From assembly GCA_003615045.1 (NCBI GenBank), contig ML014130.1, positions 1-64,000 on the forward strand: 64,000 nt of DNA, read 5' to 3'. The stretch comes from Caulochytrium protostelioides. Lineage: Eukaryota > Chytridiomycota > Caulochytriomycetes > Caulochytriales > Caulochytriaceae. Of the stretch, positions 1 to 64,000 are shown one piece after another (positions within the stretch are counted from its first letter, which is position 1; each line of letters starts with the position of its first letter). A program made the translations under genes and the position numbers. The notes under the pieces were generated by a model. That model did no database searches. It saw nothing but the letters and a program-made list of their open reading frames with translations, and was not told the origin of the DNA.

Positions 1-93
1 CATGAACGTCTACGTCCATACGTGAGCTACGTCTGGTTGAGCAGCAAAACGCGTTAATTGCATCCCGCGTCCCTGCCATCCTGAAGAAAGTGT

Positions 94-95
<2 letters not shown>

Positions 96-155
<60 letters not shown>

Positions 156-174
156 ATCACTCACACACACACAC
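96..174. repeat. (CT)28 microsatellite followed by (CA)n
   Basis: An uninterrupted run of 28 CT units spans 96-151 and a short CA run spans 162-174. It sits 65-140 bp upstream of the ATG at 238, so it is probably in the promoter or 5' leader of the secreted-protein gene. Pyrimidine-rich tracts are common in fungal promoters; the role here is inference. Confidence 0.9.
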
Positions 175-237
175 ATATTCTCTCTGTCGAAACGTCACGC
201 TCAGTAGCCCGACCGCCAACCTCATCATCTCCTCACG

Positions 238-1449
238 ATGCTGCTGTTCAGCGTTCGCTTTAGCGGGATTCTGCTGGCCTTGCTCGTCTCAGCCGCTTGC
301 CACATTGCTGGGTACCCTATGGATTCCCTCAAGCCCCATATTAAGAAGCTTTTTCCTCTAAAAATGGGACAGACGCCTTCGCCGTTGGTCTCGGGCCATG
401 GCACGCCAAACGGCGGGCCCCCGATTTATCCCTGGAATGGCCTGGCCTCGCTGCCCGAGCTTCCCAGCAGCGCCGCTGGCCTGGGCGATGCCGAATCAAT
501 CCTCCCAACCCACGATGACGGCTTCATGCTTGGAAGCAAGAAGCTCAACAGCGACGACGCAAAGAAGGTCCATGAGCAGTGTGCGACTGTTTTAGGGCCC
601 GACCTCAGCAACTTGAACGTCTTCCTGCTCGCGAAAGCGATGGTAGATGCAGCGTCAGCTTCCAAGAATTGGCCCAAGCTCTTTGTGATCCGTGACTACG
701 TCGCGTCCCACAAGTCCGTCGACTTGCATCACAAGATCGTTGTTATCCACGCAATTGATCTGGCCGCCGCTCGAGGTTATTTGGACGCCAAAATGGAGAA
801 AAACTGGATCGATCGCTCGCTCTCGGAATGGAGTGAACTCTTCAGTACGTTGAAGGAGGATCGGCCGTTCCGTCAAGAGCTGGATACAGCCATGTCCTTC
901 CTGTCAGATCTGCAGTCGGTGGACGTCCGCTTTCCACTTCTCTTCTTGGACAGAGTGAGTTATCCCAAGCATCTGGGTACAACTGCTGACGAGGCGACAG
1001 CTGCCGCTGTATGGCTTCGATACTTGGGGGACCAAGCAAAGTCAGACAAGAAGGCTCAAGCCATCGACGAATTTAACAATGAAATCATTCGTATTTCTCA
1101 GCAGTTCAAGCTGGGCACGATGAGCTCCAAGCCCGTGAGCAGACTTGAATGGCCAGAATTCGCTCATCTCTTTACCGAGTACATTTCGCGAGCAAAGCTC
1201 CCCATGCTCCGCCGGCCCCAGGTCCCTGTGACTTGGCCGGATGCTATTGTGATCATGGGCGATACTGGACTCCAAAACGTTGCCGTCCTTCGCAATTACT
1301 TGATGATCGCGCATCCGACGAAATATGCACAGACCTATCGCCGTATGAAGTCTCGTCCCAATGCTTCCTTCATTCCCCCAGTGCCGAGCGAGCAGCTCGA
1401 CGAGTACGCAGAAATGCAGGAAAAAATCGCGACTATCATCGGATCCTGA
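238..1449 (+). CDS. Secreted orphan protein, 403 aa
   Basis: An intact ATG-initiated frame. Residues 1-27 form a typical signal peptide: short N-region, hydrophobic core GILLALLVSAACHIA, small residues before a likely cleavage near AAC/HIAG. No membrane segment follows, so the mature protein is probably secreted or luminal. The rest is largely predicted helical, with few cysteines and no catalytic motif I recognise; it contains a Pro/Gly-rich stretch (about 45-75) and then a globular-looking region to the C-terminus. Codon use is visibly less GC-biased than in most neighbours (AAG and AAA, TTG, GAA common), which could reflect lineage-specific or acquired origin. A perfect stem-loop lies 77 bp after the stop. 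I do not recognise the family; a lineage-specific secreted factor is possible but unproven. Confidence 0.8.
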   Translation: MLLFSVRFSGILLALLVSAACHIAGYPMDSLKPHIKKLFPLKMGQTPSPLVSGHGTPNGGPPIYPWNGLASLPELPSSAAGLGDAESILPTHDDGFMLGSKKLNSDDAKKVHEQCATVLGPDLSNLNVFLLAKAMVDAASASKNWPKLFVIRDYVASHKSVDLHHKIVVIHAIDLAAARGYLDAKMEKNWIDRSLSEWSELFSTLKEDRPFRQELDTAMSFLSDLQSVDVRFPLLFLDRVSYPKHLGTTADEATAAAVWLRYLGDQAKSDKKAQAIDEFNNEIIRISQQFKLGTMSSKPVSRLEWPEFAHLFTEYISRAKLPMLRRPQVPVTWPDAIVIMGDTGLQNVAVLRNYLMIAHPTKYAQTYRRMKSRPNASFIPPVPSEQLDEYAEMQEKIATIIGS

Positions 1450-2853
1450 TTTCCATCCCCCAGCGCAAGTATATTTGATATATATTCTGACATAGAGACT
1501 CTCCCGTGGTACAACACAAACACACTGATCCCCTAGGTGACCCCCTAGGGGATCTTGGCTGTCTGCATTAGGATGGAATGCCGAAATGGACGCGAAGGTC
1601 AAGGACTACACGCGGGCGTCCACGCCGAGCGGTCCTGGTGTTATGGAGCGTCGGGACCGTTACTTGATCGGGATTCGCTCGAAGGGGAGAACTCCCTCAT
1701 CCTTCGGGCGGTTGAATTACGGCGTATTAACCCCCGGGACCCCACGGCTGTGCCGATCTCTCGCGCGTATACACACGGGCCTGTATATAGGAGCAGGTTC
1801 GCTCGTTAACAAAAAATAAAGAAAACTCTGTCTCGTTGCACGGTTGGGTTCAACCATGCCACAGCGCCGGTTGCTTGTGGGTGGTACGAGGTGGTTGGTG
1901 CGGTTGGTGCTTGCATGTCGGGGCGGCGGCAGAGCGCGGCCACGGCTTCGCCCACGACCAGGGGCTCCGCGGTCGCTGATGATCGTGGTCCATCGATGAT
2001 CGGGAAGCCTGTGACGGCCGGTCCAGATGGCAACCACCCACACCACGCGTCAAGCGCGCCGCGACCGCCTGTCGTGGTTTGAGTTGGTCAGGCTCCTCTC
2101 GCATGACGGCTCCGTATCCATGACCGCCGTTCCACCGTTCGGCATGGGCGCCGCGCCATCGCGACGAATCCCCACACCCACATCTACCTGAGAGAAAGCG
2201 CAGTGGCGAGGCCCGCGTGGATGCGGGCCGTCGCGGCTGTGGTCCTTCGCCGGCCGGGCTGTGGCCATCCGTGGGTCGCGGCCTGCTGTCGACACGCGTG
2301 GAGGAGCGGCGATGGCGCGGGCACCGCGACGCTTGACGCAGCAAGGATCGGCATGACAGGCGGTCATGGCCACCCGCCAAGGTCGTCGACCCGCGAATGT
2401 GTGAAAAGGGCCAAAAGAATAGAAAAAAAATCAATGAAACGCTGCGTTGGGGTTGTGGCGTTGCGAGGGCGGCGGCCGCGGGTGTGGGCTCAGCCAGAGC
2501 GCCACGGGACGGGCACTGGGACGGGCACTGAAGGGTCTCTGGCGCCAGCCGCCGCCCCCGAAGCAGGCCCTAGCTGGATGATCGCCCGGAATCATACTCG
2601 TCGTGATCCTCGTCGCCGCCGATCCCATTATGGCTCCGTCTTCCCGGGGGATTTCTTGAAGACATACCATGCAGACGGCTCAGGGCCGTGGGTGCTGGCC
2701 GTGCCGACACGATCCACGAGAGCGCTCGCGCGATTAAGCGGGGCCGGAGGCGCTCCAGATCACGACAAGTCTCGCGTCGCCGAGGGTGCGCCAACCCAGA
2801 CCTCTGTCGCGCCTTCACGCGTGACACTCTCCACCGGCGAACTCCACCACGGC
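1450..2853. other. Intergenic region, no gene recognised
   Basis: About 1.4 kb between the secreted-protein gene and the disordered-protein gene. Apart from the stem-loop at 1527-1554 and AT-rich patches near 1810 and 2410-2430 I see no feature. The frame of the downstream gene stays open back to 2203, but that extension has no good ATG context and looks like GC-driven open sequence. Confidence 0.5.
1527..1554. other. Perfect 11-bp inverted repeat (stem-loop) downstream of the secreted-protein gene
   Basis: Arms at 1527-1537 (GATCCCCTAGG) and 1544-1554 (CCTAGGGGATC) are exact reverse complements with a 6-nt loop TGACCC. It lies 77 bp after the stop at 1449, so it is probably in the 3' UTR. 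It could affect mRNA stability or 3' end formation; no T-run follows. Confidence 0.6.
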
Positions 2854-4143
2854 ATGGCCACGCTCGACCCTGCGCCCACGCCGGCGGCATCCCCGCCGCT
2901 GACCGCCGCGGCGACCGCCGGCGCTGGATCGCCCACGGGCAACCCCTACGTCGAGCCCATGACGCCGCAGCGGCCGCTGTCCATGCTGACGACGCTGTCG
3001 TTGGCGGTTCTCCCGCCGGGCCCGGCGTCGTCAGGTCCGCCGAGCGCGATCCCGGCCATGCCGCCGCCGGCTCCGGCCGCTCGGCCCGTCTCGTTCTCGG
3101 CCGCCGCCGCCGCCGCCGCCGCCGCCACGGCCGCCGCGCACGCTGCCGCCAACCCTGCCCTCACGGGCGAGGAACTCCTGGGCGCCGCGGCCGCGGGGGA
3201 TCTGGCCGTCGCCCCGGGTCTCGCGCTCCTCATGCCGGGCCTGGCCCATGGCGAGCGTGGCCACGGGAGTGGTGGTGGCGGCGGTGGCGGCGGTGGCATG
3301 GCGCCTATCTCGCCGCTGACGCCGCTACCGCCGCCGTGTCCGGGGATGCTCACGCCGACGGCGAGCTCCCATCCCGGTATGGCCTACGGCGGGACTTTCA
3401 CGGCGCATCCGGGGCACACGCCCACGAGCGGCAGCGGGCCCGTGTTCCGGTGGCCGATGGTCGGTGTCGCGCACGGCAACGCGTCCAGTCAGTCCAGCCC
3501 GCTCGCGCCGCATCCCGACCACGCCACGAGCCCCTCCCTGCCGGCCGCGGCGGGAGCGGTGGCGTCGGCGTTGGCGCCGCCGAGCGCCGCGTTTTCGGGT
3601 CGCCGCCGCAACAGCATGCAAGGCCTGGGCCTCGTCGCATCGGCCGTCGGGCCGCTCTGCGCGGTGCATGAGGCTGACAGCGCGAGCGCCTCGCCGTCGC
3701 CATCGCGTCCGGGTCTCGATGCCGTGGTCCCGATGGCGGCCCCGCCGGCGACGTCGGCAGGTCAGGTCTTGGCAGCCACGGTGGCAGCGACGGCGGCGAT
3801 GGCCGTACCGTCGCCACGACTGAGCAAGCAGCTGTTTGCCGGTCCGTGCGAAGAGCACGCGCGATGCTCGCCTGCGAAGCGGGTGGCGCTGACATGCGGC
3901 CCGGCAGGGAAGTCGAGGTCCTCCCCATTGCTATCGGGGTCGCCGAGCCGTCCGTGCCGCGATCCGGGACACCACCACGGCCAAGGTCATGACCACGGCT
4001 ATGAAGACATGCATGAGGGCCAGGACGACGAGGTGGCGACGTCGCCGGTGCGCGTGGCGATGGATGCGGACGCGAGCCCGCCGCTGCCGCTGATGCTGGC
4101 GATGGACGAGCCCACGGATGCCAAGAACCCCCTGCTGATCTGA
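2854..4143 (+). CDS. Ala/Pro/Gly-rich disordered protein of unknown function
   Basis: An open frame encoding about 429 aa from the ATG at 2854; the frame is open back to 2203, but the upstream part reads like non-coding sequence. The product is low-complexity: poly-Ala runs (about 85-100), a Gly run (about 140-150), many S/P/T and, near the C-terminus, a His/Gly stretch (HHHGQGHDHGYED) that could bind metal. One basophilic phosphosite-like motif, RRRNS, is visible mid-protein. No folded domain or catalytic motif is recognisable. Strong third-position GC bias over this frame supports coding, but a GC-rich non-coding stretch could also stay open, so the gene is only moderately certain. Confidence 0.45.
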   Translation: MATLDPAPTPAASPPLTAAATAGAGSPTGNPYVEPMTPQRPLSMLTTLSLAVLPPGPASSGPPSAIPAMPPPAPAARPVSFSAAAAAAAAATAAAHAAANPALTGEELLGAAAAGDLAVAPGLALLMPGLAHGERGHGSGGGGGGGGGMAPISPLTPLPPPCPGMLTPTASSHPGMAYGGTFTAHPGHTPTSGSGPVFRWPMVGVAHGNASSQSSPLAPHPDHATSPSLPAAAGAVASALAPPSAAFSGRRRNSMQGLGLVASAVGPLCAVHEADSASASPSPSRPGLDAVVPMAAPPATSAGQVLAATVAATAAMAVPSPRLSKQLFAGPCEEHARCSPAKRVALTCGPAGKSRSSPLLSGSPSRPCRDPGHHHGQGHDHGYEDMHEGQDDEVATSPVRVAMDADASPPLPLMLAMDEPTDAKNPLLI

Positions 4144-5230
4144 CCCCGATCGGGCTCGTCAGGATCTCGTTAGGAATCGTCGACGCGAATCCGGGCGAAA
4201 CACAAAACACGGTTCATGCCACAGAGAGGCGCTGTAGACTTTGAGCAAACAGGGTTTTCCTCATGCTGCCGCGCAACATGCCGTGTGCTGCCACCTTTTT
4301 TTTTCCGATGTGAAACGTGCGGGATGGCCTCTCCATTTATCATTCTTTTTTCTTTGGGGAATTCGCATCGGAGCATCCTAGGAGATCGATCCATGCCAGA
4401 TGCCCTGCAGCAGCGCCGTCGCCACTGGATGGATGGCGAAAGCCATCGGTGCCCGTGTATCTATGTTGACCCATGCAAACGGATCCGAAACCGGCCAAGG
4501 GACCGATCAGCGCCATTCATGGATCACGGTATGGGCGCTGGTGGCGAGCCCATGGGAGGTGTGGCGGGCTATCAACGATGGGCAAACTCTCCCTGGCTGC
4601 GAGCACGGGCGTCTGTCAAGCCGTCGCCGCCCCTGTGGCCGTTCCGGCGCTGGAGGGGTCGGGGGGAGCAATCGCCCGTGGCCCATCGTCGGTCGCCGGT
4701 CGCACACCCATCAGGAATGCATACCGCACGCGCACTCGATAATCGCGACGATACTGCCCATCATCATTCATCCTGTCGAGACTGACGGATTCATCATCGT
4801 CATCGTCGTTGGCATGGCTGTCGTCTCGGACAGACGCCCGTCGCCGGCCTCCCGTTGCCCGTGGCCGACCCGCCCGCGTCTCTGCGCGTCGCCTCGTCGC
4901 CTTCGCCGCCTTCTGCCTCTCACGACCACCTCTCTCGAGTGCCTGACCGCCCTCGCTGTGCCTGCCGCGACCGCGCATCGCCGCTCTCCCGGCTTCTCTG
5001 CTTCTTGCTGCTGGGACAGCGCGCGTCGGCTGTGATCGCCGTTTGACGTAAAACACCGTGCCAAGTCAAGCCGAGTCGAGACGAGAGACCCACGCGGTCG
5101 GAGCGACGTGCTGCGGAACTGCCACGTGCCCGACACGTTTGTTCGGCCCCTCTCGTTCGAGGGACGTCCCCCCCTGACGCGCGCGCCTCGCCGTGCGTCT
5201 CTGCTCTCACCTGGAGGACGACGCGCCACC
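4144..5230. other. Intergenic region upstream of HYM1
   Basis: About 1.1 kb with T-rich (4296-4306, 4346-4353) and pyrimidine-rich stretches towards the HYM1 start. Overlapping short frames on both strands have no domain content. It probably contains the HYM1 promoter and leader; no discrete element could be identified. Confidence 0.4.
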
Positions 5231-6229
5231 ATGAGCTTCCTCTTCAAGACGAAGCAGCGCACGCCGCAGGAGCTCGTTAAGAGCATCCGGGACGCCGTGG
5301 CGCGGCTCGATGCCGCGAGCGGCGACAAGCGGCGCGCCAATGAGGAGATCAGCAAGCACCTCATTGCCATCAAAGCTATTCTGTACGGCGAGGGCGAAAC
5401 CGACCCGAATCCCGAGTACGTCGCGCAGATCTCGCAGGAGATCTACACGAACGATCTGCTGCCGCTGCTTGTGAACAACATTGGCAAGTTTGAGTTCGAG
5501 GCTAAGAAGGATGTCGCGCAGATCATGAACAATCTGCTGCGCCGGCAGATCGGCGCCCGCTTCCCGACATGCGAGTATCTCGCGTCGCCGGACCACCACG
5601 ACGTGCTGTTGACGCTGGTCGCCGGGTATGACAACCAGGAAATTGCGCTTAACTGCGGCATGATCCTGCGTGAGTGCGTCCGCCACGAGAGCCTCGCGCG
5701 GCTCGTGCTCGAGGGCGAAACTTTCTGGCGCTTTTTCCAGTACGTCGAGGTCTCGACGTTCGACGTCGCTAGCGACGCATTTGCCACGTTCAAGGATCTG
5801 CTGACGAAGCACAAGACGCTCGTGGCCGAGTTCTTGGAATCGCGCTACGACGCTTTCTTTGCGCGGTACAACGAGCTGCTGCACTCTAATAACTACGTGA
5901 CGAAGCGGCAGTCGCTCAAGCTCCTCGGCGAGCTGCTGCTGGACCGCACGAACTACACCATCATGACGCGCTACATTGCGAATGCGGAGAATCTCAAACT
6001 GATGATGAACCTGCTCCGCGACAAGAGCAGGAATATCCAGTTCGAGGCGTTCCATGTCTTCAAGGTCTTTGTTGCCAATCCCAACAAGGCCAAACCGATC
6101 TTGGATATCTTGCAGAAGAACCAGGACAAGATGATTCTCTTTTTGCAGAGCTTCCACAACGACCGCACCGACGATGAGCAGTTCAACGACGAAAAGGCGT
6201 TCCTGATCCGGCAGATGCGCGAAATCTGA
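5231..6229 (+). CDS. HYM1: Mo25/Hym1 (CAB39 family) scaffold protein
   Basis: 332 aa, close to the usual length (human MO25alpha 341). The ATG at 5231 has a strong context (GCCACCATGA) and gives the conserved N-terminus [20 protein letters not shown]; the frame is open to 5108 without a good alternative. Family hallmarks are seen throughout the helical repeats: [57 protein letters not shown], the near-invariant [20 protein letters not shown] and [20 protein letters not shown], and the C-terminal [13 protein letters not shown]. Mo25 proteins scaffold and activate GCK/STE20-type kinases; in fungi Hym1 works in the RAM/MOR network (Kic1-Cbk1 kinases) for polarity and cell separation. A Sog2-like RAM component is encoded about 13 kb away. 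Identification is very secure. Confidence 0.97.
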
Positions 6230-7473
6230 TACGCCCAGGCATCTTTACACGCGGAAACTCGCTCCGCCATTCGAGCGTGTGCCGCAGCCCGGCGTCGCTC
6301 CCTCGCTGCCCATGCTCCTCCGCCGCATGGCCATAATCATGAGCTTGCCCCGCCCCGCCTCGTTCCGCCTCAGTATCAGGGGCAGGACACCGTCTGCGAT
6401 CCAAGGAAGTCGCGGGTCTTACGGCTCGCGTGGGTACGTTATGAGGCGCGGCCGGACGCCTGATCATCGTGCGGGGCCCAACCATTGCCCGCGCCGGCTT
6501 CCCGCGGCCCCTTCTCTCGCGGGCGTCTGCCCCGCGGAGCCGCTCTTCGACGTGCTGCATCGCGCTGCAGCGCCATCCTGGCGACGCTGGCTCGCCTGCC
6601 TTCGCGGCTGCCATCTCGCGCCGCTACCGGACGCGTTATCATTGTCCCCGCGGGCCCTGCCACGCCCCTCTGATGGCGGCCCCCGTGTCACGATTATGGC
6701 TGGATGAGCGCGGCGCTCGAGCGGGTCGGCGCGGCTAAGTGCACCGCCGGGCTCGACTGCTCGCGCGCCGACGCCGCGCTGCGGGCATCCATCTGGCCGT
6801 CGGTGCTAGGCACCATGATGGATCATGGCCCGCTCGTCTGAACCACCCCTGCCCTCTTCGGGTTGGGTCCCGTGAGCGGATCCGACGTCAGTCGCGATCG
6901 CCACGACCCCATCTTGGCCTTGATGGGATCCTGGAAGGCCACGAGCCGCGGTCGCTCTTTTTCCATGTAAAAAAAGATCCTTCACGATGCTTCAACAAAG
7001 CCCCATCCGACAGTGATGATCCGACCTGGACGAATCAAATGGATACCATGGCGATGGCAATGGTCTGCGCTGATGGCCTTGGAGAGCGCCGCCTGTTCAC
7101 GCAAGCCATTGCCTTTGCGGCGAAGAGCGCGGCTCTTGATCTCAATCGCCCAAAAACGCAGAAGGTATGCTTATTGGCCATCACGTCGATGACATCCCGG
7201 GTCGCGGGACACAGAGACATGTCACCCGCCCACAATGCATCGCGCCCATCCCGGCCTTGTTTTGATTCCACCCCGGCGGTGGGAACCTTTCACTGAACCC
7301 TGTAGCGGCGGCTTTCCCCGACTGGATAAAGAGAAGCAAAAACAACAGGAACAACCATCGGAGAGCACTGAGATCAGAAGTCAAGTTTCCGTCATAGGAT
7401 CGCGCGGGACCAAGATACCACATCCCCCGCCGTTGCGTGGGTCCCCAGCGGCGGCCAGTGCCGTCCAGAACGG

Positions 7474-7497
7474 ACGACACGGCCCCCGCCGTGTCGT
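7474..7497. other. Perfect 10-bp hairpin with CCCC loop
   Basis: ACGACACGGC at 7474-7483 pairs exactly with GCCGTGTCGT at 7488-7497 around a four-base CCCC loop. It lies in gene-free sequence, 75 bp from the larger imperfect inverted repeat. Function unknown. Confidence 0.55.
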
Positions 7498-7570
7498 GGC
7501 CCGAAGACCACAGCGGGGCGGAACGGCGGCGGCAGCAGCGCGGATCGGGCGGGGCATGGCGACACCATGC

Positions 7571-7677
7571 GCACGCGTCGCCGTCGGGGCAGAAGACGGC
7601 AATGAATCATCGCTTGGCCCTAATCAAGGCCAGTCATGAATCAGAACCATCTTTTGCCCCGATGGCGGCGCGTGAGC
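7571..7677. repeat. Imperfect inverted repeat with arms of about 49 bp
   Basis: Sequence 7571-7619 aligns to the reverse complement of 7629-7677 with roughly four of five bases matching by hand alignment, around a loop of about 9 nt. The best block is GTCGGGGCAGAAGACGG opposite CATCGGGGCAAAAGATGG. It could be a decayed fold-back element or two inverted copies of a short dispersed repeat. Confidence 0.5.
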
Positions 7678-8898
7678 CCGGCTGGGCAACTGCCAACGAC
7701 ACGCGACAATCGTCGAGCTCACCGAGAAGCGATCATTCCGTTGCGGCCGCATTGCGGCGACCGCCCCAAGAACGGACAGCGGAATCATCCAGAACACGCG
7801 GCCATTATCGGCTGCGCGCCCACGTGAGTCAAGCATGTCGGGAGGGGTCCAAATCGCCACGGCGAGAACTTCGATCGCGGGAGCCCGAGCAATCGTTGTG
7901 TGATGACAGCGACCCATAAGCCAAGAACATGCCACCGGTAATCCGCAGTCATAGTGCTCGATCCCCTACTAAGTAAGGTCGGAGAATGGATGTAACTGAG
8001 GTCTCATCATATCCAAGTGCGTCAGTGAGGATGGTTCCTGGATTGCGTCAGAGGGCCGAGTGCGGCAGACTGACTCAAAGGAGAGCGTCGCCAAAGGAAA
8101 GAGAAGGAGAAGGAGACACATCTGCTTGGACACATCGGCCTGGTCGCGAGGCGGGCGCACCGTTCAGAGTCAGCCGACGCTAAAGACTCGCACGTTGGGC
8201 GAGGTGGGCAAGCAGACGCGGATACGGCAAGCGATGCGTGATTCCGACAGACCTACAACCGTCTCGAGCTCGTGATCGCTATTCGCCATTGTGGGAGAGA
8301 AAGAGAGTCAGTGAAGAGAGAAGTGTCAGAAGAGCAAGCAATCGCCAAAGCGATAGCCCAAGAAAGAGGAAGCTAGCGGAAAGAAAGTGTGGTGAGTCGA
8401 AACAGAAAACAAAACGATGCGTCTCAGGAGCGTTGAGACGTCGCGCATGGCCTCCGTCGGGGTGGACGAAGGCCGTACTACTCGCTTGACTGGTCATGAG
8501 CACACCTTCGGCGGGACCCAGCGCCGGCGCTTGCCCGACCGCTTTTTATAGGCGCGGCCCGCGTAACGGGCGCGACCCGGCCGCCCGCCGGTCTGAGAGC
8601 CACGGCTGCTCTGCCGCACGTGAACTCCGCTCTGACCCGCCACGGCCCCCCGTCCCACGAGTCCCACCCCATCCCCTTTCGCCATCATCGTACATCGGTG
8701 CCGACGCGATGCGACGGCCCCAGGCGACTGGGATCGACCCCTATGCCGCCGCAAGCACAACGCGTCATTCTCAAGAAAGCTGCGGCAAACTTCTGATCCA
8801 TCAGGGATGGTGAATATCTTGGAGATACGATACAGCGCTCTGTTAATTTTAGTCGAGATTGGCAAGATGGTCGGGCCCCACTTCTGGGAGGACATGCT

Positions 8899-10752
8899 CT
8901 ATAAGAGAGACGCATTAGTCGCCAAGAGATGCCCAATCGCAATATTAAGCAGAAAGATGAGAACGGAAAAGACGGCATTGATTGTATTCAGCCGCTCGTT
9001 GTTCTGGCCCCAGCGATTCAGCATGGCCTGTATCGGATCAGTCTCCGGGGCGGCGTCGGGCGCGGCGCTGCGTAGGGCTAGCGAGGGTCCTAGAGGCCCA
9101 ACCAGTGCCGTCCCAAGCGGCGGCGACCATGGCGCCGACGCCGACACGGGGGTCGTGAACCGCGACATCGGCCGGACGGCTGCTGCGGCTTCGGGGGGTT
9201 GCGACTTATGCAGCGGCGGGACCGCTTGGCCCGTCGACAGGGGCCGCGCGCCGGTCGTAGTCTCGCGGCCATCCTCGACGGCTCCATTGCGCTTGGGTGG
9301 GCGGTAGTACTGGATGGCGCAGCAGATCATGCTTACCGTGTTGCAGAAGAGCGCTAGACTGGCGAGCAGCGTCGGGATCAGGGGGCTGCCTGCCCGGTGC
9401 TTCAGAATGATGCCCACGTAGATGGCCAGATTGCTATCGTTCCATGCCATTTCATAATAAGCCAATAGGTCAGTCCCATGTACAGCCGTTAAGTTTGTGG
9501 AACAACAGGAGCAAAACCACGTAATCTTCAAAGTGAGTTTCTCGGCACCTTAACCAACTCGTGTTCAGATCCTTGAGGAGACGCACGGGGGGTTGCAGAG
9601 CACCCGGTTTGCTGGGCATCCAACAGAGTTCACTTACCCAGAGTTGACCAGACCATGCGAGGCCGACTTCGTGGAGGCATAGGTATTGGCATCGGACGCC
9701 AGCATGATGGCGGGGATCCCCCGATGGGCCAGGGGGCTGTAAGGCTGGAACTCCTTCGTTGACACGGCCGGCGGCGGCGATGCTTCCGCTCCCAATGGCG
9801 CGACAGCGGCGGGCGGCGGGCGCTGGCTCGCCCTTGGCGCGGCAGAGGACGAGGGCTGCGGCGACAGTCGTGGCGCCGCGGCCGCAACCGTCACCGTCGT
9901 GGCCGCCGGTGCGTGTAGCGGACGTTCGGACCCTTGCGCTCCTAGCGGCGCCGCGGCCGACGCCCGATGGCCGGCGGCGGGAGGACCCGAGCGCCATGCC
10001 GTCTCGCGGGCCGATCGGGAAGCGGGCGTTGCCGCCGCCGTGGCGGCCACGGCGGGTGGAGCCGTCGGTGCCGTCGCGGCCGGCGGCATGGTCGCAGCGC
10101 TACGAGCTGCCATAGACAGCGGCGGAACCCCCCTCGCTGGCTCGGCCGCGGCTGCCAGCTCGGCCGCGGCTGCCGGCACCGGCGCCGCGGATGCTTTCGA
10201 AGGCCGTCGCGTCCTGGGCGACGGAGTCGGGGGGAGTCCCGCGGCCATCAGCGGGGACGCCGCCGTGGCCGCCATGGTCGTGCGAGCCGCCGCCGCCGCC
10301 GCCGGCGCAGCACCCGCGGGGAGCGCCGGTGGCCGCCCATGGCCGCGGGAGTGCCCGAGCACAGCGCTCGTGCGGGTCGATGCGCGCTGGGGTCGCGCGG
10401 CGGCGGCGGCGGTGCCGTGGCGCCCGCTGCGTCCCGTAGCGCGGCGCTTGGTGCGCGCGCCCGTCTTGATAAAGGAGATGTGCTGCGGATGCAGATCGAT
10501 TTCGATGGATCCGGACGAGGCGCGGTGCCGTCGCGTGCGGTGCGTCCGCGCTGCGGGGTCGGCGGGCCGGTCCCGACGGCGGCGTCGCTCATGGGTGCCC
10601 TCGCCAGCGCGGTCGCGGTCACGATGCCGTCGATGCGCCGATGCTGGCGTATTGGATGTCATGGGCGTACTTGTCAGGATGGCGACGGCGGCGGCGGCGG
10701 GGGGCCGATCAACGCCGACGCCGACGCGATGTGGCGGCAGCGAACGCGGCAT
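8899..10752 (-). CDS. Ala/Pro-rich protein with C-terminal transmembrane segments (spliced, two exons)
   Basis: Exon 1 (10752-9638) and exon 2 (9433-8899) join across a 204-nt intron to give 549 aa in one frame. Exon 1 encodes an Ala/Pro/Arg-rich, probably disordered N-terminal region. Exon 2 begins ...VNSG/NLAIYVGIILKH and encodes a hydrophobic stretch LIPTLLASLALFCNTVSMI, a Pro/Ala-rich loop, then INAVFSVLIFLLNIAIGHLL near the C-terminus, so at least two membrane spans. A first weak span may be NLAIYVGIIL. The frame is open 5' to 10875, but the first ATG is at 10752; a second in-frame ATG follows in a similar region, and a further 5' exon is possible. I do not recognise the family. The exon 2 part is convincing because hydrophobic periodicity continues exactly to the splice site; the start is uncertain. 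Confidence 0.6.
9434..9637 (-). other. Predicted spliceosomal intron, 204 nt
   Basis: On the minus strand exon 1 ends CTCTGG at 9638, followed by a consensus donor GTAAGTGA; without splicing the frame meets TAA at once. The acceptor ACGATAG ends at 9434, with a good branch site CTGAC about 30 nt upstream. Joining restores a single frame (phase 2) and total coding length is divisible by three. Other nearby AG acceptors give stops or phase mismatch. This is the only intron I could support in the window. Confidence 0.6.
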
Positions 10753-12004
10753 CGCTCGGATCGACGGGTAGGAAGGCGCTGGCGCTTGCTGGGACGAGCG
10801 GGAACTGGCGACGAGGGGGTCGTGGTGGATGGACGACGACGGCGGTGGCAATGGAGTCGGCGAGAGCAGAAACAACAGCAGCGCTCATCGCTGACTGGTC
10901 TCTCGTCGTGGTGACGAGGACACCATGCGTATGAGTCCGAATGAAGGCGGTGTATGTCGGGTCTCGAAGTGCCTAGAGACCGAAATCAATGATCCAGGGG
11001 TGGGCGCATCATGACAGAAAACCGACGATCGCGGTAGACTCGACGCTGCAGGTCGTCTGCTGATGGTCATGATGGGCATATTGGGTCCGTTCCGCATCCA
11101 TGCAGCCCCCGTAGACGTCGTCGTTATCATGGCAAACCCTGTCGATCTCTGTCGCGACGATTTCTTTTTCTTTTCGCAGCACCGAGTCCACTGCGGACGC
11201 TGCGCTGTAGGGTGTCGTTCGCCACGGCGACACCGACACCGACATCGATACCCCTACCGACGCGGACGACCATACCACCGACGACGACGGCCACGAAGAA
11301 CGGTCCTCTGAAGCGCATCTCGTCGCGTCGTGGCCGCCGACCGTTCCTGTTAACTATCGATCGCGGCGTCCTTCATCACGGCGACCGCAGCGGTCGTACG
11401 TTGCTGTCGACGCGCGGCCGGCCCCTTCTGCGATCGGCGGCGGTTGACGGACCGGCGGGCCGAATGCCAGCCGACTGCCAGCCGGGCGACCGCTGGCCGC
11501 TCATGGGCGCCTCACGGCGGCGAGCGGCGGCGGCGGCGGCGGCGAGCGGCGGCGGCGGCGGCGGCGAGCGGCGGCAGCCGCGGGCCCTCAGGGGTCCACG
11601 ACACCACGAAGGCGGCGTCCGCGGCGGACGTCCGCCCCCGGCGAGGCCTGTCACGCGCGGCGTCGCGCGGGAACGGCGTGGACGGCGCCCACGCCCTCGG
11701 TCGCGTCGTCTTCTCGAGTACCACGGGCCGGCGTGCCGATCGCCTGCCTGGCTCCTGGGCGTGATGATCGCTGGGACCATGATATGCGCAGGGCGCGTAT
11801 GATAGGCGCGGGGTCGGCACCAGGCCGGCAACGCGTATGCTGCTCCACCGTCGACGGCGAGGGCGACTGGGTCCCCGTCGATCCTGCCACGTGACGCGTT
11901 GCTGACTTGGTGGCGCGTTGCTGACCGCTCTGCCGTGCTCAACGCCGTCTCTCGTTCGGGACACCTTGCTCGCGCCCCCGCTGGCCGATGGCCCGCGCGC
12001 CAGG
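10753..12004. other. Divergent intergenic region between the membrane-protein gene and HUS1
   Basis: About 1.25 kb. It holds (GCG)n-type runs (11517-11570) and ordinary GC-rich sequence. Short overlapping frames on both strands have no domains. The HUS1 frame is open back to 11918, but the family alignment places its start at 12005. Confidence 0.4.
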
Positions 12005-13057
12005 ATGCGCATGCGCGGGCGTATGGCGAACGCCGCCGCGCTGCTGCGCATGGCGCAGGCGGTCGAGAAGGTCAGCCGCGACGCGATCCTCAAGATGACG
12101 CCAACGCACTTCCACTTCATTGTCGCGCCGGACATGACCGCCGAGTGGGAGACGTGGGCGCAGATCGCGGTGCGGCTCTTCGCGTCAGACTACCGCATCG
12201 AGAGCGCCGCCGGCAACACGATCCACGTGCGCGTGAACGGCAGCGACCTCGTGCGCGGCCTGCGCTCGTGCCACCACGCCCGCAACACCGTGTTCCGGCT
12301 GATGAAGGACGACCAGCACCTGCCGGTGCTGCAGTTCCAGATCACCGAGTCCGGCGGCGCCAGCGGCCGCCTCGTGCTGGTGACCCACGACGTGCCCATC
12401 GCCGTGCTGCGCCCCGCCGAGACCGCGCATCTCGCCGAGCCCGCCATTCCGCCCGCCAGCCTGTATGTGCTGCTGCCGCCGCTCGACGTCCTCAAGCCGA
12501 TCGTCGACAAGCTCCGCCTGCTCAGTCCCGTCGTCACGCTCACGGGCAACGCGCGCGGGCAGCTGCTCCTGCACGCCCGCGCCGACGCCGTCCAGGTCCA
12601 GACCCACTTCACCGGCCTGATCAACCCCAACCTCGTCGCCGCCGGGCCCGCGCCCGAGCACGCCGACGACGACACGCTGTCGGCCGCGGCCGCGGGACCG
12701 CAGCAGCTCGCCCTCGACGCGCCGCCGCCTACGGCATCCACGGCGTCGCCGGCGGCCGCGGCCTCTCCGGGCGCCGCGGCCGTGGCGGCCCAGGGCAGGG
12801 TCGGCGGCGCGCGCGGCGCGACGGCGATCGCCGTGCGGACCAAAGCGCTGGCCAAGTTCGCGCAGGCCGCGATGGTCCACCCGAGCCACGTCGTGTGCTC
12901 CTTCGTGCCCGGCCGCGGCGTGGTCCTCTACGTCTACGTGGGCCACGGCGGCAGCGACGCGAGCCGCGGCGACCCGGCGCTGGGCGGCGGCGCCGGGAGT
13001 GACACAGATCCCGCCGGTTTTATCCGCTATTTCCTTCCCATGGTGGACCCTTCATGA
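12005..13057 (+). CDS. HUS1: Hus1-like subunit of the 9-1-1 checkpoint clamp
   Basis: 350 aa from ATG 12005. The start MRMRGRMANAAAL aligns residue for residue with the conserved Hus1 start (M-K-F-R-A-K-x-x-x-x-x-x-L), so the 29 open codons upstream are not used. Other family signatures: TPTHFHFIV, the block GRLVLVTHDVPIAVL (fungal and animal Hus1 have R-I-V-T-H-D-I-P-I-x-V), SLYVLLPPLDVLKPIVDKL, VQTHFTGLINP, and the C-terminal strand FIRYFLPMVD. Hus1 forms a PCNA-like ring with Rad9 and Rad1 that is loaded at damaged DNA and activates the ATR/Mec1 checkpoint. An Ala/Pro-rich, probably disordered insert of about 70 residues lies between the second half-domain and the last strands. The gene converges on CHMP7, with 76 bp between stops. 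Confidence 0.93.
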   Translation: MRMRGRMANAAALLRMAQAVEKVSRDAILKMTPTHFHFIVAPDMTAEWETWAQIAVRLFASDYRIESAAGNTIHVRVNGSDLVRGLRSCHHARNTVFRLMKDDQHLPVLQFQITESGGASGRLVLVTHDVPIAVLRPAETAHLAEPAIPPASLYVLLPPLDVLKPIVDKLRLLSPVVTLTGNARGQLLLHARADAVQVQTHFTGLINPNLVAAGPAPEHADDDTLSAAAAGPQQLALDAPPPTASTASPAAAASPGAAAVAAQGRVGGARGATAIAVRTKALAKFAQAAMVHPSHVVCSFVPGRGVVLYVYVGHGGSDASRGDPALGGGAGSDTDPAGFIRYFLPMVDPS

Positions 13058-13133
13058 AAGTGATGCATGCATACCGTTGGCGATGGTGGCGATGGACCGA
13101 AAGGGGGGGCCGACCTGGCCGGGGACGACGCGG

Positions 13134-15089
13134 CTACGCGGCGAGCAGAGGCCGCGGCGAGGCCGCCTTCGGGTCCGCTGGGGCGGCGGCCACGGTGGGC
13201 ACGGGGCGCGTGGGCACGGCGGGCCAGGCGGCGGCGGGCGCAACGGCGCCGTCGGCCGAGGTCGCGCTGGATGGGGCCGCCACGGGCGGGGCCGGCGATG
13301 GGGGCGCCGGCACGGCGGCGGCGGCGGCCACGGCGGCGGCCGAGGCGACCGTGACCCGGCTCGGTGGCGTCGCCGTGGTTTCGGCCTCGAGTAAGGCGTC
13401 GAGCTCCCGCTCGATCGCCGCCAGATCCCACGCATCCCCCGCCGTCGCCGCGGCACTCGACGCGGACGGGCGCGGCTCAGCGCCGTGGTCGATGATGAGC
13501 TGCGTCACGGCCTCCGACTGGGCATGGGCGTCGGCGACCTCGGCGAGGAGGTCCGCGACGGCGTCGACGGCGTCGACGGCGCCGGACGGCGTGCCGGCGG
13601 GCAGCGCCGCGGCGGCCACCGTCGCGTGCAGCACGGCCAGCGCGTCGCGGGCCGCGGCGAGGCCCGAGACCGTGACGGCGTCCCACTCGGACTGCAGGAT
13701 CTGCGCCTCCACCTCGTCGAGCCGCGCGCGATTCGGCGCGAGCCGCGCCGCCGCCTGGTCGGCCTGCAGCGCGCGCGCGAGCGCCGCTTTCGCCGCGCGG
13801 CGGGACCGGTCCGCGGCCGCAGCGCCGGCCGTGGCCGTGGCGGCGGCGGCGGCAGCGCGCAGGTGCTGCCGCGCCTCGGCGCGCGCCGCCTGCGCAGTCG
13901 TGTCGAGCCGGGCCTGCGCGGCGGCGAGCTGCTGCTGCGCCTCGCGCACGTCGGCGACCGCGGCGCCGGCCGGATGGAAGGGGACGGCGTGCGGGTGGGG
14001 CGCTGCACGGGTCCAGATTCGGGCCGACGCGCGCGGCTTCGCCGCCGCTGCCGCTGCCGCCGCCGCCGCGTGGGCGGACGACGCGATCGTGAGGACGTCG
14101 CCTTCGCGGGCGGCGCGGCCCGAGACGACGAGGTGGTCGACGAGGCGCACCCGGTCATCGGCGGTCAAGCGCGGCCACGCGTGCTGCAGGCAGGGCGTGC
14201 CGTCGGTGGGACACGTGGCCGAGAGCCAGCGGAACAGGGCGGCCACGCGGAAGACGTGGTCGGCGGGCGAGGCGGCGTGCTGCTGCACGAGGGCCACGGC
14301 GGCGGCCGCGACGGCGTCGAGCCGCGCGTAGTGGACCCACCGGCCCGCCGACCACTGCAGCGCGCGCGCCGTGTCATCGAGGTCGGCCAGCGTGAGGCGG
14401 GCGTCGACGGGGCCCGCGGCGCCGGCCGTGGGCGCGAGGAGGGGCGTCAGCTCGGTGCGGTCGCGGGCGACGTCGTCGCCGTCGTCGTCGCCGTCGTGGC
14501 CGTCGCCGAGCACGGCGCCGAGCGCCGCCTGCAGGGGCTGCGCCACCGCCCACCCGATCCAGCCGAGGGCCGCGCGCGCCGGACGGGTCCATGCGGCGGC
14601 CGCGCCATGCGGCGCCGCGAGCAGATGGCGCTCGGCCACGACGCGGCCGCCGATCTGGAGGTGGTGCAGCCCGAGCACCAGCAGTGCGGGATGCGGCGTG
14701 ATGCCGTTGCGCCTGAAGGCGGTCGTCATCAGCCGGTGCGGCTCGAACGAGAAGTGGTCGGTCGCGACCTGCGGATCCTCCGTGACGGCGCCACGCTGGT
14801 GCGGGGGCGCGTGGGGCTGCTCATGGTGGCCCTCGCGGTCCACCAGGGACGGGGCAGCCTCGGGCGGCGCATCCGCCAGCGCCAGTTCGAGCAGACGCGC
14901 CCACGTCTGGGCGGTCTGGCGGAGCTGCGCCAGGCGGAACCCGTCCGCCGGCAGGGCGCCCGGCGCCGGCAGCCGCGGCTTGGCATAGCCGGCCGAGAGC
15001 GCGGCGGCGTCGGGGGCCAGCACGGCGAGAGCCGCCTGGAGCGGCGTCGGTGGCGCGCCGCGTCTGGAGGAATCGGACGGCGCCGCCAT
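13134..15089 (-). CDS. CHMP7: CHMP7-like ESCRT-III (Snf7 family) protein
   Basis: 651 aa; ATG 15089 is in an excellent context (CCCGCCATGG). The N-terminal half matches the CHMP7 winged-helix region: HRLMTTAFRRNGITPHPALL (about 118-137) parallels the L-x-x-AF-x-x-KG-x-x-P block, and the WIGWAVAQPLQAALGAVLGD segment (177-196) parallels the CHMP7 membrane-binding W-x-x-W...PL...LGD segment. Residues 380-570 form a long Ala/Arg-rich helical Snf7-type core, ending with the acidic ESCRT-III helix DLAAIERELDALLEAE. CHMP7 recruits ESCRT-III to the nuclear envelope via LEM2 and acts in sealing and endosomal sorting. The core is unusually alanine-rich (poly-Ala at 340-350 and 411-417). The last about 80 residues are disordered. 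A different Snf7 subfamily is the main alternative, but the N-terminal match argues for CHMP7. Confidence 0.86.
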   Translation of the reverse strand: MAAPSDSSRRGAPPTPLQAALAVLAPDAAALSAGYAKPRLPAPGALPADGFRLAQLRQTAQTWARLLELALADAPPEAAPSLVDREGHHEQPHAPPHQRGAVTEDPQVATDHFSFEPHRLMTTAFRRNGITPHPALLVLGLHHLQIGGRVVAERHLLAAPHGAAAAWTRPARAALGWIGWAVAQPLQAALGAVLGDGHDGDDDGDDVARDRTELTPLLAPTAGAAGPVDARLTLADLDDTARALQWSAGRWVHYARLDAVAAAAVALVQQHAASPADHVFRVAALFRWLSATCPTDGTPCLQHAWPRLTADDRVRLVDHLVVSGRAAREGDVLTIASSAHAAAAAAAAAAKPRASARIWTRAAPHPHAVPFHPAGAAVADVREAQQQLAAAQARLDTTAQAARAEARQHLRAAAAAATATAGAAAADRSRRAAKAALARALQADQAAARLAPNRARLDEVEAQILQSEWDAVTVSGLAAARDALAVLHATVAAAALPAGTPSGAVDAVDAVADLLAEVADAHAQSEAVTQLIIDHGAEPRPSASSAAATAGDAWDLAAIERELDALLEAETTATPPSRVTVASAAAVAAAAAVPAPPSPAPPVAAPSSATSADGAVAPAAAWPAVPTRPVPTVAAAPADPKAASPRPLLAA

Positions 15090-16322
15090 GGCGGGAAGGT
15101 CGCGGGTCTACCGCGGTGATGACCGGCGACGAGCACGACGACCGCAGGCCTCCGAGGGCGAGACCACCGACGCCGGGATGCGTACGGTGGTCTCCGGCCT
15201 GGGGTTGCCAGGCGGGCGGTGGCCTCGCCAGTCGTCGATACCGTCGATAGCCACCCAACGCCTGCAGGACGAAGCGGAATCGCTCGTTCTTACGGAAGCA
15301 GCGGTGATGGCGAGCGAAGCGATCGGCGGCCAGCGAGCGGGTCCCCCCCCGAAGGCGGTCGAAGGCCGCGCGCATGGGTCGCAGCCGGCGGGCCGCAGCC
15401 ATGCGACGCGCGCGTGTGGTGCCGCGCGTGTGGCGCAGTCCGCGTGGCGCAGTCGGCGTGGCGCAGCACGCGTGGCGCAGTTTGCGTGGCGCAGCACACG
15501 GGGCGGGGGCTCTCGGGTTCCCACACCTTGACCGACCGGCTGCCGAGCGAGCACACGGAAACACGCTGACGGCCCTTCCTGCGCGTGGCGCAGCCACGGA
15601 GGAGGGCGCGGCTTCACGCGGCGGATGCGGCTTCCCGATGCAGCCGCCCGTCTCGGGCGCAAGGGGGTGGGCGATGGGGGGCGTCCCCTTGGCCACGGCG
15701 CACCGCGAGGGGGCTCGTTGACTTGATCGATCGTTCTGCCCGGCGCTGCCAGCATGCAGCCTCTCCCACGTGGCGAGCCGATCATACCCCAGCGTACTCG
15801 GCCACGAGTCGGTGGCGACCATCCTCACAACCAGCATCACAACAACAGCCGCTGCAGCGACCACGTCGACGTCGACGCGATTCCGTCAACCGCCGCTTGG
15901 CCGTGCACGTCGTTCCTGATGGCGCTGCCCTGCCGACCAATTTTCCTTCGTTGGTCGTGGTCGTCCTCTCGCTCGAAAAGATTCGCCTAAGCATCGCTGC
16001 GCATCACACAGGTCGCCGCGCTCTGGGGTCCACCTGCCTCGTGCTGGGTCTCTTGCGCCTCTCTTGAACACCGCCTGCACTCCTCATCGTGAGCGCGCGA
16101 TCAGCTGTGATTGCCCTTCTTTGCCAGGTGGCCCTGTCAGCCCGAAACTTGGGCCCGCCGAGCGGATCGATCACCGGCGTCCTGACTCTCGCTTTGCTGT
16201 GGCGTTGATACGGCGTCGTTTCTTTCTGATTTCTTTTCGTTTTTCTTTTGTTAGCGACTTCTTCCGCGGAGCGGACACGTTGCTCGTACGTGGCTCGCAC
16301 TCCCGTGCGCATCCTCATCGCC
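15090..16322. promoter_or_regulatory. Divergent promoter region of CHMP7 and the DMA1-like gene
   Basis: 1.2 kb between two divergently transcribed genes. It contains a 14-bp-period array of GTGGCGCAG (15416-15494), one more copy at 15585-15593, and a T-rich patch (16218-16252) before the DMA1-like start, which may be its leader. Assignment as promoter follows from the gene arrangement; no TATA or mapped start is claimed. Confidence 0.5.
15416..15494 (+). repeat. 14-bp-period tandem array of GTGGCGCAG
   Basis: Exact GTGGCGCAG copies start at 15430, 15444, 15458, 15472 and 15486, each 14 bp apart, preceded in register by a degenerate copy GTGGTGCCG at 15416. The spacer varies between copies (TCCGC, TCGGC, CACGC, TTTGC), so the conserved unit is the 9-mer. 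The array is 327-405 bp upstream of the CHMP7 ATG. The same 9-mer recurs upstream of other genes, which fits a protein-binding site; a minisatellite is the alternative. Confidence 0.75.
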
Positions 16323-18962
16323 ATGGACATCTCTGGCAACATGGCCGGCGCCGGACTGGCCAGCCCTTCGACGATTACAGCAACGGCGTCGCACGGCCCC
16401 GCCCCGGCGTTGGCGGCCGCGCTCGCGAAACCGACCGCGACCGTCTTTATCCAGCTGTTTCCGCATTTCGAGCAGCCGCACGGCATGCACACGCACCCTT
16501 TCCGACGCAACTTTACCTTCGCCCCCGTTGAGCGGGAGCTCGTTCCGGGCACTGTCGTCCGTATCGGTCGTCGCGTCGAGAAGGCCAAGGACCACGCGTC
16601 CACCCAGGCCGCCGCCAACCAAGCCGTAGCGGCCGTCGCCGCCGCCGCCGCGGCCACCACGGCGGCGGCGGCCGTCGCGTCTCCCTCGGGCGCGGCATCG
16701 CCCACCGGCGGCAGCGGGGCGTTGGCCGGAACACCCATCGGCGGCGGCGGCAGTTCCCGCCCCCCAGGACGGACCGATCTGGACGGCGCGGGGACCGCGG
16801 AGGGCGCGCCGCTGCCCGCAGTGCCGGGCAGCGACGTCGCCGCCATGCATGCGGCCGCAGGCCTCGTCCCGATCCCGGACACGCCGAGCGGCGTGCTGAC
16901 CAGCAGCGGCTTGACGTCGCCGGTCGCGGGCACGGGACCCCTCAACCCGGCGCCGTCGGCCTCGCATCCGCCGGGCGTCGCGACGGCGTTTGGCTCGGCG
17001 TCCGGCTCGGTCCCCGGCTCCGGTCCCGGGTCCGCGTTGGCGTCGGCGCTGCCGTCGGCACTTCCGTCGACGAGCCTGCTCGGCGGTCCCGGGACGGCGG
17101 GCAGCGGCACGGTGGCCGCGCCCGCGGCTGGGACTGGCGGCGCGGCCGTGCCCGAGCCGAAGCAGGAGTTCATCGCGTTCCGGTCGAAAGTCGTCAGCCG
17201 GACGCACGCGGAGCTCGTCATCTCGGACGACTTGCAGGTCTACTTCCGCGACGTCGGCTCGTCGTCAGGCACGTTTCTGAACCGGCTGCGGCTGTCGCCG
17301 ACGGGCAAAGAGTCGCGGCCGTACCCGCTGAAGTCGGGCGATATCTTGCAGCTGGGGGTGGACTACCAGGGCCGCCAGGAGGAGGTCTACAAGTCGGTCA
17401 TGATGAAGATCTTTATCACGGTGAACCGCAACGCCGCCGAGAACCGGCCACGGATGAAGCCGCTCCGCCTCAAGCTGGCCCTGCGCAACCTGCTCGTGGC
17501 CATGACCCCGTCCAACCGCGACGCCAGCTCGGCGTGTACCGATTGCTGTATCTGCCTGAGCACCCTCGCGCCGTCGCAGGCGCTGTTCCTCGCGCCGTGC
17601 TCCCACTGCTTCCACTACAAATGCGTCGTGCCGCTGCTCAAGTCCGGCGGCGGCGTCATGTTCCAGTGCCCCCTGTGTCGCCAGGTCGCCAATCTGGAAG
17701 CCAACGTCAGTATCGACGAGATCGAGTGGGATGACGAGGATATCGCTCATCTCGAAGCCCTCGAGGCTGAGGCCGACGGCGAGGCGGTCGCGTCGGCGGA
17801 TGGCACGAGGAGTGGCGGCACCGCCGCTGCGAGGGGGACGCTGGTACCCGTGGGCGCTGCGAACGCCCTTGGCGCCGCTGACCGTTCCGAGCAGAGCGCC
17901 GCCGCCGTGTCCAGTGCCGGTGATGATTTGCTCCCCCTGCGTCTGCTGACCACGGCTGGCGGCCCGACCGCCGCAGGGGTGGCCGAGTCGGCGGCTGCGG
18001 GTGGACCCATGGGTGCTGGTGCCACGACCGCCGGGAGCGCTGGTGGCCACGCGTCGTCGCCCAGTGCTGGCGCGCCGGCTGGCGCTCCGGCCTCATCGTC
18101 GGCCACGACAGGTGTCGATGCGACGTCCGCGGCATTGTCGCATCGCGGCCTCGACCCGGGTGACGGCCCGACAGCGCTCGCGACCCTCACCGGTCCGCCG
18201 TTGGACGACGGCGACGGCTTGGATTTAGGCATGGGGCTCGGCATGGGGTTGAGTATGGAGGACGCGATGGATCCGATGGCCTCCCACCCGCGCGACCACG
18301 ACCGCCACGACCTCGACGACGACGACGACGACGACGATCCGGACGCCTTTGTCGATGATGACGACGACGACGATGCCGATCCGGGCACGCGGCATCGTCC
18401 GTCGCGCGCGCAGGATTCGCCCGCGACCTCGATTGCCATTCCTGTCACGACGACCGGCACTACCGTCGCGATCGGCCCTGTCGCGACCCGCCGCCGCAGT
18501 CTGGACGGCCCCGGCCCGGCGAGCGGCACCGCCTCGCTCGCGATCACCGCGCGCCGCCGCCGCTCGGGCCTCGATGCCCACGCCGGCGCCGGCGCCGGCG
18601 CCGGCGCCGGCGCCGCCCGGGTGAGCGGCGTCGGCACGCATGACGGCACGCCCGTCAACAATGACGGCACGCCTATCCTCTCGCCGTCCCTCTTTGCGGC
18701 GGCGGCCGAAGCGGCTGCTCAGGCTCAGGCCCAGGCGGCGCCCGTCGGCGCGGAAGCCTCGCAAGCGCGTGAGGACGGCTCGCGCGTCTCGTCGTCGTCG
18801 GCGCTGTCACGGGACGCCGACGGCGATGTCGCCATGCCGCCGCTCCCGCTGTCCGACGACTCGCCAGAAGGCACGCGGGCGCTCGTGTCCGAGCTGTGGC
18901 GGTTGCTCTCGCCGGCCGCGCGGCGAGAGCTGGTGCAGCGCCGCGGCCTCGTGAGCACGTGA
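16323..18962 (+). CDS. DMA1: DMA1/CHFR-like FHA-RING E3 ubiquitin ligase with split FHA domain
   Basis: 879 aa from ATG 16323 (TCGCCATGG context; frame open to 16248 without ATG). The FHA domain starts around residue 41 (VFIQLFPHFEQP) and reaches RIGRR (80-84); it is then interrupted by about 190 low-complexity residues (about 90-278) and resumes with EFIAFRSKVVSRTHAELVI, the fungal Dma signature, GSSSGTFLNRLRLSP, GKESRPYPLKSGDILQLG and DYQG, ending near 362. The RING follows at 405-453: C-x2-C-x-CL then C-x-H-x-FH-x2-C...CPLCR. A roughly 400-residue disordered tail carries an Asp run and an (AG)n run. Dma ligases bind phosphothreonine and act in mitotic checkpoint, septin and spindle-position control. 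The split FHA is unusual; loop length suggests it remains foldable. A CHFR/RNF8-type name is equally apt. Confidence 0.9.
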   Translation: MDISGNMAGAGLASPSTITATASHGPAPALAAALAKPTATVFIQLFPHFEQPHGMHTHPFRRNFTFAPVERELVPGTVVRIGRRVEKAKDHASTQAAANQAVAAVAAAAAATTAAAAVASPSGAASPTGGSGALAGTPIGGGGSSRPPGRTDLDGAGTAEGAPLPAVPGSDVAAMHAAAGLVPIPDTPSGVLTSSGLTSPVAGTGPLNPAPSASHPPGVATAFGSASGSVPGSGPGSALASALPSALPSTSLLGGPGTAGSGTVAAPAAGTGGAAVPEPKQEFIAFRSKVVSRTHAELVISDDLQVYFRDVGSSSGTFLNRLRLSPTGKESRPYPLKSGDILQLGVDYQGRQEEVYKSVMMKIFITVNRNAAENRPRMKPLRLKLALRNLLVAMTPSNRDASSACTDCCICLSTLAPSQALFLAPCSHCFHYKCVVPLLKSGGGVMFQCPLCRQVANLEANVSIDEIEWDDEDIAHLEALEAEADGEAVASADGTRSGGTAAARGTLVPVGAANALGAADRSEQSAAAVSSAGDDLLPLRLLTTAGGPTAAGVAESAAAGGPMGAGATTAGSAGGHASSPSAGAPAGAPASSSATTGVDATSAALSHRGLDPGDGPTALATLTGPPLDDGDGLDLGMGLGMGLSMEDAMDPMASHPRDHDRHDLDDDDDDDDPDAFVDDDDDDDADPGTRHRPSRAQDSPATSIAIPVTTTGTTVAIGPVATRRRSLDGPGPASGTASLAITARRRRSGLDAHAGAGAGAGAGAARVSGVGTHDGTPVNNDGTPILSPSLFAAAAEAAAQAQAQAAPVGAEASQAREDGSRVSSSSALSRDADGDVAMPPLPLSDDSPEGTRALVSELWRLLSPAARRELVQRRGLVST

Positions 18963-19541
18963 GCGTTGGCGCAAGGCCGTGCCGAATTGCCGATCGCGCG
19001 GGCTCGCGCCGGTGCGCCCCGACGGCCCGACTGGCCTGAGTTCGGACGGAGGCCCGCGTACATCTTTCTTTTTTTCTTCTCTTTCGCTCGCTTCTCGTCG
19101 CTTCTGTATGTTTCGCTGAACGAACCAAGACCAGTTTCTTTGTTTTCGCGGATGTTTGCACCCAAGACGCGAGGCCGCAATCGATGAGGCCGTTGGTTGC
19201 CTTTTTTTCTTGCGGGTTCCTTCTCTGATCGGGTATACACGACGTGCTCGCGTTCATCGTCGGGTATACACCAGGGGTTCATTCTCTTGTATACACGAAA
19301 AACGCGAGGACGCGTTGGTTCAAGAGGGGTGAGCAGAGGTGAGAACCCGCGGAGGAAGCCGCGCCTCTCTCGGGTCGCGCGAACCACGCGTCGGGCGGAT
19401 GCGACCGACCGAAAGGTCGCATTAGCCACGTCCGTGCCGCGCGTCCCGACTGGCGCTCTCGGCGGCTGTCAGTCCGTCCGGACTGGGATTCGCCGTTAGC
19501 ACCGGCGCGCCGCCGCCGCCGCCCGCGCCCGCTGACGGCGT
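18963..19541. other. Convergent 3' intergenic region of DMA1-like and SOG2-like genes
   Basis: 580 bp between two stop codons on opposite strands. T-rich tracts at 19061-19090 and 19201-19212 may contribute to 3' end formation of the plus-strand gene, and GTATACAC recurs at 19231, 19263 and 19289. No coding content seen. Confidence 0.45.
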
Positions 19542-22500
19542 CTACGACGGCGTCTGCGACGGCGCCTGCGACGGCGTGGCCGATGGCGTGGCCGACGGCG
19601 CCGCGGACGCCGTGTTGCTCGAGCCCATGACGACCGCGAGCTCCTTGATGATGCGCGTGATCGCCTGCAGCCGCGCGACGACGGGCTTCGGGAACGCCGG
19701 CGCGTCGCGGCTCGCCTCGGCCGGGATCGCGGGCGACGCCGAGGCGGGCGCGGACGCCGAGACGGACGCGGACGCGGGCGCCGAGCTCGGCAGCGAGCCC
19801 GGCGGCGCGGGCTCGCCGGTGGACCGCGGCGCGGGGGACGCCGCGCCCGACCACGGCGGCTGGCTGCTGGCGGCCGCGCTCGACAGCGCCGTCGTGCCGG
19901 ACCCCGGCAGCGGGGAGCCCGGCAGGCCCGAGGCGCTGCCCGCGGCGGGCGCGGACGTTGGAAGCGCCGGCGCCGGGCTGTCCGAGACGCTGGATGCGGC
20001 GGCGGCCGCCGAGGTCGTCGTCGTCGTCATCGTCGAGACCGTGGACGGCGCCGTCGCGTAGTCGCGCGCCGTTGCGGTGATCCGGACCATCGCCTTGATG
20101 AACCCCACGACGACGGCGCGCTGCCAGAGGGCTTGGGCGCGCGCATGGCCCGGGTCCAGCGCGGACTCGGCGGCGAGCACGGCGGCGAGCATCGTGTGCG
20201 TGTCGGCGAGGCGGCGCTGGCCGCGGGCGACCGCCGAGCGCAGCCGGAGCAGCGACGCGGCGGCCGCGGCCGACAGCGCCGGCGCCGGCGCCGGCGAGGA
20301 GGAGGAGGAGGCCGACGGGTGGCTGCCCGCGGCGGCACGCTGGCTCCGCGAGAGCTTGGCGGCGGGCGACGGATCAACGGCGTGGATGAACTGCTGCAAG
20401 GCGGTCATGAGCGGCGTCGCGATCTGCAGCGCGCTCTGCAGAATCGTGATGCGCTGGCGCAGGAACCCTGGCGGCAGCACGGGCGCCAGGTCCGTCGCGC
20501 CGCTGGCGCCAGGCGGGACGGCGGTCGTCGAGATGACGTGCCGGCGCGCCGAGGTTGCCGCCCATGCGGGTTGCCACGCGTCACCCGCCTCGATCGCGAG
20601 CGCCGCGACTTCGTTCGCCGCGGCCGCGAGGCCCTCGATCCAGTCGCGGCAGACCGCGGGGTCCCAGAAGGCCATCGTGCAGACGACCACGTCGCTTTCG
20701 CGGCCCATGGGCGCGATGCCCAACGCGACGGCCCCGCTGTCCGCGAGCCCGCCACCGGCGTCGGCAGCGGCGTCGGCCTCGTCGAGCACGGTCGTGAGGG
20801 CGCGGATCGCCCGGTGCAGCGCGAGCAGCACGCCGCGGACGCCGTCGCGGAGATCGTCGCCGGCGGCCGCAGCATCGAGCCGGTGCAGGTGCGGCTGCGC
20901 CGCCGGATGCACGAGCAGCTGCCCGAGCAGGGCGAGCACGCGGCGGACGGCCCACTCAAGGCGCGAGTGGCGCGTCTGCAGCACGCGGATCGCGTCGCGC
21001 AGGCCCGCGCGGCTGGTCGGCATGACGCCCCCGGCGCCCGCGGCGTCCTCCGCCGTCGTGGCCATCGTGGTCGTCAGCAGACTCGAGACCAGCGCCACGA
21101 AGCGGATGCCGGCGCGGACGGCGCGGTGCGCGCCGCCCAGCAGCGCCGCATCCGATTCGTTGCTCGCGAGCTCCAGCGCGTACGGCGACGGCGGCGGCAA
21201 CGCGGCGCCCGCGGACGCCGATGCGGGCGCGGACGCGGACCCGGGCGCGGACGCTGGGGTGCCGGCGGAGACGGGCGCCGAGGTCGGCATCGGCACCAGG
21301 AGCGGCGCGAGCCCCGCGGCGATGGCGGCGCGCTGCGCAAAGTAGCGCGCCGCGAGGGTCTGCAGATCGAGGCCGCCGACCGCGACGACGGGCGGCGGCC
21401 CCGGCGAGGCGGCGGCGGACGCCACCGCGGGTGCGGCGGCGTCCCGGCGCGGCGTCACGGGCGTCCGCGGGCTGGGGCTCGGGCTCGGGCTGGCCTCGGC
21501 CGGCGGCGCGGTGGACGGCACCGCGCGAGGCGGCGCGCGACTCGGGGAGGGCCCGGTCAGGGCGCCGGCGCGCCCGAGTCCCGTGAGACTCGCCGGCGGC
21601 GGGTGGTCGCGCAGGAAGGTCTGAAGGGCAGCGATCCAGAGGATGTGCTCGTGCGGGTCGCGCGGCGCATGGGCCGGCACGGCCGCGGGGTCGGCGGCGC
21701 TGTCGGCGGCGGCATCGCGCGCTGCGTCGTCGGCCTCGCCCGGCGGCGCCGCGATTGACGGCGCGAGCCCGTACATGATGTCGGGCGGCGGCCAGACAAT
21801 GGGGTTGCGGTCGGCCTTGAAGACCTCGAGCGCGTTCATCTCGGCGATCCAGGCCGGCAGCGTGACGAAGCGGTTGCGCGTGACGCTGAGGACGCGCAGT
21901 CGGACCAGGTGGCCTGGCCGCGCGGGCCACTGCGTGAGCTTGTTGCGGCTGAGGTCCAGGATCGCGAGCGACGGCAGCTCCCCGAGCACGGGCGGCAGCA
22001 CGCCGCGGAGCTGGTTCCCGCGCACGTTCAGATAGCGCAGGTGCACCAGCGAAGCCATCGCCGCCGGCAGCGTGGCGATGCGATTGGAGGAGACGCTGAG
22101 CCGCTCGAGCCGCCCGCCGAGCCGCGCAACGTGCGGCGTCAGCGCCGTCAGCCCGCGGCTCGTCAGATTGAGACTCCGCACCGCGGGCCCGTGGTGCGCC
22201 AAGGGCAACCGTCGCGGCCGGCGTGGCCGGCCGGACTCGCCGTCGCTCGGGCGCTCGTCGCTGCTGCTGCCGCCGCCGCCGCTGCTGCCGCTGCTGGGCA
22301 CGGCGTCGTCGCCGTCGCCGCCGGCGGCCTCGCCCGCCTCGCCGTCGTGGCCGCGCGCGCAGCACTGCTCGAACAGCGCCAGCAGATCGGCCTCCAGCGT
22401 CGCGGGCCGCGCGGCCTGCGTCCAGTCCGCGGGCGGCGTCAGGGTCCCCTGCTCATCGATCAACGCCGCCCAGTTCCACGGGGCGTCCCGCGCGCGCGGT

Positions 22501-22709
22501 TGCGACGCCGCCGTGCCGTCGGCGGATTCATCGCGGCCGCGTCTGTCCGGCCACGCCGCCGGATGCGCCGTCGGCGCGTCCCCGCGCTGCGACGGCGCCG
22601 CTGTCGTTGCCGTCGCCGCTGGTGGTGGTGGTGGCGTCGTCGCGGGGGTGGAGCCCGATCGCGGTGGCGGCTGATAGGGCGGCGACGGGGTATACCGGTC
22701 GGCCGACAT
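19542..22709 (-). CDS. SOG2: Sog2-like leucine-rich repeat protein (RAM signalling)
   Basis: 1055 aa from ATG 22709. A Pro/Ala/Ser-rich N-terminus (1-175) precedes about five leucine-rich repeats (177-307): LNLTSRGLTALTP, LSVSSNRIATLPAAM, LNVRGNQLRGVLPPVL, LDLSRNKLTQWPA, LSVTRNRFVTLPAWI, then LEVFKADRNPIVWPPPDIM, the capping repeat typical of Sog2 and relatives. After a disordered linker (about 350-520) comes a helical region (about 525-870) starting AGIRFVALVSSLLTT, consistent with the Sog2/RAM domain by position and helical character. The C-terminus is Ala/Ser/Pro-rich with a terminal helix before ATPSATPSQAPSQTPS. Sog2 is the LRR partner of Kic1-Hym1 in the RAM network. With HYM1 in the same window the call is attractive, but the C-terminal domain match is by eye; another LRR scaffold (SHOC2/RSU1 type) is the alternative. 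Confidence 0.72.
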   Translation of the reverse strand: MSADRYTPSPPYQPPPRSGSTPATTPPPPPAATATTAAPSQRGDAPTAHPAAWPDRRGRDESADGTAASQPRARDAPWNWAALIDEQGTLTPPADWTQAARPATLEADLLALFEQCCARGHDGEAGEAAGGDGDDAVPSSGSSGGGGSSSDERPSDGESGRPRRPRRLPLAHHGPAVRSLNLTSRGLTALTPHVARLGGRLERLSVSSNRIATLPAAMASLVHLRYLNVRGNQLRGVLPPVLGELPSLAILDLSRNKLTQWPARPGHLVRLRVLSVTRNRFVTLPAWIAEMNALEVFKADRNPIVWPPPDIMYGLAPSIAAPPGEADDAARDAAADSAADPAAVPAHAPRDPHEHILWIAALQTFLRDHPPPASLTGLGRAGALTGPSPSRAPPRAVPSTAPPAEASPSPSPSPRTPVTPRRDAAAPAVASAAASPGPPPVVAVGGLDLQTLAARYFAQRAAIAAGLAPLLVPMPTSAPVSAGTPASAPGSASAPASASAGAALPPPSPYALELASNESDAALLGGAHRAVRAGIRFVALVSSLLTTTMATTAEDAAGAGGVMPTSRAGLRDAIRVLQTRHSRLEWAVRRVLALLGQLLVHPAAQPHLHRLDAAAAGDDLRDGVRGVLLALHRAIRALTTVLDEADAAADAGGGLADSGAVALGIAPMGRESDVVVCTMAFWDPAVCRDWIEGLAAAANEVAALAIEAGDAWQPAWAATSARRHVISTTAVPPGASGATDLAPVLPPGFLRQRITILQSALQIATPLMTALQQFIHAVDPSPAAKLSRSQRAAAGSHPSASSSSSPAPAPALSAAAAASLLRLRSAVARGQRRLADTHTMLAAVLAAESALDPGHARAQALWQRAVVVGFIKAMVRITATARDYATAPSTVSTMTTTTTSAAAAASSVSDSPAPALPTSAPAAGSASGLPGSPLPGSGTTALSSAAASSQPPWSGAASPAPRSTGEPAPPGSLPSSAPASASVSASAPASASPAIPAEASRDAPAFPKPVVARLQAITRIIKELAVVMGSSNTASAAPSATPSATPSQAPSQTPS

Positions 22710-22789
22710 GGTTTCGCTCGATCGTCGCCACAGTGCGTGTAAAGATCGCCGGCGGCGTCGGCGTCAGCGTCAGCGGCCAGTCACCACCA

Positions 22790-22871
22790 GAGTCGGAGTC
22801 GGAGTCGGGGTCGGAGTCGGAGTCGGAGTCGGAGTCGGGGTCGGAGCCCGAGTCGGAGCCCGAGCCCGAGC
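22790..22871. repeat. Hexanucleotide (GAGTCG)n-type microsatellite
   Basis: Tandem GAGTCG units with GGGTCG and GAGCCC variants run for about 80 bp, 80-160 bp upstream of the SOG2-like ATG. It is probably in the 5' leader or promoter. In one frame on the minus strand it would read Ser-Asp repeats, but no start joins it to the gene in frame. Confidence 0.8.
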
Positions 22872-23178
22872 CGCGCAAGGAAGGCGGCAACACGAAAGCG
22901 ACGCGCGTCAGGAGTGAGGATCGGGCGGACGCGCTGCCAGGACGGCGGTTCTGAACCCACGGCGCGCTCGCATCGGGTCTGGGAGACGCGGGCTAGGGCC
23001 CTTCGGCACGTTGGTGCGTGACCGTTGCGGCTGACGGCGCCGTCGTGGCGAGGGCGACGCGTGGATCACGCCGCGCGCTGCTCTCATACTCCCGCCACCT
23101 GCCGTCGCCACTTTCGGGGCGTGGGCGGGGAGGCCAGTAGCAGGCGCGCGCCCACCGCCTGCCGCGCCTGCCGCGCCT

Positions 23179-23238
<60 letters not shown>
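23179..23238. repeat. (GCC)20 trinucleotide microsatellite
   Basis: Twenty uninterrupted GCC units at 23179-23238, about 470 bp upstream of the SOG2-like ATG and 260 bp after the ZIP stop. It is not inside a gene I support. Such tracts are likely length-polymorphic. Confidence 0.9.
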
Positions 23239-23241
<3 letters not shown>

Positions 23242-23499
23242 GCCGATCACAGGCGCAGCGCGCGGCCACCACGTGCCCCGACGGGCCGCTGGAACCCATC
23301 GGCGCCGCGACGACGGCGGTCCAACCGAGCGGCAGCGCTGCGCATCATCTGGTGCCACCCGCGAGCCCATGCAGTCGATAGAAATCAACACCGTCGATCA
23401 AATAAACACAAACATCGAGAGAACGCGCGGTTGGCGCAGGGAACGGGGTTGACGCGGGCGCGTCGGCTACAGCCGCCGACCCGATGCCGGCGGCGTCTC

Positions 23500-24513
23500 C
23501 TATGGCCGCGGCGGCGTAATGAACTGCACCACCGCGTCGCTGAGGATCATAAAGGCCAGACCCATCAGCAGCCCCGAGGTGACGCGCTGCATCGCGGGGC
23601 CCGAGGCGCCCGGCGGCGCGTCGCCGTGCGAGTGGCCGTGCTGCAAGGCCTGCAGCGCGCCGCCCTCGCTGTTGCTGCCGCTGCCGCCGCCGCCGCCGCC
23701 ATGGCCGCTGCCGCTGCCGGGACGCGGGCTGCGTGGCGACGCGGCCATCGCGAACGGCGGCGTCCGCCGCGGCGGGGAGCGCGGGACGTCCACGCAGCCG
23801 GCGGCGCGGCGCCGCGGCGAGGCGAGCGCGGCCAAGGCGGCGGCGCGCGCGGGCGACGGCTTGATGAGCACGCCCATGAGCCACGAATCGGACGCGTGGC
23901 GGACCGGAGGCGGCGCGGCGCGGACGGCATCGAAGGGCCCGCGCGGGGAGCGCGGCGCGGGCGGCGCGACGGCGGCCGCGACGGCGGCCGCGTCCTGCGC
24001 GGCGTGCGCCTGCGCCGACGCGGGCGAGGCCGCGGGCGACGACGCGACGGACGCGTCGTGACCCGAGTCCTGGGAGAGGTGGTGGTCGTAGACATGGGCG
24101 ACGCCGACGGCGGTCGGCAGCATGCCGTAGACGCCGACGTAGAGCATCATGCCGGCGACGACGGCCATGCCGGCGCCCAGATAGGGGCCCTGCCAGGGGC
24201 CGCGGGCGCCGCCGAACGCCATGGACCGCATGACGAGCCAGCCGAGCAGCGCGCCGAGCGGCATCGTGCCGGCGCCGAGCACGGCGGCGACCGTGAACGC
24301 CTGGACGCGGCTGCCCGTGGCGACAAAGACGGGCAGGGCGAGCGCCGTGCCCTCGGCAAGGTTGTGGGCGCCGAGCGCGAGCGTGAGCAGCACGACGAGG
24401 GCGCCGGAGAGCTGCGGATGCGCGGCCGACGTGAACAGCAGGAAGCCCTCGGGCACCTTGTGCAGCGCGAGCGTGAGCGCCGTCGTGAGACTCGTCACGA
24501 GCGAGTGGTGCTG

Positions 24514-24554
<41 letters not shown>

Positions 24555-25044
24555 CGTCGTCGTCGCCATCGCTATCGCCGTCGGGTACAGCCGACGCCGT
24601 CGGGGGCGCCGGCGGCGTCGCGTGCGCCAAAGCGAGCAGCGGCGCTGCTTCGAGATCGCTCGCGTCGCCACTCGCCGCTGCGGGGCGCCTCGGCGCGGCG
24701 ACGTCTCGGGGACGGCGACGACGGCGCGTCCGCTGCCGCCGCGAACGCTGCTCGGCCCACGCCACGGCGCGGCCCAGCGCGCTGGTGGCCAGCAGGCCGA
24801 GGAGGACGCCCGCGGCGTGGACGGCGATGGCGGCGCGGTGGGTCCAGTCGCCGCTGTGGAGCAGCGCCTCGGCGTGCGGCAGGATCTCGACGAGCGCCGT
24901 GTAGATGAGCGTGCCGGCCGCGAACGCCAGCGCGAACGCGAGCAGCTCCGGCGACGGGTGCGGCAGGAACACGATGGCGGCGCCGACGAGGCACGCCAGC
25001 GAGGCCGCGAGCACCGACAGCGTCGGGATCAGGTAGTCCGGCAT
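23500..25044 (-). CDS. ZIP family metal transporter (ZupT/Zrt3 type) with altered metal-site motifs
   Basis: 514 aa from ATG 25044 (MPDYLIPTLSVLAASLACLVG, first TM). About eight hydrophobic segments are seen: TM1-3 at residues about 5-110, a long disordered Arg/Ser-rich loop with (SD)n, TM4 and TM5, then three more, with a His/Gly-rich stretch (HGHSHGD) before the last TM. ZupT/GufA-type transporters carry HNLPEG in TM4 and HNIPEG in TM5; here TM4 reads ALHKVPEG and TM5 reads GAHNLAEG, each with one substitution. TM5 continues TALALPVFVATGSR, as in ZupT. Expected role: Zn or Fe movement into the cytosol from outside or from vacuole/ER. The open frame continues upstream to an alternative ATG at 25263 that would add 73 residues including a poly-Leu stretch; I prefer 25044 because the family fold starts there. 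Confidence 0.85.
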
Positions 25045-25653
25045 CGTGGACGCGCCCAGCAAGCCGCGTCGGGCGGTGAGCCGGGATGGATCGGGAAACG
25101 GCGTCAGCAACAGCAACAGCAACAGCGCCGCAATCCAACGAGTCGCCCAAGGTCCAGACCCCCCGCGCGATCGGCTCTGACGCTGGTGAGTGAGGTTCGC
25201 GGGGTCAGGATCCTTGCGTCGGGTCGCGCATCGCTTTGGACTCGATACAGGCGGTTTCAACATAGCGGACGCTGTCGCGAAGCACCCGATGCGAGGAGGG
25301 ACGAGCCGTTGCCGGGGGAGAAGGGTCACGCGTCGGTGTCGATCGCCGTGGTAAAAGCCTCGCGGGTATGTAGGCCCCGGGCAGACCACCGCCGCTCGCC
25401 GTTCGCCGCTCGCCGTTCGCCGGGCGGCCTGCGCCACCTGAAGGCACCCTATCCAAGCCCCGCCGGTGGCGTCGGGGGCCTTCGGCGGCGCCGGCCGATG
25501 ACTTCATTCGATGCCATTCAGGGCCCGGGCGCCGATCAGCCGCTGGTCGCCGTCATCGGAGTCCTGCGGACGCCTCCAGAGGTGTGGGATGGATCCCGAC
25601 CGAGAGACGAAAACAAGCAGGAATGCGATGCGATTATGTCCATGATGGACGCG
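25045..25653. promoter_or_regulatory. Upstream region of the ZIP transporter gene
   Basis: 610 bp between two minus-strand genes: the start of the ZIP gene and the stop of the 956-aa protein. It includes a (CTGTTG)n-like stretch near 25105-25125 and one copy of the 9-mer CTGCGCCAC (reverse of GTGGCGCAG) at 25429-25437. No gene seen. Confidence 0.4.
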
Positions 25654-28382
25654 CTACAACGAATAGACGAGCAAGCCGCCCGCGTCGGCGCGGAGGGCGT
25701 CGCGCAGCACATGGAGGCCCACGTCTTGCGTCGCCGTGAGCTGGTGCTTCAGGGCCCGCAGCGAGGCCCGCGCGGCCGTCGACGCCGACGCCGCCGCGGG
25801 CGCCGCCATGCCGCCGTCCCGCGAAGGACTGACGCCGCCGATCGGCCGGATCTTGCGGTTGGCGGACGCGCGTTGGTCCCGGCGCCACAGCCGCGTGATG
25901 GACGGTCCGGGCTGCAAGAAGGCGTGCCGCGGCGCCGGCACCGACGGGCGCGGGCCGAGCGCGCTGGCCGCGAAAACCCCCGCGGCGGCCACCACGTCCA
26001 CCCCGGGCCCGGGTCGGGGTAGACCTGTCGGCGGGCGCAGCGCCGGCGTCGGGAGCAGCGACGCCGCCCCGTCGGCGGGCGCGTGAGCGCGTCGGTGCTG
26101 GTGCGCGTGCTGGTCCGCAGGATCGCTCTCACTCTCGCTCTCACTCTCGCTGGCAATCGGACTTTCACGGGCACTCGCACTCGGACTCTCACGGGCACGC
26201 GGACGCTCGCTCTCCGTCCAACGCTCGCACCCACGGGGACGCGCGCTCCGACCCGTAGCCGGCGGCGCCGACGCCGCATACGCCGCGTAAAGCGGATGGC
26301 GGCGCTGGACGGCAGCCGGATCGCCCGCATCGGCGGCCTCGAATGGCCGCCGTGAGGCCGCCGCTGCGGCCGCGTCGCGCGGGCGCGCTGCCGGCGGCTC
26401 GGCTGCGAACACGGGGATCCGGCACGACCGCTGCGCGCGGGGCCCTTGGGCGGCGACGGGCGCCTCGGGCAGGGCGGCATGGTTGGCGGCGATCATACTG
26501 TTCCAGACGGCGGGCGCCCCCACGGCGCGGTTAGCGCAGACCATGGCGCCGGCGCGCGCGCGCGGCCACAGCGCCGTCGGCACGGGCGCCTGCAGCGCCG
26601 GCAGCGGCGTGCTCACCAGCAGCTGCCGCAGCACGGGCACGCGCGACCGCCGCATCGCGTCGACCAGCGCCCCGAGCTCCGTGTGCACGGCGTCCACGTG
26701 GCTCAGCACGCTCTGGAAGCGCTGGACCAGCGCGACGCCGCGCTCGCTGTCGGTCGCGTGGCGCACCCGCACGGCCCACAGCGTGGTGTCGCGGTGCGGC
26801 ATGCGGTACGTCAGCGTCAGCGTGAAGCGGCCGACGTCGGCGCCGCCGTCGCCGGCCAGCGTCAAGCGGTAGCGCTCGGGGTCGGCATCGACATGCATCA
26901 GCCCCTCGCGGAAGAGGAACGCGGGCACGCCGCCGTGGCCCTCGCGCGGCTCGAAGCCCAGGAAGCGCCGGCGCGTCGCGGCTGGGTCGTCGGGCGCCTC
27001 GCCGTGGCCGCGGTGGCCACGCTCGCGCATGCGCGGCAAGCCGGCCGCCGCCGCCGCGGGCGGCGCAATGTCCACCGCCGCCGTCATGGCGTGGAAGCGG
27101 CGGCGGTCGATGGGCTCCGACACGAGCGAAAAGAGCGGGTCTGTCGGGTCGGTGATGAGCAGCCGGTAGGCCACCGCGGCCGTCGGGGGCGAGGCGGCCG
27201 ACGCCGACAAGGCGGGCGCGGGCGCGATGCCCACGTAGCGGACGAGGGTAAAGATGAGGCGCCGCGGGGTCCATGCCGGGGCCGCCGCTGCGCTGCTGCT
27301 GCTACTGCTACTGCCGCTGCCGCTGCCACCACGGCGGGTTGCTGGTTGGGTGGCAGCCTTCGTCGTGGACAATGTGGACGATGCGGCAACCCAGCAGTGG
27401 TCCAAGGTGCAGGTTTTGAGGCGCTGCGAAGTGATGGAGCCCTTCAGTTCGGGCAGCGGCGCCGTCGTCGCATCGATGCGTATCGGTGGCGCCGTGGTGA
27501 GCACCTGCGACGCGACATGCTGGGTCATGAGCACATGCGGCGCAATGTGCAGGGTCTTGGCATGCAAAGCGAGGTAGTAGTCCTGGATGGCGTGGAAGTA
27601 GGTTTCCAAGTGGTCATACTGGGTCGCGACGTCGCACTGGACCTGCGGCGCCGGCGTCGGGGTCAAGTCGAGCGCGATCATGGGGAGCTGTCGGTACTGG
27701 TCGATAATGTCCCAGAACACGAGGCGCATGACGGGATCAAACGGATCTTTCTGCAGCTCGAGTCGCATCGACGGCACCCCTTGCGGGGCCATCCGGGCCG
27801 CGGTCGACGGGATCGACTGCAGCGAGAGCGCATGCAGCCAGACGCGGAGCTGGTCCCCGAACCGGGTATAGAGCGTCTGCTCCTCGGCGCACCCGGGCGC
27901 GGCGAGGCCGTTGTGCTGCAGAACGCTGCGGAAGCTGAAGGGCTGGCAGACCCATTCCCAGCTCCACCACACGTCGTGGTCGGGCCGCGACACCACCAGC
28001 CGAAACGGCGCCGTGTCGCCGGCCGCGACGGCGGTCGCGACCGGCTCGAGCCGGATCTGCACGGGCACGGCGGCGCCGCCCAGCGTCGGGTCGTAGGCCG
28101 TCACGGCGCGCCACCACGTCTGGGGCGTCGGCGGCCGCGGCACAGACGCGGGCGTCCACGCCGGCGACGCCGCGGCGCCGTCCGCGCCCCGGCCGCCGGG
28201 CCGGCTCGGCGGCGCGATGCGTCGCCCGAACGACGGCACCCGCGCGGACGTCAGGATGGCGGTCTCGCCGCGGACGGCGGTCGCGAGCCGCGCGTCGTGG
28301 TCCGGTGCCGCGCAGACAGGTCGGCGGCCGTCGGCGGGCTCGGCCCAGCGGCCGGCGGTCGGGCCCCAGAGGTCGGCCTCAG

Positions 28383-28414
<32 letters not shown>

Positions 28415-28524
28415 TCGTCGTACCACGCGTCGGCCACGCCGCGCGGGTCGAGACGGCTCTGGCGCGTCGCGGGGCGCCGGGACTGCGAGGTGCGCGAGGC
28501 CCCGGCGGCAGCGGCGGCCGACAT
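25654..28524 (-). CDS. Large uncharacterised protein, 956 aa, possible SAS-6/XRCC4-like head domain
   Basis: An intact frame from ATG 28524 (MSAAAAAGASRTSQ). The N-terminal 150 residues are Ala/Arg/Pro-rich. Residues about 155-290 look folded: VPVQIRLEPV, FRLVVSRPDHDVWWSWEWV, SFRSVLQHNGL, GDQLRVWLHALSL, then MRLVFWDIIDQYRQLPMIAL. The order of strands, helix-turn-helix and a final N/D-x-x-x-LPMIALDL-type strand resembles the SAS-6 N-terminal (XRCC4-fold) domain, where the equivalent segments are DPFFLY...LSEEDF...GLLVDF...FPQKF...NPFKHLTHLSL. A second folded region (about 440-620) includes YRLLITDPTDPLFSLVSEPI and a strand-rich stretch. The tail is disordered, with an (SE)n run and many Arg/Pro. 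No catalytic motif. The SAS-6 idea is a weak eye-level hypothesis; otherwise unrecognised. Confidence 0.7.
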
Positions 28525-29060
28525 GATGGGTCACGGGAGGGGGTCGGATGAGGACGGCGGGAGAGCGATGCGCAGCGAGCGGGTTGGACAGCACCGCCAC
28601 GGCAGCGTCTTGGGTCTTGGGAGATGGCTGGTCGTATGAACGGCTCGCATGACCGGAGTCCTGGTTGGAGCGGCGGAGGTCCAGGACTCGACAGCGGCGA
28701 TGGGTTCGGATGAATGGCGCGGGAAGCCATGCCTGGTGGCCCTGCCGTCCGGGTGGAAGCGCGATGCCGCCGATCCCACCTTCCCGCTCTGGGCGGGACA
28801 TGCCGCGCCTTCCTGGCGCCTCCCCGGTCCCACCCTGCCGGCGGCCGAGCACGGTGCCAGGCCTGGCAGGCCGACCCGTGGTCGAGATCGCGTAAGCAGC
28901 AGCGCCGGTACAAGGGGTCTGCCGGCCGCGAGAAACGGCTGACGGCGGGATCGGCACCACACGGGCTGCCGCCGGCCGGGGCCCTCCCGATGCCGGGTTA
29001 AGAATCGACTTCCGCCGTCGGACATTGCAGACGCATCCGAGCGCGGGCGGGAGCGAAGCG

Positions 29061-29110
29061 TCGGCGGCGACCGGCGGCGACCGGCGGCGACCGGCGGCGA
29101 CCGGCGGCGG
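29061..29110. repeat. 10-bp tandem repeat, five units
   Basis: Five consecutive units of CCGGCGGCGA (first and last with one change). Non-coding minisatellite. Confidence 0.8.
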
Positions 29111-29235
29111 CCCCCAGTCTCCGCCGATCGCTGCCGCCCCGTCGTCCGGGTCGAAGCGGCGTCATGGATGGGGCGGCGGACGAATTCTCAACCATCCCCG
29201 TTTCCGCATTCCCAGATAGCCGCTCCGTGCCGAAC

Positions 29236-29274
29236 GATTCCGATTCTGATTCTGATTCTGATTCTGATTCTGAT
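29236..29274. repeat. (GATTCT)n hexanucleotide microsatellite
   Basis: GATTCC followed by five GATTCT units and a partial GAT. Intergenic, 240 bp downstream of the PLD stop on the PLD strand. It is the AT-richer counterpart of the GAGTCG-type hexamers elsewhere in the window. Confidence 0.85.
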
Positions 29275-29510
29275 ATGATTCGATCCAATATTCGATCAAA
29301 GAAACTCCGTCGCATGGCTGGCATCTCGCCGACTCGCACGACGCGCTTCCGCCCTCATGAGCGGCTGCATTCGCCATGATCCTTGTGGTGGTGGGTCCCG
29401 GGCGATGACGTTCTCCCGTCGATGATGTGCTCTCGGAGAATGTCGCTCGTTCGCACCTCGTTCTCGGATGCCGCGCTGCGCACCGGGTGGGACAGCGCCC
29501 TTCCGCTGAT

Positions 29511-31868
29511 TTATGTGTACACGACGGTCGCGAGTTTGTTGACGAGCGAGTCCTTGTAGAGGTTCTCCTGCTCGAGGAAGTGGACCGGGAACTCGACGAG
29601 ATGGCCGTGGATGCGGGCGAGCTGCGCCTCAACGTCGTGCTCGTCGCGCTGCGGATCGTAGATGCCGCCTGCGGGTGACGCGTCCGGCTTCGGGTAGAAA
29701 GCGTGATACTGGTCCCACGTGGTGACGCTGTCGTCGGGGACGCAGTGGAACAGGTCGCGGAACACCTCCGTGTTCGTGTGCGCCGTCTCGGTCCACATCT
29801 TCCAGAAGTGGTCGCTCAGCACATCCTGAACCATCAGGTCGTTCGGCGTGTCCAGCACATACGAGTTGCCCGCAATATGGGGCGGGCGCATGTCCGCGTT
29901 CACGTGGACTACGTCCTGCTCGCCGAGGATGCCGAGGTGCTCGCGGCACAGCTGGCGGCGCAGCGTGGTGGCGAACCGCGACACTGGGAAAGGCTTGCCG
30001 TCCACCTGCGATGCCACCAGGTCCTGGTCCTCGATGTAGCACGCGATCTCGGTATCGCGGTCGCCGCACTGGCTGCGGTCGTTGAGGTTCGCGCTGCCCA
30101 TGATCACCCGGCGATCATCCGCGATGAGCAGCTTGCAGTGGATGTAGAGCTCTTCGCTCACGTAGTCCAGGCGGTCGTCGCCGAACTGCGCGTTCCGCTG
30201 CTCTTTGCCCTGAATCTCTTCCTCGACGGACTCGCCGGTGTTCGGCGCCCCGTTGGTCCGCGTCTCGGGCATCGGGAGCTGCGTCTTCGAGAAGTTGAAC
30301 ACGCTCGCCATCGATGAGCCGCCGGACCGGATGATCTTGGTCTGCAGGTCCGGATTCTCGGCCGACTCGGCCAGCTCCATCTCCATCAGCTCGCGCTGCT
30401 TCTCCATGCGGCGGCGGATCTGCGAAGCCGGCAGCTTGCCGTACGAGCGCAGCGAGTAGAAGCGGATGTAGTCTTCGGGGTTGATGCCGTCGCGCTGGAG
30501 TACTTCGCAGATGCTGCGGCCGCCGCGGTTGATCGAGACGTACTGCCAGTGCATGACGGCGCGGACGGTCGCGGCCGCATCGCTGCTGAGCTCGGCCTCG
30601 AAGGCCGGGATCAGCGGCATCACGACGATGATGCGGAACTTGGTGCCCTCGCGGTGCGCGCGGCGGATGCGCTCGACGATGGCGACGCCGATGCGGTTGC
30701 ACACCGGGTTGTCGTCCGCGTAGTCGGTCGCCGTGATAAAGAACTGGTTCTCGATGTACACGAAGTGCTGCGCCGAGTGGATCGTCTCGATGTAGGCCGT
30801 CTGAATCGACTGCTCGATCTCGATGTCGTGGCCCCACTGCGACCCGGACCGCAGGATCTGGGCGTTGCACGACAAATTCGGGATGCTCGTGGGCCACTCG
30901 GGGCTGGCGTACCGCTCCTGGGCGGCGAAGGTGATGCCGCCCAGCAGGTTCACCTTCTTGCCGCGCGCGTGGGCGTTCAGCGGCGAGCGGATCATGCGCA
31001 CCTCCGAGCGGACGCCGCCCTTGCTCTTCTTGAGCAGATTCCATCGCTCGCAGTAGTGCCGCGAGAGATCGAGCACGGACGGCCCGAAGATGGCCATCGA
31101 CACGTCGTGCCACGGCATCCGCGCCGTGTTGACCACGCTCACAAAGTTATACTGCTCGACATTCACAAAGTCCTTGATGCGCGGGTTCGAGTAGTCCTGG
31201 CCCGGCCAGCAGGCTTCGGGGGAGTTGTAGGGAAACTCGACGACGCTGTGGTCGTGGGTGTCCCAGCGGCCGAAGCACAGGTCGAGGCCGCCCATGAAGG
31301 CGATAGTGTTGTCGATGAGGCAGATCTTCTCGTGGTGCGCCCAGAACAGCGTGCCGCCCGTCGCGCCGTCGTGGTCCGGGTGCCGCTGCACGACGATGTT
31401 CGGATGCAACGCCTCCAGCCGGGTCTTGGTATGCTCGGAGTTGATCGTCAGCGCGAGCTCGACCTCCTTGTAGACGAGCACGCAGATGTGCACGCCCTGC
31501 TCCGCCTTGCGCTTGAGCAGGCGGTCCAGGCGGTACTGCGGGTACTGCGCGGCGGGGCGGCGCAGATGCAGCTCCGGGGTGACCCACCAGCCCATGATGA
31601 ACACGACTTCCTTGGCATTGTCGATGGCCTCGGCGACAGCCGCCATGTAGTCCTTGCCGTCGACATAGTACTTGATGCGGTTATGCGAGCGCTGCGGCGC
31701 GAAGCTGCCGAACCGGTGGGTAGCCGCGAGGTAGGCCGCGTCGATCTCCTCCTGCACGCCGATGTGAAGCGCGTCGCGGATGCGCCAGTCGAGCTCGGTG
31801 ACCTCGCCGGCGATCGTGTGGCCCGCGCGGGCGATGCCGGCCTTTGCCTTGCGCAGGACCGATGCCAT
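29511..31868 (-). CDS. Phospholipase D family enzyme with two HKD motifs
   Basis: 785 aa from ATG 31868 (MASVLRKAKAGIARAGHTIAG). Both catalytic motifs are complete: first HHEKICLIDN...GGLDL near residues 173-195 (H-x-K-x4-D), second HCKLLIADDRRVIMGSANLN near 573-595, followed by DRSQCGDRDTEIA. Other eukaryotic PLD blocks are present: VVFIMGWWVTPELHLRRP, FGRWDTHDH, ENQFFIT, VMPLIPAFE and QYVSINRGG. The enzyme hydrolyses phosphatidylcholine-like lipids to phosphatidic acid. Unlike Spo14/PLD1 it has no PX or PH domain; the N-terminus begins almost directly at the catalytic fold, as in several filamentous-fungal PldA-type proteins. It diverges from the TBC gene across an 870-bp promoter with three GTGGCGCAG copies. 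Confidence 0.95.
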   Translation of the reverse strand: MASVLRKAKAGIARAGHTIAGEVTELDWRIRDALHIGVQEEIDAAYLAATHRFGSFAPQRSHNRIKYYVDGKDYMAAVAEAIDNAKEVVFIMGWWVTPELHLRRPAAQYPQYRLDRLLKRKAEQGVHICVLVYKEVELALTINSEHTKTRLEALHPNIVVQRHPDHDGATGGTLFWAHHEKICLIDNTIAFMGGLDLCFGRWDTHDHSVVEFPYNSPEACWPGQDYSNPRIKDFVNVEQYNFVSVVNTARMPWHDVSMAIFGPSVLDLSRHYCERWNLLKKSKGGVRSEVRMIRSPLNAHARGKKVNLLGGITFAAQERYASPEWPTSIPNLSCNAQILRSGSQWGHDIEIEQSIQTAYIETIHSAQHFVYIENQFFITATDYADDNPVCNRIGVAIVERIRRAHREGTKFRIIVVMPLIPAFEAELSSDAAATVRAVMHWQYVSINRGGRSICEVLQRDGINPEDYIRFYSLRSYGKLPASQIRRRMEKQRELMEMELAESAENPDLQTKIIRSGGSSMASVFNFSKTQLPMPETRTNGAPNTGESVEEEIQGKEQRNAQFGDDRLDYVSEELYIHCKLLIADDRRVIMGSANLNDRSQCGDRDTEIACYIEDQDLVASQVDGKPFPVSRFATTLRRQLCREHLGILGEQDVVHVNADMRPPHIAGNSYVLDTPNDLMVQDVLSDHFWKMWTETAHTNTEVFRDLFHCVPDDSVTTWDQYHAFYPKPDASPAGGIYDPQRDEHDVEAQLARIHGHLVEFPVHFLEQENLYKDSLVNKLATVVYT

Positions 31869-32741
31869 CGCGCAGCTCTCGACGGCCGCTTCACGCCGCT
31901 GTAGACAGCCGCCCGGGAGCGACAGAGGACACAAGAAGATGGATCGGCACGACGCCGTGTCTGAGGACGATCAACGACTCGGAGAGGGGGCGCAGAGACA
32001 CGCGCAAATCGACGCGTGACAGCAGTGGGGTCGATCGATCGATCCACGGGGTAGAGGTGCGCGTTGCGGGACTGAAACGCGACCACCGACGGGCAAGGCC
32101 CATCTTGACCTCCGCCACCCGCAACACCCACCATGGCACGTGGACGAGATTTAACGCACGCGACGATTATGTCGATCGAGCGTCGCTCGCGGAGATAGGG
32201 GGCCGGCGGTCATATGCGCAGGTGTCTGAGCACGAGGCGGTCCTTCAGCACTCCGCTTCCCCTCCTGGGAAGGCGTGGGAAAGCGCGACCGGCGCCCGAC
32301 GCGACGCAGCCCCTGTCGAACGGCCGGCGGCGCGTGTGGCGCAGCACGTCGCGTGGCGCAGCCGTCCGACGTGGCGCAGTCATCGAGAGCGGCGATCGCC
32401 CTTGCTTGCCGGAACCCCCTGCAGGACGGGGATGCCCATGCTGACGCCTCTTCTGAACACTTCCGGCGGATCGAGCGATCGACGCACCATTCAAACACGT
32501 CCTGCATGGCATCGGCGCCACACTCGGAGGTTGTTCCTGTTCCTGTTCTTGTTCCTGTTCCTGTGCGCGTCGGCGTTGGCAGAGTTTGCACGTCACGGCG
32601 GACGCTGGCTCTGTCGCACGCTCGGCATGGACCGCGGATGGACCGCGAGGTAGCCTTCTGTGGGTCAGCGCGACGTGGTTCCCGCTCTCTCCCGATCCCA
32701 CCCTGGGCCACGTCCGATCGCCTGTCGTCGGACGCGTCGCC
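31869..32741. promoter_or_regulatory. Divergent promoter region of PLD and the TBC1D5-like gene
   Basis: 870 bp between divergent starts. It contains three GTGGCGCAG copies (32336-32379) and a run of GATC-rich sequence (about 32032-32043). A hexameric TTCCTG tract lies at about 32533-32565. Confidence 0.5.
32336..32379 (+). promoter_or_regulatory. Cluster of three GTGGCGCAG motifs
   Basis: Exact copies at 32336-32344, 32353-32361 and 32371-32379, spaced 17 and 18 bp. The first is followed by CACG, giving the 13-mer GTGGCGCAGCACG also found at 15458 and 54191. Location in a divergent promoter suggests a transcription-factor site; binding protein unknown. Confidence 0.55.
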
Positions 32742-34969
32742 ATGGCAGCATCGCAGCTCACCGCGGTCATGGACGACCCGCTGCAAGGCGTCCCCCCGCG
32801 TGATCCGCATCCGCTCGCGAGCCCTCCCGTCGGCAGTCCCGCACTCGCGCCGCCGACAGCGTCAGGATCTCACTCACCCCTCACCCTCCTGGATAAGGCC
32901 GACCGTCCATCCCACAGCTGGCGCGCGGCCTGGCGCGCGGTCTTTGACGATGCGCCGACGGATGCGTCCACCGACCCGTCGGCCGATCGTCGCAGCGACC
33001 CGCTGGCGACGGAGGCCGGGCGCTTATTCCGGAGCGTGCAGTGGCGGCGGTGGCTCGATGCGCCGCCGGCGCCCGCCACGGCCGCCGCCCTCGCCGCGCG
33101 CTCTGGCGAACATCGCGCCACGTATACCCAGCGGCGGGACCGCACGACGCGGCCGCCGCACACAGCGGCGTCCCTGCCACCCGCCCCAGCGCTGGCGACC
33201 ACCGCCGCCGCCGCGTCGTCGTCGTCCGTGGCACACCCCCTGATGCCGCCGTCGCTGTCGCCGCCCATCCTGGCCGAGGCGGAGGCGAACCACCCGCTCA
33301 GCCTCGCGTCCGACTCGCCGTGGACGCAGTACCACGAGGACGCGGCGCTGCGGCAGACCATCCGGATGGACGTCGAGCGGAGTTTTCCGGAAAGCGCGTT
33401 CTTCCGGGACGAAGCGGTGCAGGCGGCCATGACCACGATTCTGCTCGTGTGGTGCCGCCACGCGCCGACGGCGTCTGACACGGCGGGGCCGCCGGTCTGC
33501 GCCCCCCGCGCATACCGCCAGGGCATGCACGAGCTGCTGGGTCCGCTGTACTGGGCGGTCGCATCCGATGCGCGCCGCTGGTCCCGACGGTCGCAATCGT
33601 CGGATTCCCTCAGCGGCCGGGGCGACAGCACGCATGCAACCCATGCGCGCGGGTCCCAGGCGTCGAACGAGGCGTCCACCGTCGATGCCAGCGATCGCAA
33701 CGATCAGGAGAGGCACGAGGCCTCCCTCATCCTGGACCCCGAGTATATCGAGCACGACGCGTATACTCTGTTTGAGCAGCTGATGGTCTTTGTGGAGGAC
33801 TGGTACGACGGGCCGGGCCCCGCAGCGCCTGGCGACCCCGCGGAGGCGCCTGTGCTTCGGGACTGCCGCTTGCTGCAGCAGACTTACCTCGCCGCCGTGG
33901 ATCCGCCCCTTGCCGCACACCTGGATGCGCTCGCGCTCGAGCCCCAAATCTATGGCCTCAAGTGGCTGCGCCTCCTGTTTGGCCGCGAGTTTCCCTTCGA
34001 CGCGCTCGTCACCCTGTGGGACGGGCTGCTCCGAGCGGCGGCGGGTGCGCCATCCCCGGCACCACCACGGCCCTCGTCACCGCCGTCAGCCGACACGCCT
34101 CGACGCCCCGTGGCGTCGAGGCGTGTCCGCACGTGGCAGCACCACGTGCTGTGGGTCGCCGTCGCGTGGCTCGTTGCCGCACGCGACCTCTTGCTCAGCG
34201 ACGAGTACCACGTGGCGGTCGGCCATCTGATGCGGCCAGTATGGCATCCCGATGACCCGCGCACGGCCCCATCCGCGCTGCTCGCCCAGGCCACGGCTCT
34301 CCAGCGGCAGTACCACGCGTCGCTGCAACCACCATCCTCCTCGCGGTCAGCGGCCGCAGTGCAGCAGCAGCAGCGCGTCCGCGCCGTCCGTGACGCGCTG
34401 GATCGGTGCCGGGAACGCGCGGAGGCGCAGGGCGCCCTGTCGCTCGCTAATTTCCGCGCGCTGGACAGCACCGTGCAATCGATCCTCGACGACATGGCCG
34501 CCGCGACGGACAGGGTCCCGACGACCACGGCGGGGAGCCCCGCCAAGGGCTCGGAAGCACCGCCCCGGCCCCCCGCACGCGCGCCCCTGACCAGCGCCGC
34601 CGTCGCGGCCTCGACAGCGGCACCGGCCCCCGCGGCTTCGTGCGTGACCGCGGCGAGCCCGCGACCGGCCTCAGCGCTCACGGCGGACGCCTTCCGGCAG
34701 CGACTGCGTCAGCAACGCACCGCCGCGGCCACAAGCACGGCGACGCCGCGACCGCTGGCGCGGCCACGGCTGGAAAACCCTTTCCGCGACGCGGCGCCGG
34801 CGGTGGCCCCGAGCGCGACGACCGCCCACGGCCCGGCGGCCGTCGCGGCGGTCGTGAAGCAGGTCGCGGACCGGGTCGGCCTGAGCTTCGCGCGGCACGG
34901 GACGAGCGGCGCTGCGGACGGCCTCGACGCGGCGTCGGCGGCACTGTCGCCGTCGTCGTCGCTGTCGCT

Positions 34970-35017
<48 letters not shown>

Positions 35018-35138
35018 ATCCACGCACCGTGGCGTCCCGATCGCGCCCGCCAGCGCGCTGCGCAGCAGCCGCGCCGATCTGCGGTACAGCGCGGCTCCTG
35101 CGCTGCGTCTGGCCGACCGTTCGTCGGGGCCGGATTGA
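32742..35138 (+). CDS. TBC1D5-like Rab GTPase-activating protein
   Basis: 798 aa from ATG 32742 (GTCGCCATGG; upstream frame has no ATG). The TBC domain runs from the N-terminal SHSWRAAWRAVF region to about residue 500. Arg-finger block IRMDVERSFPE (about 207-217) and Gln-finger YRQGMHELLGPLYW (257-270) are intact. TBC1D5-type signatures are strong: LDPEYIEHDAYTLFEQLMVF, then QIYGLKWLRLLFGREFPF, LVTLWDGLL and LLLSDEYHVAVGHLM. TBC1D5 inactivates Rab7 and binds retromer/VPS29, linking endosome recycling to autophagy. Disordered inserts separate the fingers from the later helices, and a perfect 16-bp DNA hairpin falls in one insert. The C-terminus is Ala/Pro-rich with a Ser-Pro tract encoded by a hexanucleotide repeat (about 34955-35020). 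Confidence 0.92.
34090..34125. other. Perfect 16-bp inverted repeat inside the TBC1D5-like CDS
   Basis: GACACGCCTCGACGCC at 34090-34105 pairs exactly with GGCGTCGAGGCGTGTC at 34110-34125 around CCGT. It encodes part of a poorly conserved loop (DTPRRPVASRRV) between two TBC helices and keeps the frame. It may be an insertion footprint or an mRNA hairpin. Confidence 0.7.
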
Positions 35139-35566
35139 CCGCGGGCCGGCCGGCCGGAGGCCACTGCGCCACGCGTCGCGTGGCTGAGTTCGGTGGCCGC
35201 CCCGGGGTGTTGATCGGCACTCGCCTTCGAGGGCGCGATGAGCGGGGCCGTCGCCTCGGGTGCCCCTCGCCCCTTCCCCCTTCTCGCGCCACAATCACGC
35301 GACGCCGGCGTCTAAGGCATACGGGCGACGCGTTGATCCATGACCCTGCCGATGGGTCGGCGATGGACGACTTGCTTGCTCCTTGAGCGGCGGCGGCAGC
35401 GGCTGGATCCCCAGCGATGGCGGCTCGTGTCGGTGTCGGGACCCTGAAGGATCGGGTGCATCCCTGGGGCGGATCGTCGCCGCCGACGAATCACTGCGAC
35501 GACGCCTCGTGCTCCCCCACGTGTCGTCCGCCCTCGTCGCCAGGATCAACGCCCTTCGGCATCAGC
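35139..35566. other. Intergenic region between TBC1D5-like and RraA-like genes
   Basis: 430 bp, both genes on the plus strand. One reverse-orientation 9-mer CTGCGCCAC at 35164-35172. The RraA-like frame is open back to an ATG at 35417 within this region. Nothing else seen. Confidence 0.4.
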
Positions 35567-36277
35567 ATGGCATCCGCACCGCTGACGGACGCGCAGCGCC
35601 AAGCGCTCGCGCGGTACGCGAGCACCGACCTCTGCGACGCCCTCGCCGATCTCGGCCTCCACGGCTTCGTCGCCGACCTGCCGTGGCACAGCCCGCCGCA
35701 CGCAGCGACGCCCCTCATCGGCCCGGCTTGGCCGGTCATGCTCGCTCCCGCTCGCCGAGCGGCCTCCCCGTCGCCGGCCGCGGCGCCCGCCACGCCGCCG
35801 CCGCCACACTACCTGGACGCTGCGCCCGCCGGCTGTGTCGTGGTACTGCGGTCGCCGCCGGGCCCGCACGGCGTCTGGGGCGGGCTGCTGACCGAGCGCG
35901 CGGCGCAGCGCGGCGTCCGCGGCGCCGTCGTCTGGGGCCGCGTGCGCGACCTCGATGAGGTCCGCGCGCGCGGCTTTCCGCTGGCGGCGACGGGCACGAG
36001 CGCCATGGGCGCCAAGGGCTGGGCGGGCGCCGGCACACCCGCCGCGGACGGCGTCGTGCTCGGCGACGCCGACGACGCCGACGCCGCGGCCGTGACGGTG
36101 CGCCCGGGCGATGTGGTCGTGGGCGACGCGCACGGCGTCGTCGTCCTGCCGCGCGACCGCATCGACGCCGTCCTCGCGCGCTGCGCCGTCAACACGGCCG
36201 CCGATGCGAAGGTGATGGCCGATCTCCAGCAGGGCGTCTCGCTCACCGAGGCCTTCCGCCGGCATCGCGGCGCTTAA
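35567..36277 (+). CDS. RraA-like / 4-hydroxy-4-methyl-2-oxoglutarate aldolase superfamily protein
   Basis: 236 aa from ATG 35567. Family features: LARYASTDLCDALADLG near the start, then GGLLTERAAQRGVRGAVVWG, and GRVRDLDEVRARGFPLAATG with the R-D pair that in HMG aldolases and RraA binds substrate and divalent metal (G-x20-R-D spacing holds). VTVRPGDVVVGDAHGVVVLP is the typical late beta block. HMG/CHA aldolases cleave 4-carboxy-4-hydroxy-2-oxoadipate-like substrates; oxaloacetate decarboxylase activity is common in the family, and bacterial RraA itself regulates RNase E. Substrate cannot be told from sequence. An in-frame ATG at 35417 would add 50 residues of low quality; 35567 matches the family start. 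The stop lies 7 bp from that of convergent TDP1. Confidence 0.85.
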   Translation: MASAPLTDAQRQALARYASTDLCDALADLGLHGFVADLPWHSPPHAATPLIGPAWPVMLAPARRAASPSPAAAPATPPPPHYLDAAPAGCVVVLRSPPGPHGVWGGLLTERAAQRGVRGAVVWGRVRDLDEVRARGFPLAATGTSAMGAKGWAGAGTPAADGVVLGDADDADAAAVTVRPGDVVVGDAHGVVVLPRDRIDAVLARCAVNTAADAKVMADLQQGVSLTEAFRRHRGA

Positions 36278-36284
36278 TCGCTTT

Positions 36285-38021
36285 TTATACTATTTCGAGC
36301 GCGATGTGCGATCCGTCGCCATCGCAGGTATACGCTTCATCGCACGCGCTGTACGGCACCAGCGGCACATCATACGGCAGCTGGAAGGGCTGCAGGTGGG
36401 GCACATCCATCGCCGGCGACGCGTGCGGAGACGCCGTGCGGGAACGCTTGCGGGAGACGGGCCGTGGCGTCGCCGGGGTGTCGGTGAGATCGATCACGAC
36501 AGGCGCCTCGCGGACCGCTCGGCCATCGTCCTGCGCGCGCTGCCGCGCACGTTCGCGCGCCCGAGCGGCGCGACGCCCGTCGTGGTCCTGGTCCGAAGGC
36601 GGCGCCGCGTCTGTCTCGAGGACGGCCGTCGCCTCGGCCTGAGGATGCGCTTTGGGATCGGCATCGGCATCGGCATCGGCCTCTGAATCCGAGACGATAA
36701 TCGGCGATGGCAGAGACCGCACCGGCATGGGCGCCCGGGCCGTCGGAGTCTGGCGTTCGACGGGCGCCACGTCGAGCAGCTCCGGCGGAAAGAGCACGCC
36801 CAGCTCGTAGCTCCGAATCATGAGCTGGGAGCGCTGCTTCTGGAAGACGCCCCACGCCGCTTTGCTCAGGTTCGCCGACGTCAGCACGAACCAGTCGGTC
36901 TGAAGGTGAGGCCCCGCGACCCGGACCTGGGCGTACGTCTTGATGTGCGGCAGGGCGCGATGGCGGCCGGCGCGGCGCGCGTGCCACCGATGTAGCCGCG
37001 GATGCATGAAGGCGCGCTGCTTCGCCCACAGCGCCTGGCGGAACGGCAAGCTGTCGCCGCCGCTCCAGCCCTCGAGACTGTCGCGCACGTCCGTGCGGGT
37101 CGGATAGATCAGGGCTAGCGGTGCATGCGGACGACCGCGGTCCTGGGGCGCTGCCGGCGCGCGCCGCAAACTCGCCCCGAACTCGTCTTCGAGCCAGGCC
37201 TCGTCAAAGCTGCCGATACTGGAGCACTGCGCAATGATCTGCGGGACGGGGTTTGGCGCATTGCCGATGGACGCGGGCGCGGCAACCGGCGGGGGCAACC
37301 GCGACAGCAGGTCGGCGAGCCGTGGATGCCCCCAGCGCCGCAGATCGCCGTGCTGCCAGTATCCGGGCACACTCGCGATGAGCTGGACGGGGGCGCAGGC
37401 CGAGAAATCATAGCCTTGCAGCCGCGACCGCGTGGTCCGGAGCACGGGGCCATACTGCGCCAAGTAAGCCAGCAGCTCGTGCTCGAACGCACATGTCTCC
37501 GGCACGCGTGCCGGTGCGCTGGCGGGCAAAGGCGCGCTGGAGGGCGCTGGCGACGGCGGCGGCCCCGACCCCCGCCGCTTGCGCGGCAGCCATGGACTCA
37601 TCCAGACGCCCTGCGTTTTGGCGGTCCAGTCGCGCTCTATCAGGTTCGCGGTCCCAATCACCACGCGGAGCGTGTCATCGGCCGCAAACAGCAGCATCGC
37701 CTTGGTATGGTGGACGCCGTACGCGATGGGCAGCGGCGGGATCAGCAAGCGCACCTGCGGCCAGCGGCGCTGCTGCTGCGTCGCGAGATGCGCTCGGGAG
37801 TCGGCGTCGGTCATCCCGTGGAACACGAGCACCGGCAGCTGCGCCGGCGCCGGCGCCGGCGGCCTCGGCGGCAGCTGCGCCATCAGCCAGTCCAAGTCGA
37901 CCATGTAGTTGAACTGCACCATCGCGCGCAGCGGTTTCGCGCCGAGGATCCCGGCCAGCGACATGGCGTGCTCATTCGACGCGGCCGACGCGCCGACCAC
38001 CGTGGTCAACGCATAAGGCAT
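36285..38021 (-). CDS. TDP1: Tyrosyl-DNA phosphodiesterase 1
   Basis: 578 aa from ATG 38021. The N-terminus carries the Tdp1 block SLAGILGAKPL...VQFNYMVDLDWLMAQLPP. Both HKN active-site motifs are intact: VHHTKAMLLF...VVIGTANLIERDW near residues 101-135, and LPHIKTYAQV...WFVLTSANLSKAAWG near 355-390. Tdp1 removes stalled topoisomerase I peptides and other 3' adducts from DNA through two catalytic histidines. The regulatory N-terminal region of animal Tdp1 is missing, as in many fungi. After the catalytic fold there is a charged tail (about 430-560) with an acidic (AD)n patch and an Arg/Ala-rich helix. A later in-frame ATG at 37964 is possible, and a short 5' exon cannot be excluded. Confidence 0.94.
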   Translation of the reverse strand: MPYALTTVVGASAASNEHAMSLAGILGAKPLRAMVQFNYMVDLDWLMAQLPPRPPAPAPAQLPVLVFHGMTDADSRAHLATQQQRRWPQVRLLIPPLPIAYGVHHTKAMLLFAADDTLRVVIGTANLIERDWTAKTQGVWMSPWLPRKRRGSGPPPSPAPSSAPLPASAPARVPETCAFEHELLAYLAQYGPVLRTTRSRLQGYDFSACAPVQLIASVPGYWQHGDLRRWGHPRLADLLSRLPPPVAAPASIGNAPNPVPQIIAQCSSIGSFDEAWLEDEFGASLRRAPAAPQDRGRPHAPLALIYPTRTDVRDSLEGWSGGDSLPFRQALWAKQRAFMHPRLHRWHARRAGRHRALPHIKTYAQVRVAGPHLQTDWFVLTSANLSKAAWGVFQKQRSQLMIRSYELGVLFPPELLDVAPVERQTPTARAPMPVRSLPSPIIVSDSEADADADADPKAHPQAEATAVLETDAAPPSDQDHDGRRAARARERARQRAQDDGRAVREAPVVIDLTDTPATPRPVSRKRSRTASPHASPAMDVPHLQPFQLPYDVPLVPYSACDEAYTCDGDGSHIALEIV

Positions 38022-38299
38022 CCCGGCAGCGTGGCCTCCGACAGCAACGGCCGACCACAACGATCTCAGGATCGATGTCGGACTGACCAGGACAAATCAA
38101 GGCGACCTCGGCCGGCCGGCCGACTTCGCCGACCCAAGGTGATGTCCCGGTTGACACGAATCCGCAGAGCCATGCAGGGTAGCTCGACAGCAGTCATCAT
38201 GGGCTGACCAGCAGCAACCGCAGCCTGTTAATAAACGTTGTCGATCTCACGGTGAGCCAACCTGGGTCCGCGATCCCCTTGGGAAACTAACGTTTGGTC

Positions 38300-38665
38300 C
38301 CCGCGAGACGAATCGGGTCCTGACAAAAGGGGCAATTCCGGGGCACAACGGTCGATCCGACGTCTCGCGCGTCCCAGGCGGGCGTCCACCCGACCGCGCC
38401 GACGCCGGTCGACCGAGTCCGCACGACGCGGGTGTATGCCAAGACGAATATGGTCCCGAAACCAGGGCAACGCCGGCGCAAGGGAACCGTGGTCCGAGGC
38501 TGGCTATGGTGTGATTCCACCAAGAGCAGGTAGGTGAACCGCATCCTCCACACTGCCTTGAACATCCGGCGGTGCCTGGCATCGTGGGTCAGACCGACAG
38601 CCGCCCTGTGCCGCACCCCCAGGCGAGACGAGCTGCAACACATAGCCGGCCAGCGTATCCACTGA
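38300..38665 (+). pseudogene. Fanzor/TnpB-like transposase remnant, copy A (3' fragment)
   Basis: In pieces of two frames this reads like the C-terminal end of a Fanzor/TnpB nuclease and aligns with the copy at 46.1-46.8 kb. Segment VRTTRVYAKTNMVPKPGQRR then VVRGWLWCDSTKSR is followed by a stop/frameshift near 38530, then VNRILHTALNIRRCLASW and RPTAALCR, ending at TGA 38663-38665. The family motif is V-N-R-D-x-N-A-A-x-N-I-R-R-C; the catalytic Asp of RuvC-III is replaced by Ile. One zinc-ribbon Cys (GWLWCD) survives. The 5' two-thirds are missing and at least two frame changes are present, so it is dead. It sits between TDP1 and the receptor-like gene. Confidence 0.7.
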
Positions 38666-38866
38666 TAAATCGAACGCGGACAGCCTCCATGGGGGACCTT
38701 TTGGGGGCGCCAAGGAGGGCGTACGTGCTGGAACCTCTCAAGGCTAATCCTAGGGAGCTCTCCGTATCCTAAAACAATATAAACTACACTTTGTGACATC
38801 TAAAAATGGTGGCCGGGAAATTGAGAAGGCAAAAGGAGCCTCCCAAAAAAGTGCGTATTGCCACGA

Positions 38867-41380
38867 TCAGACCGAGCCCTTGCGCGACTGGCCGGAGAAA
38901 GGGCGTTCGTGGTACTCGAATGGGGCCCTTGGCTGCGTTTTGTCGAGATGCGCATTGGGGCGGAAGAAGCAGTTGAACAGGGGCATACCGAGCAACAGCC
39001 AGAAATAGACATTGCTTGCGATGAGGACGAGTGCACAGACGGCGAGACGCGCAGAGGAGCTGTCTGACAGACCCATGAACATGTTGAGGATGAGGGTGAC
39101 CGAGACAACGGCGCTGCCAATAATCGTCTCACGGCGCTTCTGGTAGGCGCGCTGCATGGGTCGAAGGGACCAGCTCAGGGTCGCAAGGAAAAGAAGCTCG
39201 ATGACGATCACGACGTCCGTCCCGGCTTTCCAGCCGGTCTGTGCCACGCACTGGCTCGAGCCATCAGCGGCGGGCTGGAAAGCGATGCTCTTGGATCCGA
39301 CAACGGTGCCCACCACAGCGACAATGGGCAGCATCAGCGCAAAGGCGAACAGGCGGAAGTAGAACAACGACGTCAGCTTGGGCGCCACGTAGGCGCGGTA
39401 CAGGCGAATCATGCGGAAGGCGAAGCACAAGAGCATAACATGGATGCCCATCAGAGCGAACCAAACGCCAAAGAGGATGCAGCGTTGGTACACACCGCGG
39501 GCGACCAAAACGTGGTTGCTCTGGAGCGTGCCGAGCATCCAAAAGACCGACGCGATAAACGAGATGGTCAGCAGGGGCAGCTGCTTGGCCCGGAGCGGCG
39601 CGTAGCTGTAGTTGGACCAACCCAAAATTAGCGCGAGGGCCTGAAGGCCAAAGAAGATGGCGCAAGCGATCATGAAGCTCTTTTCGGCTGCCGTGTTCAC
39701 GAGCTGCGTCACCTTCGTTTTCTGTCCGGAGGCGTCGGTGGTGGCCAGGGGCGCACCCGTGGTAGTGCCTTCCGTTTCGGCCATCAGCGTCTGAGCGAGC
39801 ACGGGCGTGGATTGCTCGTTCGACAACGCGACTTCATCGCCGTCCGTGTTACGGCCCGCGAAGTCGGTATGGTCCCAGTCGAGGTCCTCCGTGACGCTGT
39901 CGTCAGCCATGGTCCCGTTGCTGGCAAACTCCGAGTCATTGAGTCGCGACTGCGACCCGAGCGGCATGCCCGTCATGTCGCGGCTAAGCAGATCGTTCGA
40001 GAGACGACTAGCAGGCTGGCCGCTAGTAGGCGGTTGCCCCCCAGCAGAGGGATGTTCACCCGCAGAGGGCTGTCCACCAGCAGGCGGCTGGCCTTCCCCA
40101 CGGCTACCAGCATTGGCGCTGTTGGCGCCGCTCGCGCCGTTTGCACCGCTGCGGGTGTTGCGGCCGGGGTCACTGTTCAGCATGTCACTGCCAGCATTGC
40201 GCGGCTGGCTGGATTGCTCGGCGACCACGGTGCGGAAAACGTTCGGGTTTTGCGCGTTAGAGCCTTGACCCTGACCCTGACCTTGACCTTGGCCTTGGCC
40301 TTGGCCTTGGCCTGGGTTGGCCCGCTGGCCCGGGTTCTGGACCGCGTTAGGTGGAGTGTGTCCCGGCGTTTGGTCCGGAGTTTGACCTCGGTTCGAAGCC
40401 GCGTTCTGGTGGGGGGTTAGGTCACGAGTCTGGCCGAGGTTTTGTGTCGGTTCGTGTCGGTTCGTGTCTTGACCGAGATTCTGGCTGGGATTCTGGCCCG
40501 GAGTCGGGTTCATACTCATGATTGCGTTGGTGCTCTGGCCACGGTTCTGAGGGGTGGTCTGACCGGGAGTCTGGTTAGGAGCCTGGTTAGGAGCCTGGTT
40601 AGGAGCCTGGTTAGGAGCCTGGTTAGGAGCCTGGTTAGGAGCCTGGTTAGGAGCCTGGTTAGGAGCCTGGTTAGGACTTTGATTCGGGTTCGGGTTCCCT
40701 TGGCTGACGTCAACCCGAAGACTCATATTCGGGTTTGTTTGGCCGTTGTCGGCCCCCCGTTGGCCTTCCCGCGTGTTTAGCTGTTGCTGCTGGTTTTGCT
40801 GACCTTGTGGGTTCGGCTGTTGCTGCTGATTTTGTTGGCCTTGCGGATTCGGCGGCTGCTGCTGATTTTGTTGGCCTTGCCGGTTTGGCGGCTGTTGCTG
40901 GTTTTGTTGACCTTGCTGGTTTGGCGGCTGTTGCTGGTTTTGTTGACCTTGCACATTCGGCGTTTGCTGCTGTTTTTGCTGATCTTGCGGATTCGGCTGT
41001 GCAGACCGGTTTGCCATGGCCTGCGAGTTCTGCCCACCCTGTGTGGTTTGTTGGACCTGCTGACCTGGCAGGTCGGTCAGTCGCAGGGAAGGGTCCCACG
41101 TGCTCCCACCATTCACTCTCTGCGGCACACCACGGTTACCATCGTTTTGGCTCGGGTTGGCGACGTGGTTAGCGGGGTGGCCGGCCGTGCCGCCGTTGTT
41201 ACGTTGGCCGCCCGCTGCTTGAACGGCGCTGCCGCTCGGGTCGGCATTCGCGGTTGGCCGGTTCGTGCTCGGTTGGGTGAGACTCGTTTCTTGGCCTTGC
41301 ACACGCGTTGCCGAGGCGAACAGGATCGCCAAAAAGACGATGATCCGTAAGGACCCGTACATTTTGAATGATGGCGGCAT
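38867..41380 (-). CDS. Seven-transmembrane receptor-like protein with long Gln/Asn/Pro-rich ectodomain
   Basis: 837 aa from ATG 41380 (a second ATG at 41362 starts MYGSLRIIVFL). A signal peptide (LRIIVFLAILFASATRVQG) precedes a roughly 530-residue extracellular region built of repeats: six 12-residue units around QQPPNxQGQQNQ, about ten NQAP units and a (GQ)n run, then Ser/Thr/Gly-rich sequence. Residues about 565-820 contain seven hydrophobic helices: FMIACAIFFGLQALALILGW, LLTISFIASVFWMLGTL, CILFGVWFALMGIHVMLLCF (ending RMIRLYR), FRLFAFALMLPIVAVVG, VVIVIELLFLATLSW, GSAVVSVTLILNMFMG and AVCALVLIASNVYFWLLLG. Cys at the top of TM3 (QRC) and in the second outer loop (SSQCVAQ) could form the usual GPCR disulfide. 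The layout resembles fungal RGS-type/class C-like 7TM proteins, but no RGS domain follows. Ligand unknown; GC is lower than in neighbours. Confidence 0.85.
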   Translation of the reverse strand: MPPSFKMYGSLRIIVFLAILFASATRVQGQETSLTQPSTNRPTANADPSGSAVQAAGGQRNNGGTAGHPANHVANPSQNDGNRGVPQRVNGGSTWDPSLRLTDLPGQQVQQTTQGGQNSQAMANRSAQPNPQDQQKQQQTPNVQGQQNQQQPPNQQGQQNQQQPPNRQGQQNQQQPPNPQGQQNQQQQPNPQGQQNQQQQLNTREGQRGADNGQTNPNMSLRVDVSQGNPNPNQSPNQAPNQAPNQAPNQAPNQAPNQAPNQAPNQAPNQTPGQTTPQNRGQSTNAIMSMNPTPGQNPSQNLGQDTNRHEPTQNLGQTRDLTPHQNAASNRGQTPDQTPGHTPPNAVQNPGQRANPGQGQGQGQGQGQGQGQGSNAQNPNVFRTVVAEQSSQPRNAGSDMLNSDPGRNTRSGANGASGANSANAGSRGEGQPPAGGQPSAGEHPSAGGQPPTSGQPASRLSNDLLSRDMTGMPLGSQSRLNDSEFASNGTMADDSVTEDLDWDHTDFAGRNTDGDEVALSNEQSTPVLAQTLMAETEGTTTGAPLATTDASGQKTKVTQLVNTAAEKSFMIACAIFFGLQALALILGWSNYSYAPLRAKQLPLLTISFIASVFWMLGTLQSNHVLVARGVYQRCILFGVWFALMGIHVMLLCFAFRMIRLYRAYVAPKLTSLFYFRLFAFALMLPIVAVVGTVVGSKSIAFQPAADGSSQCVAQTGWKAGTDVVIVIELLFLATLSWSLRPMQRAYQKRRETIIGSAVVSVTLILNMFMGLSDSSSARLAVCALVLIASNVYFWLLLGMPLFNCFFRPNAHLDKTQPRAPFEYHERPFSGQSRKGSV
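40571..40676. repeat. 12-bp coding tandem repeat (NQAP units)
   Basis: About nine near-identical copies of CTGGTTAGGAGC on the plus strand, encoding Pro-Asn-Gln-Ala in the receptor-like protein. Copies are almost identical at DNA level, implying recent expansion or contraction. Confidence 0.85.
40781..40996. repeat. 36-bp coding tandem repeat, six units
   Basis: Six consecutive 36-bp units (starts 40781, 40817, 40853, 40889, 40925, 40961) encode 12-residue Gln/Asn/Pro/Gly units in the ectodomain of the receptor-like protein. Units differ by several substitutions, so this array is older than the NQAP array. Confidence 0.85.
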
Positions 41381-42662
41381 TCGAGTATTAGTGTAATCGA
41401 ATCGAAGAAGGAGCGCGCCAACGACTGTGATGGATCAAGGAGGACTGCGCACGGATGGGTTGGGATCGGAGAAGAGTAGGGATGAAACGCGTGATGCAGG
41501 CGAATCTGCAGATTGCAGGGTGGAAGGCTAGAAAGGGGATGAATTAAGAGAGAGGAAGTTCAGAGCGGGTGCGAGAGGGTCTACGGGTAATGGACGTTTA
41601 CGGATGGAAATTAGGAGGATGGCTAGGGTGAGATATGTAGGCGGGTTGTAGTATTAGGGTGAGGTCAAGATTAGTTGAGAAGGCGACTTCTAGTGAGTCG
41701 ATGAGCGGAGAACTAATGTTGACCGTCGATGCGGAGACCGTAACCACAAATGGAACTTTGAAGTCCGGATCAATCGATCAGTTCATTCGTTCTATATATA
41801 TCCCCATCGAATCCACTGGATCCGGTGATCGTGCCACCGGCCATGGGCGGGGTGCACGGGAATCATGGCCGGCCGAATCGCGAAGACATGTCTATCTCAT
41901 GCCGCGGCCATGCCGCGAGGGCAGCCTTGTTTTTTTTTCTGGACCTGGAATGCGGAAAGGAGCTGAGGGGTGATCCACCTTACTGGGCTGCTGTCCCTGA
42001 TACGTTGATACGCGGCGCGAAGTCTATCAACGGTCGCGGCACTCGAGCCCTGAAGATGCCGCTGATGCGGGGCCCATTTTTGCACGCAGAGCAAGACCGC
42101 CGACGGATGGTCCTGCCCGAGTGATGGTTGGGTCCGCCGGGTTCGATGTCTTCCAGGACCGCCTAGGGCTTTGTCATCATGTGCAGGGCACGACTGCCTT
42201 CATTAAGGGCGGTTCATCCGCTGCCGCTGATACCGCAGCGGCAGCGGATGTTTACGGTCGCGGCAACCGCAATGCGGCAAGGAACTCGATCCATGAGAAT
42301 CTCTGTGCTGTATCTTAAATTTGCTATACAAGTTTTGCCTCGGCAGGCTCCGATGATCATCAAATTTCTCAGGAGAACGGAGCGGCCCCCAGGGCCTCCG
42401 CGACGAGATACCGCAAAAAAATACTATTATAATATAATATAATGGATATTATATATCTATCTGCTGATCGCTTTTCAGTTTTTTGTAAACGAACTCCCCA
42501 CCCACTCACTCACACACTCACACAATGGTTTCAAGCGCCGCGGCCTACTCGCGATCAAACCATGTTTCATGCCGTCTTGAGGGTCGTATCGTCCATTCTA
42601 CCATCCATTCTACTCACAATAAATATTCAGACGCGTGCCCTTTTAACAAGCATCAGCATCCA
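41381..42662. other. AT-richer intergenic region upstream of the receptor-like gene
   Basis: 1.3 kb, markedly less GC-rich than the rest; includes an A/T run (42414-42445) and the perfect hairpin at 42215-42250. It is the promoter of the receptor-like gene and 3' flank of the Ser-rich protein gene (both minus strand). No gene seen. Confidence 0.45.
42215..42250. other. Perfect 15-bp hairpin with 6-nt loop
   Basis: CATCCGCTGCCGCTG at 42215-42229 pairs exactly with CAGCGGCAGCGGATG at 42236-42250 around ATACCG. It is a GC-rich island in AT-richer non-coding DNA, about 840 bp upstream of the receptor-like ATG. Function unknown. Confidence 0.7.
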
Positions 42663-44735
42663 TTAGGCCGTGAGGCGGTGTACGACGTGCTGGCAGAAGC
42701 CGAGCAGCGACGACCACAGCGACGGGGTGGAGGCCATGGGCGGCGCCGCGAGCGACCGGCGACGAACCGTGGCTGTCGTCGCCAGCGACATCATGGGCGT
42801 CGAGGCCGACGCGCTCGATAGGTAAGGGGCCTTCGCCGTGAGCGACGGCGCGACCACGTCGCCGCGCCGCGCCGCGTCCGCCCGCGACAAGGCCGGGGCA
42901 TGGAACAGCGGCAGCCCGCTCAACGTGTCGCCGTCGTGCACGGTGGCGAACGGCGCGGCCGCCGACGCCGCGCGCTCCGCCTCCGGATCAGACGCCGCCA
43001 TCCCACTGCTCATAGCCACGAGACTCGCCGCCGAGGCCATGATCACGCGGTCCGTCAGCCCGATCGCGGGGCGGCGCGCAGCCTCGGCATCGGCCTCCGC
43101 ACCGGCCTCCATCAGGTCCGTCGCGGCGGCCGCTCCGAGACAAGGTGCCGACGCCGACTCGGCCATCCCGCCGGCGGGCCCCGCCGACCGCCCCCACCGG
43201 CTCGCGACCGAGGAGCACAGGCCTTTCCAGAGGCTGCGGGAGTGCTTGGTGGTATGCGACGGCGGCAGCGGCAGGACCGACCCGTCGTGCAGCGGCGCGA
43301 GTAGGCGATCGTGCGGGACGCTCGCGTCGCGCGTCGCGTCGTCGGTGGGCGCGACGAGGCCGGCCTCGAGGTCGGCGAGCGCCGCGTCGCGCCGGCGGGA
43401 GGGCGACACGCGCGCGTGATGTCGCCACGCGGGCGAGGGGCGGCGGCGGCCGAAGAGGGCGCGGCGCGGCGACGACGCGGCGGGGCTCTCATCTGCCGAA
43501 GACGACGACGATGATGATGATGATGACGATGATGATGATGACGACGACGACGACGACAATGAGGAAATGAGCGACGGCATCGAGGGATGCGAGTCAAGCG
43601 GAGAGGTCATTGAATTTGCCGCATCCAGCGCTGGCGAATCGGGGGCCGCCACCGACGCCGCATCGCTGCCAACCGGTGAAGGATGCACGACGCGCACGCC
43701 GGCCGGGTGCTTCGTGACGACGAAGCGGGCCGGACGCAGGGGCGCGCCGGTGGCGGACGGCGCGGCGGCGCCCGCGACAGTATGGGACGGCTCGTGCTCC
43801 GCGGCGCACGGCACGGACGGGTGTTCCTCGACCGGTCGCACATGCACCACGCCGACCGGCAACGGCACGCCGGTATCACCACGGCCGCCGAGCGGCTTCG
43901 CTGCATCGATCGAGAGGACCGGCTCTTCGGTGATGACGGCGAGGCGCGTGGAACGCCACGGGAGCACGGCCGGCTGGCCTGGCGGCGGCGGCGAAGCGAG
44001 ACCCTCGGTCGCGGCCGCCGCGCCATACCCGGCGACCGCACCCGCGGTATCGATCGGCGGGAGCGCGGGCCGGCCACTGGGTGCTGCGGCCGCGACCAGC
44101 GCCGTCACCGACGCCAGCTCCGACTCAACGTCCGGCGATGGGAACGGGTGGCGCAGTGCGGTGGGACGGTACTCGGCACGGCCGTCGGGCCGGATCGGTC
44201 GGAGCATGCCGCGGCGGCGTCGGATGGCCTGGCGGGCGAGGACGGTCTGGTCCTGCACCTGGTAGGCGCGGACCAGATTGCGGAGGGCGTTGCGGCGCTC
44301 GTTCTGGTCGAGGCCGCGCCAGCGCACGTGGCTCGAGGCGCGCATCGGACAGCGCCGCCGGAGCCGCGCGGCGGCCGTGCGGTCGCCGATGCAGACGGTC
44401 GAGAGGATGCATGGCGTCGAGAAGGCCTGCAGGCGGCAGACTTGCTTCACGAGCGACGGCGCATCCGCGAGCAGTGACACCGGAAAGATGGACGGCGGCA
44501 GGTGGTGGTGTCGCTCCATGTCGGCGGCGGCGTCGGAGAAGAGACCGACCTGCCGCTTGCGGTGGTGCAGATTCACATGGAGTGCGGCGGACCCGAGGAT
44601 CGCGAGCAGCGTGCCTGGATCGAAGCGGCGGCACAACCACAGGTAGTGCTCGCGGCCTTCATTGAACGGCACGGGGGCCGTGGCCGCGGCCGCGCACGAC
44701 GACCGCGGCGCCAGCGTGCCCGTCTCGGCCTGCAT
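42663..44735 (-). CDS. Uncharacterised protein with poly-Ser tract, 690 aa
   Basis: An open frame from ATG 44735 (MQAETGTLAPRSSC). The first about 200 residues look partly folded: HYLWLCRRFDPGTLLAILGSAALHVNLHHRKRQVG..., LLADAPSLVKQVCRLQAFSTPCILSTVCIGD, then a basic helical stretch NERRNALRNLVRAYQVQDQ, ARQAIRRRRGMLRPIRPDGR. The middle and C-terminal parts are disordered, with a run of about 30 serines encoded by (GAY)n-type repeats at 43498-43560 (plus-strand view) and Ala/Pro/Arg-rich sequence, ending SLWSSLLGFCQHVVHRLTA, a possible amphipathic helix. No known domain recognised. A 5' exon is possible because the frame is open at the start only for four more codons. Confidence 0.65.
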   Translation of the reverse strand: MQAETGTLAPRSSCAAAATAPVPFNEGREHYLWLCRRFDPGTLLAILGSAALHVNLHHRKRQVGLFSDAAADMERHHHLPPSIFPVSLLADAPSLVKQVCRLQAFSTPCILSTVCIGDRTAAARLRRRCPMRASSHVRWRGLDQNERRNALRNLVRAYQVQDQTVLARQAIRRRRGMLRPIRPDGRAEYRPTALRHPFPSPDVESELASVTALVAAAAPSGRPALPPIDTAGAVAGYGAAAATEGLASPPPPGQPAVLPWRSTRLAVITEEPVLSIDAAKPLGGRGDTGVPLPVGVVHVRPVEEHPSVPCAAEHEPSHTVAGAAAPSATGAPLRPARFVVTKHPAGVRVVHPSPVGSDAASVAAPDSPALDAANSMTSPLDSHPSMPSLISSLSSSSSSSSSSSSSSSSSSSSADESPAASSPRRALFGRRRPSPAWRHHARVSPSRRRDAALADLEAGLVAPTDDATRDASVPHDRLLAPLHDGSVLPLPPSHTTKHSRSLWKGLCSSVASRWGRSAGPAGGMAESASAPCLGAAAATDLMEAGAEADAEAARRPAIGLTDRVIMASAASLVAMSSGMAASDPEAERAASAAAPFATVHDGDTLSGLPLFHAPALSRADAARRGDVVAPSLTAKAPYLSSASASTPMMSLATTATVRRRSLAAPPMASTPSLWSSLLGFCQHVVHRLTA

Positions 44736-46053
44736 CGCGCGTATCAAAGGCTTTCGCAGCAGCGTGGGCAGCCCAGGGTCCCGTTCTGGCGGCGATCAGC
44801 TCTTAGCAGCGTCGCTCTTAGCAACGTCGCGATCCGCAGGCAAGGCGGGGGCGCTGGCGAGCGGGGGCGGGGGCGGGCCGTGGCGCCCTGCGGCGGGCGG
44901 GCGGGCGGGCGGGCCCTAGAATACGCCTGGCGAAGTGGCGGCGATCACACGATGAGCCGAGATCAGGATGATGGCCATGAAGGATACGTGAGAGCGTCGT
45001 CTATGATGATGCATCCGCAGTTGTTCCATGTCTTCTGACTCTTCTGGCTCTTCCCGCATCGGCTAGCCGGTTTCCCATGATGCCGAGGCATGATGCGGCT
45101 TGATGCCCGTTCATGGGCTATATTCCCCAGCGAATGCTGCCCGCCCAGATATGAAGCCAGCGAGAAGGATCGGCGAGGTCAATGCCGACGGCGACCATCT
45201 CCGCTGACGCTGAGAGCATTGACATCGTGGTGAGCGACTTGGTGGGCCGCTCCTCCATGCCGATCTCTGCGCTGCGAGGGCCGTCGCCTCCCGCGGACGG
45301 GTTGCCAACGAGCGTTCGCTTGAAATTTTCCGTCGCGCCGCGGTTAACCCTCGTCGAGCCGATGCGCCGCCGATGCTCGAGCTCGCCCGAGCCATGTGCA
45401 GCGCGGGGCGGCGCGTGCGGCGCAGTCAACCGGCTGTCGATCCTCCCGCGTCGCCGCGCCTCATCCATCGTCGCCGCCCTTGATCTCGGCCGCCGTCGCC
45501 GCCGCCGCCGCCGCCGCCGTCGCCGCCGCCGCCGCCGCAGCCAACGCACATGGTCCGAGTGGGTGCAGGTCGCGCTTAGGCCGAGCCCGAAACGAGTCCT
45601 CCTTCGCCGCCGCCGCCGCTCCGGCCGCCGCTCGTCGTCGCCGCCGCCGCCGCGGCCGCTGCCGGCCCCCGCGGGCAAAGCAAGCCCAAACATGGCCGGC
45701 GGCGGGGGGTGGGGAGCGAGCCGCGGGGCCCGGAGGCACGATCTTGAGCATGATGGCGACGAGACTAATGAGGACGAGAAAGCGTGGCGACGGTCGATGT
45801 GTTGCCGACGACGACCGACGACCCACGGTCGGAGCCCGAGTCCCGGCTCGGGCGGACGATGGCTGAACCACGGCGGTGGCGCGCTCAATCTACGCGTTCG
45901 CCCGTCGTGGCGGGACATGAAATTGAAGTCGAGGGCGACACAAGGTCGCGATATTTGGTTTAACGCGGTCGTTCATATACTGGCCCAACGCGCACACCAT
46001 GCCCTCGGTGGTGTCCCCAGGGGTCTCCACTGAGGCAGACGCGCATTCGCGGT
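44736..46053. other. Intergenic region, no gene supported
   Basis: 1.3 kb. Contains (CCG)n-type runs near 45490-45540. A minus-strand frame ending at about 45118 reads a plausible-looking peptide tail (AEMVAVGIDLADPSRWLHIW) that might be a last exon, but no start or splice path could be supported. Confidence 0.4.
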
Positions 46054-46780
46054 TCAGTGTCGGATGGCTTTGCCGACCACGGGCCGCAGCCTGGTTTGAT
46101 TCGGGTTGCGGCACAGCGCTATCGGTCTATCCGGTAAGGCCAGGCAGCGTCGGATGTTCAACGCGGCATAAAGGTCGCGGTTCACAAACTTGCTGTGGGT
46201 GGCTTTATACCCCAGCAACCCTCGGACCTCGATCCCCGGGCGCCGGCGTTGCCCGGGTTTCAGGTTCACATTCGTTTGGGCATACGCCCGGGTCGTGCGG
46301 ACCGAGGTGACGGCCGTAGGCGCGGTCGAGCGGGCGCCCGCCCGGGACGTGCGAGCGGTCCGCACCTTCTTCGGGTACCGGGGGATTACCCTGGTCAGAA
46401 TCTCATCCGTCGCGGCATGCACCTGGGTCGTCCGGAACTCGTCGACCAGGATGGTGCGGAACCGCTGGGCGCACGTCTTGTACGCGCGGGCGGTTGGAAC
46501 CGAATGGGAATCTCGCCCTCCCGCCGAGGGCAGATTTGGAGGCCCCATAGGCAACCACCGCTTCAGCGACCACGGGTTCCATCTCCGTGGCCGTCACCTT
46601 GGCCACGCGGTTCATGAACTTCGTTGCGTGTACCCCACGTTTCGAAGGAAAGAAGCGGTCGACAAAAGCGGCGACCGCCACGCTGTTGCCTGAAGCCCCG
46701 CCGCCCCGAAGGTATCGGTCCCCACACGCCGCCACCCAACTTAAAAGAAGCGTAAGCTCCTTCGTGCGGCCCTCAAACAA
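46054..46780 (-). pseudogene. Fanzor/TnpB-like transposase remnant, copy B (C-terminal half)
   Basis: Two overlapping minus-strand frames together resemble the C-terminal half of a Fanzor (eukaryotic TnpB-like, OMEGA nuclease). The first (to about 46495) reads AAFVDRFFPSKRGVHATKF, MNRVAKVTATEME, EAVVAYGASKSALGGRARFP. After a frameshift near 46500 the second continues SVPTARAYKTCAQRFRTIL, VDEFRTTQ (family: DEFRTSK/Q), RGLLGYKATHSKF and VNRDLYAALNIRRC, then DRPIALCRNP. The RuvC-III Asp (NRD) is kept, but the zinc-ribbon cysteines expected after EFRTSxxC and in RGLLxC are lost (now VHAAT and GLLGYKATH). The 5' half is absent; beyond 46780 the SPT5 3' end begins at 46895. It is therefore an inactive relic of a mobile element. 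Confidence 0.78.
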
Positions 46781-46895
46781 TAGCTTGGTCTAAGCGACTC
46801 CTGAACAAGAGTTGGACCCATTACGACCGCACATAGGAGAAAGGAACGCGATGTAATCAATACGGCAACGCGGGGGTGGGAGTAAAGAGATTCTT

Positions 46896-49800
46896 TTACT
46901 CGGGACGGTACTTGGCCAGCTGAGTCGGCGGAATCACCTGGTAGCCGTCGGCGTCTTCGAAGCGGCAGACAGCGCCACCGACGCCGCCGAGGGTGACGAG
47001 GGCGCCAATCTTGTCGCGGAACTCGCCGCTCAGCACCTTAATAGTGTCACGGCGACTCACATCGACCGGATCGACCTGGTCCGAGCGCACAGTCAGCGCC
47101 TCATGCTCGAACTCGACGACCGCGGCGGCGCCGTGGTCGCGCGACACGCTGACCACGCCGATGCTGCCGGCCGCGACGCTGCCCATCGTCTCGCGCAGCC
47201 GCACCTCGACGCCCTTCAGCAGCCAGTCGTGCGGGCGCTCGGGCACCGCCGCGCGCGCCTCGGCCGGGTCGTCGCTGTCCAGCCCGCCGAGCCCCATGCC
47301 GCCGCCGCCGCCGCCGGAACCGACGCCGTGCGGCGTCGCCGGATTGTACGGCGTCTGGGGGTCGAACGGCGTCGCCGGGTTGGCGTGGTCGATGCCGCCG
47401 TGGCCGCCGCCGCCGCTCGCGGCGGGCGTCGCCGCCGCGAACGGCGTCGGCGGATTGAACGGCGTCGTCGCGTCGTACGCGCCCGTGGCGAACGGTGTAT
47501 GCGGCACGCCGGACGCATGCGGCGTCGCGGCGCTCGCGGGCGCGCCATAGGGGTCCTCCTCGCCCGCGGCGCTCGCTCCCCAGCCGGTCGGCTCGGCCCG
47601 CGGTGTCGCGCTGCCCCACGCGCTCTCGGCACGCGGCGTTGCTGAGCCCCAGCCGGCGCCCGGCGCCGCGGCGCCCCAGCCGGTCGGATCGGCCCGCGGC
47701 GTCGCGCTGCCCCACGCACTGCCGCCATCGGCGCCGCCCGAGGCGGAAGCGGCCGGGTTCCAGGCCGGCGTCTTGCTGCCGGCGCCGCCGTGCGCCGGCG
47801 TCGCGCTGCCGACGCCCCAAGCCGGCGTCTTACTGCCGGCGTTCCAGGCCGGCGTGCGGCCACCGTCGGCGCCGGCGCTCGTGTACGGGTTGGGCGTCGC
47901 TGCGCTGCGGAGAGGCGTCTTGCTGCCCCAGCCGCTGGGGGTGCCGACGGCGCCGGCGCTCGTGCCCCAGCCGCCGGTAGTGCCGGCGCCGGAGCCCCAG
48001 CCGCTGCTGCTGCTGCTGCCGCCGGCGCCGCTGCCCCAGCCGCTACCGCTGCCGCTGCCCCAGCCGCTGGCGGCGCCACCATGGCCGCTGGCGCCGCTGT
48101 AGCCGCCGCTGTAGCCGCCGCCACGCGACCCGCCGCCCTGGCCGTCCTGGAGCTGCAGCTTGCCGCGGGGCATGGTGATGATGCGGTTGCCCGTGTGGAG
48201 CTCGACGCGCGCGTCGTCGCCCATCATGTTGCGCACGATGCCGAGGTAGCCCTTCCAAGGCCCGCCAATGATGCGGACGGTCTTGTAGAGCATGGGGTCG
48301 TGGCGGCCGCGCCCGCCGCCACCGCCGCCGCCGCGGCCCATGCCGCCGCCGCCGCGGCCCATGCCACCGAGGGGTGGGTTGCCGCCAATGCGGCCGGCGT
48401 CCTTGTCCCAGCGGTTCGCGCCGGCGCCGCTCCAGGGGTTGTTGATGGCGCCGTAGGCCGAGGCGGGCATGCCCATGGGCGGGCCCATCGTCTTGGCCGC
48501 GGTCGCTGCGACGACCTGGTGGTTCTGCACGACGAAGATGCCGTTGTTCTCGGCGATCTCACGGTTGAGCGCAAAAATGGCGGTGCGGTAGATGTGCAGG
48601 ATGGAGGCCTGGCGGCCGGCACCGCCGGGGTCGCGGTAGACCGTGATCTGGTCGCCGACGGTGATGGGGCGGCCGGCACGGTCGGTGCCGATGGGCGGGT
48701 TATTGGCCGGCACGGGCCGGACCGCCTGGATGCGGCGCGACATCACGCGGCCGTAGTGGTTCATGACGCGCAGCGCGTCGCGCTCGATCGCGATGACGAC
48801 GCCGACCTCGTCCGGGCCGAGAATGACGGCGTCGCGGACCGCGAACTGGGTCGTGCCGACACCGGCGGCGCCGCGGCGCTCAGGCAGCGGCGCGTCGAGC
48901 TTGACGCCCTTCGAGAGGTTGCTCACCGACTCGTCCGCCGGCCGCAGGTCTTTCCAGAACGCCTCGATGGACTCCATCGTCGTGTCGCTCACGATCGTGA
49001 CGACGTTGTCGGCCGTGCCGACGACCATGCCCGTCTGGTCCTTGTGGATGCCGTTGACGATGCGCACGTGGGTGCCTGCTTCGTAGACTTTGCGGACCTC
49101 GACGGCCGACACGGTGACGCTCGTGGCGAGCCCCACCGAGGCATCCGGCTTGATGACGAGCATGTCGCCCGGCTGGATGCTTTCGACCGTGCCCATCATG
49201 TTCAGCAGCTCGCCCAGGGTGATCTGGATACGCTCGCCCACCTGGAAGTGCTCGGCCGTGATCGCCGTCTGGCTCGAGAGCCCCAGGTTCTTGGCCGCCG
49301 CGGGGTCGAGCGACCCGCCGTTAAACGCGGTGATCTCCTCCAGCGTCGGGTTGACGTTCTCGATGGCCAACGACGCGAGGCGCGGCTCCTTGATGAGATA
49401 GCCCTGCTTGTCGTACATGTCGCCGTTGTAGATGTAGCCGCCGTGGGTGCGCTGGAGCTGCGAGCGCTGCGTCACCAGATTGACCGAGAAGAGGCGCGCG
49501 GGCGGGATCGCCGCGGCCGCCGCGGCGGCCTTCTTGCGCTTCTTCTCGGCGTCCGTGGCGCCGTCGTCGATACCGTCGTCGTTGGCCGGCGCGGCGCGGC
49601 GACCGAAACGCCCGGGGCCGGTTTCGCGACTCTGGTTGTAGTCGATGCGGGGCACAACGCGCACGCGGACACTGTCGCCGCCGTCCATGACATCCTGGAT
49701 CTGCACCAGGTCGCCACCATACTTGCCGCGTTTCAAGCGCGCCCACATGCCCGGCTTGACGGTGGTCTTGTGGGACTTGATGGTCAGGCAGCTGGTCATT

Positions 49801-50672
49801 TCCTCGACGGGCACGAGGTGGTATTTGTTCTTGTAGATCTTGACCATGTTGTCCACGGCGGCCTCAACGTGGGCGAAGCGCTCGGCCTCGATGTAGATGT
49901 AGCCCTCGAGGCCCTCGCGGAAGAAGGCCGACGTGATGTCGATGCGCGTCGGCTCGAATTCTTTGTCCAAGTACTTGCGCATCAGACGGAAGATGATGTC
50001 GCGCTCCTGGCCGGCCTTGCAGCGAACCATCCAGATCTTGGGGTCATTCACGGACGGCGTCAGGACCGACTGCGGCACGTAGTTGATCTCGCCCTTGAAC
50101 GACGTCGTGTCGGCGCGGCCATACCGCGACTTCATGAGCGCCGCGATCTCCTCGGCGTCCATATCGTTCTTCTGCCGCTCGAGGCGCTCGCGCTCCTGGT
50201 GGCGGCGCTGCTCGCGGCGGCGCTCAGCACTGCTCTGAACCTCGTCGAAGCCCTCTTCGACCTCGAAGCCCTCGGCGTCCTCGTCCTCCTCGTCCTCCTC
50301 GTCCGAGCCGTCGTCGTCCGCTTCGGTGTCAAGGTATGGATTGGCCGGCCGCTTGCGACGCTTCTTGACGGGCTTGCGGTCTTCTTCTTCTTCGTCGTCT
50401 TCCTCCTCATCTTCGTCGTCCTCGTCATCGAGGTCATCGAGCTCGCCGCCGCGGCGGATCCGGCGGCTGCGAGACGCGGGATCATCGTCGTCTTCCTCGT
50501 CGTCTTCGGAGGCCGCGTCATCGATAAAGGGGTTGCGCTTGCGCCGGCGTTCGCGGCGCGTTGCGCCGTCGTCGTCGTCAGAGTTGGCCAGCAGGCCGTC
50601 GGCGTCGTCATCGCCCTCGGCATCGGCCTGCCGGCGGCGCGCGGCGCGCGCCTCGGCTTCCGAGTCGCTCAT
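46896..50672 (-). CDS. SPT5: Transcription elongation factor Spt5 (DSIF subunit)
   Basis: 1258 aa from ATG 50672. Order of parts: an acidic, basic-patched N-terminus (1-195) with long Asp/Glu runs; NGN domain (about 205-300) KIWMVRCKAGQERDIIFRLM ... GYIYIEAERFAHVEAAV; several KOW modules, including GMWARLKRGKYGGDLVQIQD, GTHVRIVNGIHKDQTGMVVG and GPWKGYLGIVRN; a Gly-rich linker; a C-terminal repeat region with GSKTPAWN-type units; and a final KOW, DKIGALVTLGG...YQVIPPTQLAKYRPE. Spt5 binds Spt4 and clamps RNA polymerase II, and its repeats are phosphorylated by Cdk9. The CTR units TPAWNAGSKTPAWGVGS closely match the S. pombe nonapeptide TPAWNSGSK. The antisense strand stays open for over 1000 codons, a GC-bias artefact. 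Confidence 0.97.
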   Translation of the reverse strand: MSDSEAEARAARRRQADAEGDDDADGLLANSDDDDGATRRERRRKRNPFIDDAASEDDEEDDDDPASRSRRIRRGGELDDLDDEDDEDEEEDDEEEEDRKPVKKRRKRPANPYLDTEADDDGSDEEDEEDEDAEGFEVEEGFDEVQSSAERRREQRRHQERERLERQKNDMDAEEIAALMKSRYGRADTTSFKGEINYVPQSVLTPSVNDPKIWMVRCKAGQERDIIFRLMRKYLDKEFEPTRIDITSAFFREGLEGYIYIEAERFAHVEAAVDNMVKIYKNKYHLVPVEEMTSCLTIKSHKTTVKPGMWARLKRGKYGGDLVQIQDVMDGGDSVRVRVVPRIDYNQSRETGPGRFGRRAAPANDDGIDDGATDAEKKRKKAAAAAAAIPPARLFSVNLVTQRSQLQRTHGGYIYNGDMYDKQGYLIKEPRLASLAIENVNPTLEEITAFNGGSLDPAAAKNLGLSSQTAITAEHFQVGERIQITLGELLNMMGTVESIQPGDMLVIKPDASVGLATSVTVSAVEVRKVYEAGTHVRIVNGIHKDQTGMVVGTADNVVTIVSDTTMESIEAFWKDLRPADESVSNLSKGVKLDAPLPERRGAAGVGTTQFAVRDAVILGPDEVGVVIAIERDALRVMNHYGRVMSRRIQAVRPVPANNPPIGTDRAGRPITVGDQITVYRDPGGAGRQASILHIYRTAIFALNREIAENNGIFVVQNHQVVAATAAKTMGPPMGMPASAYGAINNPWSGAGANRWDKDAGRIGGNPPLGGMGRGGGGMGRGGGGGGGRGRHDPMLYKTVRIIGGPWKGYLGIVRNMMGDDARVELHTGNRIITMPRGKLQLQDGQGGGSRGGGYSGGYSGASGHGGAASGWGSGSGSGWGSGAGGSSSSSGWGSGAGTTGGWGTSAGAVGTPSGWGSKTPLRSAATPNPYTSAGADGGRTPAWNAGSKTPAWGVGSATPAHGGAGSKTPAWNPAASASGGADGGSAWGSATPRADPTGWGAAAPGAGWGSATPRAESAWGSATPRAEPTGWGASAAGEEDPYGAPASAATPHASGVPHTPFATGAYDATTPFNPPTPFAAATPAASGGGGHGGIDHANPATPFDPQTPYNPATPHGVGSGGGGGGMGLGGLDSDDPAEARAAVPERPHDWLLKGVEVRLRETMGSVAAGSIGVVSVSRDHGAAAVVEFEHEALTVRSDQVDPVDVSRRDTIKVLSGEFRDKIGALVTLGGVGGAVCRFEDADGYQVIPPTQLAKYRPE

Positions 50673-51862
50673 CGTGCGTCGCGGCGAAGCGGGAGAAGCG
50701 AGAGCAGCGAGGGGTATGCCGCCACAAAGGACGATGCGCGCAGAGGCGGCCGGACGCGGTCACAGCACCGGTCTCACGCACTTGCCGGGGGAGGCCGAAA
50801 CGATCCAGCGGCACGAGCAACACGGTGCGGGGATCGCCAGCAAAGCGGACCACGTGGCGTAGCTCAGGTCAGCCGTCGCCCAGCACGTGGTCGTTCGGGT
50901 TTCAGGGAACTGGCGTCTCGCTGGCGTTCGGAGCCGTGCGGCGGTGCGCGACCACGTCGGGGAGAGGGGTTGCAGGCTGTAAAAATACACGGTGGGTCAC
51001 CGTCAGCAGGGAGACGGAGCAGGGATCGGCCAGACGTCGCGTGAGGTCACCGGCACCGACAAAGAGCAGGGGCGGAAAGGACCAGTCGTGATAGTCGAGC
51101 CGAGAGAGGTCGCCAGCGCGCACAGGGGTCGACGGAGTTCAGCCAACCGGCGCGTCGTCGGCCGCGAGGGATCACGCGCTCGGAAGGTACCTCGCGCGAG
51201 CGGCCACGTGCATGTCCGACCACGTCAATGCGAACGTCACGCCAGCATCCTCCATACATCCCTCAACGGCGACGCCACTTTTTTCTTCATTGCTGGACGC
51301 GGCCGCCGTCTCGCGTTGCTAGGCATGGAAGTGTGCGACGTTGCGGTTCCGTGCGAGCGGGCGGGTGGCGCACTCGCCGGGACCACGTTTCCTCGGCGGA
51401 AAAAAAAAACTATGGCGGCTTTTCCTTTTGCGGGGGGTCGACGACGACACATAGGCTGTGGCCCCGACGCCCTGAGGCGGCCCGCGGGTCCGACCGGCAT
51501 GAGCCGTCGTCGTCGGGCGGCGACAAAGCCGGCTGCGCCGCGCGCCTCTGACGGCATCCCGCGATGTCTCGGCGCGACGATCCATCCCCCGCCCGTTTCG
51601 GCTCTCAGCATGCGCAGGACGGCCTCGTCAGCGTAGCGCTGATGGTCGATCCCCACCGGGGTTCCTGACAGAACAGCCACCCGCCTGCCAGGACTCAGAA
51701 ACCAGTTTTGCAACAGAAACATAAGGGATCATAAGATGGTATAAAAAGAAAGGGGAGGGGAGGCATGTCGCCAGGGCAGGCGACGCCTGCAGACGGCATT
51801 GCCCAGATCAGGGGATGAGGACCGCGCGGCGTTGGCCAAGCGGCGGATGATGATGAGCGTCT
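50673..51862. promoter_or_regulatory. Upstream region of SPT5 and 3' flank of PDH E2
   Basis: 1.2 kb between two minus-strand genes. An A-run lies at 51401-51410; the sequence CGTGGCGTAG at 50854-50863 is a one-base variant of the recurrent 9-mer. No gene seen. Confidence 0.4.
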
Positions 51863-53446
51863 CTACAACATCATGTTGAGCGGGTTCTCGAAGTACTCCT
51901 TGAAGGCCTGGAGCCACTTGGCGCCGACGGCGCCATCGACGATGCGGTGGTCGGCGCTGAGGGTGACCTTCATGACCTGGCGCGAGGAGAAGCCGCGCTC
52001 GGCGGTCTCGTCGAGGACGAGCTTGTCCTCGAGGCCGCCGACGGCGAGGATGCCGGCGTGCGGCGGGTTAACGATGGCGGTGAAGTGCTGGATGCCGAAC
52101 ATGCCGAGGTTGGAGATGGTGAACGTGCCGCCCTGGTACTCGTGAGGCTGGAGCTTGTTCTGGCGGGCGCGGCCGGCCATCTCGCGAACGCCGTTGGAGA
52201 TGGCGCTGAGGCCCTTCTTGTCGCTCTCGGTCACAATGGGCGTGATGAGGCCGTTGTCGGTGGCGACGGCGACGGCGATGTCGACGTTCTTGAACTCACG
52301 GATCGAGGTCTCGTTCCACTGCGCGTTGACCTGCGGCACGTCGCGCAGCGCAAGGCCCGCGGCCTTGATGACAAAGTCGTTGAGGCTCAGCTTGTAGCGG
52401 CCGCGGGCCTCGGCATTGAGAGTCGTGCGGAGCGCCGTCACCTGCGACGCGTCGAGCTCGACGGTCAGGTAGTAATGCGGCACGTTCTGCTTGCTCTCCG
52501 AGAGGCGCTGGGCAATGACTTTGCGCACGTTGCTCAGCGGGATGTCGGTGTAGCTCGCGCCGGCAGCCGGGGCCGGGGCGGGCGCCGCGCTCTTCGCGCT
52601 CTTCGCCGGCGACGACGACGCCTTCGCGGGTGCCGACGATTTCGGCTTGAAGTTAACGACATCCGCTTCCACGATACGGCCGTTCGGGCCCGTGCCCTTC
52701 ACCTCAGCGAGGTCAATCTTGCGCTCGCGTGCCACGCGCTTCGCCGAGGGCGTTGCGGCAATGTGGCCCGGCGTGGGCGATGACGACGATGGCGACGACG
52801 TCGACGACTCGGAGCTCGTCGACGACGACGACGACGACGCTTCGCTCTTCGGCGACGCTTCTTTGGGCGCGGCCATGTCCTCCTCGGTAATCGTCTCCTC
52901 GGGCTCGGACTCCGGCTTCTGCGCGTCCGGCACGTAGTCCTTGAAGGCCTCGATGTCCGCCTTGTCCTGGACCATAATGCAGATCGGAGTGCCGACGGCA
53001 ACGTCCTTGGTGCCGGGCTCGATGAGCGTCTTGGCGAGCACGCCGTCCTCCTGGAACTCGAAGTCCATCTGCGCCTTGTCGGTCTCAATTTCGACGAGCA
53101 GCTCGCCGGGCTCGATCGAGTCGCCGACAGCCTTGTGCCACGCGCCCACGTTGCCCTGGGTCATCGTCGGCGACAGCGCCGGCATGTGGATCACGTCGTG
53201 CGGCGGCAGCGACGCCTTGGACGCGTACCCGCGCGCCGCCATGAGCAGCGACGACGCCACAGGCGCCATCGGGCGGAACGCCACGACCGGCAGCCCACGG
53301 CCCGGGGCGGCCGCAGCCGCGCTCGAGCGGGCCGTGCTCAGGGCGGCGGCGCGGACCACGGCCGGCAGCGACGCCATGCGGGAGGCCTGGCGCGCGGCCA
53401 TGGCCACGCCGGAGCGGCGAGCGCAGCGTGCGACGGGGTGCCACAT
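51863..53446 (-). CDS. LAT1: Pyruvate dehydrogenase E2, dihydrolipoamide acetyltransferase
   Basis: 527 aa from ATG 53446 (MWHPVARCARRSGVAMAARQ). Residues 1-75 are Arg/Ala/Ser-rich without acids, a mitochondrial presequence. One lipoyl domain (about 82-160) has the lipoylation site EIETDKAQMDFEF with Lys124. A Ser/Thr/Pro-rich linker precedes the E1/E3-binding domain (about 229-266: IAATPSAKRVARERKIDLAE ... GTGPNGRIVEADV). The catalytic acyltransferase domain follows and ends with SADHRIVDGAVGAKWLQAFK; His500 and Asp504 form the active-site H-x3-D-G. It forms the core of the mitochondrial pyruvate dehydrogenase complex and makes acetyl-CoA. Length and single lipoyl domain match fungal Lat1. 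The frame is open upstream to 54568, but that part has no mitochondrial character. Confidence 0.97.
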   Translation of the reverse strand: MWHPVARCARRSGVAMAARQASRMASLPAVVRAAALSTARSSAAAAAPGRGLPVVAFRPMAPVASSLLMAARGYASKASLPPHDVIHMPALSPTMTQGNVGAWHKAVGDSIEPGELLVEIETDKAQMDFEFQEDGVLAKTLIEPGTKDVAVGTPICIMVQDKADIEAFKDYVPDAQKPESEPEETITEEDMAAPKEASPKSEASSSSSSTSSESSTSSPSSSSPTPGHIAATPSAKRVARERKIDLAEVKGTGPNGRIVEADVVNFKPKSSAPAKASSSPAKSAKSAAPAPAPAAGASYTDIPLSNVRKVIAQRLSESKQNVPHYYLTVELDASQVTALRTTLNAEARGRYKLSLNDFVIKAAGLALRDVPQVNAQWNETSIREFKNVDIAVAVATDNGLITPIVTESDKKGLSAISNGVREMAGRARQNKLQPHEYQGGTFTISNLGMFGIQHFTAIVNPPHAGILAVGGLEDKLVLDETAERGFSSRQVMKVTLSADHRIVDGAVGAKWLQAFKEYFENPLNMML

Positions 53447-54190
53447 CTTGACAAGATAGGGTTCGGGGGGATGAGAACGAAAACGAGGGGGGAAATCAGG
53501 TAAAATAAGGGGACACCGTCGAGAGTCCAAGAAGCGCGGGAGAGGGGATGAGCGCGTCCAGTGATACCGGCGAACGCCACGGGGCGAGGCGCGCTCGTCC
53601 ACGACGCGCGGCGGACATCGCGTGCCTGCGCCCGCCCGCGGGTCTTCCCTGTCGCGCTCGCCTCGACCGCGACGCCACGAGATATGCATGCTTGTCCGAG
53701 CGGCCGTCGGCTCGTTGGACTCGCTGGGCTCGCTGGGCTCGCCGGGCCCAGACAGGGGTGTGGACGGCCCCGGCCCCGTCGCTGTTGTCGAGCGGCCGCG
53801 ACGGCGCGCCGTCCGATGCGCCGTCCGATGGGCCGACCCAGGCGCCGCTGCCACCCGGTCGGCCAGCCTCTCGAGCGCCACGTCGTGGTGCCGTCCCGTC
53901 CCTTCTCGTCCTTTCGCAGCACTTCCCCAGTCGGCCCTTGTCGCCGCCTGTCGCCGAAGAAAAAAGTGGGAAACAGCGACGGCGGAGTCGCCGAGGGCCG
54001 TGGTACGGCGTCGCGCGTCCGCGGGTGTCGCGAACAGCATCGACGCGGTCGTCGCCGCAGCGCGGTGGATGTCGAGGGCGGTCATGGACGCGCCGGGCCG
54101 CCGTCGCAGACGCGATAAGGCTAGCCCCGGTCGTTCGGGCCCCCTCGCATCGGGCCGCGGCGGTCCGAGCGATGGCAGCACCACGCTGGC

Positions 54191-54203
54191 GTGGCGCAGC
54201 ACG
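54191..54203 (+). promoter_or_regulatory. Single copy of the recurrent motif GTGGCGCAGCACG
   Basis: Exact 13-mer shared with 15458-15470 and 32336-32348. It is 745 bp upstream of the PDH E2 ATG, in the same orientation relative to a minus-strand gene as the other two. Function inferred only from recurrence. Confidence 0.4.
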
Positions 54204-54476
54204 GTATCACCATCATGGCCAACGAGATGCGACGCGCATGGCGCATCAAAGTGGCCATTCAGCACGTGAGAGCGCCAACCCCAGCAGCAAGGTCGATAAT
54301 TCCGTGGTGATGGCTCAAATGAACAATGATCACTGCCCATGATCTTGACCGAACCATTCCATGTTACTGGCCCCCTGACCATCGCCATGCCCGTGATGAG
54401 ACCGACGACCGGCGCTTTGATCATAGCGACGAGATCATGGCGACCAGAGCTTGATGATTCCAAGGATGAGAATGGA

Positions 54477-54494
54477 CCATATGGATCCATATGG
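54477..54494. other. 18-bp perfect palindrome
   Basis: CCATATGGATCCATATGG is its own reverse complement, and related ATGGATCCAT/CATGGATCCAT words follow to about 54510. It could bind a dimeric protein or be chance in a GATC-rich patch. Confidence 0.5.
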
Positions 54495-57400
54495 ACCCAT
54501 GGATCCATCATGATATGACGTCGGACTCCGCTCCATCTTCGAGGCAGCTGACGCTGCCGTCGTCGCATGGATCGGCAGGGCGGCCCAAGCTGTCATGATA
54601 CCCATGCAAAGCTGCTGAATAGATGACAGCCCTCGGGGTCATCCGTGTTCATGAGGAGTGTCTGCCATGCAGCGTGAGCGGTGTTCAGTCATCGAGTGGA
54701 TGGCATGCTCGGCCAGCACGGGTGATGTGGCCACCGCGTTTTAACAGGGCCACTGGTTCATTTCCGTCAACGTTTGAGCGCGACGTTGATCTGGACGCGC
54801 GTGGTGTAGTCGTTGTTGCTCGAATGTGCAGGTCGTGGCCATCTGCCATCTGAATGGTCGAGAAGCACTGAATCTACTCGCCGTCGCGTGCTTCAGAACT
54901 CAGAACTCAGTCATCAACTCAGTCGAGGGTGGATGTCCCCTTCATTCAGTCGATGCGAATGAGGCCAGCGATCAGTGCCTCCGCTCGTCGTGGCCGCTCC
55001 CAGGCGGAGCGGAGCGGAGGGGTGGCCGTGATCATTGCGAACCCCTTCCCGCACCTGCCGTTGACGGATGCTCGGCCCCTAACGGAAGATTTTCAACGTA
55101 AGCCGATTTCCAAACAACCCGTTCATCGATATCGGCGCTGCTTGTGACCATGTGACCATGGGGCGATGGTGATGATGATGGGTGCAGCGCGTCATGTTGG
55201 GTTTCACCTTTCCATGCTCATCGGGGGAGAGGGCATCCTGCTTATCCTTGCGTCTCGGTGAAAAGATTCCACGTCAGGCGGCCAGTCGCATGGTGATGCT
55301 CAGGATTGAGTGCGACGGTATTGCGTATCTCCCACGCGGGGGGCGGTAAGCTGGACGCACGAAATCGCCTTGGGATCGCGTCGGCCGCGCTCTTTATTTC
55401 CCGACCCTCGCCCTCCTGCGTTCTTTCAGAATTCGCCATCATCGCAGCGGGTCGTCGTCTCGTGGCTGCAGGGAAAGGGGAGCCGCCGGGCGACGGACGC
55501 CAACTCAGCGCGCAGCCCCACCGGCCAGTCGCGAGCGGACCGAGCTGAAGGCCTCGAGGGCTCTTGGCTCACGCGGTGAGCGGAGTTACAACCGATCAAC
55601 ACGAAAGACCAGCGGCCCACGTCCTGCCCGAGGTGTGCATGGGTGCGGTCTGCGCCGGTGAGGCTTCGGCGAGAAGGCGCGACGGCACGCGTGGATGCCC
55701 TACGCGTGTGCGACGCCTGCGTTAGCGCGCGACGGCGCATGCGTGTTCCTGCGGGCTCGCGTGAGCACCTTCGCCGCGCCGCGCGCGCTGGGTGAAGCCG
55801 TCCGTCCTGGCTAGGGCGGCCTTCCCGCGGCGGGTTGAGACGGCGTGGTCCCCGCGCCACAGGCATGCCTCTGCTCTGGGCTGGTCTGGGCTGGCGGGCT
55901 GGCTGGCTGGCGGGCTGGCGGCGCGGGGCTATGAGACGTGGGCGCGATGGGCGAAAGACGACACGCGCGTCCTCCGCGGGCGGGTCGCCGGCGGCTGGCG
56001 CAACGCGGCCGGGTGCTGGGCATACTCCACGGCGTGGCAGGGCCTGCGTCCGCGAGGTCCCCGCGCGACCCCGCGGAGCGGCACCGAGCCGTCGGGGTCG
56101 CTGCTGGGGGTGGACGCGTCGCCATCGCCGTCGCCGTTGCCGTCGCCATTGCCGTCGCCATCGCCGTCGCCATCGCCGTCGCCGCGGGTCGTCGATCGGC
56201 GCTGAGGCCGGCGAAGGCCCCCCGGAGGCAGTGCCGCGGCAGGACCGGCCGCCGGCACAGACGCCGTCCTCGGTGAAGGCCCGCCATGGATGGCACCCTC
56301 CGCGAGCCAGCGGGCGACCGGGTAAGGCCAGCCACGCCTGGACGGGGGATGCTCCCGAAGTCAAGCCCCAGACGACCCAAGCGGCGGTCGCCCTGGCATG
56401 CGCATTCCGATTGATGGGGCTTGTACGACCATGACGACGACCCTCGCGGTGAGCCATGCCATGCGTGACAGCTATCGCCGGTGATCAATCGACCCCGGCG
56501 GGACAACGATCGGGCCTCGTCGACGGAGAGAGAAACAGGCGCGGCGGCACAGTCAGGGTGATGTTTCGACAGCAGTCGCTTGTGAGACGCTATGTCAGCC
56601 GTCGCAAAAAAAAAGCGCCGCAGGGACTGTCACACTTTGGATGTTCTGACCGTTTCCATGCAGGGCACGTGGTAAGCCTTGGCACTCGAGTCGGATCTCA
56701 CCTGCGGCGGCCTTCTTGCTTCCCGACCCCCGCATGCGCTTCCATCGACTCTGCAGCACCTCGACGCCCTCCCGACTTCGCGCGACCGCACCCAGATTCT
56801 TTACACGTCATTCCCATCGCCCTCGTCTCTCGTGGGCAGCAGCGAGCAGCGAGACAGAGCACCGCTTTTGTTCGCGCACCCCTGGTGTTCGCACGCTTCC
56901 CCTCACCCTGCCCCGTCGCGCTGCGGTCTTGCTTGGATCCCGGCCTGCTGAGACATTCTTCCCGCCCCATGCCCCCTGAGCCGTCTCTCAACCCGTAGCT
57001 AGATCGCCACGTTTTGTCTTTCAGGGTCGACACCCCTGATCGTTCCATCCCCATTCCTTGGGGGTTCTTTGAGACGTATTACGCTGGCCTTGCTTGCCTG
57101 ATACCAGACTTTCCACCAATTCGGCTTATCAAATTTTACATTCCGCATCATACCAGTGGTTGGATTTACTCCATCTATATCCGTAGTTAGTCCGGTTGAA
57201 CGACCCATCGTCTTCATTTTCGTTTTCGACCATACGTGTTCTAGCACGTACAGTCCTCACGCGCTTTGATCCGCGACCTCGACCGGTTCCTTGCAATCCC
57301 TTGGCGCGGCTGGGAGTGATTGTATGCCGTCTTCTCCGTCGTTCGCTCGACGTGCTGATTGCGAGTGCTTATGCCACCAGATTACATAACGATCCTATCA

Positions 57401-57702
57401 ATCTGCCGAGTTCACTTGGTTTCAGGTGTGACTCAACCGGCTACCTAATTGGGGAATCACTGCCGTTTTTTTTTTGCCGCGCCTACCGTGCGTCCTTGCC
57501 CTGGATACCCTCGCCCAAGCCACGTGACAGTCGAGATACCACGGCTTGGTTCGAAAGATTCTTCTCGGTGCGCAGGTCGTATCGGATCCAATTTTTCCAT
57601 TCATCCGTTTGATTTCATTCCGCTGACGGATCGCCCTCGTTCTGGTATGGTCTTCTCTCGCTCATTCTATCTCCGACATCGCATCGCCGTTCTTCTCTCG
57701 CA

Positions 57703-59001
57703 ATGTCGCGTGTTCCCTCCGAGTCAGTGGCCCCGGCGCGCCTGACGACGCTGCTGCCCGCGCAGGACCAGGCGTTCACGTGGGGCGATGCCCCGACGCC
57801 GGACGTTGCTGACGCGTCCACGGCGCGGGGCACGCCGCTGAGTGAGGGCACCGTCCTGGCCGACGGCATGCTCGCGGACTCCGACGACGTCGCACTGACG
57901 CCGCTGCCACATGCTGCAGCGAACCCCGCTTCCGCGCTCTCGGCACCCCGCTACCCCGTCGTGTCGATCGAGAAAGTCGTCTCCTCCAAACACTCTGACA
58001 ACTCGCTGGGCACCCTCCACGATGTCGAGCACGGCAGTCCGTCCTACTACGGCGATGACGCGAAAGGCAAACCGCTGGCGCAGAGTGAGCCCCGGATCGG
58101 CGAGCGCGATGCCGCCGCACCACGCCGCCGGTCCCGTTCCGCGCGCACATCGACTTGCGTTCCCATCTGCTGCTTCCGCAGCCGCCGCCGCTGCGTCATC
58201 ACATGGAGTCTCCTGCTGGCCTCGCTCGTGATCGTGGGCCTCGCAGTCGGGCTGACCGCGTACTTCGTGATGCCGCGCGACATCTCCGTCAACCTCGGCG
58301 ACGTGAAAGTGACTGATCCGCTCGCGTTAAACGGCGACGTGCTTGCCGCGAGCGCGGCCGCGCCGCTGGTGATCTCGATGGGCCTCGGCGCGCAGCTCAA
58401 GATCGACTCGTCCGCCAATAAGGCGTCCTACCTGCTGCGCACGCTCGACGTCGTCGCGCATATCCGCGACCCGAGCACCAACGCCCCGCTGGAAAACCCG
58501 CGCGCCACAGGCCGTCTCGACGAGCTCCGCATCCCGGCGGGCGAGATCACGACGACCGGGCTGAACTTGGCGTTCAAGTACAACATCAGCGAACCGCTGC
58601 TCACGGCCGCGCAGAACGATCCGGCCCTGAGAGTGCTGCTGAAGGCCTGCGTGCTGGACGGCAACACTCAGCTGGATGTCGTCTATGACGCGGCGGCGAC
58701 GGTGGGGCTCCCGGGCGTTTCGTGGCTCAAGATCCGCCGCGACTTCAGCGGCGTCGAGAAGGTTGCCTGCCCCATCTCGAAGGATGTCGGCAATCTCAGT
58801 GAGACGCTGAAAGGCGCACTCGGCTCGGCGCTGAATACCGTCTCGGGGGTGGCGGGTGATGTCGTGCATACCGTTACCGACAAGGCCGGCGAGGCGGTCA
58901 ATACCGTGAACAACGCTGCCCAGAACGCGGGCATTGATGTCGGCCAGACGGTGAACTCGGGTCTGAACACGGCTGTCAATACTATTCGTGGCTTGTTCTG
59001 A
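57703..59001 (+). CDS. Type II membrane protein with LEA2-like ectodomain
   Basis: 432 aa from ATG 57703. An Ala/Ser/Pro-rich cytosolic region with a basic/Cys patch (TCVPICCFRSRRRC) leads to one membrane helix (about 166-190: WSLLLASLVIVGLAVGLTAY). The outer domain starts MPRDISVNLGDVKVTD and has the alternating strands of LEA2-type (NDR1/HIN1-like) proteins: PLVISMGLGAQLKIDSSANK, LDVVAHIRDP, LRIPAGEITTTGLNLAFKYN and DGNTQLDVVYDAAATV. The last about 70 residues (GNLSETLKGALGSALNTVSG ... VNTVNNAAQNAGIDVG) form amphipathic repeats rich in N, T and V. In fungi such proteins (Tag1-like) sit in the vacuole membrane or at the surface. The assignment rests on topology and strand pattern; function unknown. 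Confidence 0.8.
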   Translation: MSRVPSESVAPARLTTLLPAQDQAFTWGDAPTPDVADASTARGTPLSEGTVLADGMLADSDDVALTPLPHAAANPASALSAPRYPVVSIEKVVSSKHSDNSLGTLHDVEHGSPSYYGDDAKGKPLAQSEPRIGERDAAAPRRRSRSARTSTCVPICCFRSRRRCVITWSLLLASLVIVGLAVGLTAYFVMPRDISVNLGDVKVTDPLALNGDVLAASAAAPLVISMGLGAQLKIDSSANKASYLLRTLDVVAHIRDPSTNAPLENPRATGRLDELRIPAGEITTTGLNLAFKYNISEPLLTAAQNDPALRVLLKACVLDGNTQLDVVYDAAATVGLPGVSWLKIRRDFSGVEKVACPISKDVGNLSETLKGALGSALNTVSGVAGDVVHTVTDKAGEAVNTVNNAAQNAGIDVGQTVNSGLNTAVNTIRGLF

Positions 59002-59164
59002 AACCCGGACGGGCATTAATTTTTCGCCTGGCTTTCTTTTTCTTACCCTCCTTTTCATTCGTACTCTTTTTCATTCCCCCCCTGCTTTATGACTTCTTCG
59101 TTTTTTTTTTTTGGTTCATTTCTACTTGTTAATTTTTAATTCCTCATTACGGCTTTTGTCGCGC
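59002..59164. terminator. T-rich convergent 3' region
   Basis: 163 bp between convergent stops, with pyrimidine-rich sequence and an 11-12 T run at 59100-59112 followed by TTAATTTTTAATTCC. Likely carries 3' end signals for both genes. Confidence 0.5.
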
Positions 59165-61081
59165 TTAGAGCTTGGCTTTCGGCGATGGGGTGGCATCAGA
59201 CGGCACGATTTTGAGCGCTTTCGCCAGCTGGAGACGTTGTACTTTGCCCGTGGGACCCTTCGGCAGGGCCTTGACAAAGTGAAAGCGTCGCGGGACCTTG
59301 AAACCGGCGAGCTGAGCCAAGCAGTGCTTCCGCATCTGCTGCGCCATGACGGCCTCGTCCTGGGCAGAACTCGTGCCGCCGTCGTCGCTGTCGGCCAAGA
59401 CGATCGCGGCCTCGATTTCTTCGCCATATACGGCGCTCGGCACGCCGAAGGCCATCGCTTCGCGGACGCGCGGGTGTGCAAGCATCACCTCGTCGATCTC
59501 GAGCGGCGCGATTTTCTCGCCGCCGCGGTTGATTTGCTCCTTCATGCGGCCCGTCAGAAAGACGTAGCCCTGGCGGTCGCAGTAGCCCATGTCGCCGGTG
59601 CGGAGATACCGCTCGGGCCCGACCGAGTCGGCGGTCCGGCGGGGCGCGAGCGGCGCCTGTGGCGCGGGCAGCTGATAGAACGCTTTGGCCGTGGCTTCCG
59701 GGTTGTTGTGATACGCGCTGATGACGTTCTCGCCGTGTACGCATACTTCGCCGACCTCATTTACCGCACACTCTCGCCCGCCGTCCGCGAGAATCCGAAT
59801 GGTCGTGCCCATGGGAACCCCGACGCTGCCCGGCTTGCGCTGCGCGGGCGGCGGCGGATTCGACGTCATCTGATGCGCCGCTTCGGTCATCGCATAGGCT
59901 TCCAGGACTGGTACGCCGAGCAGCTGCTCGAGCGCCTTGAAGGTGGTGCTGCTCAGCGGGGCTGAGCAGGAGCGCGCGAACCGCAGAGCGCCGCTGTGGC
60001 CCGGGTAGGTGGTGCGCGCGCGTGCCAGCAGCATCTGATGGATGGTGGGCACGGCCGAGTACCATGTGGCAGCATGCGCGAGGACATCGGGCCAGAAGGC
60101 CGTGACCGAGAACTTGAGTGGCGCCACGACGCAGCCGCCGGACGCGAGCGTCGACAGCGTCGCGCCAATCAGGCCGTGCACGTGGAAAAGCGGCATCACG
60201 AGATACGTGATATCGCTGGGCCGCAAATGATAGGTATCGGTAATGTTGTGCACCGTGGCGAGAATATTGGCATGCGCCAGCATGATGCCTTTCGGTCGTC
60301 CGGTCGTACCGCTCGTATGTAAGAACAGGGCCGGGTCGGTCGCCCGAGCGCCCTCAAGCAACGCGGCGAGTTCCTGCAGATCGTCCACGGCCTGGCGGTA
60401 AGGCATCCGCCATTCCTGCTCCTCTGCCGGCGACGATGTTTTTGGCCGGCTGGTCACGGACACCGGCGCAAGACGGCAGTGTGCGGATCCCAGTGGCTGC
60501 GCGGGTTCCTGCGACACAAGGCGTTGAGCCGGAGCGGGACAAGCGCCGCTGCCGCCAGACGTCTTCGGACGAGCAGGAGGATCTTGTGGTTGGGCGGGGT
60601 CGGATGGGCAGCATACGCCCTGCGCTGGTTGTACGGCCACATCGAAGCTCCAGAGCGGGGTCCTGGTGGTGTGGGCTGCGCCGCGAGCCGCGTCCTGGAG
60701 ACCTGGATACGTAGCGGCGGCGGCGGCCGAGACGGGAGAAGCGTCGCACCGCGGCACAAGGAGGAGCCGGCTCTTCCCGTCGCCGACAAAAAAGGCGATC
60801 TCGTCGGCCGTGTACGCGGGATTGAGCGGGTTCGCTACGGCGCGTTTGGCCATCACGGCAAAGAAGATGAGCAGATGGGTCAGCGGGTCTGGCACGAGGT
60901 ACGTAACCACGTCACCGGGCTGCAGGTCGCGAAACGGCGACCGCTGGGCCAAGGCCGCCACGAGGTGGCGTAGTTGCGCGTAGCTGATGGTGATGGCATG
61001 GCGCTGGAGGGCACTCGCGGGCAGGACCAAGGCCCGCGACGCCGTGTCGGCCAGAAGGCCAGCGAGGTTGGTGACGGCCAT
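59165..61081 (-). CDS. PCS60: Peroxisomal-type acyl-CoA synthetase (Pcs60/AAE3-like)
   Basis: 638 aa from ATG 61081. ANL-superfamily motifs: FLHTSGTTGRPKGIMLAH (P-loop, about 251-268), the Pcs60-type YAMTEAAHQMTSNPPPPAQR block, LRTGDMGYCDRQGYVFLTGR, MKEQINRGGEKIAPLEIDEV and the C-terminal catalytic Lys in PTGKVQRLQLAKAL. It adenylates a carboxylic acid and makes the CoA thioester; Pcs60/AAE3 relatives activate oxalate. The C-terminus PKAKL ends in AKL, a plausible PTS1 peroxisomal signal. Between the N-terminal part and the P-loop there is an unusual Pro/Ser/Gln-rich insert of about 90 residues (about 130-220) not typical of the family. Substrate oxalate is inference; 4-coumarate:CoA ligase-like enzymes are the alternative. 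Confidence 0.93.
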   Translation of the reverse strand: MAVTNLAGLLADTASRALVLPASALQRHAITISYAQLRHLVAALAQRSPFRDLQPGDVVTYLVPDPLTHLLIFFAVMAKRAVANPLNPAYTADEIAFFVGDGKSRLLLVPRCDASPVSAAAAATYPGLQDAARGAAHTTRTPLWSFDVAVQPAQGVCCPSDPAQPQDPPARPKTSGGSGACPAPAQRLVSQEPAQPLGSAHCRLAPVSVTSRPKTSSPAEEQEWRMPYRQAVDDLQELAALLEGARATDPALFLHTSGTTGRPKGIMLAHANILATVHNITDTYHLRPSDITYLVMPLFHVHGLIGATLSTLASGGCVVAPLKFSVTAFWPDVLAHAATWYSAVPTIHQMLLARARTTYPGHSGALRFARSCSAPLSSTTFKALEQLLGVPVLEAYAMTEAAHQMTSNPPPPAQRKPGSVGVPMGTTIRILADGGRECAVNEVGEVCVHGENVISAYHNNPEATAKAFYQLPAPQAPLAPRRTADSVGPERYLRTGDMGYCDRQGYVFLTGRMKEQINRGGEKIAPLEIDEVMLAHPRVREAMAFGVPSAVYGEEIEAAIVLADSDDGGTSSAQDEAVMAQQMRKHCLAQLAGFKVPRRFHFVKALPKGPTGKVQRLQLAKALKIVPSDATPSPKAKL

Positions 61082-64000
61082 AGCTGAAGCGATTCAACGA
61101 TGGAGGGCAACGCCGACCCCTGAGTCGCCTGGCGAACACAACCTGGTCGATGCGCGGACCACAATGCAACTTGGGGTGGATTAGTCGATGCTGCGGGTGC
61201 CCACTTGGCAGAAATGAAGGCGCGCTTATCCTACCCTATCGGATCATGCTCGAATCAGTTCATAGACCTGTTGGTTCGGTGCCGCGCCATCGTCATGGAA
61301 ATAACGGCCCGCAGGATCGGCATGCTTCCCAAGCATCCGTCATGTCTCATCGCGCGTGACGACGCATTAACAAAACGCGGATACCTTCGACGCCGGCGAG
61401 CAGTCGAGCCCGACCACGATGGTCCGCGGCTATCGAAGGGCGTGTGTGCGGAAGCGGATGCGTCGCCCGCTCCACCCCCAACAGGGCAAGATGAAAGGAA
61501 AATGACGTTGATGGCCGCCGCTTCGGGCACGGGCAACGGGCGCGCCGTGCTGCGGCCTGCGGCCCTGTCGCGCACAGCCCGTCTCCGAAACAAGGCCAAG
61601 AGCGATATCGATCGGCAGACTCCGATGTCGCGTTCAATGCAGCGCTTGATCAGCGCATCCTCCACGGCGCATGCCAACGGGATTCACAATCACGGCTGCG
61701 GTCTGGTGGCGATAATGCCTTTTTTTACGCGTGAAAACGCTGTACCAAGCGCTCCGATGCTGACCTGCCCCGTCATCCCGTCATGATGCTATTTTCATGG
61801 AAGAGGCGATACCCTGGATTGATTTCTCCGCATCCCGGTTTGTTCGGTGATTGATCAATCCATAGCATCCTCACAAGGCCACAATGAATCACTATCAATG
61901 TCTCACCATCTACAAACGGAAAACTACAACGTATGAGCCCGCTGTTGAACAGTTGTTTCTTTTCACGGCACTTGCAAGTATTAAAATTTTTCGCCCGCTT
62001 GGACCTGCATGGCGCCCTTCACGTCATTTTCTTTGAAAGACGAACGAAGGCATGGATTGGCCGACAATCGGCATTCGATGGTGGGGAAAGAGCTTCCCGC
62101 TGACGAGAAAGACGCATCAGCGACTATGGCCCTCCCGCTGGTGACCTGAGACGCTCTGTCTTTGCTATCCCATCCTCCCGCCCCGGTGTGACTCAGGCGA
62201 CGGTGTGACCTTGTGGCCGTGGACATCCTCAGACCGTGCGCAGTGTGCGCCGCGGAGGCATCAGGAGGACGTCTAAAAAAATCAAAAATGCGTAATCCAT
62301 TGAGCCGGTATAGGCAGCATCCACGGGTGGCCACCGTATGATGGAACGTGGGCCATGTCGTGCTGTGCCGTGTCCTCCAGTATCGGTCTACACACCCCAC
62401 TCAGGGTCGATGACTCAGAGACAACGCGTGGTGCTCATCATCTGCTCGTGTTAGAGTTTGTCTCACTTAATTTTTGCTATCATCACCATGCCGATCGCGG
62501 ATTCAACCATCGCTCCAACGAGGTTGACATCGCGCCGATGCGGATGCCGGCCCGTGGGGGGTGCTCTGGCCGCTGCACGGCTCTCGGCAACTGGTTGGCG
62601 ATCGAGAATGGGGGGGCGCGATGGTCGCTCATATTTCTCTCACGCCCAACAATAAGGGACACCGCGAGCCTTCAGCCACTCTCGCCTTCCACGCGCCCTC
62701 TCTACATCCTGCTTCGGAGACGCGTTCCTTCAGTGGCCTCCTTGCGCAGCACCCCTTTTTATTCCCGGCATTTTGGTCACGACAGGCTAGCCAGACCCTA
62801 CTGCTCCCTTCGTGCTGGGACGACACAGCACTCGACGCCACGGGCTGTGGGGCAGCGACGAAGCTAAACAACGCTCCACTCAAGAGAGGTTTTTGGGGCG
62901 TGACGGTTGTCATGGTCGCGGAAGGCTGCAACACGGCCGTCATCGTGCCCCGTTGCAGCAAAGGACCTGAATGGCGGCAACATGGGCGGCGGCGCGGCCA
63001 TGAAGGCGCCTTAGCAAGTGCCCCCCCCCTGCGAGGGGTTATCCTTCACCGAGCCTGGTCACCATCATGTGTATATGGAACCGCCGGCAGATATCGGATA
63101 AATCGGCGGTGCTTATCAAAGGGGTCTTGCCCTTCGCATCTGAAGCGAAGCTTGGGCAATCATGTGAGCCAAGACGATAAGTGCATGCACAAGTCACCCG
63201 TGATGTGCCGCATGGAGGCATGGAGGCTGGACATTTGTGGAATTGGGGTCATCAGGCTCTCCGATATTTCAAGAGCAATTTCGAGAATTGTGTTTCTGCA
63301 GTGCCCCGGAGACGATCGGCCGCCGTTGCTGTCGGCGACGCGATAGCGATGAACGCCGCTGGTCCTTGAGCGCCTGCAGCAAAAGAGTTGTAGGACCGCG
63401 TTCAATCTTTCTCCCGCGAGGCCAGCGCTCCCGTGGCGGAGACATCCCACGCGGGGCAGGTCTTGCCGCGTCGGCTGACCATCCGCATCGGGTCCGTATC
63501 ATCGGAAATCGCCCCCCGCCACCCCTGGGGACCGTGCCAACGGTCGTTGTGAGCATACTTTGCAGTCGTCTGCCGTCTGCCGCAGCAGCCGGCACTTGTC
63601 TCTCGTAATTGTTTTTGCGTTGCTTTGCCAGAAAGGGGCGCGAGCCCCGCTTGCCTCTTGCGGCCCCCGTCGCACCTGATTTCTCCCTTTCCCGCCCCCA
63701 CCCCCGACTATGCATCCTTGCGGACGATGCAGACGATGAGATGCGATGGGATGCCTCGCGACGCGACGCGGCGTGCTAAAAGCCAGAGCGAGAGCGACCA
63801 CGACCACTATTTGGTCCAGCGTCAGCAGGTCCTTCTGGCCATCCGGACCCACGGGCCGATGGATGGAAGGAAGCCAGCGCGGTTGCGTGGCGGCGGCCTC
63901 ACGCGTCGTGGCCGCCCACCTTTCCCCACCGCCGCGGTCGACTTTACGTGCAAATGAGCGAATTCGATTTGCCGCTTCGCCGCGGTGCCCTGCGGCCTGG
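61082..64000. other. Terminal region with no recognisable gene (2.9 kb)
   Basis: Mixed composition, short overlapping frames on both strands and no domain content. T-runs occur at 61721-61727 and A-runs at 62274-62280. The first part is the promoter of the Pcs60-like gene. The window ends without an interrupted gene that I can see. Confidence 0.45.

Follow-up and report, generated by a model that had tools for sequence, protein, structure and literature searches.

Fanzor proteins are marked by a DPG motif together with a relocated glutamate (Ealt) six residues before the zinc finger (Yoon et al., PMC10711439), and in Fanzor1 a glycine and a glutamate 36 residues apart are described as extremely conserved (Bao and Jurka, PMC3627910). 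The latter work gives the C4 zinc finger as part of the strictly conserved Fanzor motif; the former states that many members have a zinc finger, and its search expressions require CxxC. One of the closest known systems to the element described here is SpuFz1, encoded by Spu-1 of Spizellomyces punctatus (PDB 8gkh, 9ceu-9cez). The CCCC zinc finger retained by SpuFz1 (PMC10432273) was not found in the branch of the Caulochytrium element. Spu-1 further comprises 19 full-length genes and carries inverted repeats some 30-33 bases long, neither of which was found for the Caulochytrium element. PpFz1 of Parasitella parasitica (PDB 9cf0) likewise has the zinc cysteines in the alignment, and a longer chain, unlike the Caulochytrium branch. 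The Fanzor1 families CRe-1, 2 and 3 of Chlamydomonas reinhardtii, with 255 loci for the three, resemble the Caulochytrium element in 5' truncation, internal deletion and intact 3' ends, a truncation that was read as one-ended transposition (PMC3627910). As described there, they differ from it in that many of their copies are flanked by duplications, in their tie to Helitrons and in belonging to the set whose C4 zinc finger, absent from the Caulochytrium branch, is strictly conserved. A giant-virus protein of Tetraselmis virus 1 (A0A2P0VP66) is a match in predicted fold (E 2.0e-30, TM 0.78, 23% identity).

The window analysed here is a stretch of 64,000 nucleotides of Caulochytrium protostelioides (contig ML014130.1), in which an initial annotation, made from the sequence alone, had placed a decayed Fanzor/TnpB-like nuclease behind SPT5 at 46054..46780. 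We read this locus, with a probability of roughly 0.85, as a dead copy, internally deleted, of a mobile element present in high copy number, the founder having encoded a Fanzor1-type RNA-guided nuclease that belonged to a branch lacking the C4 zinc ribbon. The basis is Fanzor1 homology, a conserved triad, absent zinc ligands, several hundred copies and a shared internal deletion, together with 5' truncation at near-fixed 3' ends and no visible protein-level selection among the copies. Counting against this reading are the lack of a target-site duplication signal, the weakness of the RNA signals, and the failure of most single members to match the TnpB models. The window copy itself is a dead repeat, and the interest lies in its branch.

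Homology to other copies makes the element longer than first reported, spanning 45951-46852, with the 5' end near 46852 and the 3' end between about 45985 and 45951 (Table 1). It begins 43 bases past the stop codon of SPT5, which lies directly upstream in the same orientation. The motifs DEFRTTQ, KFVNRDLYAALNIRRC and DRPIALCR, on which the annotation was based, are all present in the minus-strand frame 46054-46593, and most of the matches listed begin near residue 24 of this frame or later. The frameshift proposed near 46500 was recovered by tblastn against the window: the environmental relative P0037 matches 46521-46060 (E 1.3e-27, 43% identity) and the match of the relative P0001 lies in a second frame, 46657-46490 (E 8e-4, where P0037 reaches only 0.07), so that the frame changes between 46521 and 46490 and the copy is indeed decayed and frameshifted. 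It lacks RuvC-I because of an internal deletion, the flanking sides of which are ~2.37 kb apart in the C299 copy. The same junction is present in the C124 and C194 copies, and transposition or duplication of the internally deleted form therefore yielded three copies or more. An alternative, splicing at 46621 as in a processed transcript, was discarded: the junction departs from GT-AG, three loci share it, and the C299, C177, C31 and C43 copies read straight through its 5' side. We read the junction as one deletion.

The second copy in the window is absent from the initial annotation. Elsewhere in the window, a 710-aa open frame at 42663-44795 (minus strand), which contains an extended stretch of serines and matches DUF4667 only weakly (E 0.0018, short of the cut-off), is possibly a gene, and GCC/CCG-rich runs occur at 45489-45680, past the 3' end of the window copy.

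Table 1. Coordinates of the Fanzor-family copies and neighbouring features in the 64,000-nucleotide window.
Feature	Position	Strand	Basis or remark
Whole Fanzor-family element copy	45951..46852	-	DNA homology to other copies
RuvC-II / TNB / RuvC-III coding remnant of Fanzor	46057..46524	-	Inside open frame 46054-46593
Frameshift interval	46490..46521	-	Meeting point of two tblastn frames
Relocated catalytic Glu codon (DEFRT)	46438..46440	-	Translation position; column invariant in 81/81 relatives
RuvC-III Asp codon (NRD)	46174..46176	-	Motif match 46163-46191; 81/81 relatives
Tandem duplication of DEFRT segment, 45 codons, in-frame	46255..46440	-	Unit 2 start near 46305
Junction of ~2.4-kb internal deletion	46621..46622	-	REC and RuvC-I removed; common to C124 and C194 copies
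Element 5' region	46622..46852	-	Only 8 loci in genome, this copy included
Conserved 3' tail behind stop codon	45984..46053	-	Terminates in A-rich stretch
3'-tail hairpin, modest covariation, candidate omega RNA scaffold	46003..46035	-	
SPT5 gene frame	46896..50759	-	Pfam Spt5-NGN and KOW domains
Second, more decayed copy of same Fanzor family	38304..38731	+	71-73% DNA identity with other copies; tblastn E 2.4e-18

Copies on other contigs prolong the reading frame through YSGKQRVFA and NDPGRTN. A protein search with one frame of 320 aa returned 16 proteins at E<=0.01, one being an annotated hybrid of the host and the other 15 coming from the sources jgi, ena and lgn; a profile search returned 286 proteins at E<=1e-3, and among the 120 of these that were listed many are 560-720 aa long and one is from Chlamydomonas eustigma. 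Full-length members chosen from 126 proteins, though not every full-length one, were combined in an alignment of 81 sequences. The host hybrid, CXG81DRAFT_23488 (P0002, 554 aa; L045, G000:C6:205000-209000), starts with a piece of the element and continues with unlike sequence, a structure due either to faulty gene modelling or to exonisation of a copy. In viral contigs, none of 115 pattern stretches codes for a relative.

The kinship with Fanzor that had been proposed for the locus holds, although not by the route suggested for it, a profile search with the window frames: these gave no such match in Pfam, and the kinship becomes visible with profiles of the relatives and in one relative, P0120, that on its own passes the Pfam TNB cut-off (27.1 vs 26.3 bits). 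Pfam scans with single sequences (window frames, C43 frame, L009 frame) and a single-sequence search of the PDB gave nothing useful, and a search of the whole genome for PF07282 gave no match (4 candidates scored). Of 68 single relatives, 10 matched NCBIfam guided_TnpB and 13 matched Pfam TNB (E<=0.01); such searches mostly miss members of the branch because these have no zinc ribbon. The profile of the relatives, by contrast, matches all three solved Fanzor1s, and relative P0037, used for the prediction in place of the broken window copy, has a predicted Fanzor1 fold along its whole chain. The catalytic positions are fixed throughout the 81 full-length relatives. The RuvC-I aspartate of the DPG motif (D371) is present in every one, with P372 and G373 in at least 90%; the C226 copy carries NDPGRTN, and the RuvC-I DNA pattern (up to 3 mismatches) is found at 65 places in the genome. 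The relocated glutamate E535 and the RuvC-III residues R578 and D579 are equally invariant, and both the glutamate and the RD pair are retained in the window copy. G501 is likewise invariant, and we take G501 and E535, 34 residues apart, to be the glycine/glutamate pair of Bao and Jurka. Since the branch lacks one defining feature of the 2013 motif, the C4 zinc finger, we file it as a zinc-less variant beside standard Fanzor1 rather than as a standard member.

The initial annotation had taken the loss of the zinc-ribbon cysteines as a sign of decay. The comparison with relatives overturns this part of its interpretation: no CxxC occurs between the glutamate and RD in any of the 81 full-length relatives, and the C4 pattern is absent from all 107 parseable proteins in a set of 125 (18 unparseable; the hybrid P0002 was excluded before the count), figures that concern listed proteins gathered from a zinc-less seed, 120 of the 286 profile matches having been listed, and that are uninformative on how frequent zinc-less members are among all Fanzors. 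The position of the first zinc cysteine is held by His in 35 of the 81, by Asp in 17 and by Cys in 6, with other residues in the rest, and a single cysteine (position 567) is kept in 50 of the 81. The three solved Fanzor1s, in contrast, have all four cysteines at the same place in the alignments, the stretch of GtFz1 aligning weakly. It is very improbable that an ordinary zinc-bearing Fanzor1 element simply lost its cysteines as its copies decayed: the window copy is broken, many other copies have stops or are fragmentary, and decay does erode cysteines, but for the relatives listed this explanation is already refuted by the missing ribbon. As far as these alignments tell, the missing zinc cysteines are a property of the branch and not of decay, and because full-length relatives have no C4 ribbon, the absence of cysteines in the window copy is no sign of decay.

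The protein of the element's founder would have carried an RNA derived from the 3' end of that element and would have cut DNA matching this RNA, with a TNB domain held together without zinc. We give even odds to the broader proposal that a large Fanzor1 branch works as RNA-guided nucleases without a zinc ribbon, its TNB rebuilt metal-free and the relocated triad fixed. That full-length proteins lacking the ribbon retain an intact triad suggests that whatever maintains these genes can do without it. The defining motif of TnpB/Fanzor (PMC3627910) includes the C4 ribbon, and motif searches (PMC10711439) build on it; if the proposal is true, searches that demand CxxC pass the branch by, and a part of the eukaryotic RNA-guided nucleases is still unrecognised. 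The branch would also supply compact candidates, many of the listed relatives being about 560-720 aa long. None of the open-licence papers listed in our searches showed a zinc-less Fanzor branch. Saito et al. mined by structure and profile and not by CxxC, as described in PMC10432273, and branch members may therefore be in their tables.

The amplified Caulochytrium family carries an additional feature, ~45 extra codons between the glutamate and RD that duplicate the DEFRT segment in tandem and appear in the C43 copy as a spaced repeat of 135 bases. At the offset of the duplication the mean identity is 0.659, compared with at most 0.389 at other offsets (48 copy entries). The C226 copy, which keeps NDPG, VDEF and SRD but has one stop and is missing part of the N-terminal half, is without the duplication; judged by these sequences, the duplication therefore probably arose within the Caulochytrium lineage and then spread.

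The annotation had further expected intact relatives elsewhere in the genome. Relatives are indeed abundant, and intact ones were not found: all listed matches to full-length relatives are partial or have stops (71 of 1241 first-look candidates scored), which leaves room for an intact copy in introns-containing form, among unscored candidates or in assembly gaps. With the window element as query, DNA searches of the genome gave at least 44 matches (40 of 635 candidates scored, itself included), and protein searches at least 182 (150 of 1004 candidates scored). Across 20.9 Mb, the 29-base KFVNRDLNAA pattern has 367 matches when as many as 3 mismatches are tolerated. A resemblance by Arg/Ala composition only, which the annotation had named as an outcome that would undo it, is not what we found: the main DNA matches at other loci reach 75-90% identity over hundreds of bases, and the reversed motif pattern has 0 matches. 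The observation made in the initial annotation is thus confirmed and its interpretation partly supported. With its several hundred copies, this 20.9-Mb chytrid genome preserves a good record of Fanzor multiplication and death. Codon-position bias among the copies is not significant, either for substitutions confined to one copy (p 0.07) or for those shared by six or more (p 0.32), as expected under neutral decay.

Motif counts fall from the 3' to the 5' side of the element, from 367 (residue 579) to 116 (about 470), 65 (371) and 31 (275), with only 8 loci for the 5' region, a gradient that is approximate, the four motif patterns differing in degeneracy and conservation. In keeping with this, the 5' ends vary widely among copies and most 3' ends fall within tens of bases. 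The gradient fits one-ended transposition, and reverse transcription gives the same picture. The copies would have multiplied passively, each begun at the 3' end through either reverse transcription or one-ended rolling-circle copying, and one of them would have inserted behind SPT5. Movement by a LINE-type reverse transcriptase, with 5'-truncated copies and A-rich tails, is a tentative proposal at somewhat under even odds; it draws on the gradient, the A-rich 3' ends and 19 matches to reverse-transcriptase domains across the genome (15 above the cut-off), whereas the A-runs are short and a target-site duplication signal is absent. Across 36 copies, the ones among 57 entries, old and truncated as the copies are, that satisfied the length rules, the mean longest match between flanks was 5.92, against 5.99 for mismatched pairs, and the longest was 9 bases (L014). 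The same result bears on one-ended Helitron-type rolling-circle transposition as proposed for CRe-1, 2 and 3, a doubtful though reasonable candidate: the pattern of truncation and deletion is the same as in those families, but duplications occur at about 70, 57 and 10% of their respective loci and give no signal here, and the Helitron_like_N model has no match in the genome, control genomes being equally silent. A cut-and-paste element with inverted repeats like Spu-1, accompanied by ghost-type deletion derivatives, is unlikely; it would account for three loci with the same internal deletion, but the 5' ends are variable and neither in C43 nor in the window copy are the two ends connected by an inverted repeat, the one 14-base pair inside both ends of C43 being of a length at which chance matches occur.

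The near-fixed 3' end is also where a guide RNA would be sought, and the omega RNAs anticipated by the annotation have at most a candidate counterpart there, one hairpin with modest covariation, the remaining RNA tests being negative. Comparison of copies shows 70 conserved bases behind the stop codon, followed by an A-rich end. In a set of 32 of 49 distinct copies (10 without a rule-found end and 7 with late or odd ends were left out), a nine-pair hairpin has 81.5% of its cells paired, compared with at most 55.3% when slid, and 14 cells changed on both sides, a value as high in 3 of 500 shuffles; only 2 pairs changed on both sides, and pairs and pair types did so no more than in shuffles. RNAalifold found 2 pairs and did not recover the hairpin, single-strand folds of 8 copies were unremarkable in most (z between -2.40 and +0.83), and Rfam gave no match above its gathering score. 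We regard the hairpin as a lead towards an omega RNA scaffold. A second hairpin, terminal and just ahead of the A-rich end, seemed convincing on visual inspection and was rejected, with only 4 of the 32 copies at p<0.05.

Two positional preferences were also considered and dropped. A tRNA gene lies in only 2 of 44 loci scanned, which discards tRNA neighbourhood as a general rule, and for a telomere link of copies at contig ends, four consecutive exact units of TTAGGG, the sole repeat tried, occur nowhere. The C194 copy has a tRNA-Pro gene (L043:3377-3448, minus strand) no more than about 100 bases from its 3' end. Of ten contig starts examined, four (C155, C202, C230, C245) lie inside or at the edge of an element copy, and the repeat probably breaks the assembly at these places.
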